From: Phycisphaerae bacterium
Lineage (GTDB): Bacteria > Planctomycetota > Phycisphaerae > UBA1845 > PWPN01
Direction: 5' to 3'
DNA length: 64,000 bases
Assembly (NCBI GenBank): GCA_018003015.1
Contig: JAGNEZ010000035.1
Coordinates: forward strand, 1 to 64,000
In this document: piece by piece, positions 1 through 64,000 of the stretch
Numbering within the stretch: position 1 is the first letter of the stretch
Layout: every line of letters begins with the position of its first letter
The notes under the pieces: model-generated
What the model was told of the DNA's origin: nothing
Databases searched by the model: none
Seen by the model: the letters and a program-made list of their open reading frames with translations, nothing else
Translations under genes and position numbers: made by a program

Positions 1-262
1 CGCAGGGTATGTTGGCGGAGTTCCTGATCCTCTCCCCGATCCCGCCAATGCGTTTGTCGTGGTAGGTGCCGGCCGGGACAGAGTAGATACCCCAGTGAAT
101 GAACATGCCGAATCGGGCCTCACGCCACCACTTCATGCGCGCGTCGCGCTGTTCTCGCGTCTCGCGGGCATAGGGATCCACGGCGTCGTCGGCAGCCAGG
201 GCAGTACCCGTCAAGCCGGACGCGAGAAGAACCGCTGCCATCAGTACTCTGCTACGAGTCAT
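1..262 (-). CDS. Alpha-L-fucosidase (GH29), N-terminal part, cut by window edge
   Basis: Secreted glycoside hydrolase that would remove terminal alpha-L-fucose from glycans. Only the first 87 codons are present; the frame is open to position 1. The ATG at 262-260 follows a GAGGTG ribosome binding site. Residues 1-24 form a signal peptide (MTRSR, a hydrophobic core, then ALA-A). Residues 44-58 read KWWREARFGMFIHWG, followed by IYSVPAG, which is the strand-1 signature of GH29 fucosidases. The catalytic nucleophile lies outside the window. Some planctomycete GH29-like proteins have other deoxysugar specificities, so the substrate is inferred from the family. Confidence 0.85.
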   Translation of the reverse strand, partial: MTRSRVLMAAVLLASGLTGTALAADDAVDPYARETREQRDARMKWWREARFGMFIHWGIYSVPAGTYHDKRIGGIGERIRNSANIPC

Positions 263-585
263 GGTCGCACCTCGCTTGGACTCTGGTTGTGGACCCGCAC
301 GCAACGACATCGCCCGTGCGCTCGACAAGGATACCGGTAGGTTACATCTCCACGATCGAGATGCAAGAGGGACAGACGATGGCGAATCGACCGGCGGTGA
401 GTCATGGCTCGTCAGCGACGGAGGGTGGGCCATGCCGCCCTATCGCGGAGGGCGGAATACACGTCCCACGAAATGCGCCGGCGACCAGGCGGCCTTGATC
501 TCTCACCCGACCGGATGCCTGTGGGGAGCGGGAGAGCCGCCACGGATTGTGGCGTCGACCAGGCTGGCTCTCGACGTGGCTGCGG
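263..585. other. Intergenic region upstream of the fucosidase gene
   Basis: The 323 bases between the fucosidase start and the stop of the next minus-strand gene should hold the fucosidase promoter. I could not identify a convincing -35/-10 pair or any operator. Several short frames cross it, but none has a ribosome binding site or recognisable protein character. Confidence 0.5.
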
Positions 586-939
586 TCATTTGCCAAGCTT
601 CTTTCTGATCGCTTCCAGCTTGTCCTTGAGGATGGGCGCGAACGTGAAGAAGCCCTTGAGCGTCTCGCAGCCGTAGTCCGGGCAATGAGCGCAGGTCTGG
701 ACTCCTCGCGCGGTGGCGCAGGTTCGCACGCCGCATGTGGCTGCGTGGGCGGTGCTGATCCGTTTGCCCGAGGGGCATCCGTCACATACGCACATGTCGG
801 CGCGATACTCTCTCCCACCGTATTGCCGGGTCCATTTCTGAGCCACCTGCGCCAGTCCGGCCTGGTCGTTTGTCTGAGTGGCGGCGTAGGCTTCACATTC
901 GCCGCAATCCAGACCACAGAACGCTTGGATCCTGGCCAT
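586..939 (-). CDS. DUF3795 domain protein, cysteine-rich
   Basis: A 117-residue cytosolic protein of the DUF3795 family. It begins MARIQAFCGLDCGECEAY, the family's N-terminal CGLDCxxC motif with Cys8, Cys12 and Cys15. Further pairs are CVCDGC, CGVRTC and CAHCPDYGC, about a dozen cysteines that could bind zinc or an iron-sulfur cluster. The C-terminus (FAPILKDKLEAIRKKLGK) is a short charged helix. The biochemical role of the family is unknown. It lies alone between the fucosidase and a corrinoid-activation gene on the same strand, and no operon link is evident. Confidence 0.85.
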   Translation of the reverse strand: MARIQAFCGLDCGECEAYAATQTNDQAGLAQVAQKWTRQYGGREYRADMCVCDGCPSGKRISTAHAATCGVRTCATARGVQTCAHCPDYGCETLKGFFTFAPILKDKLEAIRKKLGK

Positions 940-1039
940 GGTTTCTCCTTCGGCATTCGCCGCGCAGCAGATACGGCTTAAGTTTGGTCTATGTTAGGGT
1001 CAAAGTCAAGCGAATTCCGGCGCCACCCCGGTTTTTTCT

Positions 1040-1732
1040 TCAGTGCGCCGCCGAGAAGCGGCGTGCGTGGAGGGAGGCATCATACGGTGCTCGCCGGTTC
1101 GGACACCTCTCACGCGGGCAGAGCTGGCAGTTCTCGAAACCTGTCTCGGTGGGAAAACGAAGCCCTGAGGCGCTCTTGATCGGGACCATCAGGAAACTGT
1201 CGGTGAGCCTGACACCGATCTGCACGCTGGCGTCGCCGAGCAGGCTGAACAGCGCGGTCTGCTGCTCGATCGGCCAGTCTTCCAGCGAGCCGGGATTCAT
1301 CATCGCGGTCTTGCCCAACTGATACCGCCGGTTCATGTCCGCAGTGAGTGTCTCGAAGGCCGATCGCAGCGCCTCCTCCATGATCGTATCGGCCCAGAAC
1401 CGCTCCAGCATGTCGGTGATGGTCTGCGACCACGCCTCGAGTTCGACCCCGCAGGTGACCACGAAGGGGAAGACGCGATGGCTGTCCGCCAAGTTCACCC
1501 GGAGAATGCGGCTGGCCAGTGTGACACCGTTGACGACGACGGCGTCCTCCGCCTTGGAGTCGACGTAAGCGAGCCGGTAGGCTCCTTTGGGTCGAGCGTG
1601 CAGGGCAGCTTCTCGTGCCAGGCGGCTGCACCGTTCCGCGTATTCGGGTCGCCCGTCGATCCGCAGCTTCTTCAGCAATGCAGGAAGACCGAGATCGAAG
1701 GGAATGTCCTTGAGAATCGTGACTGCCATCAT
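1040..1732 (-). CDS. Stand-alone MetH-type vitamin B12 activation domain protein
   Basis: About 230 residues resembling the reactivation domain of cobalamin-dependent methionine synthase, which holds S-adenosylmethionine during reductive remethylation of the cofactor. The core begins at AVTILKDIPFDLGLPALLKKL. The frame extends upstream to a GTG at 1786, but the ATG at 1732 (or the next one, 1729) sits behind a GGGGTG stretch and right before the conserved start, so I chose it. The C-terminus carries FENCQLCPRERCPNRRAPY, a cysteine cluster seen in the free-standing anaerobe versions and a possible iron-sulfur or zinc site. No MetH catalytic or corrinoid module is adjacent, so its partner must lie elsewhere. 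Confidence 0.75.
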   Translation of the reverse strand: MMAVTILKDIPFDLGLPALLKKLRIDGRPEYAERCSRLAREAALHARPKGAYRLAYVDSKAEDAVVVNGVTLASRILRVNLADSHRVFPFVVTCGVELEAWSQTITDMLERFWADTIMEEALRSAFETLTADMNRRYQLGKTAMMNPGSLEDWPIEQQTALFSLLGDASVQIGVRLTDSFLMVPIKSASGLRFPTETGFENCQLCPRERCPNRRAPYDASLHARRFSAAH

Positions 1733-1870
1733 CCGCACCCCGTATAGCTTTCGCCGCATTATAATCGGTCGTCGCCGGCGTGTCACGTCTCGAGAACCGG
1801 TGTGGCCACGGCGGAAGATCCAACGGGAGAAAGGTGGTGACCGCCGGCATGATCGAAGGCTTGTAGGGGC

Positions 1871-3343
1871 CTACCGCGACAGATCGCTCAGCACCGCCGC
1901 AAGCAGTCTCGCGAACCGCTCCACGGACGGGATGTTCACCCGCTCGCCTGGTGCGTGCACACCTTGGATCATCGGTCCCAACGAGATCATATCCATCCCA
2001 GGGATTCGTTCACCGATGAGTCCGCACTCAAGGCCCGCGTGGATCCCCATCACCGTGATTTCCTTGCTGAAGAGCCGGCGATACGTCTGCTGCAGGACTG
2101 CCAGGGCTCTCGAGGTCATGTCTGGCTTCCAGCCGGGGTAGCCTTCCCCTCTCTGGGCAGTGGCGCCAGCCATTCGAGCCAGCGCTTGGATCGCATCGAG
2201 GACCTCGCCCAGGGCCTGGGCATTGGACGAGCGTGACGAGCAGACGAGCTTGAAGCCATCGGCGTCCGTGCGCACCGATGAGAGGTTATTGGATGTTTCT
2301 ACTAGCCCGACGATGCCCGGGGTCATGGCGATAACGCCGGACGGAATGGCACACAGCAGGTCCAGGAAGCGACGCGTGCTGTCCGGCGTGAACGGCCCGG
2401 CGGCCTCGTCCAGCGCTGGCTCCGACATGCCGATCTTCAGGCCGTCGTCCAGGCCGGTGTACTGGGCGGCCAGCGCCTGCCGCGTGCCCTCCACCTCCTC
2501 GCGGACAACGTGCTTGAAGCCGGCCGGGTGGCAGACCGTCGCCCGGCATTCGCGAGGAATGGCATTGCTCTTGTCTCCGCCATCCAGTCTGGCCAACCGC
2601 AGGGGGATCTGTCTCCCGAGAAGGCTCTGCAGGGTCCGAGCCATGGCTTTGATCGCGTTGAGCCGGTTCTTGTCGATGTCCATTCCGGAGTGCCCGCCTT
2701 TGAGCCCGGTCACGGACAATTCCGATTGCGTCCAGCCGGCCGGAAGCGGTTCGCGCCGGTCAGACCACTGGAGCGACGTCGTGCAGCCGCCCGCACAACC
2801 CACGGTGACCGTGGTCTCGTCCTCGGAATCCAGGTTCAGCAAGGTGCGGCCGCGAAGCATGTTCGGGTCAAGCTGCTTGACCCCGGTGAGTCCCCGCTCC
2901 TCGTCGAGCGTGAACAGCAGGTCGAGCGGGGCGCAGGCCAGATCCTCAAGCTCGGCCACATGCAGCATGGCCGAGCAGCCGATGCCGTTGTCCGCCCCGA
3001 GCGTGGTCCCTTCGGCGCTGAGCCAGTCACCATCGCGGACCACGTGCATCGTGCCCTTGGCGGTGTCGTAGGGACAGTCGGCATTACGCTCGCAGACCAT
3101 GTCGAGGTGGCTTTGGAGGACAATCGGGGCCGCGCCGGCCAGGGCACCCCGTCCGGGCACGTGGATGCACACGTTGCCGACCTTGTCCCGGACGACCGGG
3201 TACCCCCGCTCGGCGGCCCAGGAGCATACGTAGGCGGCGATGTCCTGCTCCGAGCCGGACGGGCGCGGAATCCTGGTGAAGGCTTCAAAGTGTGTCCACA
3301 GCCCTTGGGGCTTGAGGCCGGAGAAAGCGCTCGTATGGCTCAT
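1871..3343 (-). CDS. pepD: Aminoacyl-histidine dipeptidase PepD (M20 family)
   Basis: A 490-residue cytosolic zinc dipeptidase hydrolysing Xaa-His and other dipeptides. Length matches PepD. M20 motifs are in order: VLQSHLDMVCERN with the first metal His-x-Asp near residue 80, TLGADNGIG with the bridging aspartate near 118, DEERGLTGV with the catalytic and metal glutamates near 147, and a C-terminal HAGLECG carrying the last ligand region. The central dimerisation domain contains KGGHSGMDI. The ATG at 3343 overlaps the end of a small upstream frame by four bases, suggesting coupling with the preceding protease gene. Confidence 0.93.
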   Translation of the reverse strand: MSHTSAFSGLKPQGLWTHFEAFTRIPRPSGSEQDIAAYVCSWAAERGYPVVRDKVGNVCIHVPGRGALAGAAPIVLQSHLDMVCERNADCPYDTAKGTMHVVRDGDWLSAEGTTLGADNGIGCSAMLHVAELEDLACAPLDLLFTLDEERGLTGVKQLDPNMLRGRTLLNLDSEDETTVTVGCAGGCTTSLQWSDRREPLPAGWTQSELSVTGLKGGHSGMDIDKNRLNAIKAMARTLQSLLGRQIPLRLARLDGGDKSNAIPRECRATVCHPAGFKHVVREEVEGTRQALAAQYTGLDDGLKIGMSEPALDEAAGPFTPDSTRRFLDLLCAIPSGVIAMTPGIVGLVETSNNLSSVRTDADGFKLVCSSRSSNAQALGEVLDAIQALARMAGATAQRGEGYPGWKPDMTSRALAVLQQTYRRLFSKEITVMGIHAGLECGLIGERIPGMDMISLGPMIQGVHAPGERVNIPSVERFARLLAAVLSDLSR

Positions 3344-3555
3344 GTGAGATCATCCTGAGGCGCTCCACCGACCATGATGTGTGGCCCGCCGTCTGGAGCG
3401 GACAGGCCCGTCATGGCCAGGACGCCGTTCGCCATCGTAGCGGTGCCTGCCGGTATCGTAAAGCGCTCAACTTCTCCGGCTGCAATGTGGCCGGCGGACG
3501 GGCGAGGCGTTGCCGAGGTGAGCGGCGCAGGGCGGCCGCCGGAGGCGGCGTTCAC
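3340..3555 (-). CDS. Possible 71-residue protein between protease and pepD
   Basis: A short frame fills the gap between the YpfJ-like protease and pepD exactly. Its GTG start overlaps the protease TGA and its TGA overlaps the pepD ATG, the typical geometry of translationally coupled genes. The protein (ending GGAPQDDLT) has a Gly/Ala/Pro-rich N-terminus and a more ordered second half with GEVERFTIPAG. I recognise no family. It could equally be a chance open frame in GC-rich spacer DNA. The double overlap is what argues for keeping it. Confidence 0.35.
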   Translation of the reverse strand: MNAASGGRPAPLTSATPRPSAGHIAAGEVERFTIPAGTATMANGVLAMTGLSAPDGGPHIMVGGAPQDDLT

Positions 3556-4424
3556 AGGTCCGGTGCGGCGAACGTATCCCCCCGAGACAGATCCCCCGTT
3601 TCAAGCCCGCGGCGGAACCAGCGCGTCCGTTGCGCGGAAGTGCCGTGGGTGAATGAATCGGGCGTCACGTAGCCGCGGCTCTGCCGCTGGAGCCGGTCGT
3701 CACCTATCGCGGTGGCGGCATTGAGGGCTTCCTCGACATCGCCGGGTTCGATGATCTGCTTCATGCGGTGGGCGTGGTTGGCCCAGAGGCCGGCAAAGAA
3801 GTCCGCCTGCAGTTCGAGACGCACGAGGAGCTTGTTGGACTCTGATTCGGTGAGCCGGGCACGTTGGGCGTTGACGCGATCCATGATGCCCAGCAGGTTC
3901 TGCACATGGTGCCCCACTTCGTGGGCGATGACATAGGCCTGGGCGAAGTCCCCAGGTGCCTGAAAGCGGTTTTTGAGATCCTGATAGAAGCTAAGATCAA
4001 TGTACACCTTCTCGTCGCCCGGACAGTAGAAGGGGCCTGTTGCCGACTCGGCCATCCCGCACGCCGAGTTGACCGCGCCTGAGAATAGGACCAACTTCGG
4101 TTCGCGGTAGGTCTTGCCCATCCGTCGGAACACCTCGTTCCACACATCCTCGGTGTCGGCCAGAACAACCGAGACGAACTTCGCCATCTCGTCGTCCGGA
4201 CCACCGGTCTCTCTCACGCCCGGCGATGCGGGGGCTGCGGGCGCGCCTTCCGGCATGCTCTGCAAGTTGGTCATCAGCCGGCTTGGATCCACACCAAGAA
4301 ACAGGCCGAGCAGGATGATGATGATCACCCCCGCGCCACCGCCCACCAGGGTGGTCCGGCCAGCCACCGACATGCCCCGGCGATCCTCCACGTTCCCACT
4401 TTGCCGGTCGTTTCTCCATCGCAT
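3552..4424 (-). CDS. ypfJ: YpfJ-like neutral zinc metallopeptidase, membrane anchored
   Basis: 290 residues, the usual size of the putative neutral zinc metallopeptidase family (Pfam Zn_peptidase). An N-terminal cytosolic stub is followed by one membrane segment (about residues 27-45, GVIIIILLGLFLG), a flexible Pro/Ala linker, and a protease domain outside the membrane. The zinc motif HEVGHHVQ lies at residues 168-175. A conserved CGMAESATGPFYC pair sits just before it, and ELQADFFAGLWA supplies the third-ligand region. ATG 4424 follows an AAGAGGG binding site. It heads a probable operon with the small 71-codon frame and pepD. Substrates of the family are not known. Confidence 0.88.
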   Translation of the reverse strand: MRWRNDRQSGNVEDRRGMSVAGRTTLVGGGAGVIIIILLGLFLGVDPSRLMTNLQSMPEGAPAAPASPGVRETGGPDDEMAKFVSVVLADTEDVWNEVFRRMGKTYREPKLVLFSGAVNSACGMAESATGPFYCPGDEKVYIDLSFYQDLKNRFQAPGDFAQAYVIAHEVGHHVQNLLGIMDRVNAQRARLTESESNKLLVRLELQADFFAGLWANHAHRMKQIIEPGDVEEALNAATAIGDDRLQRQSRGYVTPDSFTHGTSAQRTRWFRRGLETGDLSRGDTFAAPDL

Positions 4425-4859
4425 GGTAACCCTCTTGCCAAGCCTGAGGCTTCCGAGTTGATCGTGTCCGGCAACACCGTCGGACGGTTTGCACGATTAT
4501 ACCTTGCCCGTTGACGTCAGTACTATCGCCGCGCCCGGCGTCGTCCTCTTCCGCCGGGCGAAGGAGGCCGTCAATGCCGGTGGAGACCGGGCCGGCGACT
4601 ACGGCAGGAATGCAGCGAGCCTGCGAGTCTGCAACTGCCGCGGCAACGGCGCGCCTGGCCAGGATGAGCCCGATGCCAACGGGGACAGCGTGCCCGACGG
4701 CAACAATCTTCGCCGGGGTAACGGCTTCGAGGCGTCCGGCGCTCCCGCTGCACCAAGCGGACGCTGAGGTGTGCCCGTCACGCCACGATCCGCGGAGGCT
4801 CCGGCCGCCGGTTTCCCGTCTCTTGGCCATGGGGAACTGTGGCTGTATGATCAGCAGGC
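4425..4859. other. Divergent intergenic region between ypfJ and the FG-GAP metzincin gene
   Basis: These 435 bases separate two divergently read genes and should contain both promoters. Open frames cross it on both strands (for example 4489-4767 plus), but they have no ribosome binding site and no family resemblance. The only element I can name is the promoter candidate at 4823-4851. Confidence 0.5.
4823..4851 (+). promoter_or_regulatory. Candidate sigma-70 promoter of the metzincin lipoprotein gene
   Basis: TTGGCC, a 17-base spacer, then TATGAT, ending eight bases before the ATG at 4860. Used as written, transcription would begin about two bases before the start codon, giving a nearly leaderless mRNA. 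That agrees with the poor ribosome binding site there. The match is four of six plus five of six bases, so it could be coincidental. Confidence 0.35.
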
Positions 4860-7106
4860 ATGTCGTCAGCACGACGCGTGATCATCAGTCTGCTCGGCGC
4901 CTTGGGCCTCGCGTTCTTCCCGGCTTGTCTGCCGGTGCCGCAGCCGCCCGGCGATGAACAGCCCGGTTCCGACATCGCCGCCACCGTGGAGGTTGAGCCC
5001 AACAACAGCATGACGGCCGCAGCCCTGGTGACGTTCGACGCCCAGGGGCGGGCACGGCTGCAGGGCACGATCCTCGGCCTCGAACTCGGCGTAGACAGCG
5101 ACTACTTCGACCTGGGCCCGATGAACGCCGGAGATCAGATCCAGGCCTACCTCAACACGTCCGGATCCGACCTGCAGGGGATGCTCGGGGTTTTCGATGC
5201 CGACAGCAAGTTGTTTGTCCTGAGCCAGGAGGAGATCCCGCGAGGTGCCACTGCCCCGCGGAGCCCGGATGTCGAGTGGGGACAGCCTCTTTCGATCGAC
5301 GAGATCGTTCGCCACGAGTCGAGTCACTACTATCTGGTGGTGAGTCGCAAGCCGGGCGTGGGCAACGTCAAGGGCCCATACGAAGTCCTGGTTCGCCTCC
5401 GGCGAGGTCTCGGCGTTCCCGCTCCGCGAAGTCAGATCGTCCTCCTCGATTACCGGCCAGCGACGGTGACTGTGCCCGGCAAGGGGGTTCTTTCGTTTGG
5501 CGCCTTTGACCCCGGTGCGGTCAGTTCGCGTTACGCGGGCCAGGCGGACACGGTCAAGCGGCAGATAACCCGCACCGTCCGTCAGAACTACGCTCGCTAT
5601 GCTGTCCAGGTGTACGATAGCGACGAGGACATTGCCGAGCTGGCGGCGCCTTACTCCACCGTGTACTTCGGCGGTGCCTGCTCCGCCGCCCTGGGCATGG
5701 AGCTCGGCGAGACCGACTTCTACAACCACGATGCAGCCGACAACGCCATCGTGTTCACTGACAGCTTCACGCTCGACTTGTTCACCTCGCCGCCGGATGC
5801 AACCGGGCTGGGTACCGCGATGGGCAACGTCGCCTCGCACGAGATCGCCCATCTGCTGGGTCTCAGTCACGTGGTTGACTCGGGCGGGACTGACCTCATG
5901 AGTGCCCTGGAGATTCCCGATCGCTTCATGACCGACCTGCGATTCCGCGACAATGCCTCCTTGGCTTGGACGCTGTTCCCGGTTCCCAACATCTGGCTCT
6001 CTCAGGACGCCGGCGTCATGCTCACGGAGACGCTTGGGCGAGCTGCATTCGCTGTGGCGGCCGAGGTCACCGTGGGAACTGGCCCCATGAGCGTCACCGC
6101 CTCCGATTACGACGGCGACGGAGATCTCGATCTGACCATCGGTTGCCCGCTGGCGTCCGAGCTTTGGTTGGCCAAGAACGAAAACGGAGCTTTCCCCAAT
6201 CCGTTTGCCTTCACCCTGGCGCCGACCGGGGTGGTGGCCGCGGATTTCAATGGTGATGGTGCGGCCGACCTGGCCGCGACGGACCGCAACTCCGGTGACG
6301 CGGGCGTGTATGTCTTCCTGACCGACGATGGAGGGGTACTGACCGATCCGGCCGTCTACGCCCTTCAGGACGGTCCCTGGGCCATGGCCGCCGCCGATTT
6401 GAACGGCGATGGCCGTCCTGATCTGGTCGTCAGTCATTTCCCCTCCGAGACGGTCTCTGCCTTGCTGAACCTCGGCAACGGCAGCTTTGGCGTGGATGCC
6501 GGCGCGGTGCCAGTGCCATTCGCCAACGCTCTGGCGGGCGGTGACCTTGATGGCGATGGTCGGGAAGATGTGACCGTCGCCAGCCTGGGCTCATCGACCA
6601 GCGCCGCGGGGGTGTACATTCTGCCCAGCAACGGCGACGGCTCCTTCGGTGAGACTCGGCATCTGTTGGGCGATGCACTCACCACCTCGGTGGCCGTGGC
6701 TGACCTCAATGGCGATCGACACCCCGATATTCTGGTGACCGATAGCTACGCGAATCTCATCTACGCGGTGCTCAACGATGGTCTCGGCCGGTTCGAGGGC
6801 GCCCAGGCGGTGGGGTATCCAGTCGGGGGGGCGCCGGTCGCCATTGCCGTCGGCGATCTGGACGGTGACACGTACGTGGATCTTGCGGTCGCCAACAGCA
6901 GTACCAACGACGTGTCCGTACTTCTCGGGCGCGGGGATGGGACGTTCGAATCTGAGTGGCCGTTTGGCGTGGGTGCCGAGCCTTCCGCGGTGACGATCGC
7001 GGATCTCAACGGCGACGGGCATCCGGACCTTGCGGTGGCCAACATGGGTGGAGACACCGTCTCCGTTCTGCTTGGCCGCGGTGACGGGACGTTCGGGGCA
7101 CCATGA
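4860..7106 (+). CDS. Secreted metzincin protease lipoprotein with FG-GAP repeats
   Basis: 748 residues. The N-terminus (MSSARRVII, then a hydrophobic core ending LAFFPAC) is a lipoprotein signal, so the mature protein is probably lipid-anchored outside the inner membrane. Residues about 40-180 resemble a bacterial pre-peptidase-type beta domain. A metalloprotease domain follows, with HEIAHLLGLSH near residues 326-336, a metzincin zinc motif, and a downstream DLMSALE that supplies the Met-turn. From about residue 400 to the end run repeated DxDGDGDxD-type blocks (for example DLNGDGRPD, DFNGDGAAD), calcium-binding FG-GAP/VCBS beta-propeller blades. These usually mediate binding to surfaces or glycans. 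The next gene encodes a propeller without the protease. Confidence 0.88.
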   Translation: MSSARRVIISLLGALGLAFFPACLPVPQPPGDEQPGSDIAATVEVEPNNSMTAAALVTFDAQGRARLQGTILGLELGVDSDYFDLGPMNAGDQIQAYLNTSGSDLQGMLGVFDADSKLFVLSQEEIPRGATAPRSPDVEWGQPLSIDEIVRHESSHYYLVVSRKPGVGNVKGPYEVLVRLRRGLGVPAPRSQIVLLDYRPATVTVPGKGVLSFGAFDPGAVSSRYAGQADTVKRQITRTVRQNYARYAVQVYDSDEDIAELAAPYSTVYFGGACSAALGMELGETDFYNHDAADNAIVFTDSFTLDLFTSPPDATGLGTAMGNVASHEIAHLLGLSHVVDSGGTDLMSALEIPDRFMTDLRFRDNASLAWTLFPVPNIWLSQDAGVMLTETLGRAAFAVAAEVTVGTGPMSVTASDYDGDGDLDLTIGCPLASELWLAKNENGAFPNPFAFTLAPTGVVAADFNGDGAADLAATDRNSGDAGVYVFLTDDGGVLTDPAVYALQDGPWAMAAADLNGDGRPDLVVSHFPSETVSALLNLGNGSFGVDAGAVPVPFANALAGGDLDGDGREDVTVASLGSSTSAAGVYILPSNGDGSFGETRHLLGDALTTSVAVADLNGDRHPDILVTDSYANLIYAVLNDGLGRFEGAQAVGYPVGGAPVAIAVGDLDGDTYVDLAVANSSTNDVSVLLGRGDGTFESEWPFGVGAEPSAVTIADLNGDGHPDLAVANMGGDTVSVLLGRGDGTFGAP

Positions 7107-7303
7107 GTCGGCGGCGACGAGTGTGAGGTGCTGAGCTGAGCGTATCGAGGGAGCCCCTCCGGATCGCGCCTCAGCGGAGGCGACGGGGGAAACACCGAGG
7201 GCGGATTGTCAGTCTGCGATTACTGCGCGTTGACCTGTGGTTGGCGATTGCCGGTTGCCGGTCAGCGCATTCCGGGTGACGGGTAATGAACCAAGGTCCT
7301 GCC

Positions 7304-8515
7304 ATGAAACGGGTGTCGATCCGCGGCCTGATTCGCGGGAGTGTGGCGGTGCTCGCTGCTGGGCTCTGCATGGGGCAAAGCTGTTCAGATTCCACGCCGG
7401 TGTCGCCGCCGGTCGGTTCGGCTTGCGGGCAGTTTGCCGCCGAGTGCGTGAATCTCCTCGGTACCGCTCCCTATGCTTTGGCTCCGGCCGATCTCGACAA
7501 GGACAGCGACATCGATCTCGTGGTGGTGAACTTCGGTACGGCCAACGTCAGCGTGTTGCTCAATCCGGGTGACGGGCGACTCGTGGAGTCGGGCAGATAC
7601 ACGGTGACCGATTGGCCTGACGATGTCGCCATCGGAGACTGGAATGCGGATGGTCACCTCGATCTGGCCGTCCAGGGGCCGCTCGGCGTCTCGCTGCTGG
7701 CCGGCAGCGGCGACGGGACGTTCGCTTCGGCGGTCACACTGGACATCTGGCAGAACGCGCCCCAGCGGTTGACCGCTGCGGACATGGACGGCGACCACCG
7801 GCTGGATCTCGTGATCGCGGGCGGCGTGCTCGTTGCCGACAACGTGACGATCATGCGCAACAACGGCCGGGCCCATTTCACCGCGGCCCAGTCGGTGACG
7901 GTGGATGAACTTCTGGCCGGCTTCAGCGCGGCCGAGGTCGCCGACCTGAACGGCGACTCTTCTCTCGATCTGGTCCTCGCGAACCGGTACGCCGGCAAGG
8001 TGCACATCCTGACCGCGGACGGGCAGGGCGGCTACAGTACCTCCGCCCTGGATGTGGCCGGGGCCAGCCATATTCTCAACGATCTTCTTATCCAGGATAT
8101 GGACGGCGACGGGACATTGGATTTCGTCGTCGCGGACAACGGCAATCCCCTGGATGCGCAGGATGCGGGGTCGGTGATTCTACTGCTGAATCCGATCAGC
8201 GGCACGACGAGCCCGGTCAACTTCAGCGCCGGGACCTCACCGGTTTCGCTGGCGACCGGCGATGTGAATGGCGACGGGTTGCGGGATATCATTGTCGCCA
8301 ACAACATGTCCGACGACGTCTCCGTCCTTTTCGGTCAACGAGCGGGCGGCTTCGCCTCGCGGATGAGCATCGCTGTCGGCGACGGTCCCACGGCCGTGGT
8401 CGCCAGGGACTTCAGCAACGACGGCAATCTCGACATCGCTGTCTCCAACATGAACTCTGGAACGGTGAGCATCTTGATCAATGACGGCACTGGCCATTTC
8501 ACCGCGACCCGATGA
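7304..8515 (+). CDS. FG-GAP/VCBS-repeat lipoprotein
   Basis: 403 residues consisting of a lipoprotein signal (MKRVSIRGL, core, MGQSC lipobox) and a beta-propeller of FG-GAP repeats. The repeats carry Asp-rich loops such as DLDKDSDID, DMDGDGTLD and DVNGDGLRD, each expected to hold calcium. The start at 7304 was chosen over an in-frame ATG at 7286 because the signal peptide begins there. It lacks any enzymatic domain and is probably a surface adhesion or scaffold protein. It is clearly related to the repeat half of the preceding metzincin gene, suggesting duplication of the propeller part. Confidence 0.85.
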   Translation: MKRVSIRGLIRGSVAVLAAGLCMGQSCSDSTPVSPPVGSACGQFAAECVNLLGTAPYALAPADLDKDSDIDLVVVNFGTANVSVLLNPGDGRLVESGRYTVTDWPDDVAIGDWNADGHLDLAVQGPLGVSLLAGSGDGTFASAVTLDIWQNAPQRLTAADMDGDHRLDLVIAGGVLVADNVTIMRNNGRAHFTAAQSVTVDELLAGFSAAEVADLNGDSSLDLVLANRYAGKVHILTADGQGGYSTSALDVAGASHILNDLLIQDMDGDGTLDFVVADNGNPLDAQDAGSVILLLNPISGTTSPVNFSAGTSPVSLATGDVNGDGLRDIIVANNMSDDVSVLFGQRAGGFASRMSIAVGDGPTAVVARDFSNDGNLDIAVSNMNSGTVSILINDGTGHFTATR

Positions 8516-8729
8516 CCCGGTGGCCAGCTCAGGTCTCAGGCCCGTCGGTCGAACCCGACGACCGGGAATGTCGCGATCGCTCCGTCCTTCCTTCGAGCTC
8601 GTCATCTCGTGTTCGTGAGCGTCCGTCGCGTGTGCGGCATTTTCCCCACCACCCCCGCCTGGTCGGGCACTATTGCCCAATCTCGGCCTCCTCTCCTCGT
8701 TCAGTCGCCCCAGAAGTGAGTTCTGTCGC
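8516..8729. other. Intergenic region after the FG-GAP lipoprotein
   Basis: Just over 200 bases with no gene. An imperfect inverted repeat (CCGTCGG ... CCGACGG-like) near 8545-8570 could be a transcript end, but it has no T-run. The region leads into the sigma-54-type promoter at 8730. Confidence 0.4.
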
Positions 8730-8745
8730 TGGCACACCGTCTGCA
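8730..8745 (+). promoter_or_regulatory. Sigma-54 (RpoN) promoter candidate
   Basis: The site reads TGGCACACCGTCTGCA against the RpoN consensus TGGCACGNNNNTTGCW. The -24 block TGGCAC is perfect, the GG and GC dinucleotides are ten bases apart as required, and only two of the specified bases differ. It lies 76 bases before the start of the small lipoprotein gene, giving a leader of about 64 bases. An enhancer-binding regulator would be needed. The nearest one in this window (16304-17749) has damaged sigma-54-contact motifs and is not an obvious candidate. Confidence 0.5.
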
Positions 8746-8820
8746 TGACACGATCATCGACCAAGCCCGCACGGTGCGGGGGATCGGAAGAAGGGGTTAT
8801 CAAACCAAAGGAGAATGATC

Positions 8821-9066
8821 ATGGCACGTTCAACGAACAACAGGAGCGGCCGCGGCCGGTGGATCAAGGGCCTTGTTCTGGCTCTGGGTTTCTCTGCGCT
8901 GGCGGCCGCAACCGGCTGCGACGAACTCTACAGCGGCTTGTATGGTGGCTACTATCCCAGCTACGGCTACTACGACCCCACCTCCACGATTCAGTCGGTG
9001 ATCAGTTACCGGCAGAACGTGTATGATGCCAGCAACGCCGCGTGGGGCGCGTACTTCCAGGAGTGA
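8821..9066 (+). CDS. Small Tyr/Gly-rich lipoprotein
   Basis: 81 residues. ATG 8821 is preferred to the ATG at 8815 because an AAAGGAG ribosome binding site lies seven bases before it. The N-terminus is a long lipoprotein signal (basic SGRGRWIKG, hydrophobic core, AAATGC lipobox). The mature part is about 45 residues beginning CDELYSGLYGGYYPSYGYY, extremely rich in tyrosine and glycine, then a short helix-like tail with ISYRQNVYDASNAAWGAYF. I know no named family. The composition resembles surface or matrix-associated small proteins. A strong binding site plus a sigma-54-type promoter suggest regulated, high expression. Confidence 0.75.
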   Translation: MARSTNNRSGRGRWIKGLVLALGFSALAAATGCDELYSGLYGGYYPSYGYYDPTSTIQSVISYRQNVYDASNAAWGAYFQE

Positions 9067-9279
9067 TCCGGTCATCGAGGGACGGGGGTTCGTTTCGCGG
9101 GAAGATCGGTGTGATGCTCGGACGTTGGTTTCAGGACCGGCGCCGAGCATCACCGTTGTTGCGGTCCTGGCCGGGCCTTGTCGGTCCTCGTCGGATGGTG
9201 TAATCTGCAGCCGCCGTCCGCGTGTGGTTCGGCGCGGAAGGACTCGTTTGGGGCCAACCAACAGAAAAGGAGCAGGACC

Positions 9280-10347
9280 GTGGCCAAGGTGCAGACGAAG
9301 GCGACCGGCAATCGGGGTAAGTACCGTTTCTCGTTCGGGCCGTGGAATATCAGCGAGGGAGCGGATCCGTTCGGTCCCCAGACGCGTGATCCGGTCGCGT
9401 TCGCCAGTAAACTCAAGGTCTACCGAAAGCTCGGATTCGCCGGCGTGCAATTCCACGACGACGACGCAGTACCTGATCTCAACAAGCTGTCCCGCCAGAG
9501 CGTCGTGGCCAAAGCCACGGCGCTGGGCAAGGTCCTCAAGAACGAGGGGCTGGAGCCCGAGTTCGTCGCCCCGCGTCTCTGGGAGGATCCCCGGACCATC
9601 GACGGCGGATACACCTCCAACAGTCCGGCACTCCGTCAGTACGCCGTGGATCGCTCGCTGCTGGCGATTGACATCGCTGATGCCCTCGGCTGCCGCAATA
9701 TCGTTCTGTGGCTGGCCCGGGAAGGAACCTATATCCGCGAGTCCAAGAACGCCCGCGTTGCCCACGAGTACCTGCTGTCGGCGATTAACAAGATGCTCAA
9801 TCATCATCCCTATATCCGTATCATGATCGAGCCCAAGCCGAACGAGCCGATGGATCATGCCTACGTGCCGACTATCGGCCATGCGATCTCGCTCGCCTAT
9901 CTCTCGATGGATCCGAATCGCGTCGGCGGACTGATTGAGACCGCTCACGCCAAGCTGGCCGGGCTCGATCCGTCCGACGAAATGGCCTTTGCCTTGTTCC
10001 ACAAGAAACTGTGGAGCGTCCACCTCAACGACCAGAATGGTCTGAAGTTCGACGAGGACAAGAACTTCGGGGCCGCCAACCTTCGCGAGGCCTTCAATCA
10101 GGTCCGGATCCTCGAGGAAGGCGGCTACGGCAGTGAGGGCGAGATGGTCGGCCTCGACGTCAAGACCTTCCGGACCCAGAAACAGACCAACAACACTGCC
10201 CACCTGGCCAACAGCAAGCGGTTCTTCGAACTCCTGGTCCAGAAGGTCCGCGCTTTCGACCGCAAGGCCGAGGCTCGGTTCATCAAGGACCGCGATTACG
10301 AGGGGCTCGAGCGCCTCGTGATCGAGCATCTGCTTGGGGTCAAGTAG
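9280..10347 (+). CDS. Xylose-isomerase-like TIM barrel sugar isomerase
   Basis: 355 residues related to the actinobacterial-type xylose isomerases, metal-dependent aldose-ketose isomerases. The GTG at 9280 follows AAAAGGAG by seven bases and precedes FSFGPWNISEGADPFG. Family landmarks: GVQFHDDDAVP (catalytic His and Asp), IEPKPNEP (metal Glu and proton-shuttle Lys), ETAHAKLAG (metal Glu and His) and FDEDKNFG (paired metal aspartates). One difference stands out. Where xylose isomerases have an aspartate in HIDLNGQ, this protein reads SVHLNDQ, so that metal ligand is a histidine. Substrate specificity may therefore differ from xylose/glucose. It stands alone between a small lipoprotein and a convergent dehydrogenase. 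Confidence 0.82.
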   Translation: MAKVQTKATGNRGKYRFSFGPWNISEGADPFGPQTRDPVAFASKLKVYRKLGFAGVQFHDDDAVPDLNKLSRQSVVAKATALGKVLKNEGLEPEFVAPRLWEDPRTIDGGYTSNSPALRQYAVDRSLLAIDIADALGCRNIVLWLAREGTYIRESKNARVAHEYLLSAINKMLNHHPYIRIMIEPKPNEPMDHAYVPTIGHAISLAYLSMDPNRVGGLIETAHAKLAGLDPSDEMAFALFHKKLWSVHLNDQNGLKFDEDKNFGAANLREAFNQVRILEEGGYGSEGEMVGLDVKTFRTQKQTNNTAHLANSKRFFELLVQKVRAFDRKAEARFIKDRDYEGLERLVIEHLLGVK

Positions 10348-10497
10348 GCCGTCTTGCGCCAGCCCTCGGACGCCGAGCCCTCGCAAGGCCCCGGACCGTA
10401 AGAGGAGATCCGCCGGGCCGGCAGGTCGTATCTTCCTCGACGAGCATGAGCACAACCTCGCCTTGCCGAGCTCCGCTGGCTCGGGCGGGAGCAGCGG

Positions 10498-11754
10498 CTA
10501 CGCATGCAGATCAGCGTGGTCTTGCGTGAACGCGACCTTGATGGCCCCGGTCCGAGCCCGGCCCGCCAGCGTGGCGAAGGCCTCCCGATACTGATCGACT
10601 CGGAACCGGTGGGTCAGCAGGCCGGTCAGGTCGAGCTTCTTCTGCGTGATCAGCTCGAACACCACCTCGTAGGTGTGCATCGGGCGCCCCCGATAACGCT
10701 CGATGGCACGGCCGTTGGCTCCGATCAGCGACAGCTCGTCAAGCCAGAGCGGGGCGGTGTCCACCAGCCCGATCTGCGAGGTGCCCACCTCGACCACCGT
10801 CCCGCCGGATCGGGCGTATTTCATCGCGTCCGTCAGGCTCTGGCCGTTTCCCACGCAGTCAAACACCATGTCGAAGCCGCCGAAGAAGGCCTGATGGCCG
10901 AACTTGGAGGGAACCACCTCTCCGCCGATCAGCTCGGCGATTCTGCCGTAGCGTTCCGCCTGAGGCGCGGATCGGCGGAGGCTCACCTGTTCGTTCGCAC
11001 CAAACCGACGCATCATCTCCGCCTGGCGCGGGCTTCGACCGAGGGCGACAACTCGACATCGCGAGCCCAGGGCCCGGATCGCACCGGTCACACCCATCCC
11101 TACGAGACCGGAGCCGAGGACGAGAACGGTCTGCTCGTCGCTGGGCGGGCGTCGCAGCACGGCGTGCACCGCGCCGGCGATCGGATCGGTCAGGACGGCG
11201 GTCGCATCGTCGATGGCCGCCGGCACGCGGTGAAGCTGCGATACATGTGCCACGAACCGGGGAGCCCAGCTTCCCCCGGTAAAGTTGTTCCAGCCGATCA
11301 TCGAACCGACCGGAAGGGGGCCCGTCCGGAAGTGCTGGCAAAGGGTGAACCGGCCCGCCGCGCACATCCGGCAGCAGGGCTCGATTTCCCGGGCGGCACA
11401 CGAAAGCGCCGACTCCGCCACCACGCGATCGCCGGGTTGCCAGCCGGTTACCTCCGGCCCGATTGCGTCGATGATGCTGACGTTCTCGTGGCCCAGGACT
11501 GCCGGCATGCTCGAAATCGTCTGGAGGATCGAGGCCGGGTGGTGACGCTGCATGACCGCCGCCAAGTCCGTCCCGCAGATTCCACCAAGCAACGGCCGCA
11601 ACCGAACCCACCGAGGCGACGGCAGCGGGGGGATCGGGACTCTCGCCAGCCTCAGGCCAGAGTGTCCGGACCAGAACACCCCCGGCCAGGCCCAGCCGGC
11701 GACCTTGGTCACAGTCCAGGCCACCGGCCGGACGCGGTAAACTAGGGCGGTCAT
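10498..11754 (-). CDS. Zinc-dependent alcohol dehydrogenase family protein
   Basis: About 418 residues of the medium-chain dehydrogenase family (threonine/sorbitol dehydrogenase-like). GGICGTDLAAV carries the catalytic zinc cysteine, LGHE the next ligand region, and the stretch ending CCRMCAAGRFTLC the structural zinc cysteines. VLVLGSGLVGMGV is the nucleotide-binding Rossmann motif. The chosen start (MTALVYRVRP) matches the family N-terminus. The frame extends upstream to 11853, but that part is not protein-like. The loop around the structural zinc is longer than usual. Substrate is unknown. The gene ends tail-to-tail with the xylose-isomerase-like gene. Confidence 0.85.
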   Translation of the reverse strand: MTALVYRVRPVAWTVTKVAGWAWPGVFWSGHSGLRLARVPIPPLPSPRWVRLRPLLGGICGTDLAAVMQRHHPASILQTISSMPAVLGHENVSIIDAIGPEVTGWQPGDRVVAESALSCAAREIEPCCRMCAAGRFTLCQHFRTGPLPVGSMIGWNNFTGGSWAPRFVAHVSQLHRVPAAIDDATAVLTDPIAGAVHAVLRRPPSDEQTVLVLGSGLVGMGVTGAIRALGSRCRVVALGRSPRQAEMMRRFGANEQVSLRRSAPQAERYGRIAELIGGEVVPSKFGHQAFFGGFDMVFDCVGNGQSLTDAMKYARSGGTVVEVGTSQIGLVDTAPLWLDELSLIGANGRAIERYRGRPMHTYEVVFELITQKKLDLTGLLTHRFRVDQYREAFATLAGRARTGAIKVAFTQDHADLHA

Positions 11755-11917
11755 CTCGCCTGGTGAATCTGCCCAGCTCATGGTCGAATCATACCGATCA
11801 GCGATTCCGGCCGCCAACCCGCTAACCTGACCGGCGAGCGGCTCGCGCCCCAAGGTTTTCGCGAAAGCGGAGTGCGGGTCTCGACGGTCCGTCCGGAGTT
11901 GATGGAATACCCAACCT

Positions 11918-13183
11918 CTAGACCTTTAGCCGAACATGGAGCCGCATCAGCCCGCCGGTCAGGGCGACGATCAGGAGAGCGAACACCGCCGATCGGACAA
12001 TGGCTTGGCTCCCGGCATTGAAGTGGGTGTCCAGCCAGGTGATGCCCGCCAGGCTGAGAGCCGACTCGATGATTGACGGTAGGATGTACGCCAGGACCGC
12101 GCTGGCCCCCGCCGGGCGAAGAAAAAAGGACCACCGCGTCCAGCCGACGACATCCATGACCACGTACAGAACACTGAAAACCAGCGTGGCGAATCCAGCG
12201 CTGTACAGTCCCCAGGTGGGCGTGGCCGCGTTCTTGTTGATCCCGAAGGCCGAGCGGAGAAGAAAGCCTCCAGCCATGAAACTCGCCGCCAGCAGGAGCA
12301 TGAGGCCGATCCGCCGGCCGGCTGACGGCGGCGCATCGGGGCTCCTGATCGCCCTGGCCACCAGCACGCCGGCCAGGGCCACGGCCGTATGGCCTCCAAT
12401 GTGACCGCCGACATTGAAGTACTCGTGGACGCGGAGGTCGAGATGCAGCCGGCCAACGCTAACAATTCCAAGGCCGTTGAGCCAGCCCAACATGCCGGTC
12501 TTGTCGCCGATGAAGATCGCCACACACATGGCCAGCATCCCCGCGATTCCCGCCGGTCGGTTCCTGAACGCCAGGTAAATGACGCTCGCGAGAAGGTATG
12601 CCCATCCGATCAGCCCGAGAATGCCCCACCAGGAAGTCCGCATCCGCACAAGTCGGCCCTGCTCCTCTGCCCCGTAGATGGCGGCCATGGCGACGAGAAC
12701 GCTGATTCCGGCCAAGCGGAGGATGAGGCGAACGGCCTCGGGAATTGAGGCCGGATAATCGTTCCAAATCAGAATGAAGCCCATGTACACGGCTAGGCAC
12801 CATTGAGCACGGGTCATCCCGGTCAGCTCGGCGTTGACACGGCTCATATTGACCATGAAAACCCCCATGATCACGAGCCGCGCAGTGCGCCCCAGCACAT
12901 GGCCGCAGACACGTGACCAGTGCTCCCCACGCTCGATCCTGCCGCCGAGGGCAAAGGGAATGGCCATCCCCATGATGAAAAGGAACGCGGGGAAGACCAC
13001 GTCCACGAAGGTCATGCCGTCACCGTTTGCGGGGAAGTGTTTCATCCACGGGGGGATGTCCTTCATGCCCGCCAACTCGTTGACGAAAGCCATGATGAGG
13101 ATCGTCAGTCCGCGGAAGGCGTCGACGGACGCCACGCGGCCCCGAGTAGATTGGCACCGAGTGATCCAGGGTGTGTCATTCAT
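11918..13183 (-). CDS. DUF5009 / HGSNAT-like membrane acyltransferase
   Basis: 421 residues with about ten hydrophobic segments. The N-terminus contains VASVDAFRGLTILIMAFVNE and VDVVFPAFLFIMGMAIPFAL, the hallmarks of the DUF5009 and heparan-alpha-glucosaminide N-acetyltransferase-like family. These proteins are thought to transfer acetyl groups across the membrane onto glycans. A histidine in NVGGHIGGH near the middle could serve in catalysis. It is probably an inner-membrane enzyme acting on periplasmic sugars. No partner gene is adjacent. The dehydrogenase downstream is separated by more than 160 bases. Confidence 0.82.
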   Translation of the reverse strand: MNDTPWITRCQSTRGRVASVDAFRGLTILIMAFVNELAGMKDIPPWMKHFPANGDGMTFVDVVFPAFLFIMGMAIPFALGGRIERGEHWSRVCGHVLGRTARLVIMGVFMVNMSRVNAELTGMTRAQWCLAVYMGFILIWNDYPASIPEAVRLILRLAGISVLVAMAAIYGAEEQGRLVRMRTSWWGILGLIGWAYLLASVIYLAFRNRPAGIAGMLAMCVAIFIGDKTGMLGWLNGLGIVSVGRLHLDLRVHEYFNVGGHIGGHTAVALAGVLVARAIRSPDAPPSAGRRIGLMLLLAASFMAGGFLLRSAFGINKNAATPTWGLYSAGFATLVFSVLYVVMDVVGWTRWSFFLRPAGASAVLAYILPSIIESALSLAGITWLDTHFNAGSQAIVRSAVFALLIVALTGGLMRLHVRLKV

Positions 13184-13354
13184 GGACGGCGAGATTGTAC
13201 CTCAAGGCGGCGACGATTCCGTCAGGATTCCCAGAATCCGCCGGGCTCGATTGACTCACATGGCATAACCCGATCATCCGATCATTGGGGGAGGTCCGCT
13301 GTTCGAGCAGGGCAGTCTCCGCCGGCTGGAGACTGATTGAGAGGAGACGATCCC

Positions 13355-13903
13355 ATGCGCCCGGTCCAGATTACCTATGTCGCGTCCATGCTCACCGCCA
13401 CCGTTGCGGCCGGCTGTGTGTTGGTGAACCCATCCAATGTCCACCTCGGAGCGGTCATGGCCTCGCCCTCCCCATCCGAACCTGGCTCAACTTCGCCCTC
13501 CGTTCGCGAGACGGCTTACGCTTCTGCCCTGAAACGGGTCATGCACCAAGAGGAGAAAGTGGTGAAGCAACTCCAGAAACGCGACTGGGAAGACCTGTTG
13601 GAGGAATGCAGTGCCTGGATGGAATACACCCGCAAGCTCGTCGGTTACGCCGACACGTCTCAAGACCCGGTCCGGTTTCGCCAGTACGGCCAGGAACTCC
13701 TGGTGGCTATCGAGGAGATCAGGACGGCGGCTCAGGCTCACGATGCGAACGCATCCCAGGCTGCCATCCGGCGGTGCGATCCCATTCTCGACAGGTATTC
13801 TCACGACTTCCCTTTGTCGGTCGTTCCAGTTCAGCCAGGGACCGTTCCGTCGGATTCGCGGGCCTGGACTCCGCCCGAGAGTGCTGGATTGCGAGTCCCT
13901 TGA
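13355..13903 (+). CDS. Hypothetical helical lipoprotein
   Basis: 182 residues. The ATG at 13355 follows GAGAGGAG by a normal distance; an ATG six codons earlier at 13337 has no such site. The signal is MRPVQITYVASML with lipobox VAAGC. The mature part has a Ser/Pro-rich linker, then residues about 60-155 that are predicted all-helical and charged (LKRVMHQEEKVVKQL, LLEECSAWMEYTRKL, LVAIEEIRTAAQAH). This outline resembles a cytochrome c-prime/c556-like four-helix bundle, but no CxxCH heme site is present. I do not recognise the family. The C-terminus is Pro-rich and probably disordered. Confidence 0.7.
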   Translation: MRPVQITYVASMLTATVAAGCVLVNPSNVHLGAVMASPSPSEPGSTSPSVRETAYASALKRVMHQEEKVVKQLQKRDWEDLLEECSAWMEYTRKLVGYADTSQDPVRFRQYGQELLVAIEEIRTAAQAHDANASQAAIRRCDPILDRYSHDFPLSVVPVQPGTVPSDSRAWTPPESAGLRVP

Positions 13904-14303
13904 CCGCTGAACGGCGGAAAACCGTCTCGCCGGTTAGCTCTCACGGTTCACCCTCAGAAGATACTCGGGCGTGGGGACCGGCATGATGCGGTTTGATGCC
14001 GGTTCCTCGGATGATATGGCCTAGCGGACGCCAAGCAGTCGGAGTCTGCTCACCGTCAGCGATCTCCTCTTCAGGAAAGCGTTTTTCAGTTTAATTCCAG
14101 CCCTTTGCGATGTTTCAGATACGGGCGGGCATTGCCAAATCGGCTCAACGTGCTGAGCATGAACATCCGATAAAGGCGTTGACGGCGCCGTACGCGACGA
14201 GACAATGGGCCCTTGGCGCGGCCCTGGTCTGCAAAACCACTGTCCTGAAGGATGGAAGTCGCTGCGGCAGAACCGGTTATCACCGTTTTTTTGCCTTTTC
14301 CGC
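13904..14303. other. Gene-poor stretch before the twin small-ORF locus
   Basis: About 400 bases with no gene I can support. It is less GC-rich than its surroundings, with several A/T runs (near 14080-14095 and 14286-14300). Short frames on the minus strand (ending near 14021 and 14086) lack ribosome binding sites and family resemblance. It could hold an unseen RNA gene or the remains of a lost gene. Confidence 0.4.
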
Positions 14304-14332
14304 TTGACAGGCGACAGGCGGTGTGCTATCAG
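14304..14332 (+). promoter_or_regulatory. Candidate sigma-70 promoter for small-ORF unit 1
   Basis: A perfect TTGACA, a 17-base spacer and TATCAG. Transcription from here would leave a 5' leader of about 245 bases before the first small gene. A second candidate, TGGGCA-17-TATAAC, lies at 14420-14448 and would leave about 130 bases. The block CGCTTGACA followed by GGCGGTGTG recurs at 14827-14846 before unit 2, though the spacing differs by four bases. None of these has experimental support. Confidence 0.4.
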
Positions 14333-14554
14333 GATAACAGCCGTTCGGCCCAACACCCCGTTTCGGCGTCAGCAAGGCGCGTTGTAGGCTGGCATCGAAG
14401 GCCATGCGGTCTGGCGGGGTGGGCAATGGATAAGCGGCCGACTATAACAGCGATATTCTGCGGGTGTGCTAGTGTCACTCGCAGGTGCGGGGCACGACAA
14501 GAGTGTTCGCGTGTTCACTCGAGTTGTGGAGGCCCACGGTTGGGCGCCCGTAGG

Positions 14555-14569
14555 GTGTAGAGTCTACAC
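14555..14569. promoter_or_regulatory. 15-base palindrome before small-ORF 1
   Basis: A perfect inverted repeat, GTGTAGA-G-TCTACAC, ends one base before the ribosome binding site of the first small gene. This position suits a repressor operator or a small RNA stem that would hide the binding site. Unit 2 has no equivalent, so the two copies may be controlled differently. Confidence 0.4.
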
Positions 14570-14584
14570 GAAAGGAGAAAGGTA

Positions 14585-14668
14585 ATGACTGCATTCTGGC
14601 TTCTGTTCTGGGTTGTCGTTCAGCCGCTGTTCAACACGATCGTGAATATCTGGCAGCTGTGGGGCTGA
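14585..14668 (+). CDS. Small-ORF 1: 27-residue Trp-rich hydrophobic peptide
   Basis: ATG 14585 follows AAAGGAG by seven bases; the stop is TGA at 14666-14668. The peptide begins MTAFWLLFWVVVQPLF, continues NTIVNIWQ and ends LWG. It has no charged residue and four tryptophans (positions 5, 9, 23, 26). It is long enough for a single membrane helix, with polar Gln, Asn and Thr in the middle. Comparison with copy 2 shows five synonymous codon changes and five conservative replacements among hydrophobic residues, strong evidence that the peptide is translated and selected. I know no matching family. Small hydrophobic peptides with structured mRNAs include type I toxins and regulatory membrane peptides, but the function here is unknown. 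Confidence 0.82.
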   Translation: MTAFWLLFWVVVQPLFNTIVNIWQLWG

Positions 14669-14681
14669 TGTGTGTTGGGCC

Positions 14682-14706
14682 TCCCGTTGCTCATCGAGTG
14701 ACGGGA
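14682..14706 (+). ncRNA. Conserved 11-bp hairpin after small-ORF 1
   Basis: The arms TCCCGTTGCTC and GAGTGACGGGA pair fully (G-U pairs included) around an ATC loop, starting 13 bases after the stop codon. The equivalent hairpin in unit 2 keeps all 11 pairs although several bases differ, including a T-A pair replaced by C-G. It has no T-run, so it is a structural element of the transcript rather than a terminator. Confidence 0.65.
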
Positions 14707-14727
14707 AGTGCCGAACGCAGCAACTGT

Positions 14728-14764
14728 GCCGCTTCTTCCTGGACAACGGCTGGGGAGAAGCGGC
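14728..14764 (+). terminator. 14-bp hairpin, terminator-like, of small-ORF unit 1
   Basis: The arms GCCGCTTCTTCCTG and TGGGGAGAAGCGGC form 14 pairs (some G-U) around a nine-base loop, followed by TCTTAT. The T-tract is short, so termination may be partial and the transcript could read on towards unit 2. It corresponds to the terminator of unit 2, and the outer pairs have changed in a compensatory way. Confidence 0.6.
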
Positions 14765-14965
14765 TCTTATACATCCGTCGGTTGTTCTGATCGGAGCGAC
14801 CTGAGAGCGATCCTGCAGTTGCTGACGCTTGACAAGGGGCGGTGTGTGTGTTACTTCTCTCGAGTCGATGCGATCGCCACGAATGGCAAGCAAGTTGGCG
14901 AGCCATACGGAACCCATGGGAGGGTTTCCGGAGTATTAGGTCTCTGATTGAAAAGGAGAAAGACA

Positions 14966-15049
14966 ATGACTGCTTTCTGGCTCTTTGTTTGGTTCCTAGT
15001 CCAGCCGCTGTTCAACACGATCGTGAACGTTTGGCAGCTTTGGGGCTGA
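14966..15049 (+). CDS. Small-ORF 2: 27-residue paralogue of small-ORF 1
   Basis: ATG 14966 follows AAAAGGAG with the same seven-base spacer as copy 1; the stop is TGA at 15047-15049. The peptide begins MTAFWLFVWFLVQPLF, continues NTIVNVWQ and ends LWG. Differences from copy 1 fall only at positions 7, 8, 10, 11 and 22, all swaps among Leu, Phe, Val and Ile. All four tryptophans, the central QPLFNTIVN and the WQLWG end are invariant, and there is again no charged residue. It is most likely a membrane-inserted helix. The function is unknown. Confidence 0.82.
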   Translation: MTAFWLFVWFLVQPLFNTIVNVWQLWG

Positions 15050-15064
15050 TGTGATTGTGTTGCG

Positions 15065-15090
15065 CCTCGTCGCTCTTCAGGGTGACGGGG
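15065..15090 (+). ncRNA. Conserved 11-bp hairpin after small-ORF 2
   Basis: The arms CCTCGTCGCTC and GGGTGACGGGG pair at all 11 positions around a TTCA loop, beginning 15 bases after the stop. It lines up base pair for base pair with the hairpin at 14682-14706. The outermost pair is C-G here and T-A there. Other differences exchange Watson-Crick for wobble pairs, preserving the stem. Confidence 0.65.
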
Positions 15091-15109
15091 ATCGCGAGCA
15101 CGAACGATT

Positions 15110-15157
15110 GATCGCTTCTTAGCAGGCTCGGGCCCGCGAAGAAGCGATCTGTTTTTT
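15110..15157 (+). terminator. Rho-independent terminator of small-ORF unit 2
   Basis: A perfect 11-base-pair stem (GATCGCTTCTT with AAGAAGCGATC) is followed after one base by a TTTTTT run. This is a textbook intrinsic terminator and marks the 3' end of the unit-2 transcript. The loop of 18 bases may itself fold, as it is GC-rich. Confidence 0.85.
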
Positions 15158-15402
15158 CGTTGCGTACCATCGATCTCCTCGTGAGCACGCTTGCCTCGAG
15201 GCGAGCATCCTCGTGGACTGCTCAGCGGCTCAGCCCGCCGGCCCGGCCGGCCTTGACTTCTTCATGCCTCTTGGTCGCGGCGGCGGGCGCTGAGCCTGGT
15301 CGGCGATGGACGCCGAAAGCCGCGCAGGTTCGGGGCGATCCGGCCTTGGCGCGACGGGTCGCCGATCGGGCAGTCCGGCCGGTCTCAGGATGGGAACCCG
15401 GT
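15158..15402. other. Spacer between the small-ORF locus and the methyltransferase gene
   Basis: 245 bases of GC-rich DNA. Frames cross it in several registers, but none has a ribosome binding site or a plausible product. No repeat or transfer-associated sequence is visible. Confidence 0.4.
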
Positions 15403-16335
15403 CTACGGACCCCGGGTGGCGGCGACGACAAGGTCGGAGAGCCGGGCGGAGGCGAGCCTGACAGCCTCAGGTGAACGGTCGCATCCCAGCCATCGGCGGC
15501 CAAGGCGACGGGCAACTGCCAGGGTCGTGCCGCTTCCGCAGAAGAAATCCGCGACCAGATCTCCCGGGTCGCTGCTGGCTTGGATCACCCGCTCGAGAAG
15601 GCTCTCCGGCTTCTGTGTGGGGTAGCCGGTTCGCTCCCGGGCCACGGTGGACAGGAACGGGAGTTCCCACACATCGGTCATCGCCGGTCCTTCGGGATGG
15701 AAATACAGCCGGCCGGAACGGGTCTTCTTGTAGGGTCGTCCGGTCTCATCGTGATTGAGCCCGTCAGTGCGGTAGGCTCCCTCGCGCATGACGCGGAACT
15801 TGTGACGATTTCGCTCTCGGGTGTACGCCAGGAGCGAGTCGTGCTTTCGGGCGAACCACCGGTGGCTGCGGCCACCCGTGCGGTAGGACCAGATGATCTC
15901 GTTGAGAAAGTGGTCGTAGCCGAATACCTCATCCAACAGAACCTTCACGTAGTGGACCGCGTGCCAGTCCAGGTGAACGTAGACACTGCCGGTGGGTTTG
16001 AGCAACCGCCGCATCTCTGTGAGTCGTGGCCTCAGGAAGTCCAGAAAGGCCGTCAGGCCGCCATGCCATCGGTCATGGAAACTCTGCCGGCCGTTTCGGT
16101 GCGTCTGTAGCTTGCCGGTGAAGAAGGGCGGATCAGCGTAGATCAGATCGATGCTTGCTGAAGGGAGGCCGACCATGAAGTCCAGGTTGTCGGCCAGGAC
16201 GATTCGCCCACCCAGAGCGGGACTCTTCTCGCTTCGCGATTCCGGCCTTGCCCCACCGTGGTCCACCGCCTCAACATCATCCGGGCGGCGGGCCGGCTCA
16301 GATTCAGAGGATCTCTGATCTGGGGACGATGCCAA
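15403..16335 (-). CDS. Orphan DNA adenine-type methyltransferase (beta class)
   Basis: 310 residues. The catalytic motif DPPF lies near residue 70 and precedes the AdoMet-binding motif FFCGSGTT near 268, the beta-class order. DPPF points to N6-adenine methylation. GYPTQKPESLLERVI before the AdoMet motif is typical of this class. Residues 1-40 are polar and probably disordered, so a later start is possible. The first codons overlap the end of the upstream regulator gene by 32 bases, implying co-transcription. No restriction endonuclease is nearby, so a regulatory or housekeeping methylase is likelier than a restriction-modification system. Confidence 0.85.
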   Translation of the reverse strand: MASSPDQRSSESEPARRPDDVEAVDHGGARPESRSEKSPALGGRIVLADNLDFMVGLPSASIDLIYADPPFFTGKLQTHRNGRQSFHDRWHGGLTAFLDFLRPRLTEMRRLLKPTGSVYVHLDWHAVHYVKVLLDEVFGYDHFLNEIIWSYRTGGRSHRWFARKHDSLLAYTRERNRHKFRVMREGAYRTDGLNHDETGRPYKKTRSGRLYFHPEGPAMTDVWELPFLSTVARERTGYPTQKPESLLERVIQASSDPGDLVADFFCGSGTTLAVARRLGRRWLGCDRSPEAVRLASARLSDLVVAATRGP

Positions 16336-17749
16336 GCGCGTCCATCCTGCGATACAACCGACTTCGTGAGATTCCCAGCAATCGGGCCGCTAGACTACGC
16401 TGACTTCCGGTCTTACGCAAGGCCGTCAGAATGGCCTGGCGCTCATAATCGGCCAGGAGATTGTCCAGGGGCGTGATCCCGGTAACCGGGCCCTTGTTCA
16501 AGCCTGAACGACGGGCCACACTCGCCAGATCGATGTCTTCGCGCTGCAATGAGTCGCCCGAGCCGCGGGTCATGGCCGCTTCAATCGCATTGCGCAACTC
16601 CTGGGCATTCCCGGGCCAGTCATAATCGTTGAGCGCTTCCCACGCCTCAGGAGAGATGGTCCGGATCTGACGGTTGCTGTGTGGGTTGAGCTCTCGCACG
16701 AACTGATCGACGAGAACCGGGATGTCTTCCTTCCTGGCTCGCAGCGGGGGGATCTCGATGGACAGCACGCTGAGCCGGCCGAGCAGATCATCGCGGAGCG
16801 TGTTCTGGTTGCGGATTTCGCTCAACGTCCGGCTGGTCGAGGCAATCAGACGCAGACGTGCCGGGACCGCTTCGACGCTTCCCACCGATCGAACGGCGCC
16901 TTCCTCTAGAGTCTTGAGCAGTTTGACCTGGCAGCTCTCGGGCAATTCGTCCACACCCTCGACGAACAGTGTGCCACCGTCAGCCGCCCCGCACAGGCCG
17001 GCGGCTGACAAGCCGATGGTCCCAGGTGGGGCATGTCCCTCACCGAAGAGTTCGCTTTCGATCAGGTGCCGAGGTGTGGCCGCCACGCACATGGTGACAA
17101 ACGGGCCTTCTCTCTGAAGACCATTGAAGTGGATGGTCCGGGCAACCATCTCCTTGCCGGTGCCCGGCTCGCCGCTGATCAGCACCGGGCTGCTGCCGGT
17201 ACAGGCCGATTGGACCTTCTCGAGAACCCCCTGCATGCCCGGTGAGCGGGAGACGACGCCTTCGAAGCCGTATCGGTGCCGCATCTGGTCGCGGAGTTGT
17301 TCCACTTGCTCCCGCAGTCCCTGAATGGTCTTCTCCCAGCGATCCTCGCGGGCCTTGCTTTCGGTCGCGTCGCGCATGATCCCGATGACATGTCCGGGTC
17401 CCCCGCCGTCCTTGCGGAGTGGGGTGTAGATCGTCTCAACCCAGCGTTCGCGACCGTTGCGGGACGAGATGCGCATCAGCTGGCGCACGGCGCCGGGCTT
17501 CCCCTCGGACAGTTGCTTGGCCGGGCACAGGCCAGCGGACAGGATCCGCCCTTGCGAGTCGCGGCATTCCAGCAAGTCGCTGCAGGCATGCGTGCCGGAG
17601 AACATCTCATTCCGTTGGAGCCCGGTGAGGGCTTCGAAGGCCTGGTTGACGAAGACAAACCGCTGCTGGTCGTCAAGGACGAACACACCATCCTGAGTGC
17701 TCTCCATCACACGTTCCAGCGCGAGCCGTTCGATGGTTTGAGGTGTCAT
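16304..17749 (-). CDS. PAS-AAA+-Fis regulator resembling sigma-54 activators, motifs degenerate
   Basis: 481 residues. Residues about 10-130 form a PAS sensor with its PAC tail, followed by a short coiled coil (about 133-155), an AAA+ domain (about 160-395) and a C-terminal Fis-type helix-turn-helix (SLAARLLGISRSRLYRRM). Walker A GEPGTGKE is intact near 191. The sigma-54 contact loop, normally GAFTGA after ELFG, reads HAPPGTIG, and Walker B, normally GGTLFLDE, reads GGTLFVEG. Both changes should impair sigma-54 remodelling and ATP hydrolysis. It may therefore work as an ordinary DNA-binding regulator, like TyrR or HupR-type relatives. The adjacent methyltransferase overlaps its end. Confidence 0.85.
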   Translation of the reverse strand: MTPQTIERLALERVMESTQDGVFVLDDQQRFVFVNQAFEALTGLQRNEMFSGTHACSDLLECRDSQGRILSAGLCPAKQLSEGKPGAVRQLMRISSRNGRERWVETIYTPLRKDGGGPGHVIGIMRDATESKAREDRWEKTIQGLREQVEQLRDQMRHRYGFEGVVSRSPGMQGVLEKVQSACTGSSPVLISGEPGTGKEMVARTIHFNGLQREGPFVTMCVAATPRHLIESELFGEGHAPPGTIGLSAAGLCGAADGGTLFVEGVDELPESCQVKLLKTLEEGAVRSVGSVEAVPARLRLIASTSRTLSEIRNQNTLRDDLLGRLSVLSIEIPPLRARKEDIPVLVDQFVRELNPHSNRQIRTISPEAWEALNDYDWPGNAQELRNAIEAAMTRGSGDSLQREDIDLASVARRSGLNKGPVTGITPLDNLLADYERQAILTALRKTGSQRSLAARLLGISRSRLYRRMDALGIVPRSEIL

Positions 17750-17910
17750 GAGCAGGTCCCCTGGAAAAGACCATTACGGTTTCGACCTGTTGAGATTCTA
17801 GGCGCGCCCCGGCCATGGACGAGGGAAAAACCGAGATGACCCACAACGGGGACAGGACTCGCTCCGATGGACTCAAAGGGGGCTCTTTGGTCGATGCCCT
17901 AAGGCGGTTT

Positions 17911-17928
17911 CCCGACGTCCTCGTCGGG
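17911..17928 (-). terminator. Hairpin directly after the URO-D-family gene
   Basis: A perfect seven-base-pair stem (CCCGACG / CGTCGGG) with a four-base loop begins immediately after the TAA of the minus-strand gene. It lacks a T-run on the minus strand, so it is a weak or Rho-assisted transcript end at best. Confidence 0.35.
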
Positions 17929-19020
17929 TTATCGACGTCCGTTGAAGCGATGGACAGTCTCGATCATGGCCAGAAAGTGGTCGGCAGGGATGTAATTGGG
18001 TATGGAATTCCCAGAGCCGCAGGCGTAGCCGCCCGCCGGGGCGCAGGTATCCAGAATCTGGCGCGTTCGGCGGATAATCTCCGTTTCGTCCCGGCGGGCC
18101 AGGATGTCGATGTCCACACCACCGATCGCCGCCAGTCTGCCGCGCCATGCTCGGGCAAACTCCTCGACGGGCTGAATCACATCCTCGAAACTGTGTTTGC
18201 CGTCAATGCCCACGGAGTCAACCAGCTCCGGCATCACGCACTTGAGATTGCCGCAGGAATGCAGCAGAAAAGGCTTGTTGTAGCGGTGGGCCAGGTCGAC
18301 GTACCGACGATACCACGGGAAGATGTACGCTCGGAGGTCCGCGGCGCTGATCATCGTGTTGGTCTTGTAGCCCAAGTCGTCCCCCATCCAGAGGATCGGC
18401 ACGCTGTCCGTGCGACACCACACCTCGAAGCAGTCATGGAGCAAACGGCCGACCCGGTCCACAACCTCGCGAACTAGGCCAGGTGCGTCGTACAGGGCGA
18501 GCATGAAGCTCTCCAGCCCCATCAGCCAACTGCTCCATTCGAAGACCCCGCTGCAGTAGCCGATGCAGGCCATGCCATCGGGAAGCAGGCGGAGTGTCTC
18601 TTCGACCGGGCCGAAATCGACGTCTGCCACCGTCGGCCATGGGTAGCGATCGAGATCCTCGGCGGTCTGGATCGGCCCGCGGTGCTCGTTTTGCCATACC
18701 CGCTGTCCCCGGTTCAGCTCGGCCGTGTCCGCGGCCTTGTCCTTGAATGTGTTGAACGGGATGGCCGTCCGAAGCCGGAAGGCGTCAAAACCCAGGCGGT
18801 GCATGAGGCCGACGGACTGTCTCAGGGACCTGTCGCGGAGTTCCGATGGACCGTTCTTCGACCACGGCACGTAGGGCTCCCCCAGCAAGGCGGACATGAC
18901 CTCGTCGTCAAGCTTAAGTTCCAGGAAAGGGATCCGCTCCGGCCGTTCCCGACGCAGGACTGCCAGCAGGTGGTGGATGTTCGGATCTGGTTTGGGCAGA
19001 CGCTCGACGCGATCGATCAT
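17929..19020 (-). CDS. Uroporphyrinogen-decarboxylase-family (URO-D/MtaA-like) protein
   Basis: 363 residues of the URO-D superfamily, a TIM barrel shared by heme biosynthesis decarboxylases and by corrinoid/coenzyme-M-type methyltransferases. Seen here are RRERPERIPFLEL at the N-terminus, GVFEWSSWLMG mid-protein, and LLHSCGNLKCVMPELVDSVGIDGKHSFED towards the C-terminus, where His-x-Cys could bind zinc. True HemE has a different N-terminal RP motif and substrate aspartate context, so this is more likely one of the many uncharacterised planctomycete paralogues. The corrinoid-activation protein at 1040-1732 makes a methyltransferase role conceivable but unproven. Confidence 0.8.
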   Translation of the reverse strand: MIDRVERLPKPDPNIHHLLAVLRRERPERIPFLELKLDDEVMSALLGEPYVPWSKNGPSELRDRSLRQSVGLMHRLGFDAFRLRTAIPFNTFKDKAADTAELNRGQRVWQNEHRGPIQTAEDLDRYPWPTVADVDFGPVEETLRLLPDGMACIGYCSGVFEWSSWLMGLESFMLALYDAPGLVREVVDRVGRLLHDCFEVWCRTDSVPILWMGDDLGYKTNTMISAADLRAYIFPWYRRYVDLAHRYNKPFLLHSCGNLKCVMPELVDSVGIDGKHSFEDVIQPVEEFARAWRGRLAAIGGVDIDILARRDETEIIRRTRQILDTCAPAGGYACGSGNSIPNYIPADHFLAMIETVHRFNGRR

Positions 19021-19154
19021 GAGGCACCTCTGCGGACAAGAGCCTCCGGCTGACGTCGGGCATGATACAGTCTGGGTGTGGCTTGCTCCAAACGCGAACT
19101 TTTACCCGGGCTGTGGCACAATAGGGATGGGCTGGGAAGAGGCAGAGGTGGTTG

Positions 19155-19655
19155 GTGAACCCGGAACGTCTCCAGATCGAGACGCTGTGGCATACCTGTG
19201 CGGTCAGGGTGCGGCGATTCCTACGCCGTAGCATGGGTGACCACGAGACGGCCGACGATCTCCTGGGGCAAACGTTCCTCGAGGCGGCCCGCTCGTGGCA
19301 TCGCTTTACCGGACGGGGTAACCGGGAGGCATGGCTGTTCGGGATTGCCCGGAACCTGTCGCGGCGGGCCCACCGATCGGGTCGCTTGCGGCGGACGGAA
19401 CCGCTCACGCACGAGCCGCCGGCTCGCCCGGAGACGGAGTCGGAGGACTTGTCCGATGAGCTGGGTCGGATGAGAGCAGCGATCGCCCGGCTGCCCGACA
19501 AGCTCCGTGAGACCCTCACCTACCGTCTGGCCGACGGGATGAGCTACGACGAGATTGCCGCGGCCCTCGGTATCCCGGTTGGAACGGTTCGGAGCCGTCT
19601 GCACGATGCCGTACGCCGGTTACGGGAACAACTGACCGATGAGGAACAGGAGTGA
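19155..19655 (+). CDS. ECF-type RNA polymerase sigma factor
   Basis: 166 residues. The GTG at 19155 has GAGGTG upstream; a TTG one codon earlier is also possible. Region 2 covers about residues 10-75 (HETADDLLGQTFLEAARSW, AWLFGIARNLSRR). Region 4 covers about 100-160 (LPDKLRETLTYRLADGMSYDEIAAALGIPVGTVRSRLHDAVRRLRE), a clear helix-turn-helix for the -35 element. It should direct transcription of a small regulon. The next gene, six bases downstream, is its probable anti-sigma factor, and the third gene starts close behind, so all three form an operon. Confidence 0.9.
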   Translation: MNPERLQIETLWHTCAVRVRRFLRRSMGDHETADDLLGQTFLEAARSWHRFTGRGNREAWLFGIARNLSRRAHRSGRLRRTEPLTHEPPARPETESEDLSDELGRMRAAIARLPDKLRETLTYRLADGMSYDEIAAALGIPVGTVRSRLHDAVRRLREQLTDEEQE

Positions 19656-19661
19656 TTTGAG

Positions 19662-20186
19662 ATGGAACGACACCACATCGAAAGCCTCGTGGCCGATCAG
19701 GCCCTCGGCGAGTTGTCCGTACCGGCCTCCTGGCTACTGGAACGTTATCTGGCCGAGCATCCGGAATATGCGCGTGAGGTTGACCAGATGAGGCGCACGA
19801 TTCGGCTGGCCAAGTCGGCCCTGCTGACCGCTCAGCCCGCGGAGAGCCCGCTGCCGTCGATGCCTCGTTTGCATCCCCGGGGCTGGACGGTGCGGATGCG
19901 GAATGTCGCCTGGCCGGCGGCGTGTGCGGCCTGTCTGATGCTGGGCTGGTTCTTGCGGCCCACCGCTCCGACCGCGAGTCAGACCGTCAATCAGGCCAAC
20001 TCGGTTGTGAAGCGCGAGGGACAGGTCGGTTCGGAGCGTCCTTCGACCATGGTTGTGGCGGGGGCGGCTGACGAGCAGTTCTGGTCGGTTCGTTCCTGGG
20101 TCGAGCGCAGCTCGCGTTCATCCAAGGGGACGGCGGGTGCGTCGGCGATCGTGTGGAAGGCTCCCTTTCAGGTTGCATCAAATTGA
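19662..20186 (+). CDS. Putative membrane anti-sigma factor
   Basis: 174 residues encoded right after the ECF sigma gene. The cytosolic N-terminal 75 residues are helical (LVADQALGELSVPASWLLERYLAEHPEYAREVDQM in outline), resembling the sigma-binding part of anti-sigma factors but lacking the HxxxCxxC zinc motif. One membrane segment (about residues 84-100, AWPAACAACLMLGWFL) leads to a short exported tail rich in Ser and Arg. The assignment rests mainly on gene order and topology. Confidence 0.65.
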   Translation: MERHHIESLVADQALGELSVPASWLLERYLAEHPEYAREVDQMRRTIRLAKSALLTAQPAESPLPSMPRLHPRGWTVRMRNVAWPAACAACLMLGWFLRPTAPTASQTVNQANSVVKREGQVGSERPSTMVVAGAADEQFWSVRSWVERSSRSSKGTAGASAIVWKAPFQVASN

Positions 20187-20194
20187 GGTGCGGT

Positions 20195-21655
20195 ATGGAT
20201 CGGAAACGACTTGCGGCGGTCCTCGTGATCGCCTGTACGGTTTGGCCTGGTTGTCTTCCCGAGAAGCGGGTGGTTTGGTCGCGTGACGGCTCGCGTGCGA
20301 TGGTCCGGGCCGGTGGGGATCGCTTGGTCCTGCTCGACGGTCCGACACTGACCCCACGCGATTCCGGCCTGCCGGTCCTGGGCATGGATTGGCTGCCGGA
20401 GGTGAACGGAACGCCCCGGGCGGTTCTGCTCAAGCGGCACGACTACACCACCTGGGATTCGCTCAAGTCTAATCTGTCTTCCGACGAGGTACGCAAGGTC
20501 GCCGCCGCCGCGAAGGACCTGGGCGATCAGTTCATGGCTTTTCAGGGTCCCACGGATCAGTTCAAGCTCAAGGACGATTCCCTGCTCAATGACGGGGTCT
20601 GCGCAGATGCGGCCCTGCTTTGTCTTCGGGACACGGCCACACCGGAGCTGAAAGCCAAGTTCGGTGGCAAATGGGGTGAACTGGGCGAGCCGAAGGCCTA
20701 CACTGCCGAGGTCACGGTAATCGCGGATGTCGGCAAGCAGGCGGACTCGGGGCAGGTGCTCGACACCTTCCTGGTTTCGGGGCGAGTCCCGGTGGCCGCT
20801 GATCCGACCGGTCGAACACTGGCCTTGTTGCTTCCGCGTCCCGACCAGTCCTTGGCCGACGCTCAGCCCGCGTATGCCCTGGCTGTCTGCGATCTCACCC
20901 GGCCCAAGTCCTTGAGCGTCGTCGACGAGCGCGTGGGCATGGGTGTGGCCTGGAGCGGCGACGGACGGCAGATCGCCTACTTCCGCTACGTAGGCGACCC
21001 ACCCAAAGAACGCAAGCCCGACGGCGCCTCTCGGCTGGGGCACCTGACAGTGCGGGACATCTCCTGGACGGAGGTGGATGGCAAGCCGGTGGCCCAAGCA
21101 GGCGCACCGAAGCAAGTGGGCGTCCTGTTCAATTCACTGGCCGGACTTCAGTACACGCCCGACGGCAATCTGATCTTCGCGGCTCTGCCGATGACACTGC
21201 CCGCCACCACCGAGGATATGCCTCAACGATGGACGTTGTTTCGGTGGGATCCTCGATTTCCCGCGACCGTCAGCCGTGTGCTGGACAGCGAGACCACCGA
21301 TTGGTTCGCACAGCCAAACCAGATGTGGTTGTTTGCCATGAGCCCCAGCAGTCGGCGGGTCCTCCTGGCTGGCGACAAGGACTCCAGGAAACTGTACGTC
21401 TACGATTCCAGGTCGGGGCGGCGGGTCATCGTGGAGGGCGTTGAATGGGACGAACACGGGATCCAGCCCACTTGGCGGAATGAAGATCAGTTCTGCGCTG
21501 TCGTCGTGGCGGGCAACGAGAGTGGCTCGCCCGGTCGAAGAGAACTGGTGTTGTTCGCAATCGATTCGTCCGGGCAGGTCAAGGCGGCTTCGTGTCCGAG
21601 CAGGGATTGGCCGCTCGAGTGGACCAGGGACTGGCTGGAGACAGAATCGAAATAG
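20195..21655 (+). CDS. TolB-like beta-propeller lipoprotein
   Basis: 486 residues. The ATG at 20195 follows GAGGTG and begins a lipoprotein signal (MDRKRLAAVLVIAC, lipobox WPGC). The mature protein has repeated blades with WSRDGSRAMV, WSGDGRQIAYFRYV and LQYTPDGNLIFAA, typical of WD40-like/TolB propellers. A region about residues 85-170 is charged and probably inserted. It is anchored outside the inner membrane and is the third gene of the ECF operon, so it may sense or respond to the same envelope signal. The exact role is not known. Confidence 0.75.
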   Translation: MDRKRLAAVLVIACTVWPGCLPEKRVVWSRDGSRAMVRAGGDRLVLLDGPTLTPRDSGLPVLGMDWLPEVNGTPRAVLLKRHDYTTWDSLKSNLSSDEVRKVAAAAKDLGDQFMAFQGPTDQFKLKDDSLLNDGVCADAALLCLRDTATPELKAKFGGKWGELGEPKAYTAEVTVIADVGKQADSGQVLDTFLVSGRVPVAADPTGRTLALLLPRPDQSLADAQPAYALAVCDLTRPKSLSVVDERVGMGVAWSGDGRQIAYFRYVGDPPKERKPDGASRLGHLTVRDISWTEVDGKPVAQAGAPKQVGVLFNSLAGLQYTPDGNLIFAALPMTLPATTEDMPQRWTLFRWDPRFPATVSRVLDSETTDWFAQPNQMWLFAMSPSSRRVLLAGDKDSRKLYVYDSRSGRRVIVEGVEWDEHGIQPTWRNEDQFCAVVVAGNESGSPGRRELVLFAIDSSGQVKAASCPSRDWPLEWTRDWLETESK

Positions 21656-21695
21656 TCATCACCGAAAACCGACCGCTAAAAGCTGAAGGCTCTTT

Positions 21696-22316
21696 CTACT
21701 TCCCGAAGTACTGCTGGCACGCGGCCTGGTTTGGGAAGAGCCCCACCCCAACGAGTTCACTGCACCGGCCGTTGGGCCCGGTCAGCGGATTGGCACGCGG
21801 GGCAAGGAGGTTGCTTGCCCGAGCCAGGCCGAGGCCGGTGGCCAGCCCTCGCTGCAGGCCCGGCTGGCCGACCACGGCGGTCAGCGTGCGCGGTTGGGGG
21901 GCCCCAAGGCCGGCTAGGCCGCTGCCCCCCAGGGGTGTACCCGGCGCGGCTGCGGTCACGCTTGATTGCGACAGTTCTTTACCAGCGCTGGTGACATTCG
22001 GGGCAGCGGAACTGAGGGCCAGAGCCGCGAGGAGGCTCAACTGCTGGGCACGAGAGCCCGGCACGGTGTAGGGCACCCGGCCCTTGGGTCGAGTGCTGGC
22101 CGGCTGGGTCGCCGCCAAGTCCGAGGATGCCGGCTGGGTCGCCGCGCCTCGCGGGTCGGATTGGTCCGCAATGAGCCTGGCATGGCCCTGCTCCACGCCA
22201 CGCGACAGGTTGATCGTCGAGCGGTGGAACAGCAGTGCCGCCTCTTGCTGACAGCCGAACGACAGCAGCAGGGGGATGCCGCAGATCAGAACCGCATAAG
22301 GCGATGAAAGTCTCAT
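21696..22316 (-). CDS. Hypothetical lipoprotein with Ala/Gly/Pro-rich body
   Basis: 206 residues. The ATG at 22316 has AGAAGGA eight bases upstream and starts a lipoprotein signal (MRLSSPYAVLICGIPLLL, lipobox SFGC). The middle is low-complexity, including the repeated unit AATQPAS, and contains a helix (QLSLLAALALSS). The end, NGRCSELVGVGLF, is more ordered and has two further cysteines. No family recognised. It lies 34 bases after the outer-membrane barrel gene on the same strand, so the two are probably co-transcribed. Confidence 0.65.
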   Translation of the reverse strand: MRLSSPYAVLICGIPLLLSFGCQQEAALLFHRSTINLSRGVEQGHARLIADQSDPRGAATQPASSDLAATQPASTRPKGRVPYTVPGSRAQQLSLLAALALSSAAPNVTSAGKELSQSSVTAAAPGTPLGGSGLAGLGAPQPRTLTAVVGQPGLQRGLATGLGLARASNLLAPRANPLTGPNGRCSELVGVGLFPNQAACQQYFGK

Positions 22317-22350
22317 AGTCAGTTCCTTCTTCCTGTGCATCACGCCGCCG

Positions 22351-23700
22351 CTACCACGTCCACTGAAGCTGGGCTCCGTACACCACCTTGTCGTAGGTGT
22401 AGGGCTCGGCCCAGTCGCTCGTGAGCAGGTTCGAGCGGGCGTCCATCCAGTTGATGATGCCATGCAAGGTCAGTTCGCCCCAATCGGGGTGGTCGAGGAT
22501 CTTCTGAGATACTGTGAAGGCATAGGTCGTAATCTGGTCATCACGCCGGCGGCTGTAGCGATCGAGCAGGCTCCAGTGGCGATAGTCGCCGAGCTGCCAG
22601 TTCACGTTGAACCGGAGAACAAGTTCCTTGTCCGGCAGGATGAGATAATCATTGGGTGACAGGGGGTTCAGCAGCGGCAGGTTCGCTCCGAGGTAGAAGT
22701 TGTGATCGGTACGGTCGAACTCGCGACCCTCGGTCGCCACGCCATCCAGGCGGTAGCCAAGCGATAGATCGCCGGTTCGTTGCGTCCGGGGCAAGGGATG
22801 GTACTTCACACTCTGTTCGACGCCGACGGAGTGGACCAGACCGTCGCGATCATACTCCGGCTCGGTGGGGTAAAGGAATTCCTGGCCGTTCAGCTGATAG
22901 AAGACGCCGGTCTCGTTCAGCCAAACGGGGCTGTTTGTCGGCTGCCAGTGATAACGCAGGCCAGGGGTCAGCGCATGGTTGGACAGAAATGACTCGTTGC
23001 CCAGTAGACTGATGTCGTAGTCATACTGGAGACTCAGCTCCCACCGCTCGGCGAGCATGCGGGCGTAACGAATGCTGGTTCCGTAGTCCTGGTAGTTGAA
23101 CTCCTCGACCGAGAAATTCCAGACATGGCCGAGCCGGCCGCCGATCGTCAGCAGTTCGTCGCGCCTGGTCACCGGGGCGTAGTGGACGTCCACCATCTGG
23201 CCGAACTTGCCGTCCGGCCGGCCGGAGGTGATGCCAAGGGTACTGCCCGTGCTGCCCAGAAAGCTGACGTTGGTGTCGTACGCCAGGCCAACCTGGTAGT
23301 CCAGCCGGAGCACCTGCCGCCGAGCCTCCCGGCGATGGCGGCCAATGGCTTCGGTCAATTGGGGATCGGGATTGCCGAACTCCGCGAGGAGGTCCGTTGC
23401 CCGGTCAAAGTTCTCCATGGCCGGATGAATGTTGCCCAGGTTGTGCTCGGCCAGCCCCCGGTAGAACCACAGCCAGGGGTTCTGCGGTTCGAGTCGTTCG
23501 GCCTGGTCCAAGGCGGCCATCGCGGCCCGGGGCCGGCCTTCACGAATCAACTCGACAGCCGCGTCCAGCAGACTCTGAACAGATGGCGCAGTCTCCCACG
23601 AGTTCCGCGCGGTCGGCTCACGAGAAGTACCGGCCAAGTCGCTGCCGGCCGCCGCGCTGCAGAGTGCCAAGCCGAGCAGAACGCGATGAGCTACGTGCAC
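22351..23700 (-). CDS. TPR and outer-membrane beta-barrel protein
   Basis: About 449 residues. An ATG at 23709 touches its AAGGGAGG site with no spacer, so I prefer the GTG at 23700, nine bases away. Residues 1-25 are a signal peptide. Two or three TPR helices follow (LLDAAVELIREGRPRAAMAALDQAERL, FYRGLAEHNLGNIHPAMENFDRA in outline). From about residue 130 the sequence alternates aromatic and polar residues as in transmembrane strands, and it ends in QLQWTW, with a terminal aromatic as outer-membrane proteins need for BAM recognition. The layout resembles surface-protein export modifiers (Slam/DUF560-like). That is an analogy, not a firm family call. Confidence 0.72.
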   Translation of the reverse strand: MHVAHRVLLGLALCSAAAGSDLAGTSREPTARNSWETAPSVQSLLDAAVELIREGRPRAAMAALDQAERLEPQNPWLWFYRGLAEHNLGNIHPAMENFDRATDLLAEFGNPDPQLTEAIGRHRREARRQVLRLDYQVGLAYDTNVSFLGSTGSTLGITSGRPDGKFGQMVDVHYAPVTRRDELLTIGGRLGHVWNFSVEEFNYQDYGTSIRYARMLAERWELSLQYDYDISLLGNESFLSNHALTPGLRYHWQPTNSPVWLNETGVFYQLNGQEFLYPTEPEYDRDGLVHSVGVEQSVKYHPLPRTQRTGDLSLGYRLDGVATEGREFDRTDHNFYLGANLPLLNPLSPNDYLILPDKELVLRFNVNWQLGDYRHWSLLDRYSRRRDDQITTYAFTVSQKILDHPDWGELTLHGIINWMDARSNLLTSDWAEPYTYDKVVYGAQLQWTW

Positions 23701-23902
23701 CGGTGTCATCCTCCCTTGGCGTCAGTCGGGCTCTTCGGGGGGGTATGATACACCATCGTGCCGCCTGTCAAAATGGCAGAACTGCAAGAAATGCTTTTCC
23801 AGGACTCGTTTGCCGGCCCCCAAACGCCCCTTTCTCTGGTACGCGGTTTGATTCCTCCCCTGCCTGGGGCCGCCGAGGCGGCTCCGAAGGTGAGGTCTTG
23901 CC

Positions 23903-26506
<2,604 letters not shown>

Positions 26507-26556
26507 GGGACCACCCGCCGCAAACTCACCGGCCGCTGTCATCGGGGATCGCCGGC

Positions 26557-27306
26557 TCAATCAAACTCATCGCCGCGGAAGGTGCTGCCCAGGTAGGTGG
26601 TTCTCACTTTCGGGTCGTTGATCAGGTCGCGAGGCGTGCCCTCGGCCATGACCTGCCCCTCGTGAATGATGTAGCTGCGGTCCGTTACCGACAGGGTCTC
26701 GCGAACGTTGTGGTCGGTAAGCAGGATCGCGATCTTGTGCTCTTCCCTCAGGCGGACAATCTCCCGCTGTAACCCCTCCACCGCGATGGGGTCAACCCCG
26801 CTGAACGGCTCGTCCAGCAGAATCAGCTGAGGTTCGGTCACCAGGGCCCGGGCAATCTCCAGCCGTCGTCGCTCTCCCCCCGACAGATCACGAGCGTACT
26901 GGTGCTGGAGATGCTCCATGCCGAACTGCTGGAGCAGCTTGTCCGCTCGCGCCCGCCGATCCCGGCGACGCAGCGACATGCTCTCCAGAATGGCCGTCAG
27001 GTTCTGCCGAACGGTCAGACGCTGGAAAACGCTGGGCTCCTGAGAGAGATAGCCAATGCCCCGCTGGGCCCGCTTGTACATCGGCAGGTCCGCAATGTCC
27101 TCACCGTTGAAGATCACCTTGCCTGCATTCGGCTCGATCATGCCGATGGTAATGCGAAAACTGGTGGTCTTGCCGGCCCCGTTGCGGCCCAGAAGCCCCA
27201 CGATCTCTGCTTGGTGCACGCAGAAACTGACCCGGTCAACAACCGTACGGCTGCCATATCGCTTGACCAGATCGACGGCATCGAGCAGCTTGGCTGGAGC
27301 AGGCAT
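26557..27306 (-). CDS. lptB: LPS export ABC transporter ATPase LptB
   Basis: 249 residues. The ATG at 27306 follows AAGGTGAGG; an ATG ten codons earlier at 27336 is less well placed. Motifs: Walker A GRNGAGKT, Q-loop LSQEPSVF, signature LSGGERRR, Walker B LILLDEPFSGVDP, and switch LLTDHN. These match LptB closely. LptB powers LptFG to extract lipopolysaccharide from the inner membrane, so an outer membrane with LPS-like lipid is expected. lptA/lptC are not adjacent; the upstream neighbour is a spacer containing DnaA-box-like sites. Confidence 0.93.
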   Translation of the reverse strand: MPAPAKLLDAVDLVKRYGSRTVVDRVSFCVHQAEIVGLLGRNGAGKTTSFRITIGMIEPNAGKVIFNGEDIADLPMYKRAQRGIGYLSQEPSVFQRLTVRQNLTAILESMSLRRRDRRARADKLLQQFGMEHLQHQYARDLSGGERRRLEIARALVTEPQLILLDEPFSGVDPIAVEGLQREIVRLREEHKIAILLTDHNVRETLSVTDRSYIIHEGQVMAEGTPRDLINDPKVRTTYLGSTFRGDEFD

Positions 27307-27609
27307 TGCTGGCCTCACCTTACACAAGCCACCCACCGCTCTCGCAGTGGATAGGCTGTTGATAACTCCGAGGGCTCAGACGGTTATCCGCCTTCCGGGG
27401 TCCGTCTTCCACCCGATCCTGGCTTCGTCCCCCTCAGGGTTCGCAGAAGCCACCGCAGGCAATAAGACACTGTCTATCAACCAGTTAGGGCGGCAAGTAC
27501 AGTGCCACACAAGCCCGACGTCGCTTCCTGTCTGTACAACTGAAATAAGTAAACTCAAGTTCGTTACTTCGGCCCTCGTTGTGGATAACTCGATCTCGTC
27601 GGTCCTGAC
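27307..27609. other. Intergenic spacer with DnaA-box-like sites
   Basis: A 303-base gap between lepB and lptB. It contains a perfect DnaA box, TGTGGATAA at 27580-27588 (TTATCCACA on the other strand), and three near matches: TGTTGATAA at 27357-27365, AGTGGATAG at 27346-27354 and TTATCCGCC at 27384-27392. Around 27530-27570 the DNA is noticeably A/T-rich for this genome. The set could be a replication-origin element, a DnaA-titration or DnaA-regulated promoter region, or coincidence. No gene of the usual origin neighbourhood (dnaA, dnaN) is in the window. Confidence 0.4.
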
Positions 27610-29409
27610 CTAGCGGATCCACCGCATCCTGCCGAAGTTGGGAATCACACCCAGACCGGCCGCCCACGAGGATCGGTAGCCCGCCGGCCAGTACACGAAA
27701 AAGGCCCGGCCAATGAGCTGGTCGCCCGGCACCGTTCCCAGTTGGTACTCCTCTCCCAGGGGCTTCAGGTGCGGGCCGACTTCCCACCACAGCCGCGAAT
27801 CCTTGCTGGCCGGACTGTTGTCCCCAAGCATGAAGTACTCGCCTGAGTAGTACCTGCCATTCACGCCGCGCCCTTGACGCAACAACATGGGGTGTCCGGT
27901 CGTACCCCATGCGGGCCAACCCACGTGTGGGTTCGTTTGTCCCTTGTCATTGTCGTGTTCGATTTGGGGCGTGCTCTGGTAGTAGACGTCGCGCTCGACC
28001 ACCACGTGTCGGAACCGAGAATGCAGATTGCGGGCAGCTATCTGGACGGTGGTCGGCCGCACGTCATCAACCTTACGGAGGCTAACTTGAACGGCCCGGG
28101 CGATGTCCGGCTGGTACTCATCACCCGTTGCGACCAGTTCCTTGCCGTCGACGCGGAGCGAGACACGGTAGTCAACGTTCGCAAACTCGATCTTGACGGC
28201 TCGCCCGCTGCGGAGAGGTCTGCTGATCTTGGCCTGCCCCACCAGTCGCTTGCCGCCCGGCAGCCCCGGCCCTTGCTGTTCGATGGCCACAATACCGTCC
28301 GCTCCGATGTCTGCAATGAACACGTCACGGTCCTTGTTTATCTGCAGACGAAGCCCCCCGTTCCCGGCGATCGGGAACCAGGTGAAACGCAGACGCACAT
28401 CGCCCACGAGGAAGGTGCCGCCACGCGGCCCGCGACCGTAGCGCCCACTGTCGTTGTAGGTCACAAGGTCGCTGATCTCTTTCCCGCTGAACTGGATGGC
28501 CTGCAGCGTGTCTTCGCTGCATTCGCAGACGAGTTCGCGCCCCGACGTAGTCCAGACCTTCGCCGCAGCATCGCCCACCGGCCGCCATCCAACCGTCGAG
28601 ACCGGCCGCGTGTTGTCAGTTGCGGCCGGCAGATAGTCGTGGTCGTACACGTTGGACCACAGCGGCTCCTGAGCCAACTCGGTCTTCCTTGCGATCCTCA
28701 GGTGGGGCAGAATGCGCTGGTTGAGCTCGGCGTACCGGCTGTGAATCTGCTCGAAAGGGGCGGCAGGGCCCGACTTGATGCCGTAGAAGTAGACCTCACG
28801 CCGCAGTTCGTCCAGGGCCTCCACCACGCCAGGCTCCTTGCTCTGGAGTTCGGCCACTGGAACCGTGTATACGTCTCCGTCGATGATCTCCAGCACCTCG
28901 CCGGGCAGGCCGACCAGCCGCTTGATAAAGTTGGTCGTTCCGTCCTTCGGATCCTTGAAGACGGTGACATCCCAGCGGTTGGGCCCGAAGTGCTTTCCGC
29001 CCAGCCCCAGCGACCACCCCCACTTCTGGACCAGGATCCGATCACCACTGTCCGGACGCTGAAGACGAGCCATCGGGATGCGGTCGACCTCCGTGTCGCA
29101 GTTGGGGCAACGAAGGCGGTTGTTGTACACCCTGCGCTGGATGGCTTCAGCCACGTCCGTCTGCGTGACACCCCGCGCGTACTCGTATCCGCAGGCCGAA
29201 CAGGTAGTTGTGGCTTGGTCACCGTAGAGCGTCACCGCCATCGAGCCGGTCGGGATGACGAAGGCCTCGACGACAAAGGCCCGGAAAACGAAGGCTAGGA
29301 TAAACGCCACCACAATCGACTCGAGCGTCTCCCTGATGGTCTCAGTCACCGACTTGGCGGCCGGGCTGGCTGATGAAACTGTCTGGGCTTGTCGGGCCAT
29401 TCTGCGCAT
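27610..29409 (-). CDS. lepB: Signal peptidase I, enlarged, with zinc-ribbon insertion
   Basis: 599 residues, about twice the usual length. A membrane segment (about 32-48) precedes the catalytic serine in VIPTGSMAVTL (Ser56). The general-base lysine lies in NFIKRLVGLPGE (Lys163), and MLGDNSPASKDSR (from about 527) is the last conserved box. Between serine and lysine, CSAC (70-73) and CPNC (101-104) look like a zinc ribbon. About 350 residues (175-525) are inserted between the lysine and GDN boxes; part of this (RLRFTWFPIAGNGG, YRVSLRVDGKELVA) looks like a beta-sandwich. All catalytic elements are present, so it should cleave Sec/Tat signal peptides. Loss of the usual compact form is characteristic of some planctomycetes. 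Confidence 0.92.
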   Translation of the reverse strand: MRRMARQAQTVSSASPAAKSVTETIRETLESIVVAFILAFVFRAFVVEAFVIPTGSMAVTLYGDQATTTCSACGYEYARGVTQTDVAEAIQRRVYNNRLRCPNCDTEVDRIPMARLQRPDSGDRILVQKWGWSLGLGGKHFGPNRWDVTVFKDPKDGTTNFIKRLVGLPGEVLEIIDGDVYTVPVAELQSKEPGVVEALDELRREVYFYGIKSGPAAPFEQIHSRYAELNQRILPHLRIARKTELAQEPLWSNVYDHDYLPAATDNTRPVSTVGWRPVGDAAAKVWTTSGRELVCECSEDTLQAIQFSGKEISDLVTYNDSGRYGRGPRGGTFLVGDVRLRFTWFPIAGNGGLRLQINKDRDVFIADIGADGIVAIEQQGPGLPGGKRLVGQAKISRPLRSGRAVKIEFANVDYRVSLRVDGKELVATGDEYQPDIARAVQVSLRKVDDVRPTTVQIAARNLHSRFRHVVVERDVYYQSTPQIEHDNDKGQTNPHVGWPAWGTTGHPMLLRQGRGVNGRYYSGEYFMLGDNSPASKDSRLWWEVGPHLKPLGEEYQLGTVPGDQLIGRAFFVYWPAGYRSSWAAGLGVIPNFGRMRWIR

Positions 29410-29530
29410 GTTGCCTCATCAGAGACACATTCGTCGGGTGGGTAGCCTATCGGTTGGCACGGTTCCGGTCAACCAATTGCACGATCCCGGGGCGACTGGC
29501 AGAGCCCCCCCAAGACATCAGCGAAGACAT

Positions 29531-29570
29531 AAACAAAAGAGCCCACCGGCTTTGCGCTCGGCGGGCTCTG
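29531..29570 (-). terminator. Rho-independent terminator after 5S rRNA
   Basis: On the minus strand AGAGCCCGCCG pairs with a CCGGTGGGCTCT arm (one mismatch region) and is followed by TTTTGTTT. It lies about 15 bases after the mature 5S end and 120 bases before the lepB start. Confidence 0.85.
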
Positions 29571-29584
29571 TAGTTCGCAAATAA

Positions 29585-29694
29585 GCCGGCAATCACCTAC
29601 TCTCGCCCTGAGGGACTACCATCGGCCGCTTGGGCTTAACTACCGTGTTCGGAATGGGAACGGGTGTGACCCCAAGCGTATGGTCACCGGCACT
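29585..29694 (-). rRNA. rrf: 5S ribosomal RNA
   Basis: About 110 bases on the minus strand. The conserved core CACACCCGTTCCCATTCCGA and the following ACACGGTAGTTAAGC are diagnostic of 5S rRNA. The ends GTGCCGGTGAC and GTGATTGCCGGC pair to form helix I. A terminator follows. No 23S or 16S gene is upstream; the next gene on that side is comF, so this 5S copy is unlinked to any rRNA operon in the window. The ends are estimated from helix I. Confidence 0.95.
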
Positions 29695-29722
29695 CGGTAT
29701 ACTACATGATCCCGGCGGGGCG

Positions 29723-30499
29723 TCAAGGCCCCTGGGCCCGGTTTTTCGAGAAAATCTTCTCCGGCGTCGTTTTGGCCACCACGGCCGCGAAAACAGCCCG
29801 GGCCCCTGCTTTTTTCAGGACCTTGGCCATCTCGTTGATCGTGGCATTCGTGGTTGCCACGTCGTCCACCACGCAGATTGTCCGGCCGGCCAGGTGCTCG
29901 GGTCCCTTGATCCGGAAGATCCCCCGGACGTTCGCGGCTCTGGCTGAGGCAGGCAACTCCGCTTGGCGGCGCTTCTTGCCACGTACCACCGCCGCCCGCC
30001 AGACCGGCACGTTCAGCTTGCGAGCCGCGGCCCGGACCAGAAGACCTACCGGCCAGAAGCCGTGTCCCCACCGTTCCCAGAGGGTGATTGGAACAGGTAT
30101 CAGAGCCTCGATCTGGCCAGCCCACACCTGCCCGGCAATCGCGTCCGCCACCAGCGTGCCCAGGATTGCATCTAACTCTTGATGGCGTTTTAACTTATAG
30201 CGAAGAACAAGCTCGCCGGCGGGGCCTTCGTACGTCCCTACACGGACTAGGGCGTCAATGTCGACCCTTTGTCCCTTACAGTGGCGGCAGCCATCCGGAC
30301 TAACCATGTAGGGCTCCGCCACCCGCCCGCATCGCGGACAGAAAGCTCTGCTCAGGTCATCCATGAATCGGGACGTGCAGTGCGGGCAGGCCCAGGGGGC
30401 CTCCGGTGACAGGCTCGTGCCACACAACGCGCAGGCGCGGGGGTAGACCAACTCGCCCAGCCATCGGAACGGCCAGTGCACCGCATGCATGGGACTCAT
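29723..30499 (-). CDS. comF: ComF-family phosphoribosyltransferase-like protein
   Basis: 258 residues. The ATG at 30499 has GAGGG just upstream. The N-terminus holds a double zinc ribbon (CALCGTS, CPHC, CPRCGR, CRHC), and the rest is a phosphoribosyltransferase-like fold with the PRPP-loop sequence ICVVDDVATTNATINEMAK. ComF proteins take part in DNA uptake and in fork maintenance in other bacteria. The competence role is not demonstrated here and no other com genes are present. Its end is only about 28 bases from the 5S 5' end, so the rRNA promoter must lie inside or just after this gene. Confidence 0.88.
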   Translation of the reverse strand: MSPMHAVHWPFRWLGELVYPRACALCGTSLSPEAPWACPHCTSRFMDDLSRAFCPRCGRVAEPYMVSPDGCRHCKGQRVDIDALVRVGTYEGPAGELVLRYKLKRHQELDAILGTLVADAIAGQVWAGQIEALIPVPITLWERWGHGFWPVGLLVRAAARKLNVPVWRAAVVRGKKRRQAELPASARAANVRGIFRIKGPEHLAGRTICVVDDVATTNATINEMAKVLKKAGARAVFAAVVAKTTPEKIFSKNRAQGP

Positions 30500-30569
30500 T
30501 CTGCCCTCGTGCCGGATACGAGGCAAGCTACGCTTGTAGGAGCAGGGCCGATGCCATACTTTTTCTCCC

Positions 30570-31547
30570 GTGAGTCATTCGCTGGACTTGCTTCTCGAAG
30601 CGGCACTTGCCAGGCGGGCGTCGCTGCTGGCCGACCATCGGACCGATGCGCTGCGCCTCGTGCACGGGGATGCGGACGGGCTGCCGGGCTTGGTGATCGA
30701 GCGCTACGGCGATGTCCTCGTGGCCCAGTTTCACGAGGGACGACTGGCTGTGGAGGAGGACACGCTTCGGCCGGCGATCGAGAATCTGCGGCGAAATCTG
30801 GGGCTTCGCGCGGTCTACAGGAAGTCCTTCCTTCGCGATCGTGATCATGTTGCGCCCGATGTCACTGAGGTCCACACGGACCCCACGCCGTGGCTAGGGG
30901 ATCCGGTCGAGCCTCAGGTGACCATACGGGAGAACGGCCTGCGGTTCGTGGTCCGGCCGTACGAGGGCTTCGCCGTGGGCTTGTTCCTGGAGCACCGGGA
31001 GAATCGGCGGCGAGTGCGCGAGCTGGCTGCCGGGCGGCGCGTGCTCAACAGCTTCAGCTACACGGGGGGGTTCTCTGTGGCGGCCGCGGCAGGCGGAGCC
31101 ATCGTGGTGCACAGCGTAGACCTGTCCAAGCGATATCTGGAGTGGTGCAAGGCCAACTTCGCTGCAAACGGGATCGACCTGGCGGATCATCGCTTCTTCC
31201 GCTCGGATGTGTTTGAGTTCTACAAACGAGCGACGCGGCAGAAACGTCGCTACGATCTGATTGTTTTGGATCCACCGACGTTCTCGCGTCTACGTCGGCC
31301 GAATCGTACGTTTGTACTGGCGGATGAGCTGGAGCGTCTGGTCGGGGGCGGCGTGACGTTGCTCGATCCTGGTGGGATACTGCTCCTGGCGGCGAACGAC
31401 CGTCGGCTGGCCATCTCGCGTCTGGAAGAGGCGATCGCCGCAGGTGCCCATCCGCGAAAATGCAGCATCCTCGAGCGCCCCTCGCTGCCGGTCGATTTCC
31501 CGGGTGATCCCCACTACTCCAAGACCGTGATCGCCCGCATCGACTAG
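30570..31547 (+). CDS. RlmI-like class I rRNA methyltransferase without PUA domain
   Basis: 325 residues. It resembles the RlmI/RlmK group of 23S rRNA 5-methylcytosine methyltransferases: HGDADGLPGLVIERYGDVLV near the start, FLEHRENRRRVRELAAGRRVLNSFSYTG as the AdoMet-binding entry, and LIVLDPPTFSR as motif IV. RlmI of E. coli carries an N-terminal PUA domain of about 75 residues. Here the protein starts directly at the following EEHEE-type domain, so it is missing. Start GTG 30570. It is read divergently from comF, 70 bases away. Confidence 0.85.
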   Translation: MSHSLDLLLEAALARRASLLADHRTDALRLVHGDADGLPGLVIERYGDVLVAQFHEGRLAVEEDTLRPAIENLRRNLGLRAVYRKSFLRDRDHVAPDVTEVHTDPTPWLGDPVEPQVTIRENGLRFVVRPYEGFAVGLFLEHRENRRRVRELAAGRRVLNSFSYTGGFSVAAAAGGAIVVHSVDLSKRYLEWCKANFAANGIDLADHRFFRSDVFEFYKRATRQKRRYDLIVLDPPTFSRLRRPNRTFVLADELERLVGGGVTLLDPGGILLLAANDRRLAISRLEEAIAAGAHPRKCSILERPSLPVDFPGDPHYSKTVIARID

Positions 31548-31569
31548 CCGTGGACGGCGCGGAGAGGCT

Positions 31570-31977
31570 TCAGGGCATCTGGAGCGGTTGGCCCTTGCGG
31601 TAGACCGTGCCCTGGAATACGGCAATGATGGCCTTCTCGTCGTCGGTGACTCGAATACTGTAGGTCGCCAGCTTCGGATTGAGGGACTCCTCCTTCGCCT
31701 CGGCGTAGAGCGTTCCGGTCGTCGCGGCCTTCAGGTACGAGATGGTCGCGGTGATGCCGACGGCCAAGGTGCCGTGCGAGTTCGAAGCCACCGCGAACGC
31801 CAAATCGGCGAGGGAGAAAATCGCGCCCCCGTGGACCATCCGCACGCTGTTGTAGTGATCTTCACGGATCGGCATTCGCACTCTGGCGGTCCCGGGGCCG
31901 ACCTCGAGAATCTCGATTCCCATCGCTTTGGCAAGCAGGTCCTGCTGAAAGTAGCTTTTGACATCGGTCATCGGCAT
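31570..31977 (-). CDS. PaaI-family hotdog thioesterase
   Basis: 135 residues, a single hotdog domain. EDHYNSVRMVHGGAIFSLADLAFAVASNSHG contains the HGG motif of PaaI-type acyl-CoA thioesterases, with the catalytic acidic residue in SLADLA. It would hydrolyse aryl- or acyl-CoA esters in the cytosol. A paaK gene encoding aryl-CoA ligase lies 8 kb away, compatible with but not proving a link. The gene converges with the RlmI-like gene. Confidence 0.88.
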   Translation of the reverse strand: MPMTDVKSYFQQDLLAKAMGIEILEVGPGTARVRMPIREDHYNSVRMVHGGAIFSLADLAFAVASNSHGTLAVGITATISYLKAATTGTLYAEAKEESLNPKLATYSIRVTDDEKAIIAVFQGTVYRKGQPLQMP

Positions 31978-32347
31978 GCTGCTCCTTGGATTAGGATTGA
32001 GGTCTCACCAGTGACGGGATTGTACACCGCGGACCATTCGGGCGAAACGCCGTCTTTCTAGGTCTTCCAGCCATCTGCCCGGTCGATTCTTTGCCCCATT
32101 CATTTCGACCAAGCCCTACAGTAGACTCTAGAGCTGCTTGTCTCTGACTTCGGGTCGAACCGGAGTTTGGGACTGGATACGAGCTGTGGGAGTTGCCGAC
32201 AAGATACGATGTGGCCTGGATCTGTCAGCGGCCACATGGCTTGTGGGGGCTGGCGTTCCTGAGGTGTGGGACGAGCGTGGGGAAGGGGTAGCACGAGGGC
32301 GTTTCGTGAGTCCGACGATCAGTGTGGGCAGGAAGAGGGTCAGCCGA
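31978..32347. other. Region between thioesterase and DUF58 genes
   Basis: 370 bases divergent between the two genes. The DUF58 frame stays open upstream to 32138, but its first 70 codons are Trp/Arg/Gly-rich without family resemblance, so I treat them as non-coding. No terminator, repeat or firm promoter was found. Confidence 0.4.
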
Positions 32348-33688
32348 ATGCCGGCCTCTGGTATCCACGGGCCGGGTGTCGCCGGCAAGCCTTCAACGTC
32401 GAGTGCCTCCGCCCGCGTCACCGCGGCAAAGGCAACCAGGTTTCCTTGCTCAAGGTGGGCTCTGCTCCGCAGCCTGAAAATCACTTTTGCGGGCTTGCTG
32501 GCCTTGATCGTGGTGATCCTGATCGGCCTGGCCGCCTTGAACAGTGAAGCGAATCTGCTTTTCCTGCTGTTCAGTCTGAGTGTGGGCCTGGTGGTCTTCG
32601 GAGCGGTCGTTCCGCTGTTCATGGTTCGCTGGATCGAGGTGGAACGGGTGATTGCCCGGGCGGCAGTTGCCGGTCGTGTGCTCCCGGTGAGCTATGTGGT
32701 GCGGAATCACGGACGGTGGGGGGCGGCCTGGGGTCTGGTGATCGAGGAGACCGCGGCGGGGAGCGTTCTGCAACTGCCGCGGGGGTTCGTGCAGGAGCTG
32801 CCGGCCGGCGGTCACGAACGGGTTGAGTTGCTGGCTCATTGTCCACGTCGCGGGCGGTACCCGCTTAAGGCTGTGCGAGCCCGGTCCAGTTTTCCGCTCG
32901 GCCTGTTCAGCTGCGAGGTGGTCTTCCCGGCGGAAGCCGAGATCGTGGTCTATCCGGCGTTGGGTTCGTTGCGGGGCAACCCGTGGCGCGATCAGCGCTG
33001 GGCGGATGCCCAGACCTCACGGCAGCGGCGAGCGGGCCTTGCCGCGGAGGAACTGGATGGGCTCAGGGAATACCGGGACGGTGATCCCCTGCGGTTGATT
33101 CACTGGCGGCGCTCCGCCCATGCGGGCGACCTGGTCGTTCGCGATAGCCCTCCGGCTCAGCCGACACAACTCATCCTGCTCCTCGACCCCTGGCCGGACT
33201 CCGATTTCGGGGGCGAAGGCAAGCCGGACCGGCGGAGGAGACGCAAGGAAAGCCCGGTCCATCCAGAACAGCATGATCGCGAGGTGGAACTCATCATCAG
33301 TGCGGCGGCAACCGCCGCGTGTGATGCCCTGGAGCGAGGGCATCGGGTGGGGTTGATTGCACGAGGCCAGGTTCCGGTGATCATTCCCCCGGCCAGTGGG
33401 CGGCTACAGCGCCAGCGGGTGCTGCACGAGTTGACCATCCTTCGCGCCGGGAGTCCGGAAATGCTGGACGAACTCGTCTCCCGGATCCGGTGGTCGTCAG
33501 GATGGCACGCTCGCTGCCTGCTCTGCGTATCCGAGTTGAACGATCAGCATCGACGATTGGCCCGGTTCCTCGGCCGGCGGGCCGAAATGGTCTCCATGGT
33601 GGCCCCGGGGACGGCTTGGTTCGACTCGGTGTTCATTCCGGCGCCCCCCATCGCTGCGGAAACGCCGTCGGAACGGAGGGGCCCATGA
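32348..33688 (+). CDS. DUF58 domain membrane protein
   Basis: About 446 residues from the ATG at 32348 (GAGGG about nine bases upstream; start uncertain). Two membrane segments (about 40-60 and 63-85) are followed by a cytosolic or exported domain. The DUF58 signature is clear: LREYRDGDPLRLIHWRRSAHAGDLVVRD near residue 245. DUF58 proteins usually accompany MoxR ATPases, von Willebrand proteins and transglutaminases. Here the transglutaminase gene overlaps its stop codon by four bases, so the pair is coupled, but no MoxR gene is in the window. The specific function is unknown. Confidence 0.88.
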   Translation: MPASGIHGPGVAGKPSTSSASARVTAAKATRFPCSRWALLRSLKITFAGLLALIVVILIGLAALNSEANLLFLLFSLSVGLVVFGAVVPLFMVRWIEVERVIARAAVAGRVLPVSYVVRNHGRWGAAWGLVIEETAAGSVLQLPRGFVQELPAGGHERVELLAHCPRRGRYPLKAVRARSSFPLGLFSCEVVFPAEAEIVVYPALGSLRGNPWRDQRWADAQTSRQRRAGLAAEELDGLREYRDGDPLRLIHWRRSAHAGDLVVRDSPPAQPTQLILLLDPWPDSDFGGEGKPDRRRRRKESPVHPEQHDREVELIISAAATAACDALERGHRVGLIARGQVPVIIPPASGRLQRQRVLHELTILRAGSPEMLDELVSRIRWSSGWHARCLLCVSELNDQHRRLARFLGRRAEMVSMVAPGTAWFDSVFIPAPPIAAETPSERRGP

Positions 33689-35979
33689 ACGGCTATCCCC
33701 GGCTGTTCCGATCGCAGGTGGTTCTGCTCTCCGCGGTGGCGGTCCCCCTGGCGGTCGCGGAGGATTCGCTGGTTCGCCAGATCGTCGTCGTGGGTGCGAT
33801 CCTCGCCGCGGTTCTGTCCTACGTCTGGCGAAAGAAGCCGGCCCTGCCGATACCCGTCGGGCGCATCCTCGTCTTGGCCGCATTCGGCTGGTTGATCGTC
33901 GAATATGCCTGGCTGGATGAGATCCCGGTCGTCGCCCTGTCGCACTTTATGATCTCGTTCTGTCTGGTCAAATTGCTGCAGTTTCAGACCGACCGCGAAC
34001 GGGCCCAGTCGCTGGTTGTCTGCTTTCTTTTGCTGGTTGTTGCTGCAATCGTGAGCGGCGACATCCTTTTCTTCCTGGTCCTGGTGTTGTACCTGACCGT
34101 CGGTCTGCGGGCCCTGATCAGTCTGCACCTGGCCGTGGAGCTTGGCCGCGTCGATCACTACAACCGCCGTGTCAGCCCGTTCATGGCCGCTCTTATGCCC
34201 GGCGGCGCGAGGGAACTGGGCAAGCGACCCGCGATGGACTTCACCTTCGCCGGAGCAATGACCGCGATCCTGATCGGAGCCGCGATCTTCGTTCTCTCTC
34301 CTCGAGCCGGCGTGGGCATGCTCGGCCACCTCGACGCCCGCGAGGGGGCCATCTCGGTGACCGGTCTGGGCTCCTCGCTCAGCTTGGACCGGATCAGCCG
34401 GATTCAGACCTCGGACCAGGAGGTCGGCAGCGTGCGGCTGAAAGACGAGAACCATCAGGAATACTCGTGCCCCGAGCCGGGTCCGTATCTGCGAGGCTTG
34501 GTGTACGACCAGTATTCCGGTTCTTCCGCCGGCCGTCGCGGCGGCTGGGAGTGGCGGAAGACGGGCGATCGAACCGCCCCGATGCGGGAACAGCACTGTT
34601 CGCTGATCGCCGGCTCGGCGAGTCTCCTCTCCCCAGCCGACATCGAAGACGCTTCCCGAGTCGTGCAGGAGTTCCGGATGCGGACCTCGGACCTTCATGT
34701 GTTGCTGGCCATGTACCCGGCGATCGAGGTCCGTTCCGATGACTTCGAGTCCCTTCGGAAAAACAACGACGATCAGGTCCTCTGGCTCCACGGGCGGTTG
34801 CGTTCGTCAATTCGCTATGAGATCGTCTCTCTGGCCGGCGTACCCGAGGAAATTGCCGCCGTGCTCGCGAAGAAGCGGGGTCGGTCCGAGCCCATCGTTC
34901 AACTTCCCGATCCGCCCCTCCCTCGCGAGGACAGAATTCGTGAACTGGTCGCCAAGCTCTCCGCCGACACGAAGATGCCGGTCGCGCTTGATGATCCCAG
35001 GTGGCGGCGGGCTTACGCGGAGCAGATCTGCAAATACCTGGGCTCGTCCGAGTTCGCCTATACACTCGACCGGCCGCCACCCGCCGGGCGACGCGAGCCG
35101 CTGTCGGCGTTCCTCCTCGACCACAAACGCGGGCACTGCGAGTACTTCGCCGCGGCCATGGCCCTCCTCTGCCAGTACCGGGGCATTCCCGCCCGGGTGG
35201 TCACCGGCTACCGGGGAGGAGACTACAACCCGCTGGGACACTACTACGTCATCCGGCAGAAGCACGCTCACTCCTGGGTCGAAGTCTACATTCCCCAAAG
35301 CGACTGGGTTCTGTTTGACCCCACCCCGGCAGCCAATCAGACCGATCGTGCCGCCCGGCCCTGGCTCGCCGGCCTGGCCAGTTGGCGCGACTATCTCCAG
35401 TTTGAATGGGCCAACCTGGTCGTGTCCTACGATGCCAGCACCCGAACGCAGCTCTTCAGGGGCTTCGCGGATTGGCTCCGGCGACCGGTGGGGGATCACA
35501 AGAACATCATCGAGTCCGTCGGCGCTTTCGTCCGCGAGCTGTTCTGGTGGCGGGCCGAGCTTGGCTTGTACAACCGCCTCCTGTACTGGTTCTTCGCCAT
35601 CATGGTCCTGGTCATGGTGGTCCTTCTGGGCTATGTATTCGGCGTCCTGGGTCTGTGGGCCGGGCGGTATGGGTGGGCCCGCCACCAGGCACGAGTCCAG
35701 GAGGACACCGTTCTCGGAGACGCCGAGTTCTACCGCCGCTTCCGCCGCCGGCTGAGGTCGCTTGGACTGCGGCGACCCGCCGATCAGACGCCTGCCGAAT
35801 TCGCCGCCGAACTGGCTCGCCGGTACCCGTCTCTGAGTGACGCACCCTCGGTGGTCGGTGCCTACTACCGCGTGGCCTTCGGCCGGGGAGGTCTCCTGCC
35901 GTCGGAGAAAGCCCGCATCGAGGCGTTCCTCCAAAGACTCCGCACGCTCGATCCGGCCCAGTTCACGGTGACCTCCTGA
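33685..35979 (+). CDS. Membrane transglutaminase-like protein (TgpA type)
   Basis: 764 residues. ATG 33685 overlaps the DUF58 TGA and follows GGAGGGG. The N-terminal third contains about six membrane helices (to about residue 215). A periplasmic transglutaminase core follows: GHCEYFAAAMALLCQYRGIPARVV with the catalytic cysteine, HAHSWVEVY with the histidine and WVLFDPTPA with the aspartate, all present. A final membrane helix (about 645-670) precedes a cytosolic DUF4129-like tail. This is the TgpA/DUF3488 layout. Together with DUF58 it probably acts in envelope-protein processing or assembly. Confidence 0.9.
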   Translation: MNGYPRLFRSQVVLLSAVAVPLAVAEDSLVRQIVVVGAILAAVLSYVWRKKPALPIPVGRILVLAAFGWLIVEYAWLDEIPVVALSHFMISFCLVKLLQFQTDRERAQSLVVCFLLLVVAAIVSGDILFFLVLVLYLTVGLRALISLHLAVELGRVDHYNRRVSPFMAALMPGGARELGKRPAMDFTFAGAMTAILIGAAIFVLSPRAGVGMLGHLDAREGAISVTGLGSSLSLDRISRIQTSDQEVGSVRLKDENHQEYSCPEPGPYLRGLVYDQYSGSSAGRRGGWEWRKTGDRTAPMREQHCSLIAGSASLLSPADIEDASRVVQEFRMRTSDLHVLLAMYPAIEVRSDDFESLRKNNDDQVLWLHGRLRSSIRYEIVSLAGVPEEIAAVLAKKRGRSEPIVQLPDPPLPREDRIRELVAKLSADTKMPVALDDPRWRRAYAEQICKYLGSSEFAYTLDRPPPAGRREPLSAFLLDHKRGHCEYFAAAMALLCQYRGIPARVVTGYRGGDYNPLGHYYVIRQKHAHSWVEVYIPQSDWVLFDPTPAANQTDRAARPWLAGLASWRDYLQFEWANLVVSYDASTRTQLFRGFADWLRRPVGDHKNIIESVGAFVRELFWWRAELGLYNRLLYWFFAIMVLVMVVLLGYVFGVLGLWAGRYGWARHQARVQEDTVLGDAEFYRRFRRRLRSLGLRRPADQTPAEFAAELARRYPSLSDAPSVVGAYYRVAFGRGGLLPSEKARIEAFLQRLRTLDPAQFTVTS

Positions 35980-35993
35980 CCGTGGGTCGACGC

Positions 35994-36022
35994 TTGCAAA
36001 GCCCTTTCTCGCGGGGTATCGT
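35994..36022 (+). promoter_or_regulatory. Candidate promoter for the glk-ior-paaK operon
   Basis: TTGCAA, a 17-base spacer and TATCGT lie about 94 bases before the kinase start. Each box matches four of six consensus bases. A start here would place the hairpin at 36059-36090 in the 5' leader. Confidence 0.3.
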
Positions 36023-36058
36023 GTTTTTCTGACAGGACCGAGCGAATACCCCTTGCTG

Positions 36059-36090
36059 CGGCCAAGCGTCGCGAGTGTGTCGCTTGGCCG
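36059..36090 (+). promoter_or_regulatory. 10-bp leader hairpin before the ROK kinase gene
   Basis: CGGCCAAGCG and CGCTTGGCCG form a perfect ten-base-pair stem with a 12-base loop, ending 25 bases before the ATG. The following GCTCGTTTAT is a poor T-tract. It could be the terminator of the transglutaminase transcript, an attenuator, or an operator for a dimeric repressor. Confidence 0.45.
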
Positions 36091-36115
36091 GCTCGTTTAT
36101 CCAGGCAGGTGAAAC

Positions 36116-37090
36116 ATGGCCCAGTACTTCGTTGGTGTAGATCTCGGAGGAACCAATATTAAGTCAGGGGTTCTTGACGCCGACGCCCGGGTGCTCTGCA
36201 AGATGAGTGTGGCAACGGAGGTGGACCGAGGGAACGCGGCCGTGGTCGCCAACATCGTCAATGCGGCCGAAGCCGCCATCGCCCGGTCCGGCGTCGATCG
36301 TTCGAAGGTCGCGGGCATCGGCATCGGCTCACCCGGACCGATGAGCCATCGCCAGGGCCTGGTCATCAACCCCGGCAACCTGCCATGCCTCAAGGACACG
36401 CCCTTGCGCGACATCATGGTGAAGAAGACAGGTATCAAGACAACCCTGGAGAACGATGCCAACGCCGCGGCCTTCGGGGAGTACTGGGCGGGCGCGGGCA
36501 AGGGCGTTCGCGATCTGGTCATGTACACACTGGGTACCGGCGTCGGCGGAGGAGTGATCGTCGACGGGCGGATGCTGCGCGGCTACTTCGAGAACGGAGC
36601 GGAACTCGGCCACATGATCGTGAAGCCCGGCGGCCGGCGATGCTCGTGCAACCAGAAGGGCTGCGTCGAGGCATACTCTTCGGCCTATTTCCTTGCCCGC
36701 CGAGCGGAAGAGATGATCAAGGAAGGACGCCCCAGCAGCCTCAGAACCCTCGTCGACAAGGGGGAGCTGCTCATGGCTGAGCACATCGTCGAGGCCGCCA
36801 AGGCCGGCGATACGCTCGCCGCCCAGGTCTGGGACGAGGCGTGTTACTACCTCGCGGTGGCCATCGTGAACATGCAGCATGTCACCAACCCGCAGCGGGT
36901 GGTGTTGGCCGGCGGGCTCATCGCCGCCGGCGACTTCCTGCTCGGCCCGATATGCCGACACGCATCCGAGCTGACCTGGAATCTGCTTGATGATCTGCCG
37001 AGAATCTGCTTCGCGACCCTGGGCAACGACGCCGGAGTCATTGGGGCCGCGGGTTGTGCCTGGGAGGCCGACCGCTCGGGGGACTGGTAA
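36116..37090 (+). CDS. glk: ROK-family sugar kinase (glucokinase type)
   Basis: 324 residues. ATP-dependent phosphorylation of glucose or a related hexose is inferred. VGVDLGGTNIKSGVLD is the phosphate-binding motif, ENDANAAAFGEYW contains the catalytic aspartate, and ELGHMIVKPGG followed by CSCNQKGCVEAY is the ROK signature with zinc ligands. Length and motifs fit bacterial ROK glucokinases. No helix-turn-helix is present, so it is an enzyme and not a repressor. The iorA gene starts three bases after its stop, so it shares that transcript although the metabolic connection is loose. Confidence 0.9.
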   Translation: MAQYFVGVDLGGTNIKSGVLDADARVLCKMSVATEVDRGNAAVVANIVNAAEAAIARSGVDRSKVAGIGIGSPGPMSHRQGLVINPGNLPCLKDTPLRDIMVKKTGIKTTLENDANAAAFGEYWAGAGKGVRDLVMYTLGTGVGGGVIVDGRMLRGYFENGAELGHMIVKPGGRRCSCNQKGCVEAYSSAYFLARRAEEMIKEGRPSSLRTLVDKGELLMAEHIVEAAKAGDTLAAQVWDEACYYLAVAIVNMQHVTNPQRVVLAGGLIAAGDFLLGPICRHASELTWNLLDDLPRICFATLGNDAGVIGAAGCAWEADRSGDW

Positions 37091-37093
37091 GCG

Positions 37094-38842
37094 ATGGAAC
37101 TGCTGTCAGGAAACGAGGCCATCGCCCGGGGGGCGTGGCAGGCAGGGGTCGCCGTGGCCACGGGCTATCCGGGAACGCCATCCACCGAGATCCTCGAGAA
37201 CATCGTCAAGTACAAACCGGACATCTACTGCGAGTGGTCGCCGAACGAAAAGGTGGCTTTCGAGGTCGCGGCTGGAGCTTCGCTGGCCGGTGCTCGGAGC
37301 ATCGTGACCATGAAACACGTCGGCTTGAACGTCGCGGCCGACCCGCTGATGACCCTCTCCTACATCGGCGTCGTGGGCGGCTTCGTGGCCTGCGTGGCCG
37401 ATGATCCCGGGATGCACTCCTCGCAGAACGAGCAGGACACGCGGCACTACGCCCGTTTTGCCAAGGTGCCCATCTTCGAGCCATCCGACTCGCAGGAGGC
37501 GGCCGATTACGTGCGGCTGGCCCTGGAGGCATCCGAGCAGTTCAGCGTTCCTGCCATCCTGCGGACCACGGGCCGGGTCAGTCACTCGCGAAGCCTGGTC
37601 ACCCTCGGCGAACGCAAGACCCCGCGGTCAGTCGGATTTCAGAAGAACCCACCACGTTTCGTGCCCATCCCCGTCTGGGGCCGAGTCATGCGGGCCAACG
37701 TCGAGGACCGGCTTCGGAAACTGCAGGCGGCGGCGGAGCAGTCACTCGCCAACCGCATCGAATGGCGGGACCGCTCCCTGGGGATTGTGACCGCCGGCAT
37801 CGCCTACCATTACGTGCGCGACGTGTTTCCCGAGGCCTCGGTGCTCAAACTGGGCTGGTCGTATCCGTTTCCCGACCGCTTGCTCCGCGAGTTGGCCGCT
37901 GGTGTCGGGCGGGTCCTGGTGGTGGAGGAATTGGACGACATCCTGGAGCAGCACATCAAGGCCCTCGGGATCGCGTGCGACGGCCGCAACTTCGTGCCTG
38001 GCATCGGTGAACTGACGCCGCATCGCGTGCAACTGGCTCGAGCCAGATACGAGGGACGCGACGCCCAGCCAATTCAGCCCGTGCCAGAGGCCGCCGATCT
38101 GCCCGCCCGCCCGCCGGTGCTGTGTCCCGGCTGCCCCCATCGTTCAATCTTCTACGCCCTGGGCAAGCACGACGTCGTGGTGACCGGCGACATCGGCTGC
38201 TACAGCCTCGGTGTCTTCCCGCCCCTGGCCAGGATCGATACCATCCTGTGCATGGGCGGCGGCATCTCCATGGCCCAGGGGTTCCAGAAAGCCGGCGAGC
38301 CCAAGAAGGTGGTCGGCATAGTCGGCGATTCAACGTTCTTCCACTCGGGAATCACCGGCTTGCTCGATATCGCCTACAACCGCGGGACCTCCACCATCAT
38401 CGTGGTCGACAACCGCACGACCGCCATGACCGGCCATCAGGACCACCCCGGCACCGGCGTGACCCTGATGGGGGACAAGACCGCCGCCGCATCCATCGAG
38501 GACCTCGGCCGGGCCTGCGGTATCAAACGCGTCCGTACCATCGATCCCTATGATTTAAAGACCACAATGCAAGTGCTCAAGGAGGAAATCCAGGCCGACG
38601 AGCCTTCATTGGTCATTTCCCGGGCTCCCTGCCTGCTGCACGAACGCCCTCCGGTCGTAGCCAAGTACGCGGTGGACGCCGACAAATGCAAGGAATGCGG
38701 CCTGTGCCTGAAGCTCGGTTGCCCGGCCATGGAGGGCGGCGGTGGGGCGCCGCGGATCAATTACCTCCTGTGCAGCGGCTGTGGGGTGTGCATGCAGGTG
38801 TGCCGATTCGACGTGATCGGGCCGGTTGAGAGTGCATCATGA
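37094..38842 (+). CDS. iorA: Indolepyruvate:ferredoxin oxidoreductase alpha subunit
   Basis: 582 residues. It catalyses oxidative decarboxylation of aryl-pyruvates (indole-, phenyl-, hydroxyphenylpyruvate) to aryl-acetyl-CoA with reduction of ferredoxin. The N-terminal pyrimidine domain starts LLSGNEAIARGAWQAG and GYPGTPSTEI. The thiamine-diphosphate half has CPGCPHRS, GDIGCYSLG and GDSTFFHSG. The C-terminus carries two ferredoxin-like 4Fe-4S motifs, CKECGLCLKLGC and CSGCGVCMQVC. It forms a heteromer with IorB, whose start overlaps its stop by four bases. The enzyme is oxygen-sensitive in known anaerobes. Confidence 0.95.
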   Translation: MELLSGNEAIARGAWQAGVAVATGYPGTPSTEILENIVKYKPDIYCEWSPNEKVAFEVAAGASLAGARSIVTMKHVGLNVAADPLMTLSYIGVVGGFVACVADDPGMHSSQNEQDTRHYARFAKVPIFEPSDSQEAADYVRLALEASEQFSVPAILRTTGRVSHSRSLVTLGERKTPRSVGFQKNPPRFVPIPVWGRVMRANVEDRLRKLQAAAEQSLANRIEWRDRSLGIVTAGIAYHYVRDVFPEASVLKLGWSYPFPDRLLRELAAGVGRVLVVEELDDILEQHIKALGIACDGRNFVPGIGELTPHRVQLARARYEGRDAQPIQPVPEAADLPARPPVLCPGCPHRSIFYALGKHDVVVTGDIGCYSLGVFPPLARIDTILCMGGGISMAQGFQKAGEPKKVVGIVGDSTFFHSGITGLLDIAYNRGTSTIIVVDNRTTAMTGHQDHPGTGVTLMGDKTAAASIEDLGRACGIKRVRTIDPYDLKTTMQVLKEEIQADEPSLVISRAPCLLHERPPVVAKYAVDADKCKECGLCLKLGCPAMEGGGGAPRINYLLCSGCGVCMQVCRFDVIGPVESAS

Positions 38843-39423
38843 GTGCTGGATCGGTGACCAATGTGCTGTTGGCCGGCGTGGGAGGGCAGGGCATCCTGCG
38901 AGCGGCCGAGATCATCGCCCGGGCTGCCTTGGTCGTCGGCTACCAGGTCAAGACCAACGAAATCCACGGCATGGCCCAGCGGGGCGGGTCGGTCGTCGCC
39001 CAAATCCGCTACGGTCCTGAGGTCCACAGCCCGGTCATCGCCGAGGGCACTGCCCAGGTCCTGGGGGCCCTCGAGCAGATCGAGGCGATTCGCTACGCCC
39101 ACTATGTGGCCCCCGGCGGATTGGCCGTCGTCTCCGGCCAGTCGATCATTCCAGTGACGGTTTCCACCGGCGGCGCCAAGTACCCCCAGGACGTCAAGGA
39201 TCGGCTGGGGCGGCTTTTCAGCCGACTCGTCTACTTCGATGCCCCCAAGATGGCCCTCGAGGCAGGCAACATCCAGGCCGCGAACACCGTGATCCTCGGA
39301 GCGATGTCCAGCGGCCTCGATCTCCCGCCGTCCGCGTGGATGGAGGCCATCAACACGTGTCTGCCGGAGAAACACCGCAAGGTGAACGTTCGGGCTTTCG
39401 AAGCCGGGAGAGCATGGGTATGA
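38839..39423 (+). CDS. iorB: Indolepyruvate:ferredoxin oxidoreductase beta subunit
   Basis: 194 residues, the gamma-type domain of 2-oxoacid oxidoreductases. VLLAGVGGQGILRAAEII binds the nucleotide part of CoA, and NEIHGMAQRGGSVVAQIR is the family signature. It overlaps iorA at its start and paaK at its end (ATGA at both junctions), so the three proteins are made in stoichiometric coupling. No iron-sulfur motif, as expected for this subunit. Confidence 0.94.
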   Translation: MSAGSVTNVLLAGVGGQGILRAAEIIARAALVVGYQVKTNEIHGMAQRGGSVVAQIRYGPEVHSPVIAEGTAQVLGALEQIEAIRYAHYVAPGGLAVVSGQSIIPVTVSTGGAKYPQDVKDRLGRLFSRLVYFDAPKMALEAGNIQAANTVILGAMSSGLDLPPSAWMEAINTCLPEKHRKVNVRAFEAGRAWV

Positions 39424-40694
39424 GCGATCGCTATCACAACCCGCATGTCGAGACTCTGTCGGCCGACGAGATACGCTCGCTGCAGGACCGTCGCCTGCGG
39501 GCTATCACCGAGCACGTGTACGCCAGAAACTCCTGGTTTCGGGCGCGGCTGGACGCCCGCGGCGTTGCCCCCGCAGACATCCGCGGCCTGGCCGACATCG
39601 GGCGCCTTCCGACGATGAGTAAGGAGGATTTCCGTGCCGGTTACCCGCTGGTGATGAGCTGCGTAGACAAGGCGGCCATCGTCGAGATGCATATGTCCTC
39701 CGGATCCACCGGGACGCCTGTGGTCATGCCCTACACCCGGATCGACATCGACCAGTGGGGTGAGTGCATGGCCCGCTGTTACCGCATGGCCGGCGCCGAC
39801 CCGGGCGACATCGTCCAGATTACACCCTCATTCGGCCTCTTCAACGGCGGCTTCGGCTTCTTCCACGGGGCTCGGTCGATGGGCCTCTTCGTGCTGCCTA
39901 CCGGCGCGGGCAACACCGCCCGCCAACTCCGTCTCGCGAACGACTTCGGGGCGAAGGTGCTGACCGGGGTGGTCTCCTATGCCATCCGGATCATGGAGGT
40001 CCTGGATGAAGAGAAGCTGCCCCTGCCGCCCTGGAAGGTGGGCATTTTCGGGGCAGAGTGCTTCTCCGACGCGATGAAGCAAAAAGTGGCCAGCGGGCTG
40101 GGCATCGAGGTGTTCGACATCTACGGGATGACGGAGACCGGAGGTGTCGGGACGCTGGGCATGGACTGCCGGGCGCACGACGGCCTGCACGTCTGGGAAG
40201 ACCACTACGTGGTCGAGGTGTTGGCCAGAGGCGCCGACCAGCCGGTGGCCGACGGCCAGATGGGCGAGCTGGTCGTGACCTCGCTGACTCGAGAAGCCCT
40301 GCCGGTGATCCGATTCCGCACCGGCGACCTGACACGCGTCCTCTCCCGTCAGCGATGTGCCTGCGGCCGGACACACGTCCGTGTGGCCCCGATCACCGGC
40401 CGCGTGGACGACATGCTCATCGTCAAGGGCGTGAATTTCTGGCCGCGCCAGGTCGAGCAGGCCCTCATGGAAATCCCCGGCGTCCGCTCGAACTACCAGA
40501 TCGTGATCGAGGAGGTGGACGGCGTGCGCGACATTCGCGTCCATGTCGAGGCCGACCCGGGTGTCACCGGTTTCATGGTCGAGAAGCACCTCAAGGAGGC
40601 TCTTGGGTTCTCACCCAAGGGAGATGTCTTCGCCCCCGGCCACCTTCCCCGGCAGGAGGGCAAGGCCCAACGCGTGGTTTTTGAGAAGAAGTGA
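39420..40694 (+). CDS. paaK: Phenylacetate-CoA ligase
   Basis: 424 residues from the ATG at 39420, which overlaps the iorB TGA and has GGGAGAG upstream. It is an adenylate-forming enzyme joining aryl-acetates to CoA. SSGSTGTPVVMPYT is the phosphate-binding P-loop, FDIYGMTETGG the A5 motif, and RTGDLTRVLSRQRCACGRTH the A7-A8 hinge. Cys-x-Cys in this region is normal for the family. Placed after iorAB, it could run towards ATP from aryl-acetyl-CoA, as the ADP/AMP-forming synthetases do in anaerobes, or activate aryl acids for reductive carboxylation. Confidence 0.93.
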   Translation: MSDRYHNPHVETLSADEIRSLQDRRLRAITEHVYARNSWFRARLDARGVAPADIRGLADIGRLPTMSKEDFRAGYPLVMSCVDKAAIVEMHMSSGSTGTPVVMPYTRIDIDQWGECMARCYRMAGADPGDIVQITPSFGLFNGGFGFFHGARSMGLFVLPTGAGNTARQLRLANDFGAKVLTGVVSYAIRIMEVLDEEKLPLPPWKVGIFGAECFSDAMKQKVASGLGIEVFDIYGMTETGGVGTLGMDCRAHDGLHVWEDHYVVEVLARGADQPVADGQMGELVVTSLTREALPVIRFRTGDLTRVLSRQRCACGRTHVRVAPITGRVDDMLIVKGVNFWPRQVEQALMEIPGVRSNYQIVIEEVDGVRDIRVHVEADPGVTGFMVEKHLKEALGFSPKGDVFAPGHLPRQEGKAQRVVFEKK

Positions 40695-40696
40695 AC

Positions 40697-42916
<2,220 letters not shown>

Positions 42917-43067
42917 GAGCTTCTTTCGACAACGACGCGGAACCTACCCGTGATTTCAGAGTAAACACCCTTCGGATCCATCGGTTTGACGCGACCGCCA
43001 GGTGAGTCTAATCTATGATCTGGGATACGCCGGGGAGGCGAACCGACCCTTAATCACAGGAGACAAC

Positions 43068-44150
43068 ATGCGATTCTCGATGATTTTATTGCTGGCTGCG
43101 GTCGCTGCCAGTGCCGGGCTCGCGTCCGCTGCTGACGTGCGTCGGGAGATCCAGTTCCCGGACCTGCCGAACGCCCGCACGCTGAAGTGCGATCTCCATA
43201 TGCATACCGTTTTCTCGGACGGCTTGGTCTGGCCGACCGTCCGGGTCAAGGAGGCCTGGAAACAAGGCCTGGATGCGATCGCCATCACCGATCATATCGA
43301 GTATCTGCCCCATAAGGCGGACATCAACATCAAGTTCAACCGCCCCTATGAACTGGTCGAGGACACGGCCAAACTCATGAACATCCTCCTGGTCAGAGGA
43401 GTCGAGATTACCCGGGACACCCCCCCGGGGCATTTCAACGCGATCTTTCTGAAAGACAACGCGCTTCTGGATACTAAGGATTTCTACGAGGTCTTCGACC
43501 GCGCCGCCCAGCAGCAGGCGTTCATCACCTGGAACCACCCAGGCTGGCAGGGACTCGAACGCGGCAAGTGGGGCGAGGCCCAGACCCGGTTGTTCGAGAG
43601 AAAGCAGCTGCACGCGATCGAGATCTGCAACGGAGATGAATTCTATCCCGAGGCCTTCCCCTGGGCCGTCGAAAGGAACCTGGCTGTCCTGGGATGCTCG
43701 GACGAACATGAGCCGTTCCGCAACGAGATCATGACGCCCGAGAACCACCGCACCCTGACCCTGGTGTTCGCGCGCGAGCGGACCCTGGACGGGCTGCGCG
43801 AGGCCATGTTCGCCGGGCAGACCGCGGCTTGGTGGAAGAACCAGCTCTTCGGACGCGAGCAGGAGCTGGCTCCGCTCTTCGCCGCGTCGGTTGAAATCAG
43901 TCCGGTCCGCAAGCGGACCACAGACTCCTTGTGGGTTGAGGTCAAGAACCGCTGTGAGATCGACATCAGGCTGGAGTGCGATCACAAGGACAAGCCACGC
44001 CTCATCGTGCTGCCCGCCAGAGCGACCTCGCTGGTGGTGTTCCCCGCGCCTGCGACCGGCGACCCGGAACCCGTGAACTGCCGGGTGACCAACTTCCTGG
44101 TCGGTCCGAACAAGTCCCTGAATGTCAGACTCGAGATTCCACGTTCGTGA
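43068..44150 (+). CDS. Secreted PHP-domain phosphoesterase
   Basis: 360 residues. The ATG at 43068 follows AGGAGA and begins a signal peptide (MRFSMILLLAAVAASAGLASA). KCDLHMHTVFSDGLVWPTVRV and AIAITDHIEY are PHP metal motifs, and ITWNHPGWQ and GCSDEHEPF supply the other histidine and aspartate ligands. It resembles the Sb-PDE phosphodiesterases of the PHP superfamily, trinuclear metal enzymes acting on phosphodiesters. A C-terminal beta domain (about 270-355) is attached. It should act in the periplasm. No linked gene identifies its natural substrate. Confidence 0.85.
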   Translation: MRFSMILLLAAVAASAGLASAADVRREIQFPDLPNARTLKCDLHMHTVFSDGLVWPTVRVKEAWKQGLDAIAITDHIEYLPHKADINIKFNRPYELVEDTAKLMNILLVRGVEITRDTPPGHFNAIFLKDNALLDTKDFYEVFDRAAQQQAFITWNHPGWQGLERGKWGEAQTRLFERKQLHAIEICNGDEFYPEAFPWAVERNLAVLGCSDEHEPFRNEIMTPENHRTLTLVFARERTLDGLREAMFAGQTAAWWKNQLFGREQELAPLFAASVEISPVRKRTTDSLWVEVKNRCEIDIRLECDHKDKPRLIVLPARATSLVVFPAPATGDPEPVNCRVTNFLVGPNKSLNVRLEIPRS

Positions 44151-44343
44151 TTCGCACCCGGCACCGCACCGAGCCAGCTCCCCGGTCCGAACAAAGGCGG
44201 TGCCAACGCCGCCCCATGGCTTCGCCCAATGCGATCGGCGCCTCCAGATGAGCTCGCACCCTGCTCCCGTCGGGGCCGAGAGCTCGCCTCGGTAGCCAAA
44301 CGCCGCGTCCCAGCTCAGAGAGACGGGTGGGCACCAAGCTGCC

Positions 44344-45306
44344 TCACTGTCCCACGCAATGCCGGGATCCCTCGTCTGCGTCCCCGAACAGGCTGGGCGT
44401 TTGGGGCGGCGTCGATCTGGCTTCGCGGCGGCGTTTTCCACCCTGGTTCGGCCTTGTCGGCGTGCTTGGGACGCTGGTCAGCGGGTCGGCAGCCCCATCG
44501 AGCGGGTCGCCGGTTTTGACCGTCCGGAGCCGGGCTCTGATTCGTTCTGCGTACTCCTTGGACAACTCAAAGCCAACAAAGCCGCGGGCCAGCTTCTTCG
44601 CCACGGCGAGCGTCGTTCCGCTCCCGCCGAAGGGGTCCAGGACCAGATCGCCCTCGTTGGAACAGGCCTTGATGATCCGGCCGAGAAGTTGTTCGGGCAT
44701 CTGGCAGCCGTGCCAGCCTTGACGCTCCTTGAAAGTCCCGCAGACGCGCGGGAAATACCAGGTATCCTCGTTTGCCTTGAACCCTTCGGGCAGATCCTGT
44801 GGACGAAGGATCCACGTGTCGTCGGGCAACCGGCCCTTGGGATTGGCCCGGGTGTCGGCGTACACCAGTTGCCGGGCGGACGGCACGCGGATCGTCGCAT
44901 CGTTGAAGGTGAAACACTTGGCATTCTTGATGAAGTAGAGCAGATGGGCATGGCTGCGGCTGAACTTCGCCTTGCAGTTCACGCCGAATGTGTAGTACCA
45001 GACGACCCAGCTTCGGCAGGTGAGCCCGAGCTCCCGCTGGGCAATCAGCTTGAGCTCGGCTGCGTACTCGTCCCCGATCGCCAGCCAGAAGGTGCCCGTC
45101 GGCTTGAGAGCTCGGACCACACCGGCCATCCACTGCCGGGACCAGTCCAGGTAGGAGTGCGACTCCTTGCTGTCGTCGTACACATCATAGTCGTAGCCGA
45201 TGTTGAACGGCGGATCCGCAAACGCCAGGTCGACACAGCCCTCCCCCAGTTCCGCCAGACCCGCCACGCAGTCCATCTCGTGAACTTGACCAGCCTTCAG
45301 TGCCAT
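44344..45306 (-). CDS. Second orphan DNA methyltransferase (beta class)
   Basis: 320 residues. The ATG at 45306 follows GGAGG; an ATG 18 codons earlier at 45360 lacks such a site. [14 protein letters not shown] (catalytic DPPF) near residue 32 and [17 protein letters not shown] (AdoMet) near 227 give the beta-class order, again pointing to N6-adenine methylation. [14 protein letters not shown] and the tail [13 protein letters not shown] are basic and may bind DNA. It is not a close copy of the methyltransferase at 15403, and no endonuclease is adjacent. Confidence 0.87.
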
Positions 45307-45411
45307 CGGTTCCTCCTTCGACGCCGAGATATCCCCAGAGATTATCGCAGGATTGGACAACCACGCAACGGGAAGAGAATCTCGAGATGTTCGGGGCCTG
45401 TGAGATTCGGG

Positions 45412-46578
45412 TTACGCACAGCCCTGACTCAGGACGCGACGCACGCGCGAGCCAACGAGGCAGGTGATTTCGTACGGAATCGTGTGCAGCTTGCGGGCCA
45501 GCGCCTCGACGCTGTTGGGTGCGGACGGATCGCTGTCGATGACAATGATGCGATCCCCGACCCGCACTTCACCGGCGTCGGTCAGGTCCACCGTGGTCTG
45601 ATCCATGCTGATCCGTCCGACAACCGCAACCGCGCGGCGGGGCAGACCGCGAACCGCTTCGAGCAGCATGACCGCGTCGTTGCCGAGGGATCGTCGGTAT
45701 CCATCTGCATACCCGATGGGGACGATACCGATCACACTGTCCCGCCTCGTCCGGAAGGTGCGGCCGTAGCCTACGGTACAACCACTGGGAATCCGCCGGA
45801 CGGCCACGAGCCGGCTGACCACCCGCATCGCAGGCGTGAGATCCACCGGCCGCTCGCCGGCCGGACCACCCCAGTACCCGTAAACAGCCAGTCCCGGTCG
45901 CACCCGGTCGAGATGGGATCCGGGAAAGCGGAAGATGGCCGCGGAGTTGGCGGCGTGAAAATGCCGGATGGGCAGGTCGGTGCGGCGGAGCCGGTCACGC
46001 AGGACGATGAACCGATCAAGCTGCTCCCGGCTGGAGTCGAGGCTGGGTTCGTCAGCGGAGGCGAAGTGGGTGTAGACGCCTTCAATCGCCAGTAACCCCA
46101 GCCCGGCAATGTCCCGGACAAGCTGCTCCGCCTGGTCCGGAGTCAGCCCCATCCGGCCCATGCCCGTGTCTACCTTGACCTCCACCAAGGCCGTGACCGT
46201 GAGCCTATCGGCCGCTGCCTTGAGGATCTGGGCCTCTGAGAGCGACATGACCGTCAGCGAAATGCCTGCCTCGACGGCCGCCTCGGCACGCTCGCGGCTC
46301 TCGGATTCGTCACATCCCGCCAGCACGGGAGCCAGGCAGAGCAGCGGTCGGTCCCAGCCGAGCCTGCGGGCCTCCAGAGCCTCCCCCAGGTGGGCGACCG
46401 CGAGGCGGTCGATTCTGGCCTCGAGCAGGACGGGCAGTACTCCGGCAAGCCCGTGCCCATAGGCGTCAGCCTTGACGGCCGGGCAGAGCACCGCGGCGGA
46501 GCGCAACCGTCGGCGTATCGCAAGGATGTTCCGCCGGATCGCGTCCGCGCTGATTTCGGCCGTGACCATCGGTTCCAT
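45412..46578 (-). CDS. alr: Alanine racemase
   Basis: 388 residues from the ATG at 46578 (an ATG three codons later, 46569, is equally possible). It makes D-alanine for peptidoglycan. CPAVKADAYGHG holds the PLP lysine (near residue 43), VGYGRTFRT the catalytic tyrosine, and RISMDQTTVDLTD a conserved C-terminal segment. The length is typical. Presence of alr fits a walled organism. It is read divergently from the RNA helicase gene. Confidence 0.94.
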   Translation of the reverse strand: MEPMVTAEISADAIRRNILAIRRRLRSAAVLCPAVKADAYGHGLAGVLPVLLEARIDRLAVAHLGEALEARRLGWDRPLLCLAPVLAGCDESESRERAEAAVEAGISLTVMSLSEAQILKAAADRLTVTALVEVKVDTGMGRMGLTPDQAEQLVRDIAGLGLLAIEGVYTHFASADEPSLDSSREQLDRFIVLRDRLRRTDLPIRHFHAANSAAIFRFPGSHLDRVRPGLAVYGYWGGPAGERPVDLTPAMRVVSRLVAVRRIPSGCTVGYGRTFRTRRDSVIGIVPIGYADGYRRSLGNDAVMLLEAVRGLPRRAVAVVGRISMDQTTVDLTDAGEVRVGDRIIVIDSDPSAPNSVEALARKLHTIPYEITCLVGSRVRRVLSQGCA

Positions 46579-46721
46579 GGGGCCGTGCACTCTACCCAGC
46601 TCCGGGCACGCGGGCAAGAGGACTGGCCGAGGGCCCTGATCAGGGTTAGAATGAACGCCCGTGAATCGTCGGAACTGTTTTTGAAGTCACGAAACCCCGC
46701 CGGGCCGCACGAAACGCTGTC

Positions 46722-48059
46722 ATGAAGAAAGCTCAAGCTACTCCCACCGCCTTCGCTGAACTCGGCATTGAAGCCCCGTTACTCCGCGCCCTGGCCAAAA
46801 TCGGTTTTGTCGAGCCTTCCGAGATTCAGAAGCAGCTCATCCCCGTGGTGCTGAGCGGACGCGACGTGCTGGGTCAGGCCCGAACGGGAACCGGCAAGAC
46901 CGCCGCTTTCGGGCTGCCTTGCATGCAGATGGTCAATCGCGACATGGGTCTGCAACTCCTCGTGCTTGTGCCCACCCGTGAACTCGCCGTCCAGGTGGCG
47001 GCCGAACTCCTCCGCCTTTCCGAGTTCCTCGGATTGCGCATCGTGCCCGTCTACGGTGGACAGCGGATCAAGTCCCAGCTGCACTCGCTGGGCAAGAAGC
47101 CCTGCGTCGTCGTGGGGACGCCCGGTCGGCTCATCGACCTGCTTGAGCGGGGGGCTCTGAGCCTCGGCGACGTCCGATTCGTCGTTCTCGACGAAGTGGA
47201 CCGCATGCTGGACATCGGCTTCCGCGACGATATTCGACTGATCCTCGGCAAAACCACTAACCCCCATCAGACCGTATTTGTATCCGCCACTCTGAGCGAC
47301 GAAATCAAACGGCTGGCCGGCCAGTTCACCCGCGATGCGGTGGAGGTCAACGTCTCTCGCGACGAGATCACCGTCGAAGAGGTCACTCAGGTGTTCATCG
47401 GCGTCGAGCCGTGGGACAAGTTCAGGCTGCTTCAAATGGTCCTGGAGCGCGAACAGCCCAAGCTGGCCATCGTGTTCTGTAACACGAAACGCGGGGTCAT
47501 GAAGCTCGCCAAGAGGTTGCACGTTGAGGGGATCGACGCTCGCGAGATCCACGGGGACCTGGTGCAGCGCAAGCGAGAGCGGGTCATGGAGCGGTTCCGC
47601 AAACACAACCTGCACGTCCTGGTGGCCACCGACCTGGCGTCTCGCGGCATCGATGTCCACGGAATCACGCACATTGTCAACTACGACATACCCGTCGACT
47701 CGGAGGCTTACGTTCACCGTATCGGCCGGACCGCCCGCATGGGTTCGTTCGGTAAGGCAATCACCTTCGTCACACGCGAACAGGGCAAGCTGCTCACCGA
47801 GGTCGAGAAACTGATCAACCTCCAGATCACCGAGGAGCGGCTCGAGGGCTTTGTGCCCGGTCCTCCGCCACGCGGGGAGTTCGGACGCTTCCCGCCGCCG
47901 CCCGACAGACGGTCAAGAGGACCTGCCCAGGCCTCGCCGGCGCCTGCGGCCGAGCCGTCCTCTGTCCCGGCCGGTACCGCACCGGCCCAGCCGGCTTCGC
48001 CCTCCGAACGTCCAAAGACCCTTGGAGCCAAGTTCAGAAGTCGCCGGCGACGCTTGTAG
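46722..48059 (+). CDS. DEAD-box-family RNA helicase with DEVD motif
   Basis: 445 residues. Motifs in order: Q motif near residue 34 (EPSEIQKQLIP), ARTGTGKTAAF (I), PTRELA (Ia), GTPGRL (Ib), VLDEVDRMLD (II), VSATLS (III), ATDLASRGID (V) and HRIGRTAR (VI). Motif II reads DEVD in place of DEAD, unusual but compatible with Walker B function. The C-terminal 80 residues are Pro/Arg-rich and disordered (PPPRGEFGRFPPPPDR), resembling RhlE-type RNA-binding tails. A TAGAAT box at 46647-46652 could be its -10. Likely role: ribosome assembly or mRNA turnover. Confidence 0.92.
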   Translation: MKKAQATPTAFAELGIEAPLLRALAKIGFVEPSEIQKQLIPVVLSGRDVLGQARTGTGKTAAFGLPCMQMVNRDMGLQLLVLVPTRELAVQVAAELLRLSEFLGLRIVPVYGGQRIKSQLHSLGKKPCVVVGTPGRLIDLLERGALSLGDVRFVVLDEVDRMLDIGFRDDIRLILGKTTNPHQTVFVSATLSDEIKRLAGQFTRDAVEVNVSRDEITVEEVTQVFIGVEPWDKFRLLQMVLEREQPKLAIVFCNTKRGVMKLAKRLHVEGIDAREIHGDLVQRKRERVMERFRKHNLHVLVATDLASRGIDVHGITHIVNYDIPVDSEAYVHRIGRTARMGSFGKAITFVTREQGKLLTEVEKLINLQITEERLEGFVPGPPPRGEFGRFPPPPDRRSRGPAQASPAPAAEPSSVPAGTAPAQPASPSERPKTLGAKFRSRRRRL

Positions 48060-48148
48060 GCTTTCAGGAGGCTCACACATCACCCACCTTCCCTTCGCCC
48101 TCAGGCAGGCGGCTCGAGCAGTCGAACAGGCCGGGCTGTCGACCGAAC

Positions 48149-48177
48149 TTGCGTGCTCCGCCATACGTTCCTATACT
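48149..48177 (+). promoter_or_regulatory. Candidate sigma-70 promoter for the zinc-ribbon gene
   Basis: TTGCGT, a 17-base spacer and TATACT, about 60 bases before the ATG at 48240. The -10 matches five of six bases; the -35 is weaker. Confidence 0.4.
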
Positions 48178-48239
48178 GGGAATCCGTCTCCGCCGGCTTG
48201 TACGCCGGGATGTGACTGTTGGCGGTAAGAGGTTGCCAA

Positions 48240-48473
48240 ATGCCGATTTATGAATATGTGTGCCAGGAATGCAGCCACGCATTCGAGCACTTGGCACGCT
48301 CGATGAACACGCCCGAACGCACCCAATGCCCGGCGTGCGGGAGCGGCAAGATCGAGCGGCAGATGAGTGTGTTCGCCGCCCGGCAGGGCGGAGGGAACAC
48401 CTGCACCCTCGCACCCGGCGGGCCATGTTGCCAGCAGTGCCCGGGAGCCGCCTCGGGGCATTGTCCGATGTGA
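48240..48473 (+). CDS. FmdB-family zinc-ribbon protein
   Basis: 77 residues. It begins MPIYEYVCQECSHAFEHLA, the invariant FmdB start, with a zinc site made by CQEC and CPACGSGK. The C-terminal 30 residues add six cysteines (CTLAPGGPCCQQC, HCPM) after a Gly-rich linker, as in many longer family members. FmdB-type proteins are proposed regulators of amidase/formamidase genes, but for most the function is unknown. It is followed closely by two membrane-protein genes. Confidence 0.9.
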   Translation: MPIYEYVCQECSHAFEHLARSMNTPERTQCPACGSGKIERQMSVFAARQGGGNTCTLAPGGPCCQQCPGAASGHCPM

Positions 48474-48535
48474 ATCGACGTCCTGCGGGCTTTCCTCTGC
48501 GGGAGTCCCGTTCTTCGAGGGAAACTGCTACTCAG

Positions 48536-49000
48536 ATGCGATTCCGTTCCGATACCCTACCACCGGCGCTGCGTATGCCTTTGGCTGCGGTCCTCGGTTG
48601 GCTCGTGCCCGGCGCAGGGCACTGGTTCATTGGAGAACGAGCCCGAGGTACCATCTTCCTCGTGGTGATCGGTCTGACGTTCTGGGGCGGCATTGCCATC
48701 GGGGGGGTCAAGAACACGGTCAACTCCAAAGATCGCTTCCTCTGGTTCCTGGGCCAGGTTTGTGCCGGGGCCCATCCCATCGTGGCCATGACCTGGGGTA
48801 AACACTCCGGCGCTCCCGAGACCGGCGGCGATCCACGATGGTACGCCTACGGCCACACGGAGGACACCGCCGTGGTCTACACCGCCATCGCCGGCATGCT
48901 CAATCTGCTGGCCATCTTCGATGTGCTGGCCAGGATCGAAAAGGGAACGGGCCAGCAGTCTCGCGCCGCCCCGGCAGCGTCTCGGAGGACCGGACCATGA
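48536..49000 (+). CDS. Small polytopic membrane protein (DUF6677-like)
   Basis: 154 residues from the ATG at 48536. An alternative GTG at 48470 overlaps the previous stop and would add 22 residues. PLAAVLGWLVPGAGHWFIGERARGTIF resembles the start of a TM2-like or planctomycete DUF6677 protein, with about three membrane segments in total. The end is Ser/Arg/Ala-rich and cytosolic. The family assignment is from memory of the motif and its function is unknown. The next gene overlaps its stop by four bases. Confidence 0.7.
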   Translation: MRFRSDTLPPALRMPLAAVLGWLVPGAGHWFIGERARGTIFLVVIGLTFWGGIAIGGVKNTVNSKDRFLWFLGQVCAGAHPIVAMTWGKHSGAPETGGDPRWYAYGHTEDTAVVYTAIAGMLNLLAIFDVLARIEKGTGQQSRAAPAASRRTGP

Positions 49001-49239
49001 TGGCTTCCGCCATGTCCGTTCTCGCCACGCTCTTCATCACCCCGATCGTGCTGACCCCACGCACGCAGATGGTCTTCCTGCTGCCGCTGTGCTTGGCGGT
49101 CAGCATCGTCTACAAGACGACGCGCTGCGACAAGCTCCGTGACATCCCCCTGGCCGCCCTGGTCAGTTGGATCACGATCGTGGTCGGAATGTACCTCGTG
49201 GGCATTGTTCTCATGGTCCTCTTCGAGTTGGCGGCCTAG
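48997..49239 (+). CDS. 80-residue membrane protein
   Basis: The ATG at 48997 overlaps the preceding TGA and has GGAGG about nine bases upstream. The protein has two clear membrane helices (about 5-38, LATLFITPIVL and FLLPLCLAVSIVY, and about 52-78, ALVSWITIVVGMYLVGIVL) separated by a basic loop KTTRCDKLRD. It is almost certainly co-translated with the protein before it and may form a complex with it. No family recognised. Confidence 0.7.
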   Translation: MMASAMSVLATLFITPIVLTPRTQMVFLLPLCLAVSIVYKTTRCDKLRDIPLAALVSWITIVVGMYLVGIVLMVLFELAA

Positions 49240-49517
49240 GACTGCCCGCGGCCTCGCCCTCGACTCGATGCTCCTCGACGGATCGGATCGCTCCATCGCA
49301 TCTCGGCCAACGGTTGCCCCTTCTCCGGCAGGCAAGAAGACCGGAGCGGGCATTCTCGAACCGGTCTACCCGAATGCACCGGAGCCGAACCGGCCAGGCG
49401 CGACCGTGGCCCGGTACATGGCCTCAAGCCGATTCTCGAGATCGCCCGAATGTACAGAGGCCGGATTCCCCGGCTTCCGCTGGACGCGGTTTCCGACGTC
49501 ACCAGCTTCGAACTCGG
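49240..49517. other. Spacer before the kinase operon
   Basis: About 280 bases of GC-rich DNA without a supported gene; open frames here lack ribosome binding sites. The promoter candidate at 49518 follows. Confidence 0.4.
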
Positions 49518-49545
49518 TTGACACTCTCTCCGCACCCCATACGAT
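49518..49545 (+). promoter_or_regulatory. Sigma-70 promoter candidate for the kinase-metzincin operon
   Basis: A perfect TTGACA, a 16-base spacer and TACGAT (four of six), with the ATG of the kinase 38 bases after the -10. The leader would be about 32 bases long. Confidence 0.45.
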
Positions 49546-49583
49546 GATGCCCGACGATCGACTTGTCCACCGGGACACTGGTG

Positions 49584-52007
49584 ATGAGCTCAGACAACCC
49601 TCAGGATCGGCCGAGCACGGCATCCACCGAGCGGGCGACGGAAATCCAGTCGCCGGAAGGTCTCGGTGCCTCCCTCGACTTGTCGCTGCCCCGCCATGTG
49701 GCCCAACACGCCGCAGCCCCGAAGATCACCGGCTACGTGTTGGCGGAGTTGCTCGGAGAGGGAGCCTACGGCCAGGTCTGGCGGGCCTGGCAGCTTCGCA
49801 CCCGCAAGGAGGTGGCCGTCAAGGTCTTCAAGAAGCGAGGCGGGCTCGACTGGATCTTCCTGCAGCGGGAGATCGAACGGCTCCTCCGCCTGGACCGGCA
49901 TCCTCACGTGGTGACTCTGCTCGACGCCGGCCTGGACAGCGATCCGCCATTCTATGTGATCGACCTGTTGAGCGGCGGTTCCCTGCAGCAGTTCGTGCGC
50001 CCGGACGCACCCGCCGGCCGCACCAAGGTCATCGAGTGGGCTCGGCAGATGTGTGATGCCCTCGGCTACGTGCACCGCAAGGGCCTGATTCACTGTGATC
50101 TGAAGCCAGCCAACGTGCTCGTCGACGAGCAGGACCGGGTGCGCGTCGTCGACTTCGGACAGTCGCGCGTGTTCACCGAATCGGCGGCATCGCTGGGCAC
50201 GCTTTTCTACATGGCCCCGGAGCAGGCCCGGGTCACCAAACTCGGCCAGCCGGTACAGCCGGACGTTCGCTGGGACGTGTATGCCTTGGGAGCGACGCTC
50301 TTCTCCATTCTCACCGGCCGTGTCTCGCACGCCACCGCAGTCAATATCGCGTCTCTTGACAACGCAGCGACCTTGGACGATCGGTTGGAAAGATACCGCG
50401 GCATGATCGCGGCCGCCCCGGTCACCGCAGGCGATCGCGAACTCGCAACCGCTGCCGGGACAGAGCTGGCGGCCGTGGTCGCCAAGTGCATGGCCCCAAA
50501 GCCGGAAGACCGTTACGACGCAATGGCCGAGATTCGCTCCGATCTCGACGCCATGGATCGCGGCAGGCCGGTGAGTCCGCTGGCCCATCATCGGCGATAC
50601 CGCGTCCGGAAATTCGTGCAGCGGAATCCTCTCGGCGTGGCTCTGGCAGTGGCCGTCGTGGCACTGATGACCGGCGGGCTGATGCTCCGGGCCGAGCGGG
50701 AGAAAGGCGACCGCGCCGCCGCCACCGGTATTCTGACCCGTTTCGTCCAGGATCCCGCCCAGGCGGCCAGAGAGATCGCGCAGGCCTCGAAGCGAGTCAA
50801 GGCATTCCTGGCCGATGAGACAGCACGGTATGTGGCTTCACCGGCCTTCACCGAGCGGATCAAGGGGGCACGCGCCGGCCCCTGGTCAAACCCGGTTGCG
50901 TTCTGGGAATCCGTTGACGGCGGACTGCTCTTCAAGCACGGCGAGTGGCTCGAATTGGCGACGATGCAATGGCCGGAGCCGGCGACTCTGTTCGCGCAAC
51001 TCAAAGCCAAGGCAATCTCGGGCAGCAGTCGGCAGAAGTACACCGCATTCTGCCTGATCGGCCAGAAGGGGGGACAAGAAGCCGAGCTGGCGGAGTTGTG
51101 CGTCCAAGCCGTTCGCTCGGAGTCGAACCCCGGCGTGGTTTCGGCCGCTCGATGGGCGGCTGCACGGCTTGGCCGTCCCGAGCCGTGCCGTACCGCTGGG
51201 GATATCTTCGTGGACGATCTCTCCTCGCTGGCCTTCGTTCGAATTCCCGGCTGCGAGTCGTTCCAACGAGGCGTGCCGCCGACCGAGGCGGCCTCTCCGA
51301 ACCAGGCGAAGCAGTCGCATCCGGGGCGCCCGGTCGCCTCATTCTACCTGGCGACGACAGAGGTGACGGCAGGTGCGTTTACCGCCTTCATGAGCGATCC
51401 TGCCGAAGCCGACCGGATGAAGGCCCTCATCGAGGCATCCCCGCAGCTGCGCGAACCGCTGGCCCTGTGTACCCAGGCCCTTCAGGCCCAGATCGATCGC
51501 GCGGGCCTGGAAGAGCCGGCGGGCTGGCTGAGCCTGGATACAGCCCGCAGCTACTGCGCGTGGCTGAACGTCAGAGGCGCGGCGGCCGCTCCGAGGCGAC
51601 GGTATCGACTGCCTGCCGAGGATGAGTGGGAGTATGCCTGCCGGGCCGAGAACCCGGGCTGGTTCTGCTTCGGCGACCGTGAGAACGATGTGCCGCTGTT
51701 CGCCAACTGCTGCGGCTTCCACACCGCGGGATTCTCGCCACCGGTCGGACAGAAGATGCCCAACATGTTCGGGCTGTTCGATATGCATGGCAACCTCTGG
51801 GAATGGACCGACAGCCGCATGCCTCCAGAGGCCATCTCGGATCCGCGAATTGCCCCCGAGCAGGCATCTCGTCTTTACATCTTGCGCGGCGGGGCCTACT
51901 ATTCACCTTCGCTGGTGTGCAGTTCTGCCCAGCGAAACTACAGCGACGCGTCGCAGCCATCCATGTACTGGGGCTTCAGGATCGTGATGGAGATGGTCGG
52001 CAAGTGA
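49584..52007 (+). CDS. Ser/Thr protein kinase fused to a SUMF1/FGE-type domain
   Basis: 807 residues. The kinase domain spans about 45-335: ELLGEGAYGQVW (P-loop), EVAVKVFKK (Lys), HCDLKPANV (catalytic loop, HRD replaced by HCD), VVDFGQSR (DFG) and YMAPEQ. One membrane helix (about 354-370, GVALAVAVVALMTGGLML) places the rest outside. Residues about 540-805 form a formylglycine-generating-enzyme/C-type-lectin-like fold, with YRLPAEDEWEYACRA, MFGLFDMHGNLWEWT and LRGGAYYSPSL. In such fusions the outer domain probably binds a signal instead of making formylglycine. The next three genes start within or just after preceding stops. Confidence 0.9.
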   Translation: MSSDNPQDRPSTASTERATEIQSPEGLGASLDLSLPRHVAQHAAAPKITGYVLAELLGEGAYGQVWRAWQLRTRKEVAVKVFKKRGGLDWIFLQREIERLLRLDRHPHVVTLLDAGLDSDPPFYVIDLLSGGSLQQFVRPDAPAGRTKVIEWARQMCDALGYVHRKGLIHCDLKPANVLVDEQDRVRVVDFGQSRVFTESAASLGTLFYMAPEQARVTKLGQPVQPDVRWDVYALGATLFSILTGRVSHATAVNIASLDNAATLDDRLERYRGMIAAAPVTAGDRELATAAGTELAAVVAKCMAPKPEDRYDAMAEIRSDLDAMDRGRPVSPLAHHRRYRVRKFVQRNPLGVALAVAVVALMTGGLMLRAEREKGDRAAATGILTRFVQDPAQAAREIAQASKRVKAFLADETARYVASPAFTERIKGARAGPWSNPVAFWESVDGGLLFKHGEWLELATMQWPEPATLFAQLKAKAISGSSRQKYTAFCLIGQKGGQEAELAELCVQAVRSESNPGVVSAARWAAARLGRPEPCRTAGDIFVDDLSSLAFVRIPGCESFQRGVPPTEAASPNQAKQSHPGRPVASFYLATTEVTAGAFTAFMSDPAEADRMKALIEASPQLREPLALCTQALQAQIDRAGLEEPAGWLSLDTARSYCAWLNVRGAAAAPRRRYRLPAEDEWEYACRAENPGWFCFGDRENDVPLFANCCGFHTAGFSPPVGQKMPNMFGLFDMHGNLWEWTDSRMPPEAISDPRIAPEQASRLYILRGGAYYSPSLVCSSAQRNYSDASQPSMYWGFRIVMEMVGK

Positions 52008-52903
52008 AACGCTATGGGGCAACCATTCCGGCCGGCTGCATGGCCCTCGCGGCGGCATCGTGCGCGTCGATCGACTTAAGTACGCTGGGACTGGGCCACC
52101 CGGCCACCCTGCCCGTCGAGACGCGCTTCGCATTCACGAACCTGTCAAGCAAGGCCTACGCCGCCCTGGCAATTCGAGCCCATGGCGACACGGACTACGA
52201 GACCCTGCCGCTCTTGCCTCCCGGAGGAACCTATCGCGGAGACTTCGGCTCGGTGCTGGGCCACGCCTGCCCCGGCTCACTCGACGTTCGCCTTCTGCTC
52301 TATCGCCGCGTCAACGCCTCGATCCCCATCGGCCTGGATGCCGGGGAGACGGTCGCATCGGAGCCTCTCGCTGGCGGCGAGATCCTCGACGTTCCAGCCT
52401 GCGATGTGGAACCGGTGGAGGTCTACACCATTGTGAACTGGGACGCGCCGGAGGGGACGGCCCGCCTCAAGTTCGCCCAGGATACGCCGGTAGATGCGTG
52501 GATTCGCCAATCAGGTCGTTTTCCCAATGCCGATGCCGCGTGGCAGACCGTCGGGCTGGACCCCGGCCTGGCCGGCCTCCAACCTCCCGAACCGGCCTTG
52601 GACGCGGCCATCGCCGGCCGGGTCGTCGATCGCGACGGCGCTGGAATCGAAAACATCGGCGTCCTGCTACGCACGCGATGGAGGGCCCGGCTCGATGACG
52701 CCGACGCCGGCAACGATCCCGACAGCGGTTACAGCGATCCGATCGCGGTGACCCGGACCGATGCCTCCGGCCGCTTTAGCCTGGATCGTCCGCCGGGCGC
52801 CTACCGGGTCGAGGTCTTTCAGGACGGATACCTGTTCCGGCCGGACGTGATCGACGTTGAAACGCCGCTGGATGGCATCGTGTTTGTGGCGGAACCCCAG
52901 TGA
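52004..52903 (+). CDS. Lipoprotein with carboxypeptidase-regulatory-like C-terminus
   Basis: 299 residues. The GTG at 52004 overlaps the kinase TGA (GTGA). The N-terminus KRYGATIPAGCMALAAASC holds a signal and lipobox AASC. The middle (about 35-190) is beta-rich without known family. Residues about 205-299 look like a transthyretin-like or carboxypeptidase regulatory domain: IAGRVVDRDGAGIENIGVLL, TDASGRFSLDRPPGAYRVEVF. It is anchored to the membrane facing the periplasm, possibly a ligand or substrate for the kinase's outer domain. The following gene overlaps its stop in the same manner. Confidence 0.75.
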   Translation: MKRYGATIPAGCMALAAASCASIDLSTLGLGHPATLPVETRFAFTNLSSKAYAALAIRAHGDTDYETLPLLPPGGTYRGDFGSVLGHACPGSLDVRLLLYRRVNASIPIGLDAGETVASEPLAGGEILDVPACDVEPVEVYTIVNWDAPEGTARLKFAQDTPVDAWIRQSGRFPNADAAWQTVGLDPGLAGLQPPEPALDAAIAGRVVDRDGAGIENIGVLLRTRWRARLDDADAGNDPDSGYSDPIAVTRTDASGRFSLDRPPGAYRVEVFQDGYLFRPDVIDVETPLDGIVFVAEPQ

Positions 52904-54069
52904 GAGTGTGGCGGATACACAATCCGTGTCACCGACCGACGCCCCGGCGCGGCGTGACTCCCATCGGCGGCCCGGCCCTCTTCGGTCTCGCGACAGCCCT
53001 GCCCGTTCTCCTTGCCAGTTGTCCCTTCCTGACGCCCGCGTTCAACCCTTTCCAGGATCTGCCGGCGGTGGCCGTCGATGGGCAACCTCACCTGCTCGAG
53101 TACGACGTCGCCCCCTTGGGCTGGCTTGACGCCGACCAGGTCCTTCGGCTTCAGGTGACCGGCGAATCGATCGCTGCCGTCCTGATTCTGGCGGCCGATC
53201 CGCAGCGACCGGATATCGGACTGCTGGCCGGCGGGGGACCGCCCGGAGCGTTCTTCAACTACCGCGTCCAGGAGGCAGGCCACTACTTCGTGTACGTGCT
53301 GTTCGACCCTTCGTCAGACAGCACCCGTCGGCAGGCGATACTCACCGCCGAGAATGGCGATTCAGGACATCGGCCGCCCGCCAGACAGACGGTCCGCGTC
53401 GTGTTCGACGAGGGCTACCTCACTCGGCCTGGCCTGGTCGACCCCAACTCGTTCACCGCCGACGAACGGCAGTTCCTGTCGGATATCAGCCCCCTGGTTC
53501 GAGAGGGTGTGCTTCAAAGGCTGCGGACAGTCTTCCGGGACACCCCCATTGATGTCCTCGCTGATACCGACCCCTTGCCGGCCTCTCCGTATTCCCAGCT
53601 CGAGTTCTCACCCGAGCGGAAACTCGCCCCGCCGGGCGAGACCTTCGACGCCGCCGTGCCGCCGCCGACCTCGGAACAGGCTTCCTGCCAGATCGCAGTC
53701 ATCTTCGGCGAGATCCTGCCCAGCGGTTCCTACATCGATCCTGGTAATCAGAGGTACGACGACCGTGCCGTCGTCTACGTGGGCAGCTTCCAGGGACGGG
53801 GGGCCGACTGTCGCTCGGCCGCAATCAACTCGGTCAACAACATCGTCCTGGGCCTGTCTCACACCGCGGCCCACGAGATCGGTCATCTGGTCGGCCTCTA
53901 TCATGTGCCTCTGACCGATATCATGAACCGCTCGCCGACGCTGGCCTTCCAGCGAGAGCTTGCCTTTGAGAGTGGCCAGCTTCTCGTCGAGGGGGGTGGG
54001 CAATCGCAGGTGCTGACCACCATCGTTCAGAATCCGAATGTCTACTTCCGCTTGGCGTTTCAGCAGTAG
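52900..54069 (+). CDS. Metzincin-type metalloprotease lipoprotein
   Basis: 389 residues. GTG 52900 overlaps the preceding TGA. Positions about 23-41 form a hydrophobic signal ending VLLASC, so it is probably lipidated. HTAAHEIGHLVGLYH near residue 325 is a zinc-binding metzincin motif, and DIMNRSPT after it provides the Met-turn. A beta domain precedes the protease (about 45-150). It is the second metzincin of the window; the first, at 4860, carries FG-GAP repeats and this one does not. As it is coupled to a kinase-sensor gene, processing of surface proteins under kinase control is plausible. Confidence 0.82.
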   Translation: MRVWRIHNPCHRPTPRRGVTPIGGPALFGLATALPVLLASCPFLTPAFNPFQDLPAVAVDGQPHLLEYDVAPLGWLDADQVLRLQVTGESIAAVLILAADPQRPDIGLLAGGGPPGAFFNYRVQEAGHYFVYVLFDPSSDSTRRQAILTAENGDSGHRPPARQTVRVVFDEGYLTRPGLVDPNSFTADERQFLSDISPLVREGVLQRLRTVFRDTPIDVLADTDPLPASPYSQLEFSPERKLAPPGETFDAAVPPPTSEQASCQIAVIFGEILPSGSYIDPGNQRYDDRAVVYVGSFQGRGADCRSAAINSVNNIVLGLSHTAAHEIGHLVGLYHVPLTDIMNRSPTLAFQRELAFESGQLLVEGGGQSQVLTTIVQNPNVYFRLAFQQ

Positions 54070-54089
54070 CCAGGAGGTTCGATCGGAAC

Positions 54090-55364
54090 ATGGCTGTGTC
54101 CTCCCCCTCCACGACACCGTGGCCTCAAGTGCTCTCCATGCGTCAACGGACCGAGGCGTTCAACGGCTGTCTGCGGGAACGGCTCGACTCGCTCGTGCCT
54201 GTGGCCATGCGCGAGGCCGGCATCGACATGTGGCTCATCCTCTGCCAGGAGGATAACCCCGACCCCCTCCTGGCAACCATGATGCCGATGGACACGTGGT
54301 GGCCGATTCTCCAGATCCTGATCTTCCACGATCGCGGGCCAGACGCCGGCGTCGAACGAATCAACCTCTCCATGGTCGACACCAAGGACCTCTACCTCCG
54401 CCCGTGGACCGGACGGGGCGAGACGGAACAGTGGCAGCTGTTGAAGACAATCGTGTCCGAGCGAGCCCCCCGGTGGATCGGCGTCAATATCGGGCGAGTC
54501 CAGTGGGCGGCCGGCGGCCTGACCCACAATCTATATGGCCAGTTGGCCCATGCCTTGCCTGATGGATACGCGGGAAGGTTGACGTCCGCCGAGGTTGCCT
54601 GCACGCGGTGGCTGGCCACCCTGACGCCGCAGGAAATGCCCTTGTTCCGGCATGTCGTGCAGGTCGGGCGACAGATCATCGCCCGCTGTTACTGCCGCGA
54701 GGCGATCACGCCCGGCGTGACCATGCCCGAGGATCTTCGGTGGTACTACTGGCAGTGCTGCGCCGATCTGGGCCTGCAGACTTCATTCCTGCCGTATTTC
54801 ACGCTGCGGCAATCACCCGACAACGTCAAGGCTTTCGGTGCCGATGGGGTGATTCGTCAAGGCGACTGTGTCGTCTGCGACGTGGGTATTCGCTACCTGG
54901 GGATGTGCAGCGATCATCAGCAGTGGGCTTATGTTCTACGGGAAGGTGAACGGGCCGCTCCGGACGGCTTGCGCCGCCTGATGGCGGAATGCAATCGGCT
55001 TCAGGATGTCTTCATGAGCGAATTCCGCCCCGGACTGAGCGGCAATGAACTGCTGAAACGCATCCTGGATCGGGCGCGTGCCGAGGGCGTGCCCAACCCC
55101 AGGGTCTACTCGCATTCGCTGGGACATCTGCTCCACGAACCGGGTCCGCTGATCGGGCTTCCGTGGGAACAGGAGCGGTGCCCCGGGCGGGGGGATGTGA
55201 AACTGGAATACGACACCTGCTTCACCATGGAGCTGTCCATCGAGGCTCCGCTGCCCGACTGGAAGATCGAGGCCTTCCGCTTCAATATGGAAGAGGACGT
55301 CGCCTTCACCCGGGAGGGCTGCAGGGTCGTCGACGCTCGCCAGACCGAGTTCTACCTCGTCTGA
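54090..55364 (+). CDS. M24-family (Xaa-Pro type) metallopeptidase
   Basis: 424 residues. An N-terminal domain (about 1-180) is followed by a pita-bread fold. Metal ligands are visible in order: CDVGIRYLGMCSDHQQ (two aspartates), YSHSLGH (histidine), TMELSIEAP (glutamate) and RFNMEEDVAFT (glutamate). Five ligands are thus intact, so it should be an active two-metal peptidase or a related enzyme of the creatinase group. There is no signal peptide. It starts 21 bases after the metzincin gene and probably belongs to the same transcript. Confidence 0.87.
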   Translation: MAVSSPSTTPWPQVLSMRQRTEAFNGCLRERLDSLVPVAMREAGIDMWLILCQEDNPDPLLATMMPMDTWWPILQILIFHDRGPDAGVERINLSMVDTKDLYLRPWTGRGETEQWQLLKTIVSERAPRWIGVNIGRVQWAAGGLTHNLYGQLAHALPDGYAGRLTSAEVACTRWLATLTPQEMPLFRHVVQVGRQIIARCYCREAITPGVTMPEDLRWYYWQCCADLGLQTSFLPYFTLRQSPDNVKAFGADGVIRQGDCVVCDVGIRYLGMCSDHQQWAYVLREGERAAPDGLRRLMAECNRLQDVFMSEFRPGLSGNELLKRILDRARAEGVPNPRVYSHSLGHLLHEPGPLIGLPWEQERCPGRGDVKLEYDTCFTMELSIEAPLPDWKIEAFRFNMEEDVAFTREGCRVVDARQTEFYLV

Positions 55365-55410
55365 TTGCGTCCCTGCATCGGGCCCCCTGCTGCAGGCCGG
55401 CCGCTGAGGT

Positions 55411-56727
55411 TCACTCCATCATCTTGGTCACGCCCGGGAGGGGTAGCGGATACTCGCCTGTCTTCCGGTCCGGCTTGGTCGGCGGCTCCATGTCGAGCGC
55501 GGTCTTCTCCGGCAGCGGTCCATGGCTGAACTGCGATTTCCACGCTCCGTTCATGGTGTGCGATTTGCCATCGTAGCAGACCAGCTGGCCCAGGACCGTC
55601 GCCATGGTGCTGCCGACCATGTGATAGCCGCTGTTGACGGGCTTACGGTTGCGGATGGCCTCGATGAGCGCCTTCTGTTCGACCAGGCATGGATCCGGCA
55701 CCTGCCCCTCGTACTTCCATTTCTTCTCCCCCTCGATGCGACAATCGCCCAGGTAGCAGGTGCCCTTGGTACCCATGATGATGTCGCTGAAGTTCCCGTA
55801 GGCTCCAGTCTGCGTTCGGCACAACGCGTAGACTCGAGGGCCCGACTCGTACTCGTAGACCACCGTGTGGTGATCGAACATGTCACCGTATTGCTCGCCG
55901 AAGGACGCCGAGCGTCCGGCCAGTCCAAAGGCCCAGGTGGGCATCTCCTCCTTCAGCGCCCAGGATGCCCGGTCGAAATTGTGGACCAGCGACTGGGGCA
56001 CGTCGTCGCCCGAAAGCCAGCAGAAGTGGTACCAGTTGCGAAAGTGGTACTCCATCTCCGTCCATTGGGGATTCCGGGGCACCACCACGTAGGGGGCTCG
56101 CAAGAACATGCACTGGATGGCGACAATGTCGCCGATGACCCCATCGTGAATCCGTTTCATGCACTCCCGATAGCCGGCGTGCCAGCGACTCTGCAACCCC
56201 GACAGGAGGCTCAGCCCTTTCTCCTTCGCCAGCTCGCCGGCGGCTTTCATCCGCTTGACGCCAACCGGATCGATCCCGTGGGGCTTCTCCACGAAAACGT
56301 GCTTGCCGGCCTGCAAAGCGACTTCGCTGTACATCGGGTGGAACTTGCTTGCACAGGCGATCAGCACGAGATCAGCCGACTCAATGACCTTCCTGTAACC
56401 GTCTAGCCCGGCAAAGCAGTGGTCGTCGTCAACCTGAACCTGCTCGGGGTACTTCTCCTTCAGGTGCTTGCGGCTGTTCAGGACCTTGTCGTGGAAGACA
56501 TCGCACATCGCGACCAGCTTCACGTACCGCCCGGCAGCCATGCTCTGGGCCGCGGCATCGGTGCACCGGCCGCCGCTGCCGATCATGCCGATGCGAATCG
56601 TCTCATCACCCGCGGCGTGGACATGGCCAGCCATGCTCAGCGTGGCGGCGCCGGCCGCGGATATCCTCAGAAAATCACGGCGGCTCCTGGAACGTGAACG
56701 GCTCTCGGGTCTGCTGGGCGACATCAT
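55411..56727 (-). CDS. Tat-exported Gfo/Idh/MocA oxidoreductase
   Basis: 438 residues. The ATG at 56727 (or the next one, 56724) follows AAGGAAGGAG. The signal has the twin-arginine motif SRRDFLRIS, then AAGAATLSMAG. The NAD-binding part contains IRIGMIGSGGRC and the catalytic VEKPHGIDPVG (EKP). The C-terminal beta domain ends near residue 438. Such proteins are very numerous in planctomycetes and act on sugars or sugar derivatives in the periplasm. The cofactor is probably bound before export. No paralogue cluster is present here. Confidence 0.9.
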   Translation of the reverse strand: MMSPSRPESRSRSRSRRDFLRISAAGAATLSMAGHVHAAGDETIRIGMIGSGGRCTDAAAQSMAAGRYVKLVAMCDVFHDKVLNSRKHLKEKYPEQVQVDDDHCFAGLDGYRKVIESADLVLIACASKFHPMYSEVALQAGKHVFVEKPHGIDPVGVKRMKAAGELAKEKGLSLLSGLQSRWHAGYRECMKRIHDGVIGDIVAIQCMFLRAPYVVVPRNPQWTEMEYHFRNWYHFCWLSGDDVPQSLVHNFDRASWALKEEMPTWAFGLAGRSASFGEQYGDMFDHHTVVYEYESGPRVYALCRTQTGAYGNFSDIIMGTKGTCYLGDCRIEGEKKWKYEGQVPDPCLVEQKALIEAIRNRKPVNSGYHMVGSTMATVLGQLVCYDGKSHTMNGAWKSQFSHGPLPEKTALDMEPPTKPDRKTGEYPLPLPGVTKMME

Positions 56728-56827
56728 GCACACTCCTTCCTTGCCAAACGCCATCAGCGGGGCTTCACCGAGAGTATACCGGCCAAGCCCGGCTGTGGCG
56801 ATAGCCTCATCCTCGCAGGGCGGGTCT

Positions 56828-60685
<3,858 letters not shown>

Positions 60686-60974
60686 CGACGATATACTCGC
60701 TCGGTTGGCCAGACGACATCCTCGTCGCCAGCACGAGACTCCGGGCCGGTACGATCGCGCTACGCTGCCTCGGTGTCCCTGCATGAAGGCAGCGTATCAG
60801 GCATCGGTTTGTTTGAGCGTGTGCGTGAGAAACCGTCGCAGAAGAGTCTGCCCGGTACCGATAAGATCGCCGCTGCGAGATCATGGTCGTCGTCGCGGGC
60901 ATCAGATGTCCGCCGCGATGAGACCGGCCGCCGCAGGTCCTGGACCGGATATATGGTCCCGGGGGGGCGGCCTG
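60686..60974. other. Spacer between the hybrid kinase and sugar-transporter genes
   Basis: 289 bases with no supported gene. It should contain the promoter of the kinase gene. No terminator for the transporter is evident. Confidence 0.4.
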
Positions 60975-62357
60975 TTACGACGCGACAACCGGAAAACCGC
61001 CGGGGCCCCGCGACGCAGACTTGGCCAACAAACTCGGATACACGAAGCCGTAGATGATCGTGGCGATGAAGCCGATCAGCGGCAGGATGAAACAGATCGC
61101 CATGCTGTTAAAGGTGTCAGCCAGCCAGCCCATGAATGGCGGCGCGATGGCTCCGCCTACGATGGACATGATCTGGAACGACGCGGCGAGCTTCGTCTTC
61201 TCCCCCAGGTTCCGCAAACTCATGGCGAAAATGAACGGGAACATGATCGACATGAACAGCCAGCAGAAAGGGAGTATCCGCCAGGACAGATGCTTGATGT
61301 CCATCATGACGATCAGGATGATGATCGTGTTGGCGATTCCGTAAAGAGCAAGCATGACGTTGGGCTTGATGAGCCTGGCGATGGCCGCACCCGAGAATCG
61401 TCCGACCGCATAGAGAACCATCGCGATCGTGACTACATACGCGGCCGTGGCCTCCGGCGTGGCGGCGTGGGTGAGCTCCCCATACCAGCTGAAGAGCGGA
61501 TCACGCACCGTGGCCCCCGAGTTGTTCTTGCTGATCGCATTCTCGAGAATGTAGTTGACGGCGAAGGCGTTCACGCCCACCTGGGCCGCGATGTAGAGGA
61601 ACTGCGTCACGATGCCGAAAGTGAAGTGCGGTTGACGGTAGAGCGGGGCCTTGTGGGTAGAAGCATCGTCCGCCCCGAACTCTCCGCCCTCCTGTTCATT
61701 GATGGCCGGCAGCTTGATCAACGAGAAGACCGCGAACACCGCCAGCACGACACCGCCGAGGACCACGTAAGGGGCAACCAGCGAATTGAAGTTGGCTGGC
61801 GCTCCTGCAACCTGCCCCTGGCCGAAAATGAGCGCTCCACCCACCGTGGGGGCAATGATATAGGCCACCGAATTGAAGGCCTGAGCGACGGACAGGCGAC
61901 CCGCGGCGCCATCCTTGGGACCTAACACGGTGACGTATGGATTGGCCGCCGTTTCAATGCACGCCAGACCGCTGGAAAGAACAAATAGGGCCAGGAGAAA
62001 GGCCCAGAACGCCTTGAAAACCAGACCGGCCGGAACGAACAGGAACGCTCCGATCGCGACGATCACCAGTCCGAACAGAATCCCGCGCTGATAGCCGATC
62101 CGACGAATGAGCAGGGCGGCCGGCAACGCAATGAGGAAATACGCCCCGAACACCGACGTCTGAATGAAGCCCGACTGCGTCTTGCTGACGTGCAGGATGT
62201 TCTGGAAGTGCTTGTTGAGCACGTCCAGCATGGCATGGCAGAAACCCCAGATGAAGAACAGGCTCGCCACCATGATGAACGGCAGCAGCAGCTTCGAGGA
62301 AGGGCCATTCCCCCGACCCGTGTACGGTACCGAAGCAGGGCTTTGTGTTGAATCCAT
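60975..62357 (-). CDS. Major facilitator sugar transporter (FucP/GluP-like)
   Basis: 460 residues with about 12 membrane helices. The pattern FFIWGFCHAMLDVLNKHFQ near residue 35 and AYFLIALPAALLIRRIGYQ are characteristic of the fucose/glucose-galactose proton symporters. An acidic and aromatic helix set (ETAANPYVTVLGP) fits FucP. It imports a free hexose or deoxyhexose into the cytosol, which agrees with a fucosidase at the other end of the window. It is on the same strand as pyrK, 32 bases away, but a functional link is not obvious. Confidence 0.88.
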   Translation of the reverse strand: MDSTQSPASVPYTGRGNGPSSKLLLPFIMVASLFFIWGFCHAMLDVLNKHFQNILHVSKTQSGFIQTSVFGAYFLIALPAALLIRRIGYQRGILFGLVIVAIGAFLFVPAGLVFKAFWAFLLALFVLSSGLACIETAANPYVTVLGPKDGAAGRLSVAQAFNSVAYIIAPTVGGALIFGQGQVAGAPANFNSLVAPYVVLGGVVLAVFAVFSLIKLPAINEQEGGEFGADDASTHKAPLYRQPHFTFGIVTQFLYIAAQVGVNAFAVNYILENAISKNNSGATVRDPLFSWYGELTHAATPEATAAYVVTIAMVLYAVGRFSGAAIARLIKPNVMLALYGIANTIIILIVMMDIKHLSWRILPFCWLFMSIMFPFIFAMSLRNLGEKTKLAASFQIMSIVGGAIAPPFMGWLADTFNSMAICFILPLIGFIATIIYGFVYPSLLAKSASRGPGGFPVVAS

Positions 62358-62389
62358 TGTGGGAGTCTATTCAAAGGAGCATCCGGCGG

Positions 62390-63304
62390 TCAAGCCGATG
62401 CCCAGACGACCTGCCGGCTGTCGAAAACCGGGCCGTCGGTGCAGCACAACCGGTACGTCCAGCCTTCGGGGTCATCCGCATCGTGCGTGCGGATGACGCA
62501 CGACTGGCAGGTGCCCATGCCGCAGGCCATGAGCCGCTCAAGGCAGACCTGGCAGGGAATGCCCCGTGACTCGCAGGCCCGTGCAACTGCTCGAATCATG
62601 GGCTCCGGGCCACAGGTGTAGGCCGCTGCCCGGCTGGCCGCTCCAGTGTGAAGATCGAGGTATCGCTCCAACGCCTCGGGGATCCGGCCCCTGAGGCCAA
62701 GCGTCCCGTCATCCGTCGTCAGGCAGGTGGGAATCCCGTGCCGGGCAAACTCCTCGATGCTGAGGCTCGGCTCACCATCGGCAGCGACCACGCCTGGGCG
62801 GATGGCCAGCGGTAGCAGGCCCGCCGATCGGGCTCCGCAGAACGCGATCGCCTGCCCCCCGGTTCGGGCGACCGCCTCAGCCAGCCAGACAATCGGAGGT
62901 AACCCCACCCCGCCACCAACCAGCAGGGCGAGAGGACGATCCGAGTCCAGCGCGAACGGGCGGCCTTGTGGACCAAGCACGCTCACGCCATGACCCTCCG
63001 AGAGGCCCGATAGCCATCGTGTTCCAGCACCCACCACCCGGTAAACGATCTCCAACTCGGTCTGCCGGCCGTTCCTTCTCATCCCCCCAATACTGAACGG
63101 GCGGCGAAGCAACGGACCACCCGAATAGCACGCCACGTCCGGTGCCGCGCACAGAATCTGTACGAACTGGCCCGGTTCGGCCAGAGGGAAGCCGTCAACT
63201 CCCAGCCTCAAACGGAAGTGCTCCCGGCAAATCGGGCAACTCGACAAAACCCGTGCCTCGAATACCCCCTTGCGGGCTTGCTCGTCGGCGGCTGGAGTAG
63301 CCAT
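62390..63304 (-). CDS. pyrK: Dihydroorotate dehydrogenase electron-transfer subunit
   Basis: 304 residues. It has an N-terminal FAD-binding barrel (about 15-110, RRPFSIGGM), an NAD-binding part (ALLVGGGVGLPP) and a C-terminal 2Fe-2S site made by CLERLMACGMGTCQSCVIR and a later cysteine pair YRLCCTDGPVF. In type 1B enzymes, PyrK passes electrons from PyrD to NAD. It is longer than average by about 40 residues. No pyrD gene is in the window, so its partner lies beyond the edge or elsewhere. The first gene upstream is a phosphoesterase seven bases away. Confidence 0.92.
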   Translation of the reverse strand: MATPAADEQARKGVFEARVLSSCPICREHFRLRLGVDGFPLAEPGQFVQILCAAPDVACYSGGPLLRRPFSIGGMRRNGRQTELEIVYRVVGAGTRWLSGLSEGHGVSVLGPQGRPFALDSDRPLALLVGGGVGLPPIVWLAEAVARTGGQAIAFCGARSAGLLPLAIRPGVVAADGEPSLSIEEFARHGIPTCLTTDDGTLGLRGRIPEALERYLDLHTGAASRAAAYTCGPEPMIRAVARACESRGIPCQVCLERLMACGMGTCQSCVIRTHDADDPEGWTYRLCCTDGPVFDSRQVVWASA

Positions 63305-63311
63305 GGATGCC

Positions 63312-64000
63312 TCACATCACGGCCACAAACGGCCGAATTCGCTCAATAAGTTGTCCAATCGTGTACTTCTTCCGGCAGTCCACCGGCAGAAACACGCCGT
63401 GGTTGTGGTCGCTGGCCAAAATGATCAGGCGGTCGAACAGTACGGCAAAACCGGATTCCTGGGGCTGGTGCCCGACGATGAATATGTCGGCCTCATAGGC
63501 CTTGGACAGGCGATCGAGCAGGGCGGGCGTGTGCCGACGACCCCAGACTAGCTGGTAGACCGACCCGCCTTCGGATAGATCCTGCTCGGCAAGCGGCTTG
63601 CGCACGCAATTGCATTCGAACTCATCGACGGCATTGGCGTCCGGGAGCGAGTGCGCGAAAAACAGGCGGTTCGGCGTCCTGGCCGCCAGCGGGAACGAGG
63701 CGATGAACTGGTCGATGGCTCGCATGGCCTCGTCGATGTCGCTGCTGCCCAGCACCTCGGCTACACCACGCTCAAAGTCGTAGGTGACGCTTCGGCCACC
63801 CTTGGTGATCTGGTGCCGCTGAAACTGGGCCAGTTCGTGGTTGCTCTGCAGGAAATGAACCTGATCGGGGAAAAACGTCTTCCACTTCGCCGCGTCGAGC
63901 AACAGCTCGACCGACCGATCGGCCGCACCAAAAGACTCCGGCTCCGCGTGGATCATCTCGTGAAGCAGAACATGCCGCACCGGCGTTGTCTCCAGCTGAC
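63312..64000 (-). CDS. PP2A-like metallophosphoesterase, C-terminal part, cut by window edge
   Basis: The frame is open to the window end (it continues upstream of the GTG at 63980 with QLETTPVRHV), so the N-terminus with the first metal motifs is missing. The part seen contains VHFLQSNHELAQ, the (G)NHE metal motif with Ser in place of Gly, and later VWGRRHTP and DIFIVGHQPQESGFAV, which fit the calcineurin-like His ligands. It resembles planctomycete Ser/Thr phosphatase-like proteins. It precedes pyrK by seven bases on the same strand. Confidence 0.75.
   Translation of the reverse strand, partial: QLETTPVRHVLLHEMIHAEPESFGAADRSVELLLDAAKWKTFFPDQVHFLQSNHELAQFQRHQITKGGRSVTYDFERGVAEVLGSSDIDEAMRAIDQFIASFPLAARTPNRLFFAHSLPDANAVDEFECNCVRKPLAEQDLSEGGSVYQLVWGRRHTPALLDRLSKAYEADIFIVGHQPQESGFAVLFDRLIILASDHNHGVFLPVDCRKKYTIGQLIERIRPFVAVM

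Follow-up and report, generated by a model that had tools for sequence, protein, structure and literature searches.

A receptor kinase, a lipoprotein and a metzincin encoded together in Phycisphaerae: candidate core of an envelope signalling module

For most of the numerous receptor-like Ser/Thr kinases of planctomycetes, little is known of what they sense and what they control. Kinases that cross the membrane once and carry a sulfatase-modifying (FGE) domain in the periplasm are common in the phylum, according to the section of PMC11032199 on these kinases, and the kinase studied here has the same architecture. That section deals with domain architecture and is silent on operon partners, on outputs and on a protease. 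Passages on kinase-activated ECF sigma factors (PMC8999054, PMC13147305) describe EcfP-PknT of Vibrio and EcfK-PknS of Xanthomonas, in which a transmembrane Ser/Thr kinase with an extracytoplasmic domain has a cognate ECF factor, as well as the kinase-linked planctomycete groups ECF59, ECF61, ECF62 and ECF217; these passages mention no lipoprotein-metzincin pair. In Slam or type XI secretion (DUF560), as outlined in part of PMC8406197, a protein with a TPR domain and a beta-barrel works with a lipoprotein.

Here we describe an operon with a kinase (KIN), a lipoprotein (LIPO) and a metzincin lipoprotein (METZ). We consider it fairly probable that these three form the core of a conserved module for envelope signalling whose outputs, cyclic nucleotide or transcription, can be exchanged.

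Layout and conservation of the operon

The operon lies in the window, by which we mean the whole 64-kb stretch of DNA analysed. Its four genes follow each other on one strand in the order given in a preliminary description, KIN, LIPO, METZ and an M24 peptidase gene (Table 1). The two GTGA overlaps reported there are present, with the GTG starts of LIPO and METZ within the stops of KIN and LIPO, while the gap between METZ and the M24 gene is 20 bases and not 21. The perfect TTGACA ahead of the unit is also found, but as a promoter it is weak evidence, since two promoter-like sites occur in the operon region where shuffled sequences give 0.9. KIN probably starts at ATG 49584 rather than at TTG 49563, because the relative L061 begins there in the alignment.

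Table 1. Coordinates of the operon features and of the two envelope partners in the window
Feature	Position	Strand	Basis
Promoter-like site TTGACA-16-TACGAT	49518..49545	+	10/12 matches; consensus match only
KIN, type A transmembrane Ser/Thr kinase with outer FGE-like domain	49563..52007	+	Pkinase and FGE-sulfatase matches
LIPO, lipoprotein	52004..52903	+	GTG start; lipobox; transthyretin/CnaB-like C-terminal domain
METZ, lipoprotein metzincin	52900..54069	+	HEIGHLVGLYH, Met-turn, modelled fold
M24-type peptidase gene, neighbour rather than conserved module part	54090..55364	+	Peptidase_M24 1.4e-14
BAR, TPR domain then predicted outer-membrane beta-barrel, C-terminal ...QLQWTW	22351..23709	-	Barrel inferred from sequence
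SLP, small lipoprotein (MRLSSPYAVLICGIPLLLSFGC...)	21696..22316	-	Lipobox; start 34 bases after BAR

We compared 114 genomes, 32 with the trio and 82 others. The order KIN-LIPO-METZ is kept in 29 loci from 27 genomes of the order (Phycisphaerae), at identities of 35-60%, the lowest being about 35%; absence of the gene order from every relative, the outcome that the preliminary description had named against its proposal, therefore does not hold for these three genes. A KIN-family kinase stands ahead of LIPO in 30 of the 31 loci having room upstream, and one genome (G047) has LIPO-METZ without a kinase. Start/stop overlaps are found at 24 of 30 KIN-LIPO joints (one of which, L068, was measured wrongly, its kinase match extending into the preceding gene) and at 27 of 32 LIPO-METZ joints, and this recurrence in most relatives is more than chance.

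Full-length METZ is confined to two families of one order in the profile search, with carriers patchy in both (7/13 and 25/51 genomes). One METZ profile scan of the genome contigs gave 35 loci, including three short weak matches (L130-L132). Searches with LIPO (1e-8) and BAR (1e-60) in 392 genomes drawn from the phylum gave a match in the window's own genome alone; as close relatives would also have been picked up, this draw seems to lack the other carriers.

The M24 peptidase had been counted as part of the unit. It is found in 4 of the 114 genomes (E 1e-20) and adjoins the trio in just two, the window's genome and that of its sister species, so we rejected it as a module member, and the proposed role in peptide turnover drops out with it. 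What stands of the earlier idea is a conserved, outside-in-looking signalling unit with a likely surface protease.

The three encoded proteins

KIN combines a kinase domain (Pkinase, PF00069, 1.7e-40) with an outer FGE-sulfatase domain (1.5e-28) in the Pfam scan, as had been described, and has a single hydrophobic stretch at residues ~351-378, which points to one membrane span. The Hanks-type residues K87, D179 and D197-F198-G199 are invariant in the alignment of 19 KIN rows. The catalytic loop reads HCDLKP, type A kinases having HCD where HRD is usual, and the protein carries an N-terminal T-x-x-Q tail. An active formylglycine-generating enzyme needs two copper-binding cysteines, C-x4-C in human FGE. 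The second of them, C786, is invariant in the 19 rows, and where the first would stand the window protein has Ser781. An active FGE was thus ruled out, and we call the domain FGE-like.

LIPO and METZ each have a signal peptide with a lipobox cysteine, as judged by eye. LIPO is composed of an N-terminal part and a C-terminal domain (199-299); the fold comparison covers the latter, which is transthyretin/CnaB-like with Z 11-12 in the best rows (model pLDDT 86.3).

The motif HEIGHLVGLYH, a Met-turn DIMNR and a metzincin fold in the model bear out the earlier assignment of METZ as a metzincin lipoprotein. H325, E326, H329, H335 and M342 are invariant in 24 aligned rows and at least 90% conserved in a 33-row alignment that takes in cut-off proteins. 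The model (pLDDT 82.9) has a beta-rich N-terminal domain and a catalytic domain, residues 160-389, which aligns to the archaemetzincin 3lmc with Z 11.7 and an rmsd of 2.9 over 140 residues and to adamalysins/ADAMs with Z of about 8-10. Foldseek alone gave only three METZ matches at 0.001, one of them MMP-11. METZ falls under every Pfam and NCBIfam cut-off (best Pfam 0.0047), and the METZ profile matches karilysin at 8e-4. By motif and modelled fold, METZ is a metzincin and a likely surface protease.

Candidate inner outputs and envelope partners

Two things had gone unnoticed in the preliminary description, namely the candidate inner output, an FHA-cyclase or an ECF sigma factor, and two more envelope partners, BAR and SLP.

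In the kinase tree, types A and B form two strongly separated groups. A protein with FHA and a class III cyclase is found in 17 of 18 type A genomes versus 1 of 96 others (E 1e-40; relatedness uncorrected), and it also splits the carriers, with 17/18 in type A against 0 of the 14 other carriers, not all of which have a visible kinase. The type A genome without a cyclase match, G066, was typed by the METZ and LIPO trees because its kinase is partly masked. The cyclase domain (PF00211) is above cut-off in all three relatives scanned and FHA above the Pfam cut-off in two of them; the domain scan covered relatives, and the cyclase of the window's own genome (C25) is 52% identical to one of these over residues 21-612. 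The cyclase gene lies directly before the kinase in seven loci (L066, L068, L070, L073, L081, L090 and L163) and is unlinked to the trio in several type A genomes, the window's genome among them. Among nine regions with a cyclase away from the trio, a type A kinase adjoins it in G086 and G082 and BAR with SLP in G106, and, apart from the window's genome and that of its sister, the remaining regions have by eye no common neighbour. G082 holds a second cyclase-kinase pair (L176), LIPO and METZ being absent from the stretch examined. The T-x-x-Q tail is present in all 14 type A kinases with an available N-terminus, the paralogue L176 apart; none was found in L176, for which the script covered the stretch around the kinase domain.

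Type B kinases carry the anti-sigma-like zinc-finger motif H-x3-C-x2-C (10/10), with zf-HC2 above cut-off in three of the four scanned. An ECF sigma factor gene adjoins nine of the ten, the exception being G037, and these factors keep DAQDA or DAEDA in all 10 rows, from 9 distinct loci. The ECF profile of the type B loci has no match in the window. Holding the type A METZ sequences together was marginally rejected (AU p 0.038) and holding type A LIPO together was not (p 0.24), so an exchange of the kinase under a constant outer pair is only suggestive.

BAR and SLP are encoded ~26 kb from the operon (21696-23709). Close BAR homologues are present in 29 of 32 trio genomes versus 1 of 82 others, and SLP in 27 of 32 versus 1 of 82, counts and Fisher tests that ignore relatedness. 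The BAR cut of 1e-129 was set after seeing the gap to the next match (2.5e-63), and at 1e-15 59 of the 114 genomes match. Both profiles were built mostly from trio-adjacent genes, so divergent copies elsewhere may be missed. Several SLP matches are weak, up to 6.7e-9 in carriers and 1.5e-6 in G106, a genome (75% complete) that also has the cyclase and BAR but gave no trio. The association of SLP with the trio is weak inside family f1 (4/7 carriers, 0/6 others, p 0.07). SLP has no match in the trio genomes G038, G043, G044, G047 and G072, and close BAR none in G043, G066 and G072; most of these genomes are incomplete, with G038 and G044 99% complete. In the window and in L067, L194, L197, L198 and L199, the SLP gene comes after BAR and on its strand.

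TPR matches occur in seven of eight BAR members, and the best matches of BAR among solved structures are TPR proteins, while the barrel half is predicted from sequence. A Slam/DUF560 profile match was looked for in BAR, and no DUF560 model is among the 25 families listed, of 26 matched at E <= 1 by the eight BAR proteins; barrels diverge fast.

Possible mechanisms and comparison with known systems

In the signalling module that we favour, LIPO, METZ and SLP would be anchored in the outer membrane, as their motifs suggest, and BAR may assist at least one of these in reaching the surface. With its outer FGE-like domain, KIN would sense the state of these lipoproteins, or something that the METZ protease produces, and the kinase would thereby be turned on or off. 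A type A kinase may then phosphorylate its own N-terminal tail at the conserved Thr of T-x-x-Q, and the phospho-tail would dock the FHA domain, bringing the cyclase and thereby a cyclic nucleotide under control. A type B kinase may control the ECF sigma factor either by phosphorylation or via the zinc finger. The constant part would be the outer pair, and the inner output would be the exchangeable one.

A special case of this module is a circuit of sheddase, ligand and receptor, where METZ would cleave SLP (or LIPO) and the freed piece would be the ligand of the FGE-like domain of KIN, or its removal would relieve inhibition. The copy number of SLP tracks that of the trio, with two copies in G041 and G087, two and a broken fragment in G088, these three being the two-trio genomes, and one in every other genome matched. 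SLP is convergent to METZ in 14 loci and its tree follows METZ rather than the kinase, although the placement of L063 has support of 94/93, just under the star of the tool. The lipobox, a Pro/Ser/Thr-rich linker that looks disordered by eye and a small conserved C-terminal region with two Cys would fit a tethered ligand. Against this, no cleavage site was identified, SLP is 27 kb distant in the window and a match to it is missing from 5 of the 32 trio genomes. We see the circuit as unlikely. An extended version seems equally unlikely: METZ would release or trim a tethered SLP delivered by BAR, the FGE-like domain would read SLP, and kinase replacement would have joined this outer machinery to a phosphothreonine-recruited cyclase or to an anti-sigma/ECF switch.

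Many metzincins are degradative, and METZ could be an effector outside sensing, with the kinase controlling the lipoproteins and protease of its own operon and the unit digesting surface or foreign protein. A promoter-like site at the head of the operon agrees with this, but effector control would not need a coupled kinase that goes with a cyclase or an ECF factor, and we regard the effector role as improbable. Inheritance within related carrier lineages without any functional link would fit the restriction of full-length METZ to two families and counts that ignore the species tree, but is very improbable given a trio order that persists at 35-60% identity whereas the adjoining M24 gene is shared with the sister alone, carriers that are patchy in both families, and a cyclase that separates type A from other carriers.

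The signalling module can be set beside several known systems. Kinase-activated ECF systems, as far as the passages cited above describe them, have the same layout as the type B relatives of the window's operon, whereas the type A kinase of the window has no adjoining ECF gene and pairs with the FHA-cyclase. ECF43 members are said in these passages to lack DAED, unlike the type B factors, which keep DAQD or DAED. BAR may resemble Slam, as partly outlined in PMC8406197, with TPR before a predicted barrel and a lipoprotein gene alongside; DUF560 is not among the families listed for it, and the known Slam cargo is an eight-stranded barrel. METZ shares HExxHxxGxxH, Met-turn and fold with archaemetzincins, adamalysins/ADAMs and matrixins and differs from known metzincins in being a lipoprotein below the Pfam and NCBIfam cut-offs that has a coupled kinase and an additional beta domain at its N-terminus.

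No description of a kinase-lipoprotein-metzincin unit was found in the open literature, as judged from titles and abstract starts among the matches listed, with subscription papers mostly outside. Kinase-ECF pairs are already known; their combination with a lipoprotein and a metzincin did not turn up among these matches. The trio with SLP, BAR and an output protein suggests an undescribed route for signals from the cell surface inward. One kinase class has a likely protease among its fixed outer partners and a choice of two inner outputs, which makes each step from input through transmission to output open to gene-by-gene tests. Animals combine ADAM17-type ligand shedding with receptor kinases. 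The module would likewise bring together a surface metzincin, a tethered small protein and a receptor kinase, as an analogy only and not as orthologous parts; if the protease does make the ligand, this would be a bacterial counterpart of the logic of animal growth-factor signalling.

Gene order and distribution of the trio

The four genes that the preliminary description had placed in one operon, namely a Ser/Thr receptor kinase (KIN), a lipoprotein (LIPO), a metzincin lipoprotein (METZ) and an M24 peptidase, are confirmed in this order on the forward strand. KIN likely starts at the ATG at 49584, the position at which its relative at locus L061 begins in the alignment. The start of LIPO is contained in the stop codon of KIN and that of METZ in the stop codon of LIPO, and METZ and the M24 gene are 20 bases apart. 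The TTGACA proposed to start the unit is present (TTGACA-16-TACGAT), but as evidence of a promoter it is weak, with 2 sites against 0.9 expected. A 1318-residue hybrid sensor histidine kinase was recognised by eye downstream on the opposite strand (56828-60784).

Coordinates of the kinase and of the outer partner genes in the window
Feature	Position	Strand	Description
KIN	49563-52007	+	kinase domain residues 58-321; FGE-sulfatase domain 559-808
BAR	22351-23709	-	TPR + predicted beta-barrel; adjoins SLP
SLP	21696-22316	-	small lipoprotein; adjoins BAR

METZ was searched for in 114 genomes of the window's order at 1e-5 and matched in 37; in some of these the match is short and confined to the zinc site. 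We call carriers the 32 genomes with a full-length or nearly full METZ, or with a clear fragment of it where a contig ends (G072, and G077 with 49 residues at 53%). The conservation of gene order that had been proposed as a check was borne out for KIN-LIPO-METZ: in larger stretches, 27 genomes have this trio in order and on a single strand, at a total of 29 loci, some with the kinase as a piece at a contig edge. The remaining carriers are interrupted by contig ends, except G047, where LIPO-METZ is present and the kinase absent. The pair in G047 (locus L087) is divergent, with BAR nearby and a matrixin-like protein, seen by eye, encoded upstream on the opposite strand.

At 31 loci the sequence leaves room upstream of LIPO, and 30 of these have the kinase. 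Start and stop overlap by 4 or 1 bases for KIN-LIPO in 24 of 30 loci, a count in which L068 was mis-measured, and for LIPO-METZ in 27 of 32, while METZ identity among relatives goes down to 33-36%. The M24 gene is found at 1e-20 in just 4 of the 114 genomes, including the window's genome and its sister, and synteny as such is therefore short-ranged.

All but one of the 32 clear METZ loci come from records named Phycisphaerae, Phycisphaerales or Planctomycetota. The odd one out is L109 (JANQQE010000014.1), titled Alphaproteobacteria bacterium (IP29b_bin.190), although its trio belongs with those of this Phycisphaerae group; the title is probably an error. The METZ profile gave no full-length match outside the order in 397 genomes of the class, and in 392 genomes drawn from the phylum LIPO and BAR matched the window's genome only.

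Proteins of the trio

LIPO and METZ each have a signal peptide with a terminal lipobox Cys, read by eye. METZ carries the motif HEIGHLVGLYH and a Met-turn, and 24 alignment rows show no variation in its zinc ligands, its Glu or its Met. Its AlphaFold model (pLDDT 82.9), with a beta-rich N-terminal domain ahead of the metzincin domain, is closest to archaemetzincins (Z 11.7, 2.9 Å over 140 residues), followed by adamalysins and ADAMs; Foldseek alone was weaker, with 3 matches at 0.001, one of them a matrix metalloproteinase. In the LIPO model (pLDDT 86.3), residues 199-299 resemble transthyretin, CnaB and carboxypeptidase-regulatory-like domains (Z 11-12, best rows).

KIN has a single strongly hydrophobic stretch (~351-378) between its kinase and FGE-sulfatase domains. 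Human FGE requires two Cys, of which the KIN domain keeps the second and not the first, so binding is a likelier role for it than catalysis. The window's genome has 17 FGE-sulfatase domain matches; several are in very long open reading frames, the longest having 2079 residues.

Two kinase types and their inner partners

The kinase tree has two strongly supported groups, type A, which includes KIN of the window, and type B. Type A kinases have the catalytic loop HCDLKP and, in all 14 with an N-terminus available, a conserved T-x-x-Q motif within a variable N-terminal tail; a scripted scan of the paralogue at L176, a fifteenth row, found none. Type B kinases have HRD, an N-terminal H-x3-C-x2-C in 10 of 10, and zf-HC2 above cut-off in 3 of 4 scanned. 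Three genomes (G041, G087, G088) have one kinase of each type.

The partner of type A is a protein that combines an FHA domain with a class III cyclase domain. At E 1e-40 it is found in 17 of the 18 genomes counted as type A versus 1 of 96 others, where cut or masked kinases (e.g. G066) were typed from a fragment or from the METZ and LIPO trees. Within the two carrier families the counts are 5/5 versus 0/8 (f1) and 12/13 versus 0/38 (f7). The FHA-cyclase lies directly ahead of the kinase in L066, L068, L070, L073, L081, L090 and L163; in L083, L085 and L086 it is 4-6 kb upstream, on the strand of the kinase. It is unlinked in the remaining genomes, for example in the window's own (contig C25:27797-29539, 52% identity). 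Directly after that copy (L170:9614-12700) follows a large secreted protein resembling N-acetylmuramoyl-L-alanine amidase (motif by eye), a neighbour shared with the sister species and, by eye, not with G038 or G041. G082 has a second FHA-cyclase followed by a type A-like kinase (L176, G082:C67), and neither LIPO nor METZ within the 15 kb covered there; this may be the inner pair in a minimal form.

Of the 10 type B loci with enough sequence upstream of the kinase, 9 have an ECF sigma factor gene there (exception L064), and these factors retain DAQD or DAED.

Outer partners and the proposed module

Two further families, SLP and BAR, recur in trio neighbourhoods. With profiles whose source genes are mostly near trios, SLP has a match at 1e-5 in 27 of the 32 carriers versus 1 of 82 others. 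For BAR, 59 of the 114 genomes have a match at 1e-15; at 1e-129 or better (within rounding; weakest 5.6e-129) the count is 29 of 32 carriers versus 1 of 82 others, with a cut-off chosen after the gap was visible. The next match is 2.5e-63, and below the gap are mostly longer frames. The one extra genome is the same in all three cases (cyclase, SLP at E 1.5e-6, BAR), namely G106, with all three on one contig; as this genome is 75% complete, the assembly may lack a trio that the organism has.

SLP is convergent to METZ in 14 loci, and in the window the BAR-SLP pair is ~26 kb from the trio. In genomes with two trios, the SLP copy number tracks the trio number; close BAR copies are constant at one per genome. 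At the type B locus L063 of f1, SLP falls among the f1 SLPs of type A loci (support 94/93, just under the level that the tool stars), as METZ does, unlike its kinase, which is firmly type B.

The most economical reading of the trio and its partners is an envelope signalling module. Its composition, order and coupling by overlap recur across genomes, as does the co-occurrence of its members, in statistics that ignore the relatedness of genomes. The FGE-like domain of the kinase would read the outer lipoproteins and protease, and the kinase would then signal to one of two outputs. Surface location, activation, docking and ligand release are predicted; judging by sequence, the FHA domain may dock directly on the phosphorylated KIN tail.

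The combination, including the coupled metzincin and alternative outputs, did not turn up among the matches listed in searches of the open literature, which covered mostly titles and the starts of abstracts. Kinase-ECF pairs (PMC8999054, PMC13147305), planctomycete kinases with periplasmic FGE domains (PMC11032199) and TPR-barrel exporters of lipoproteins (PMC8406197) are of known kinds.
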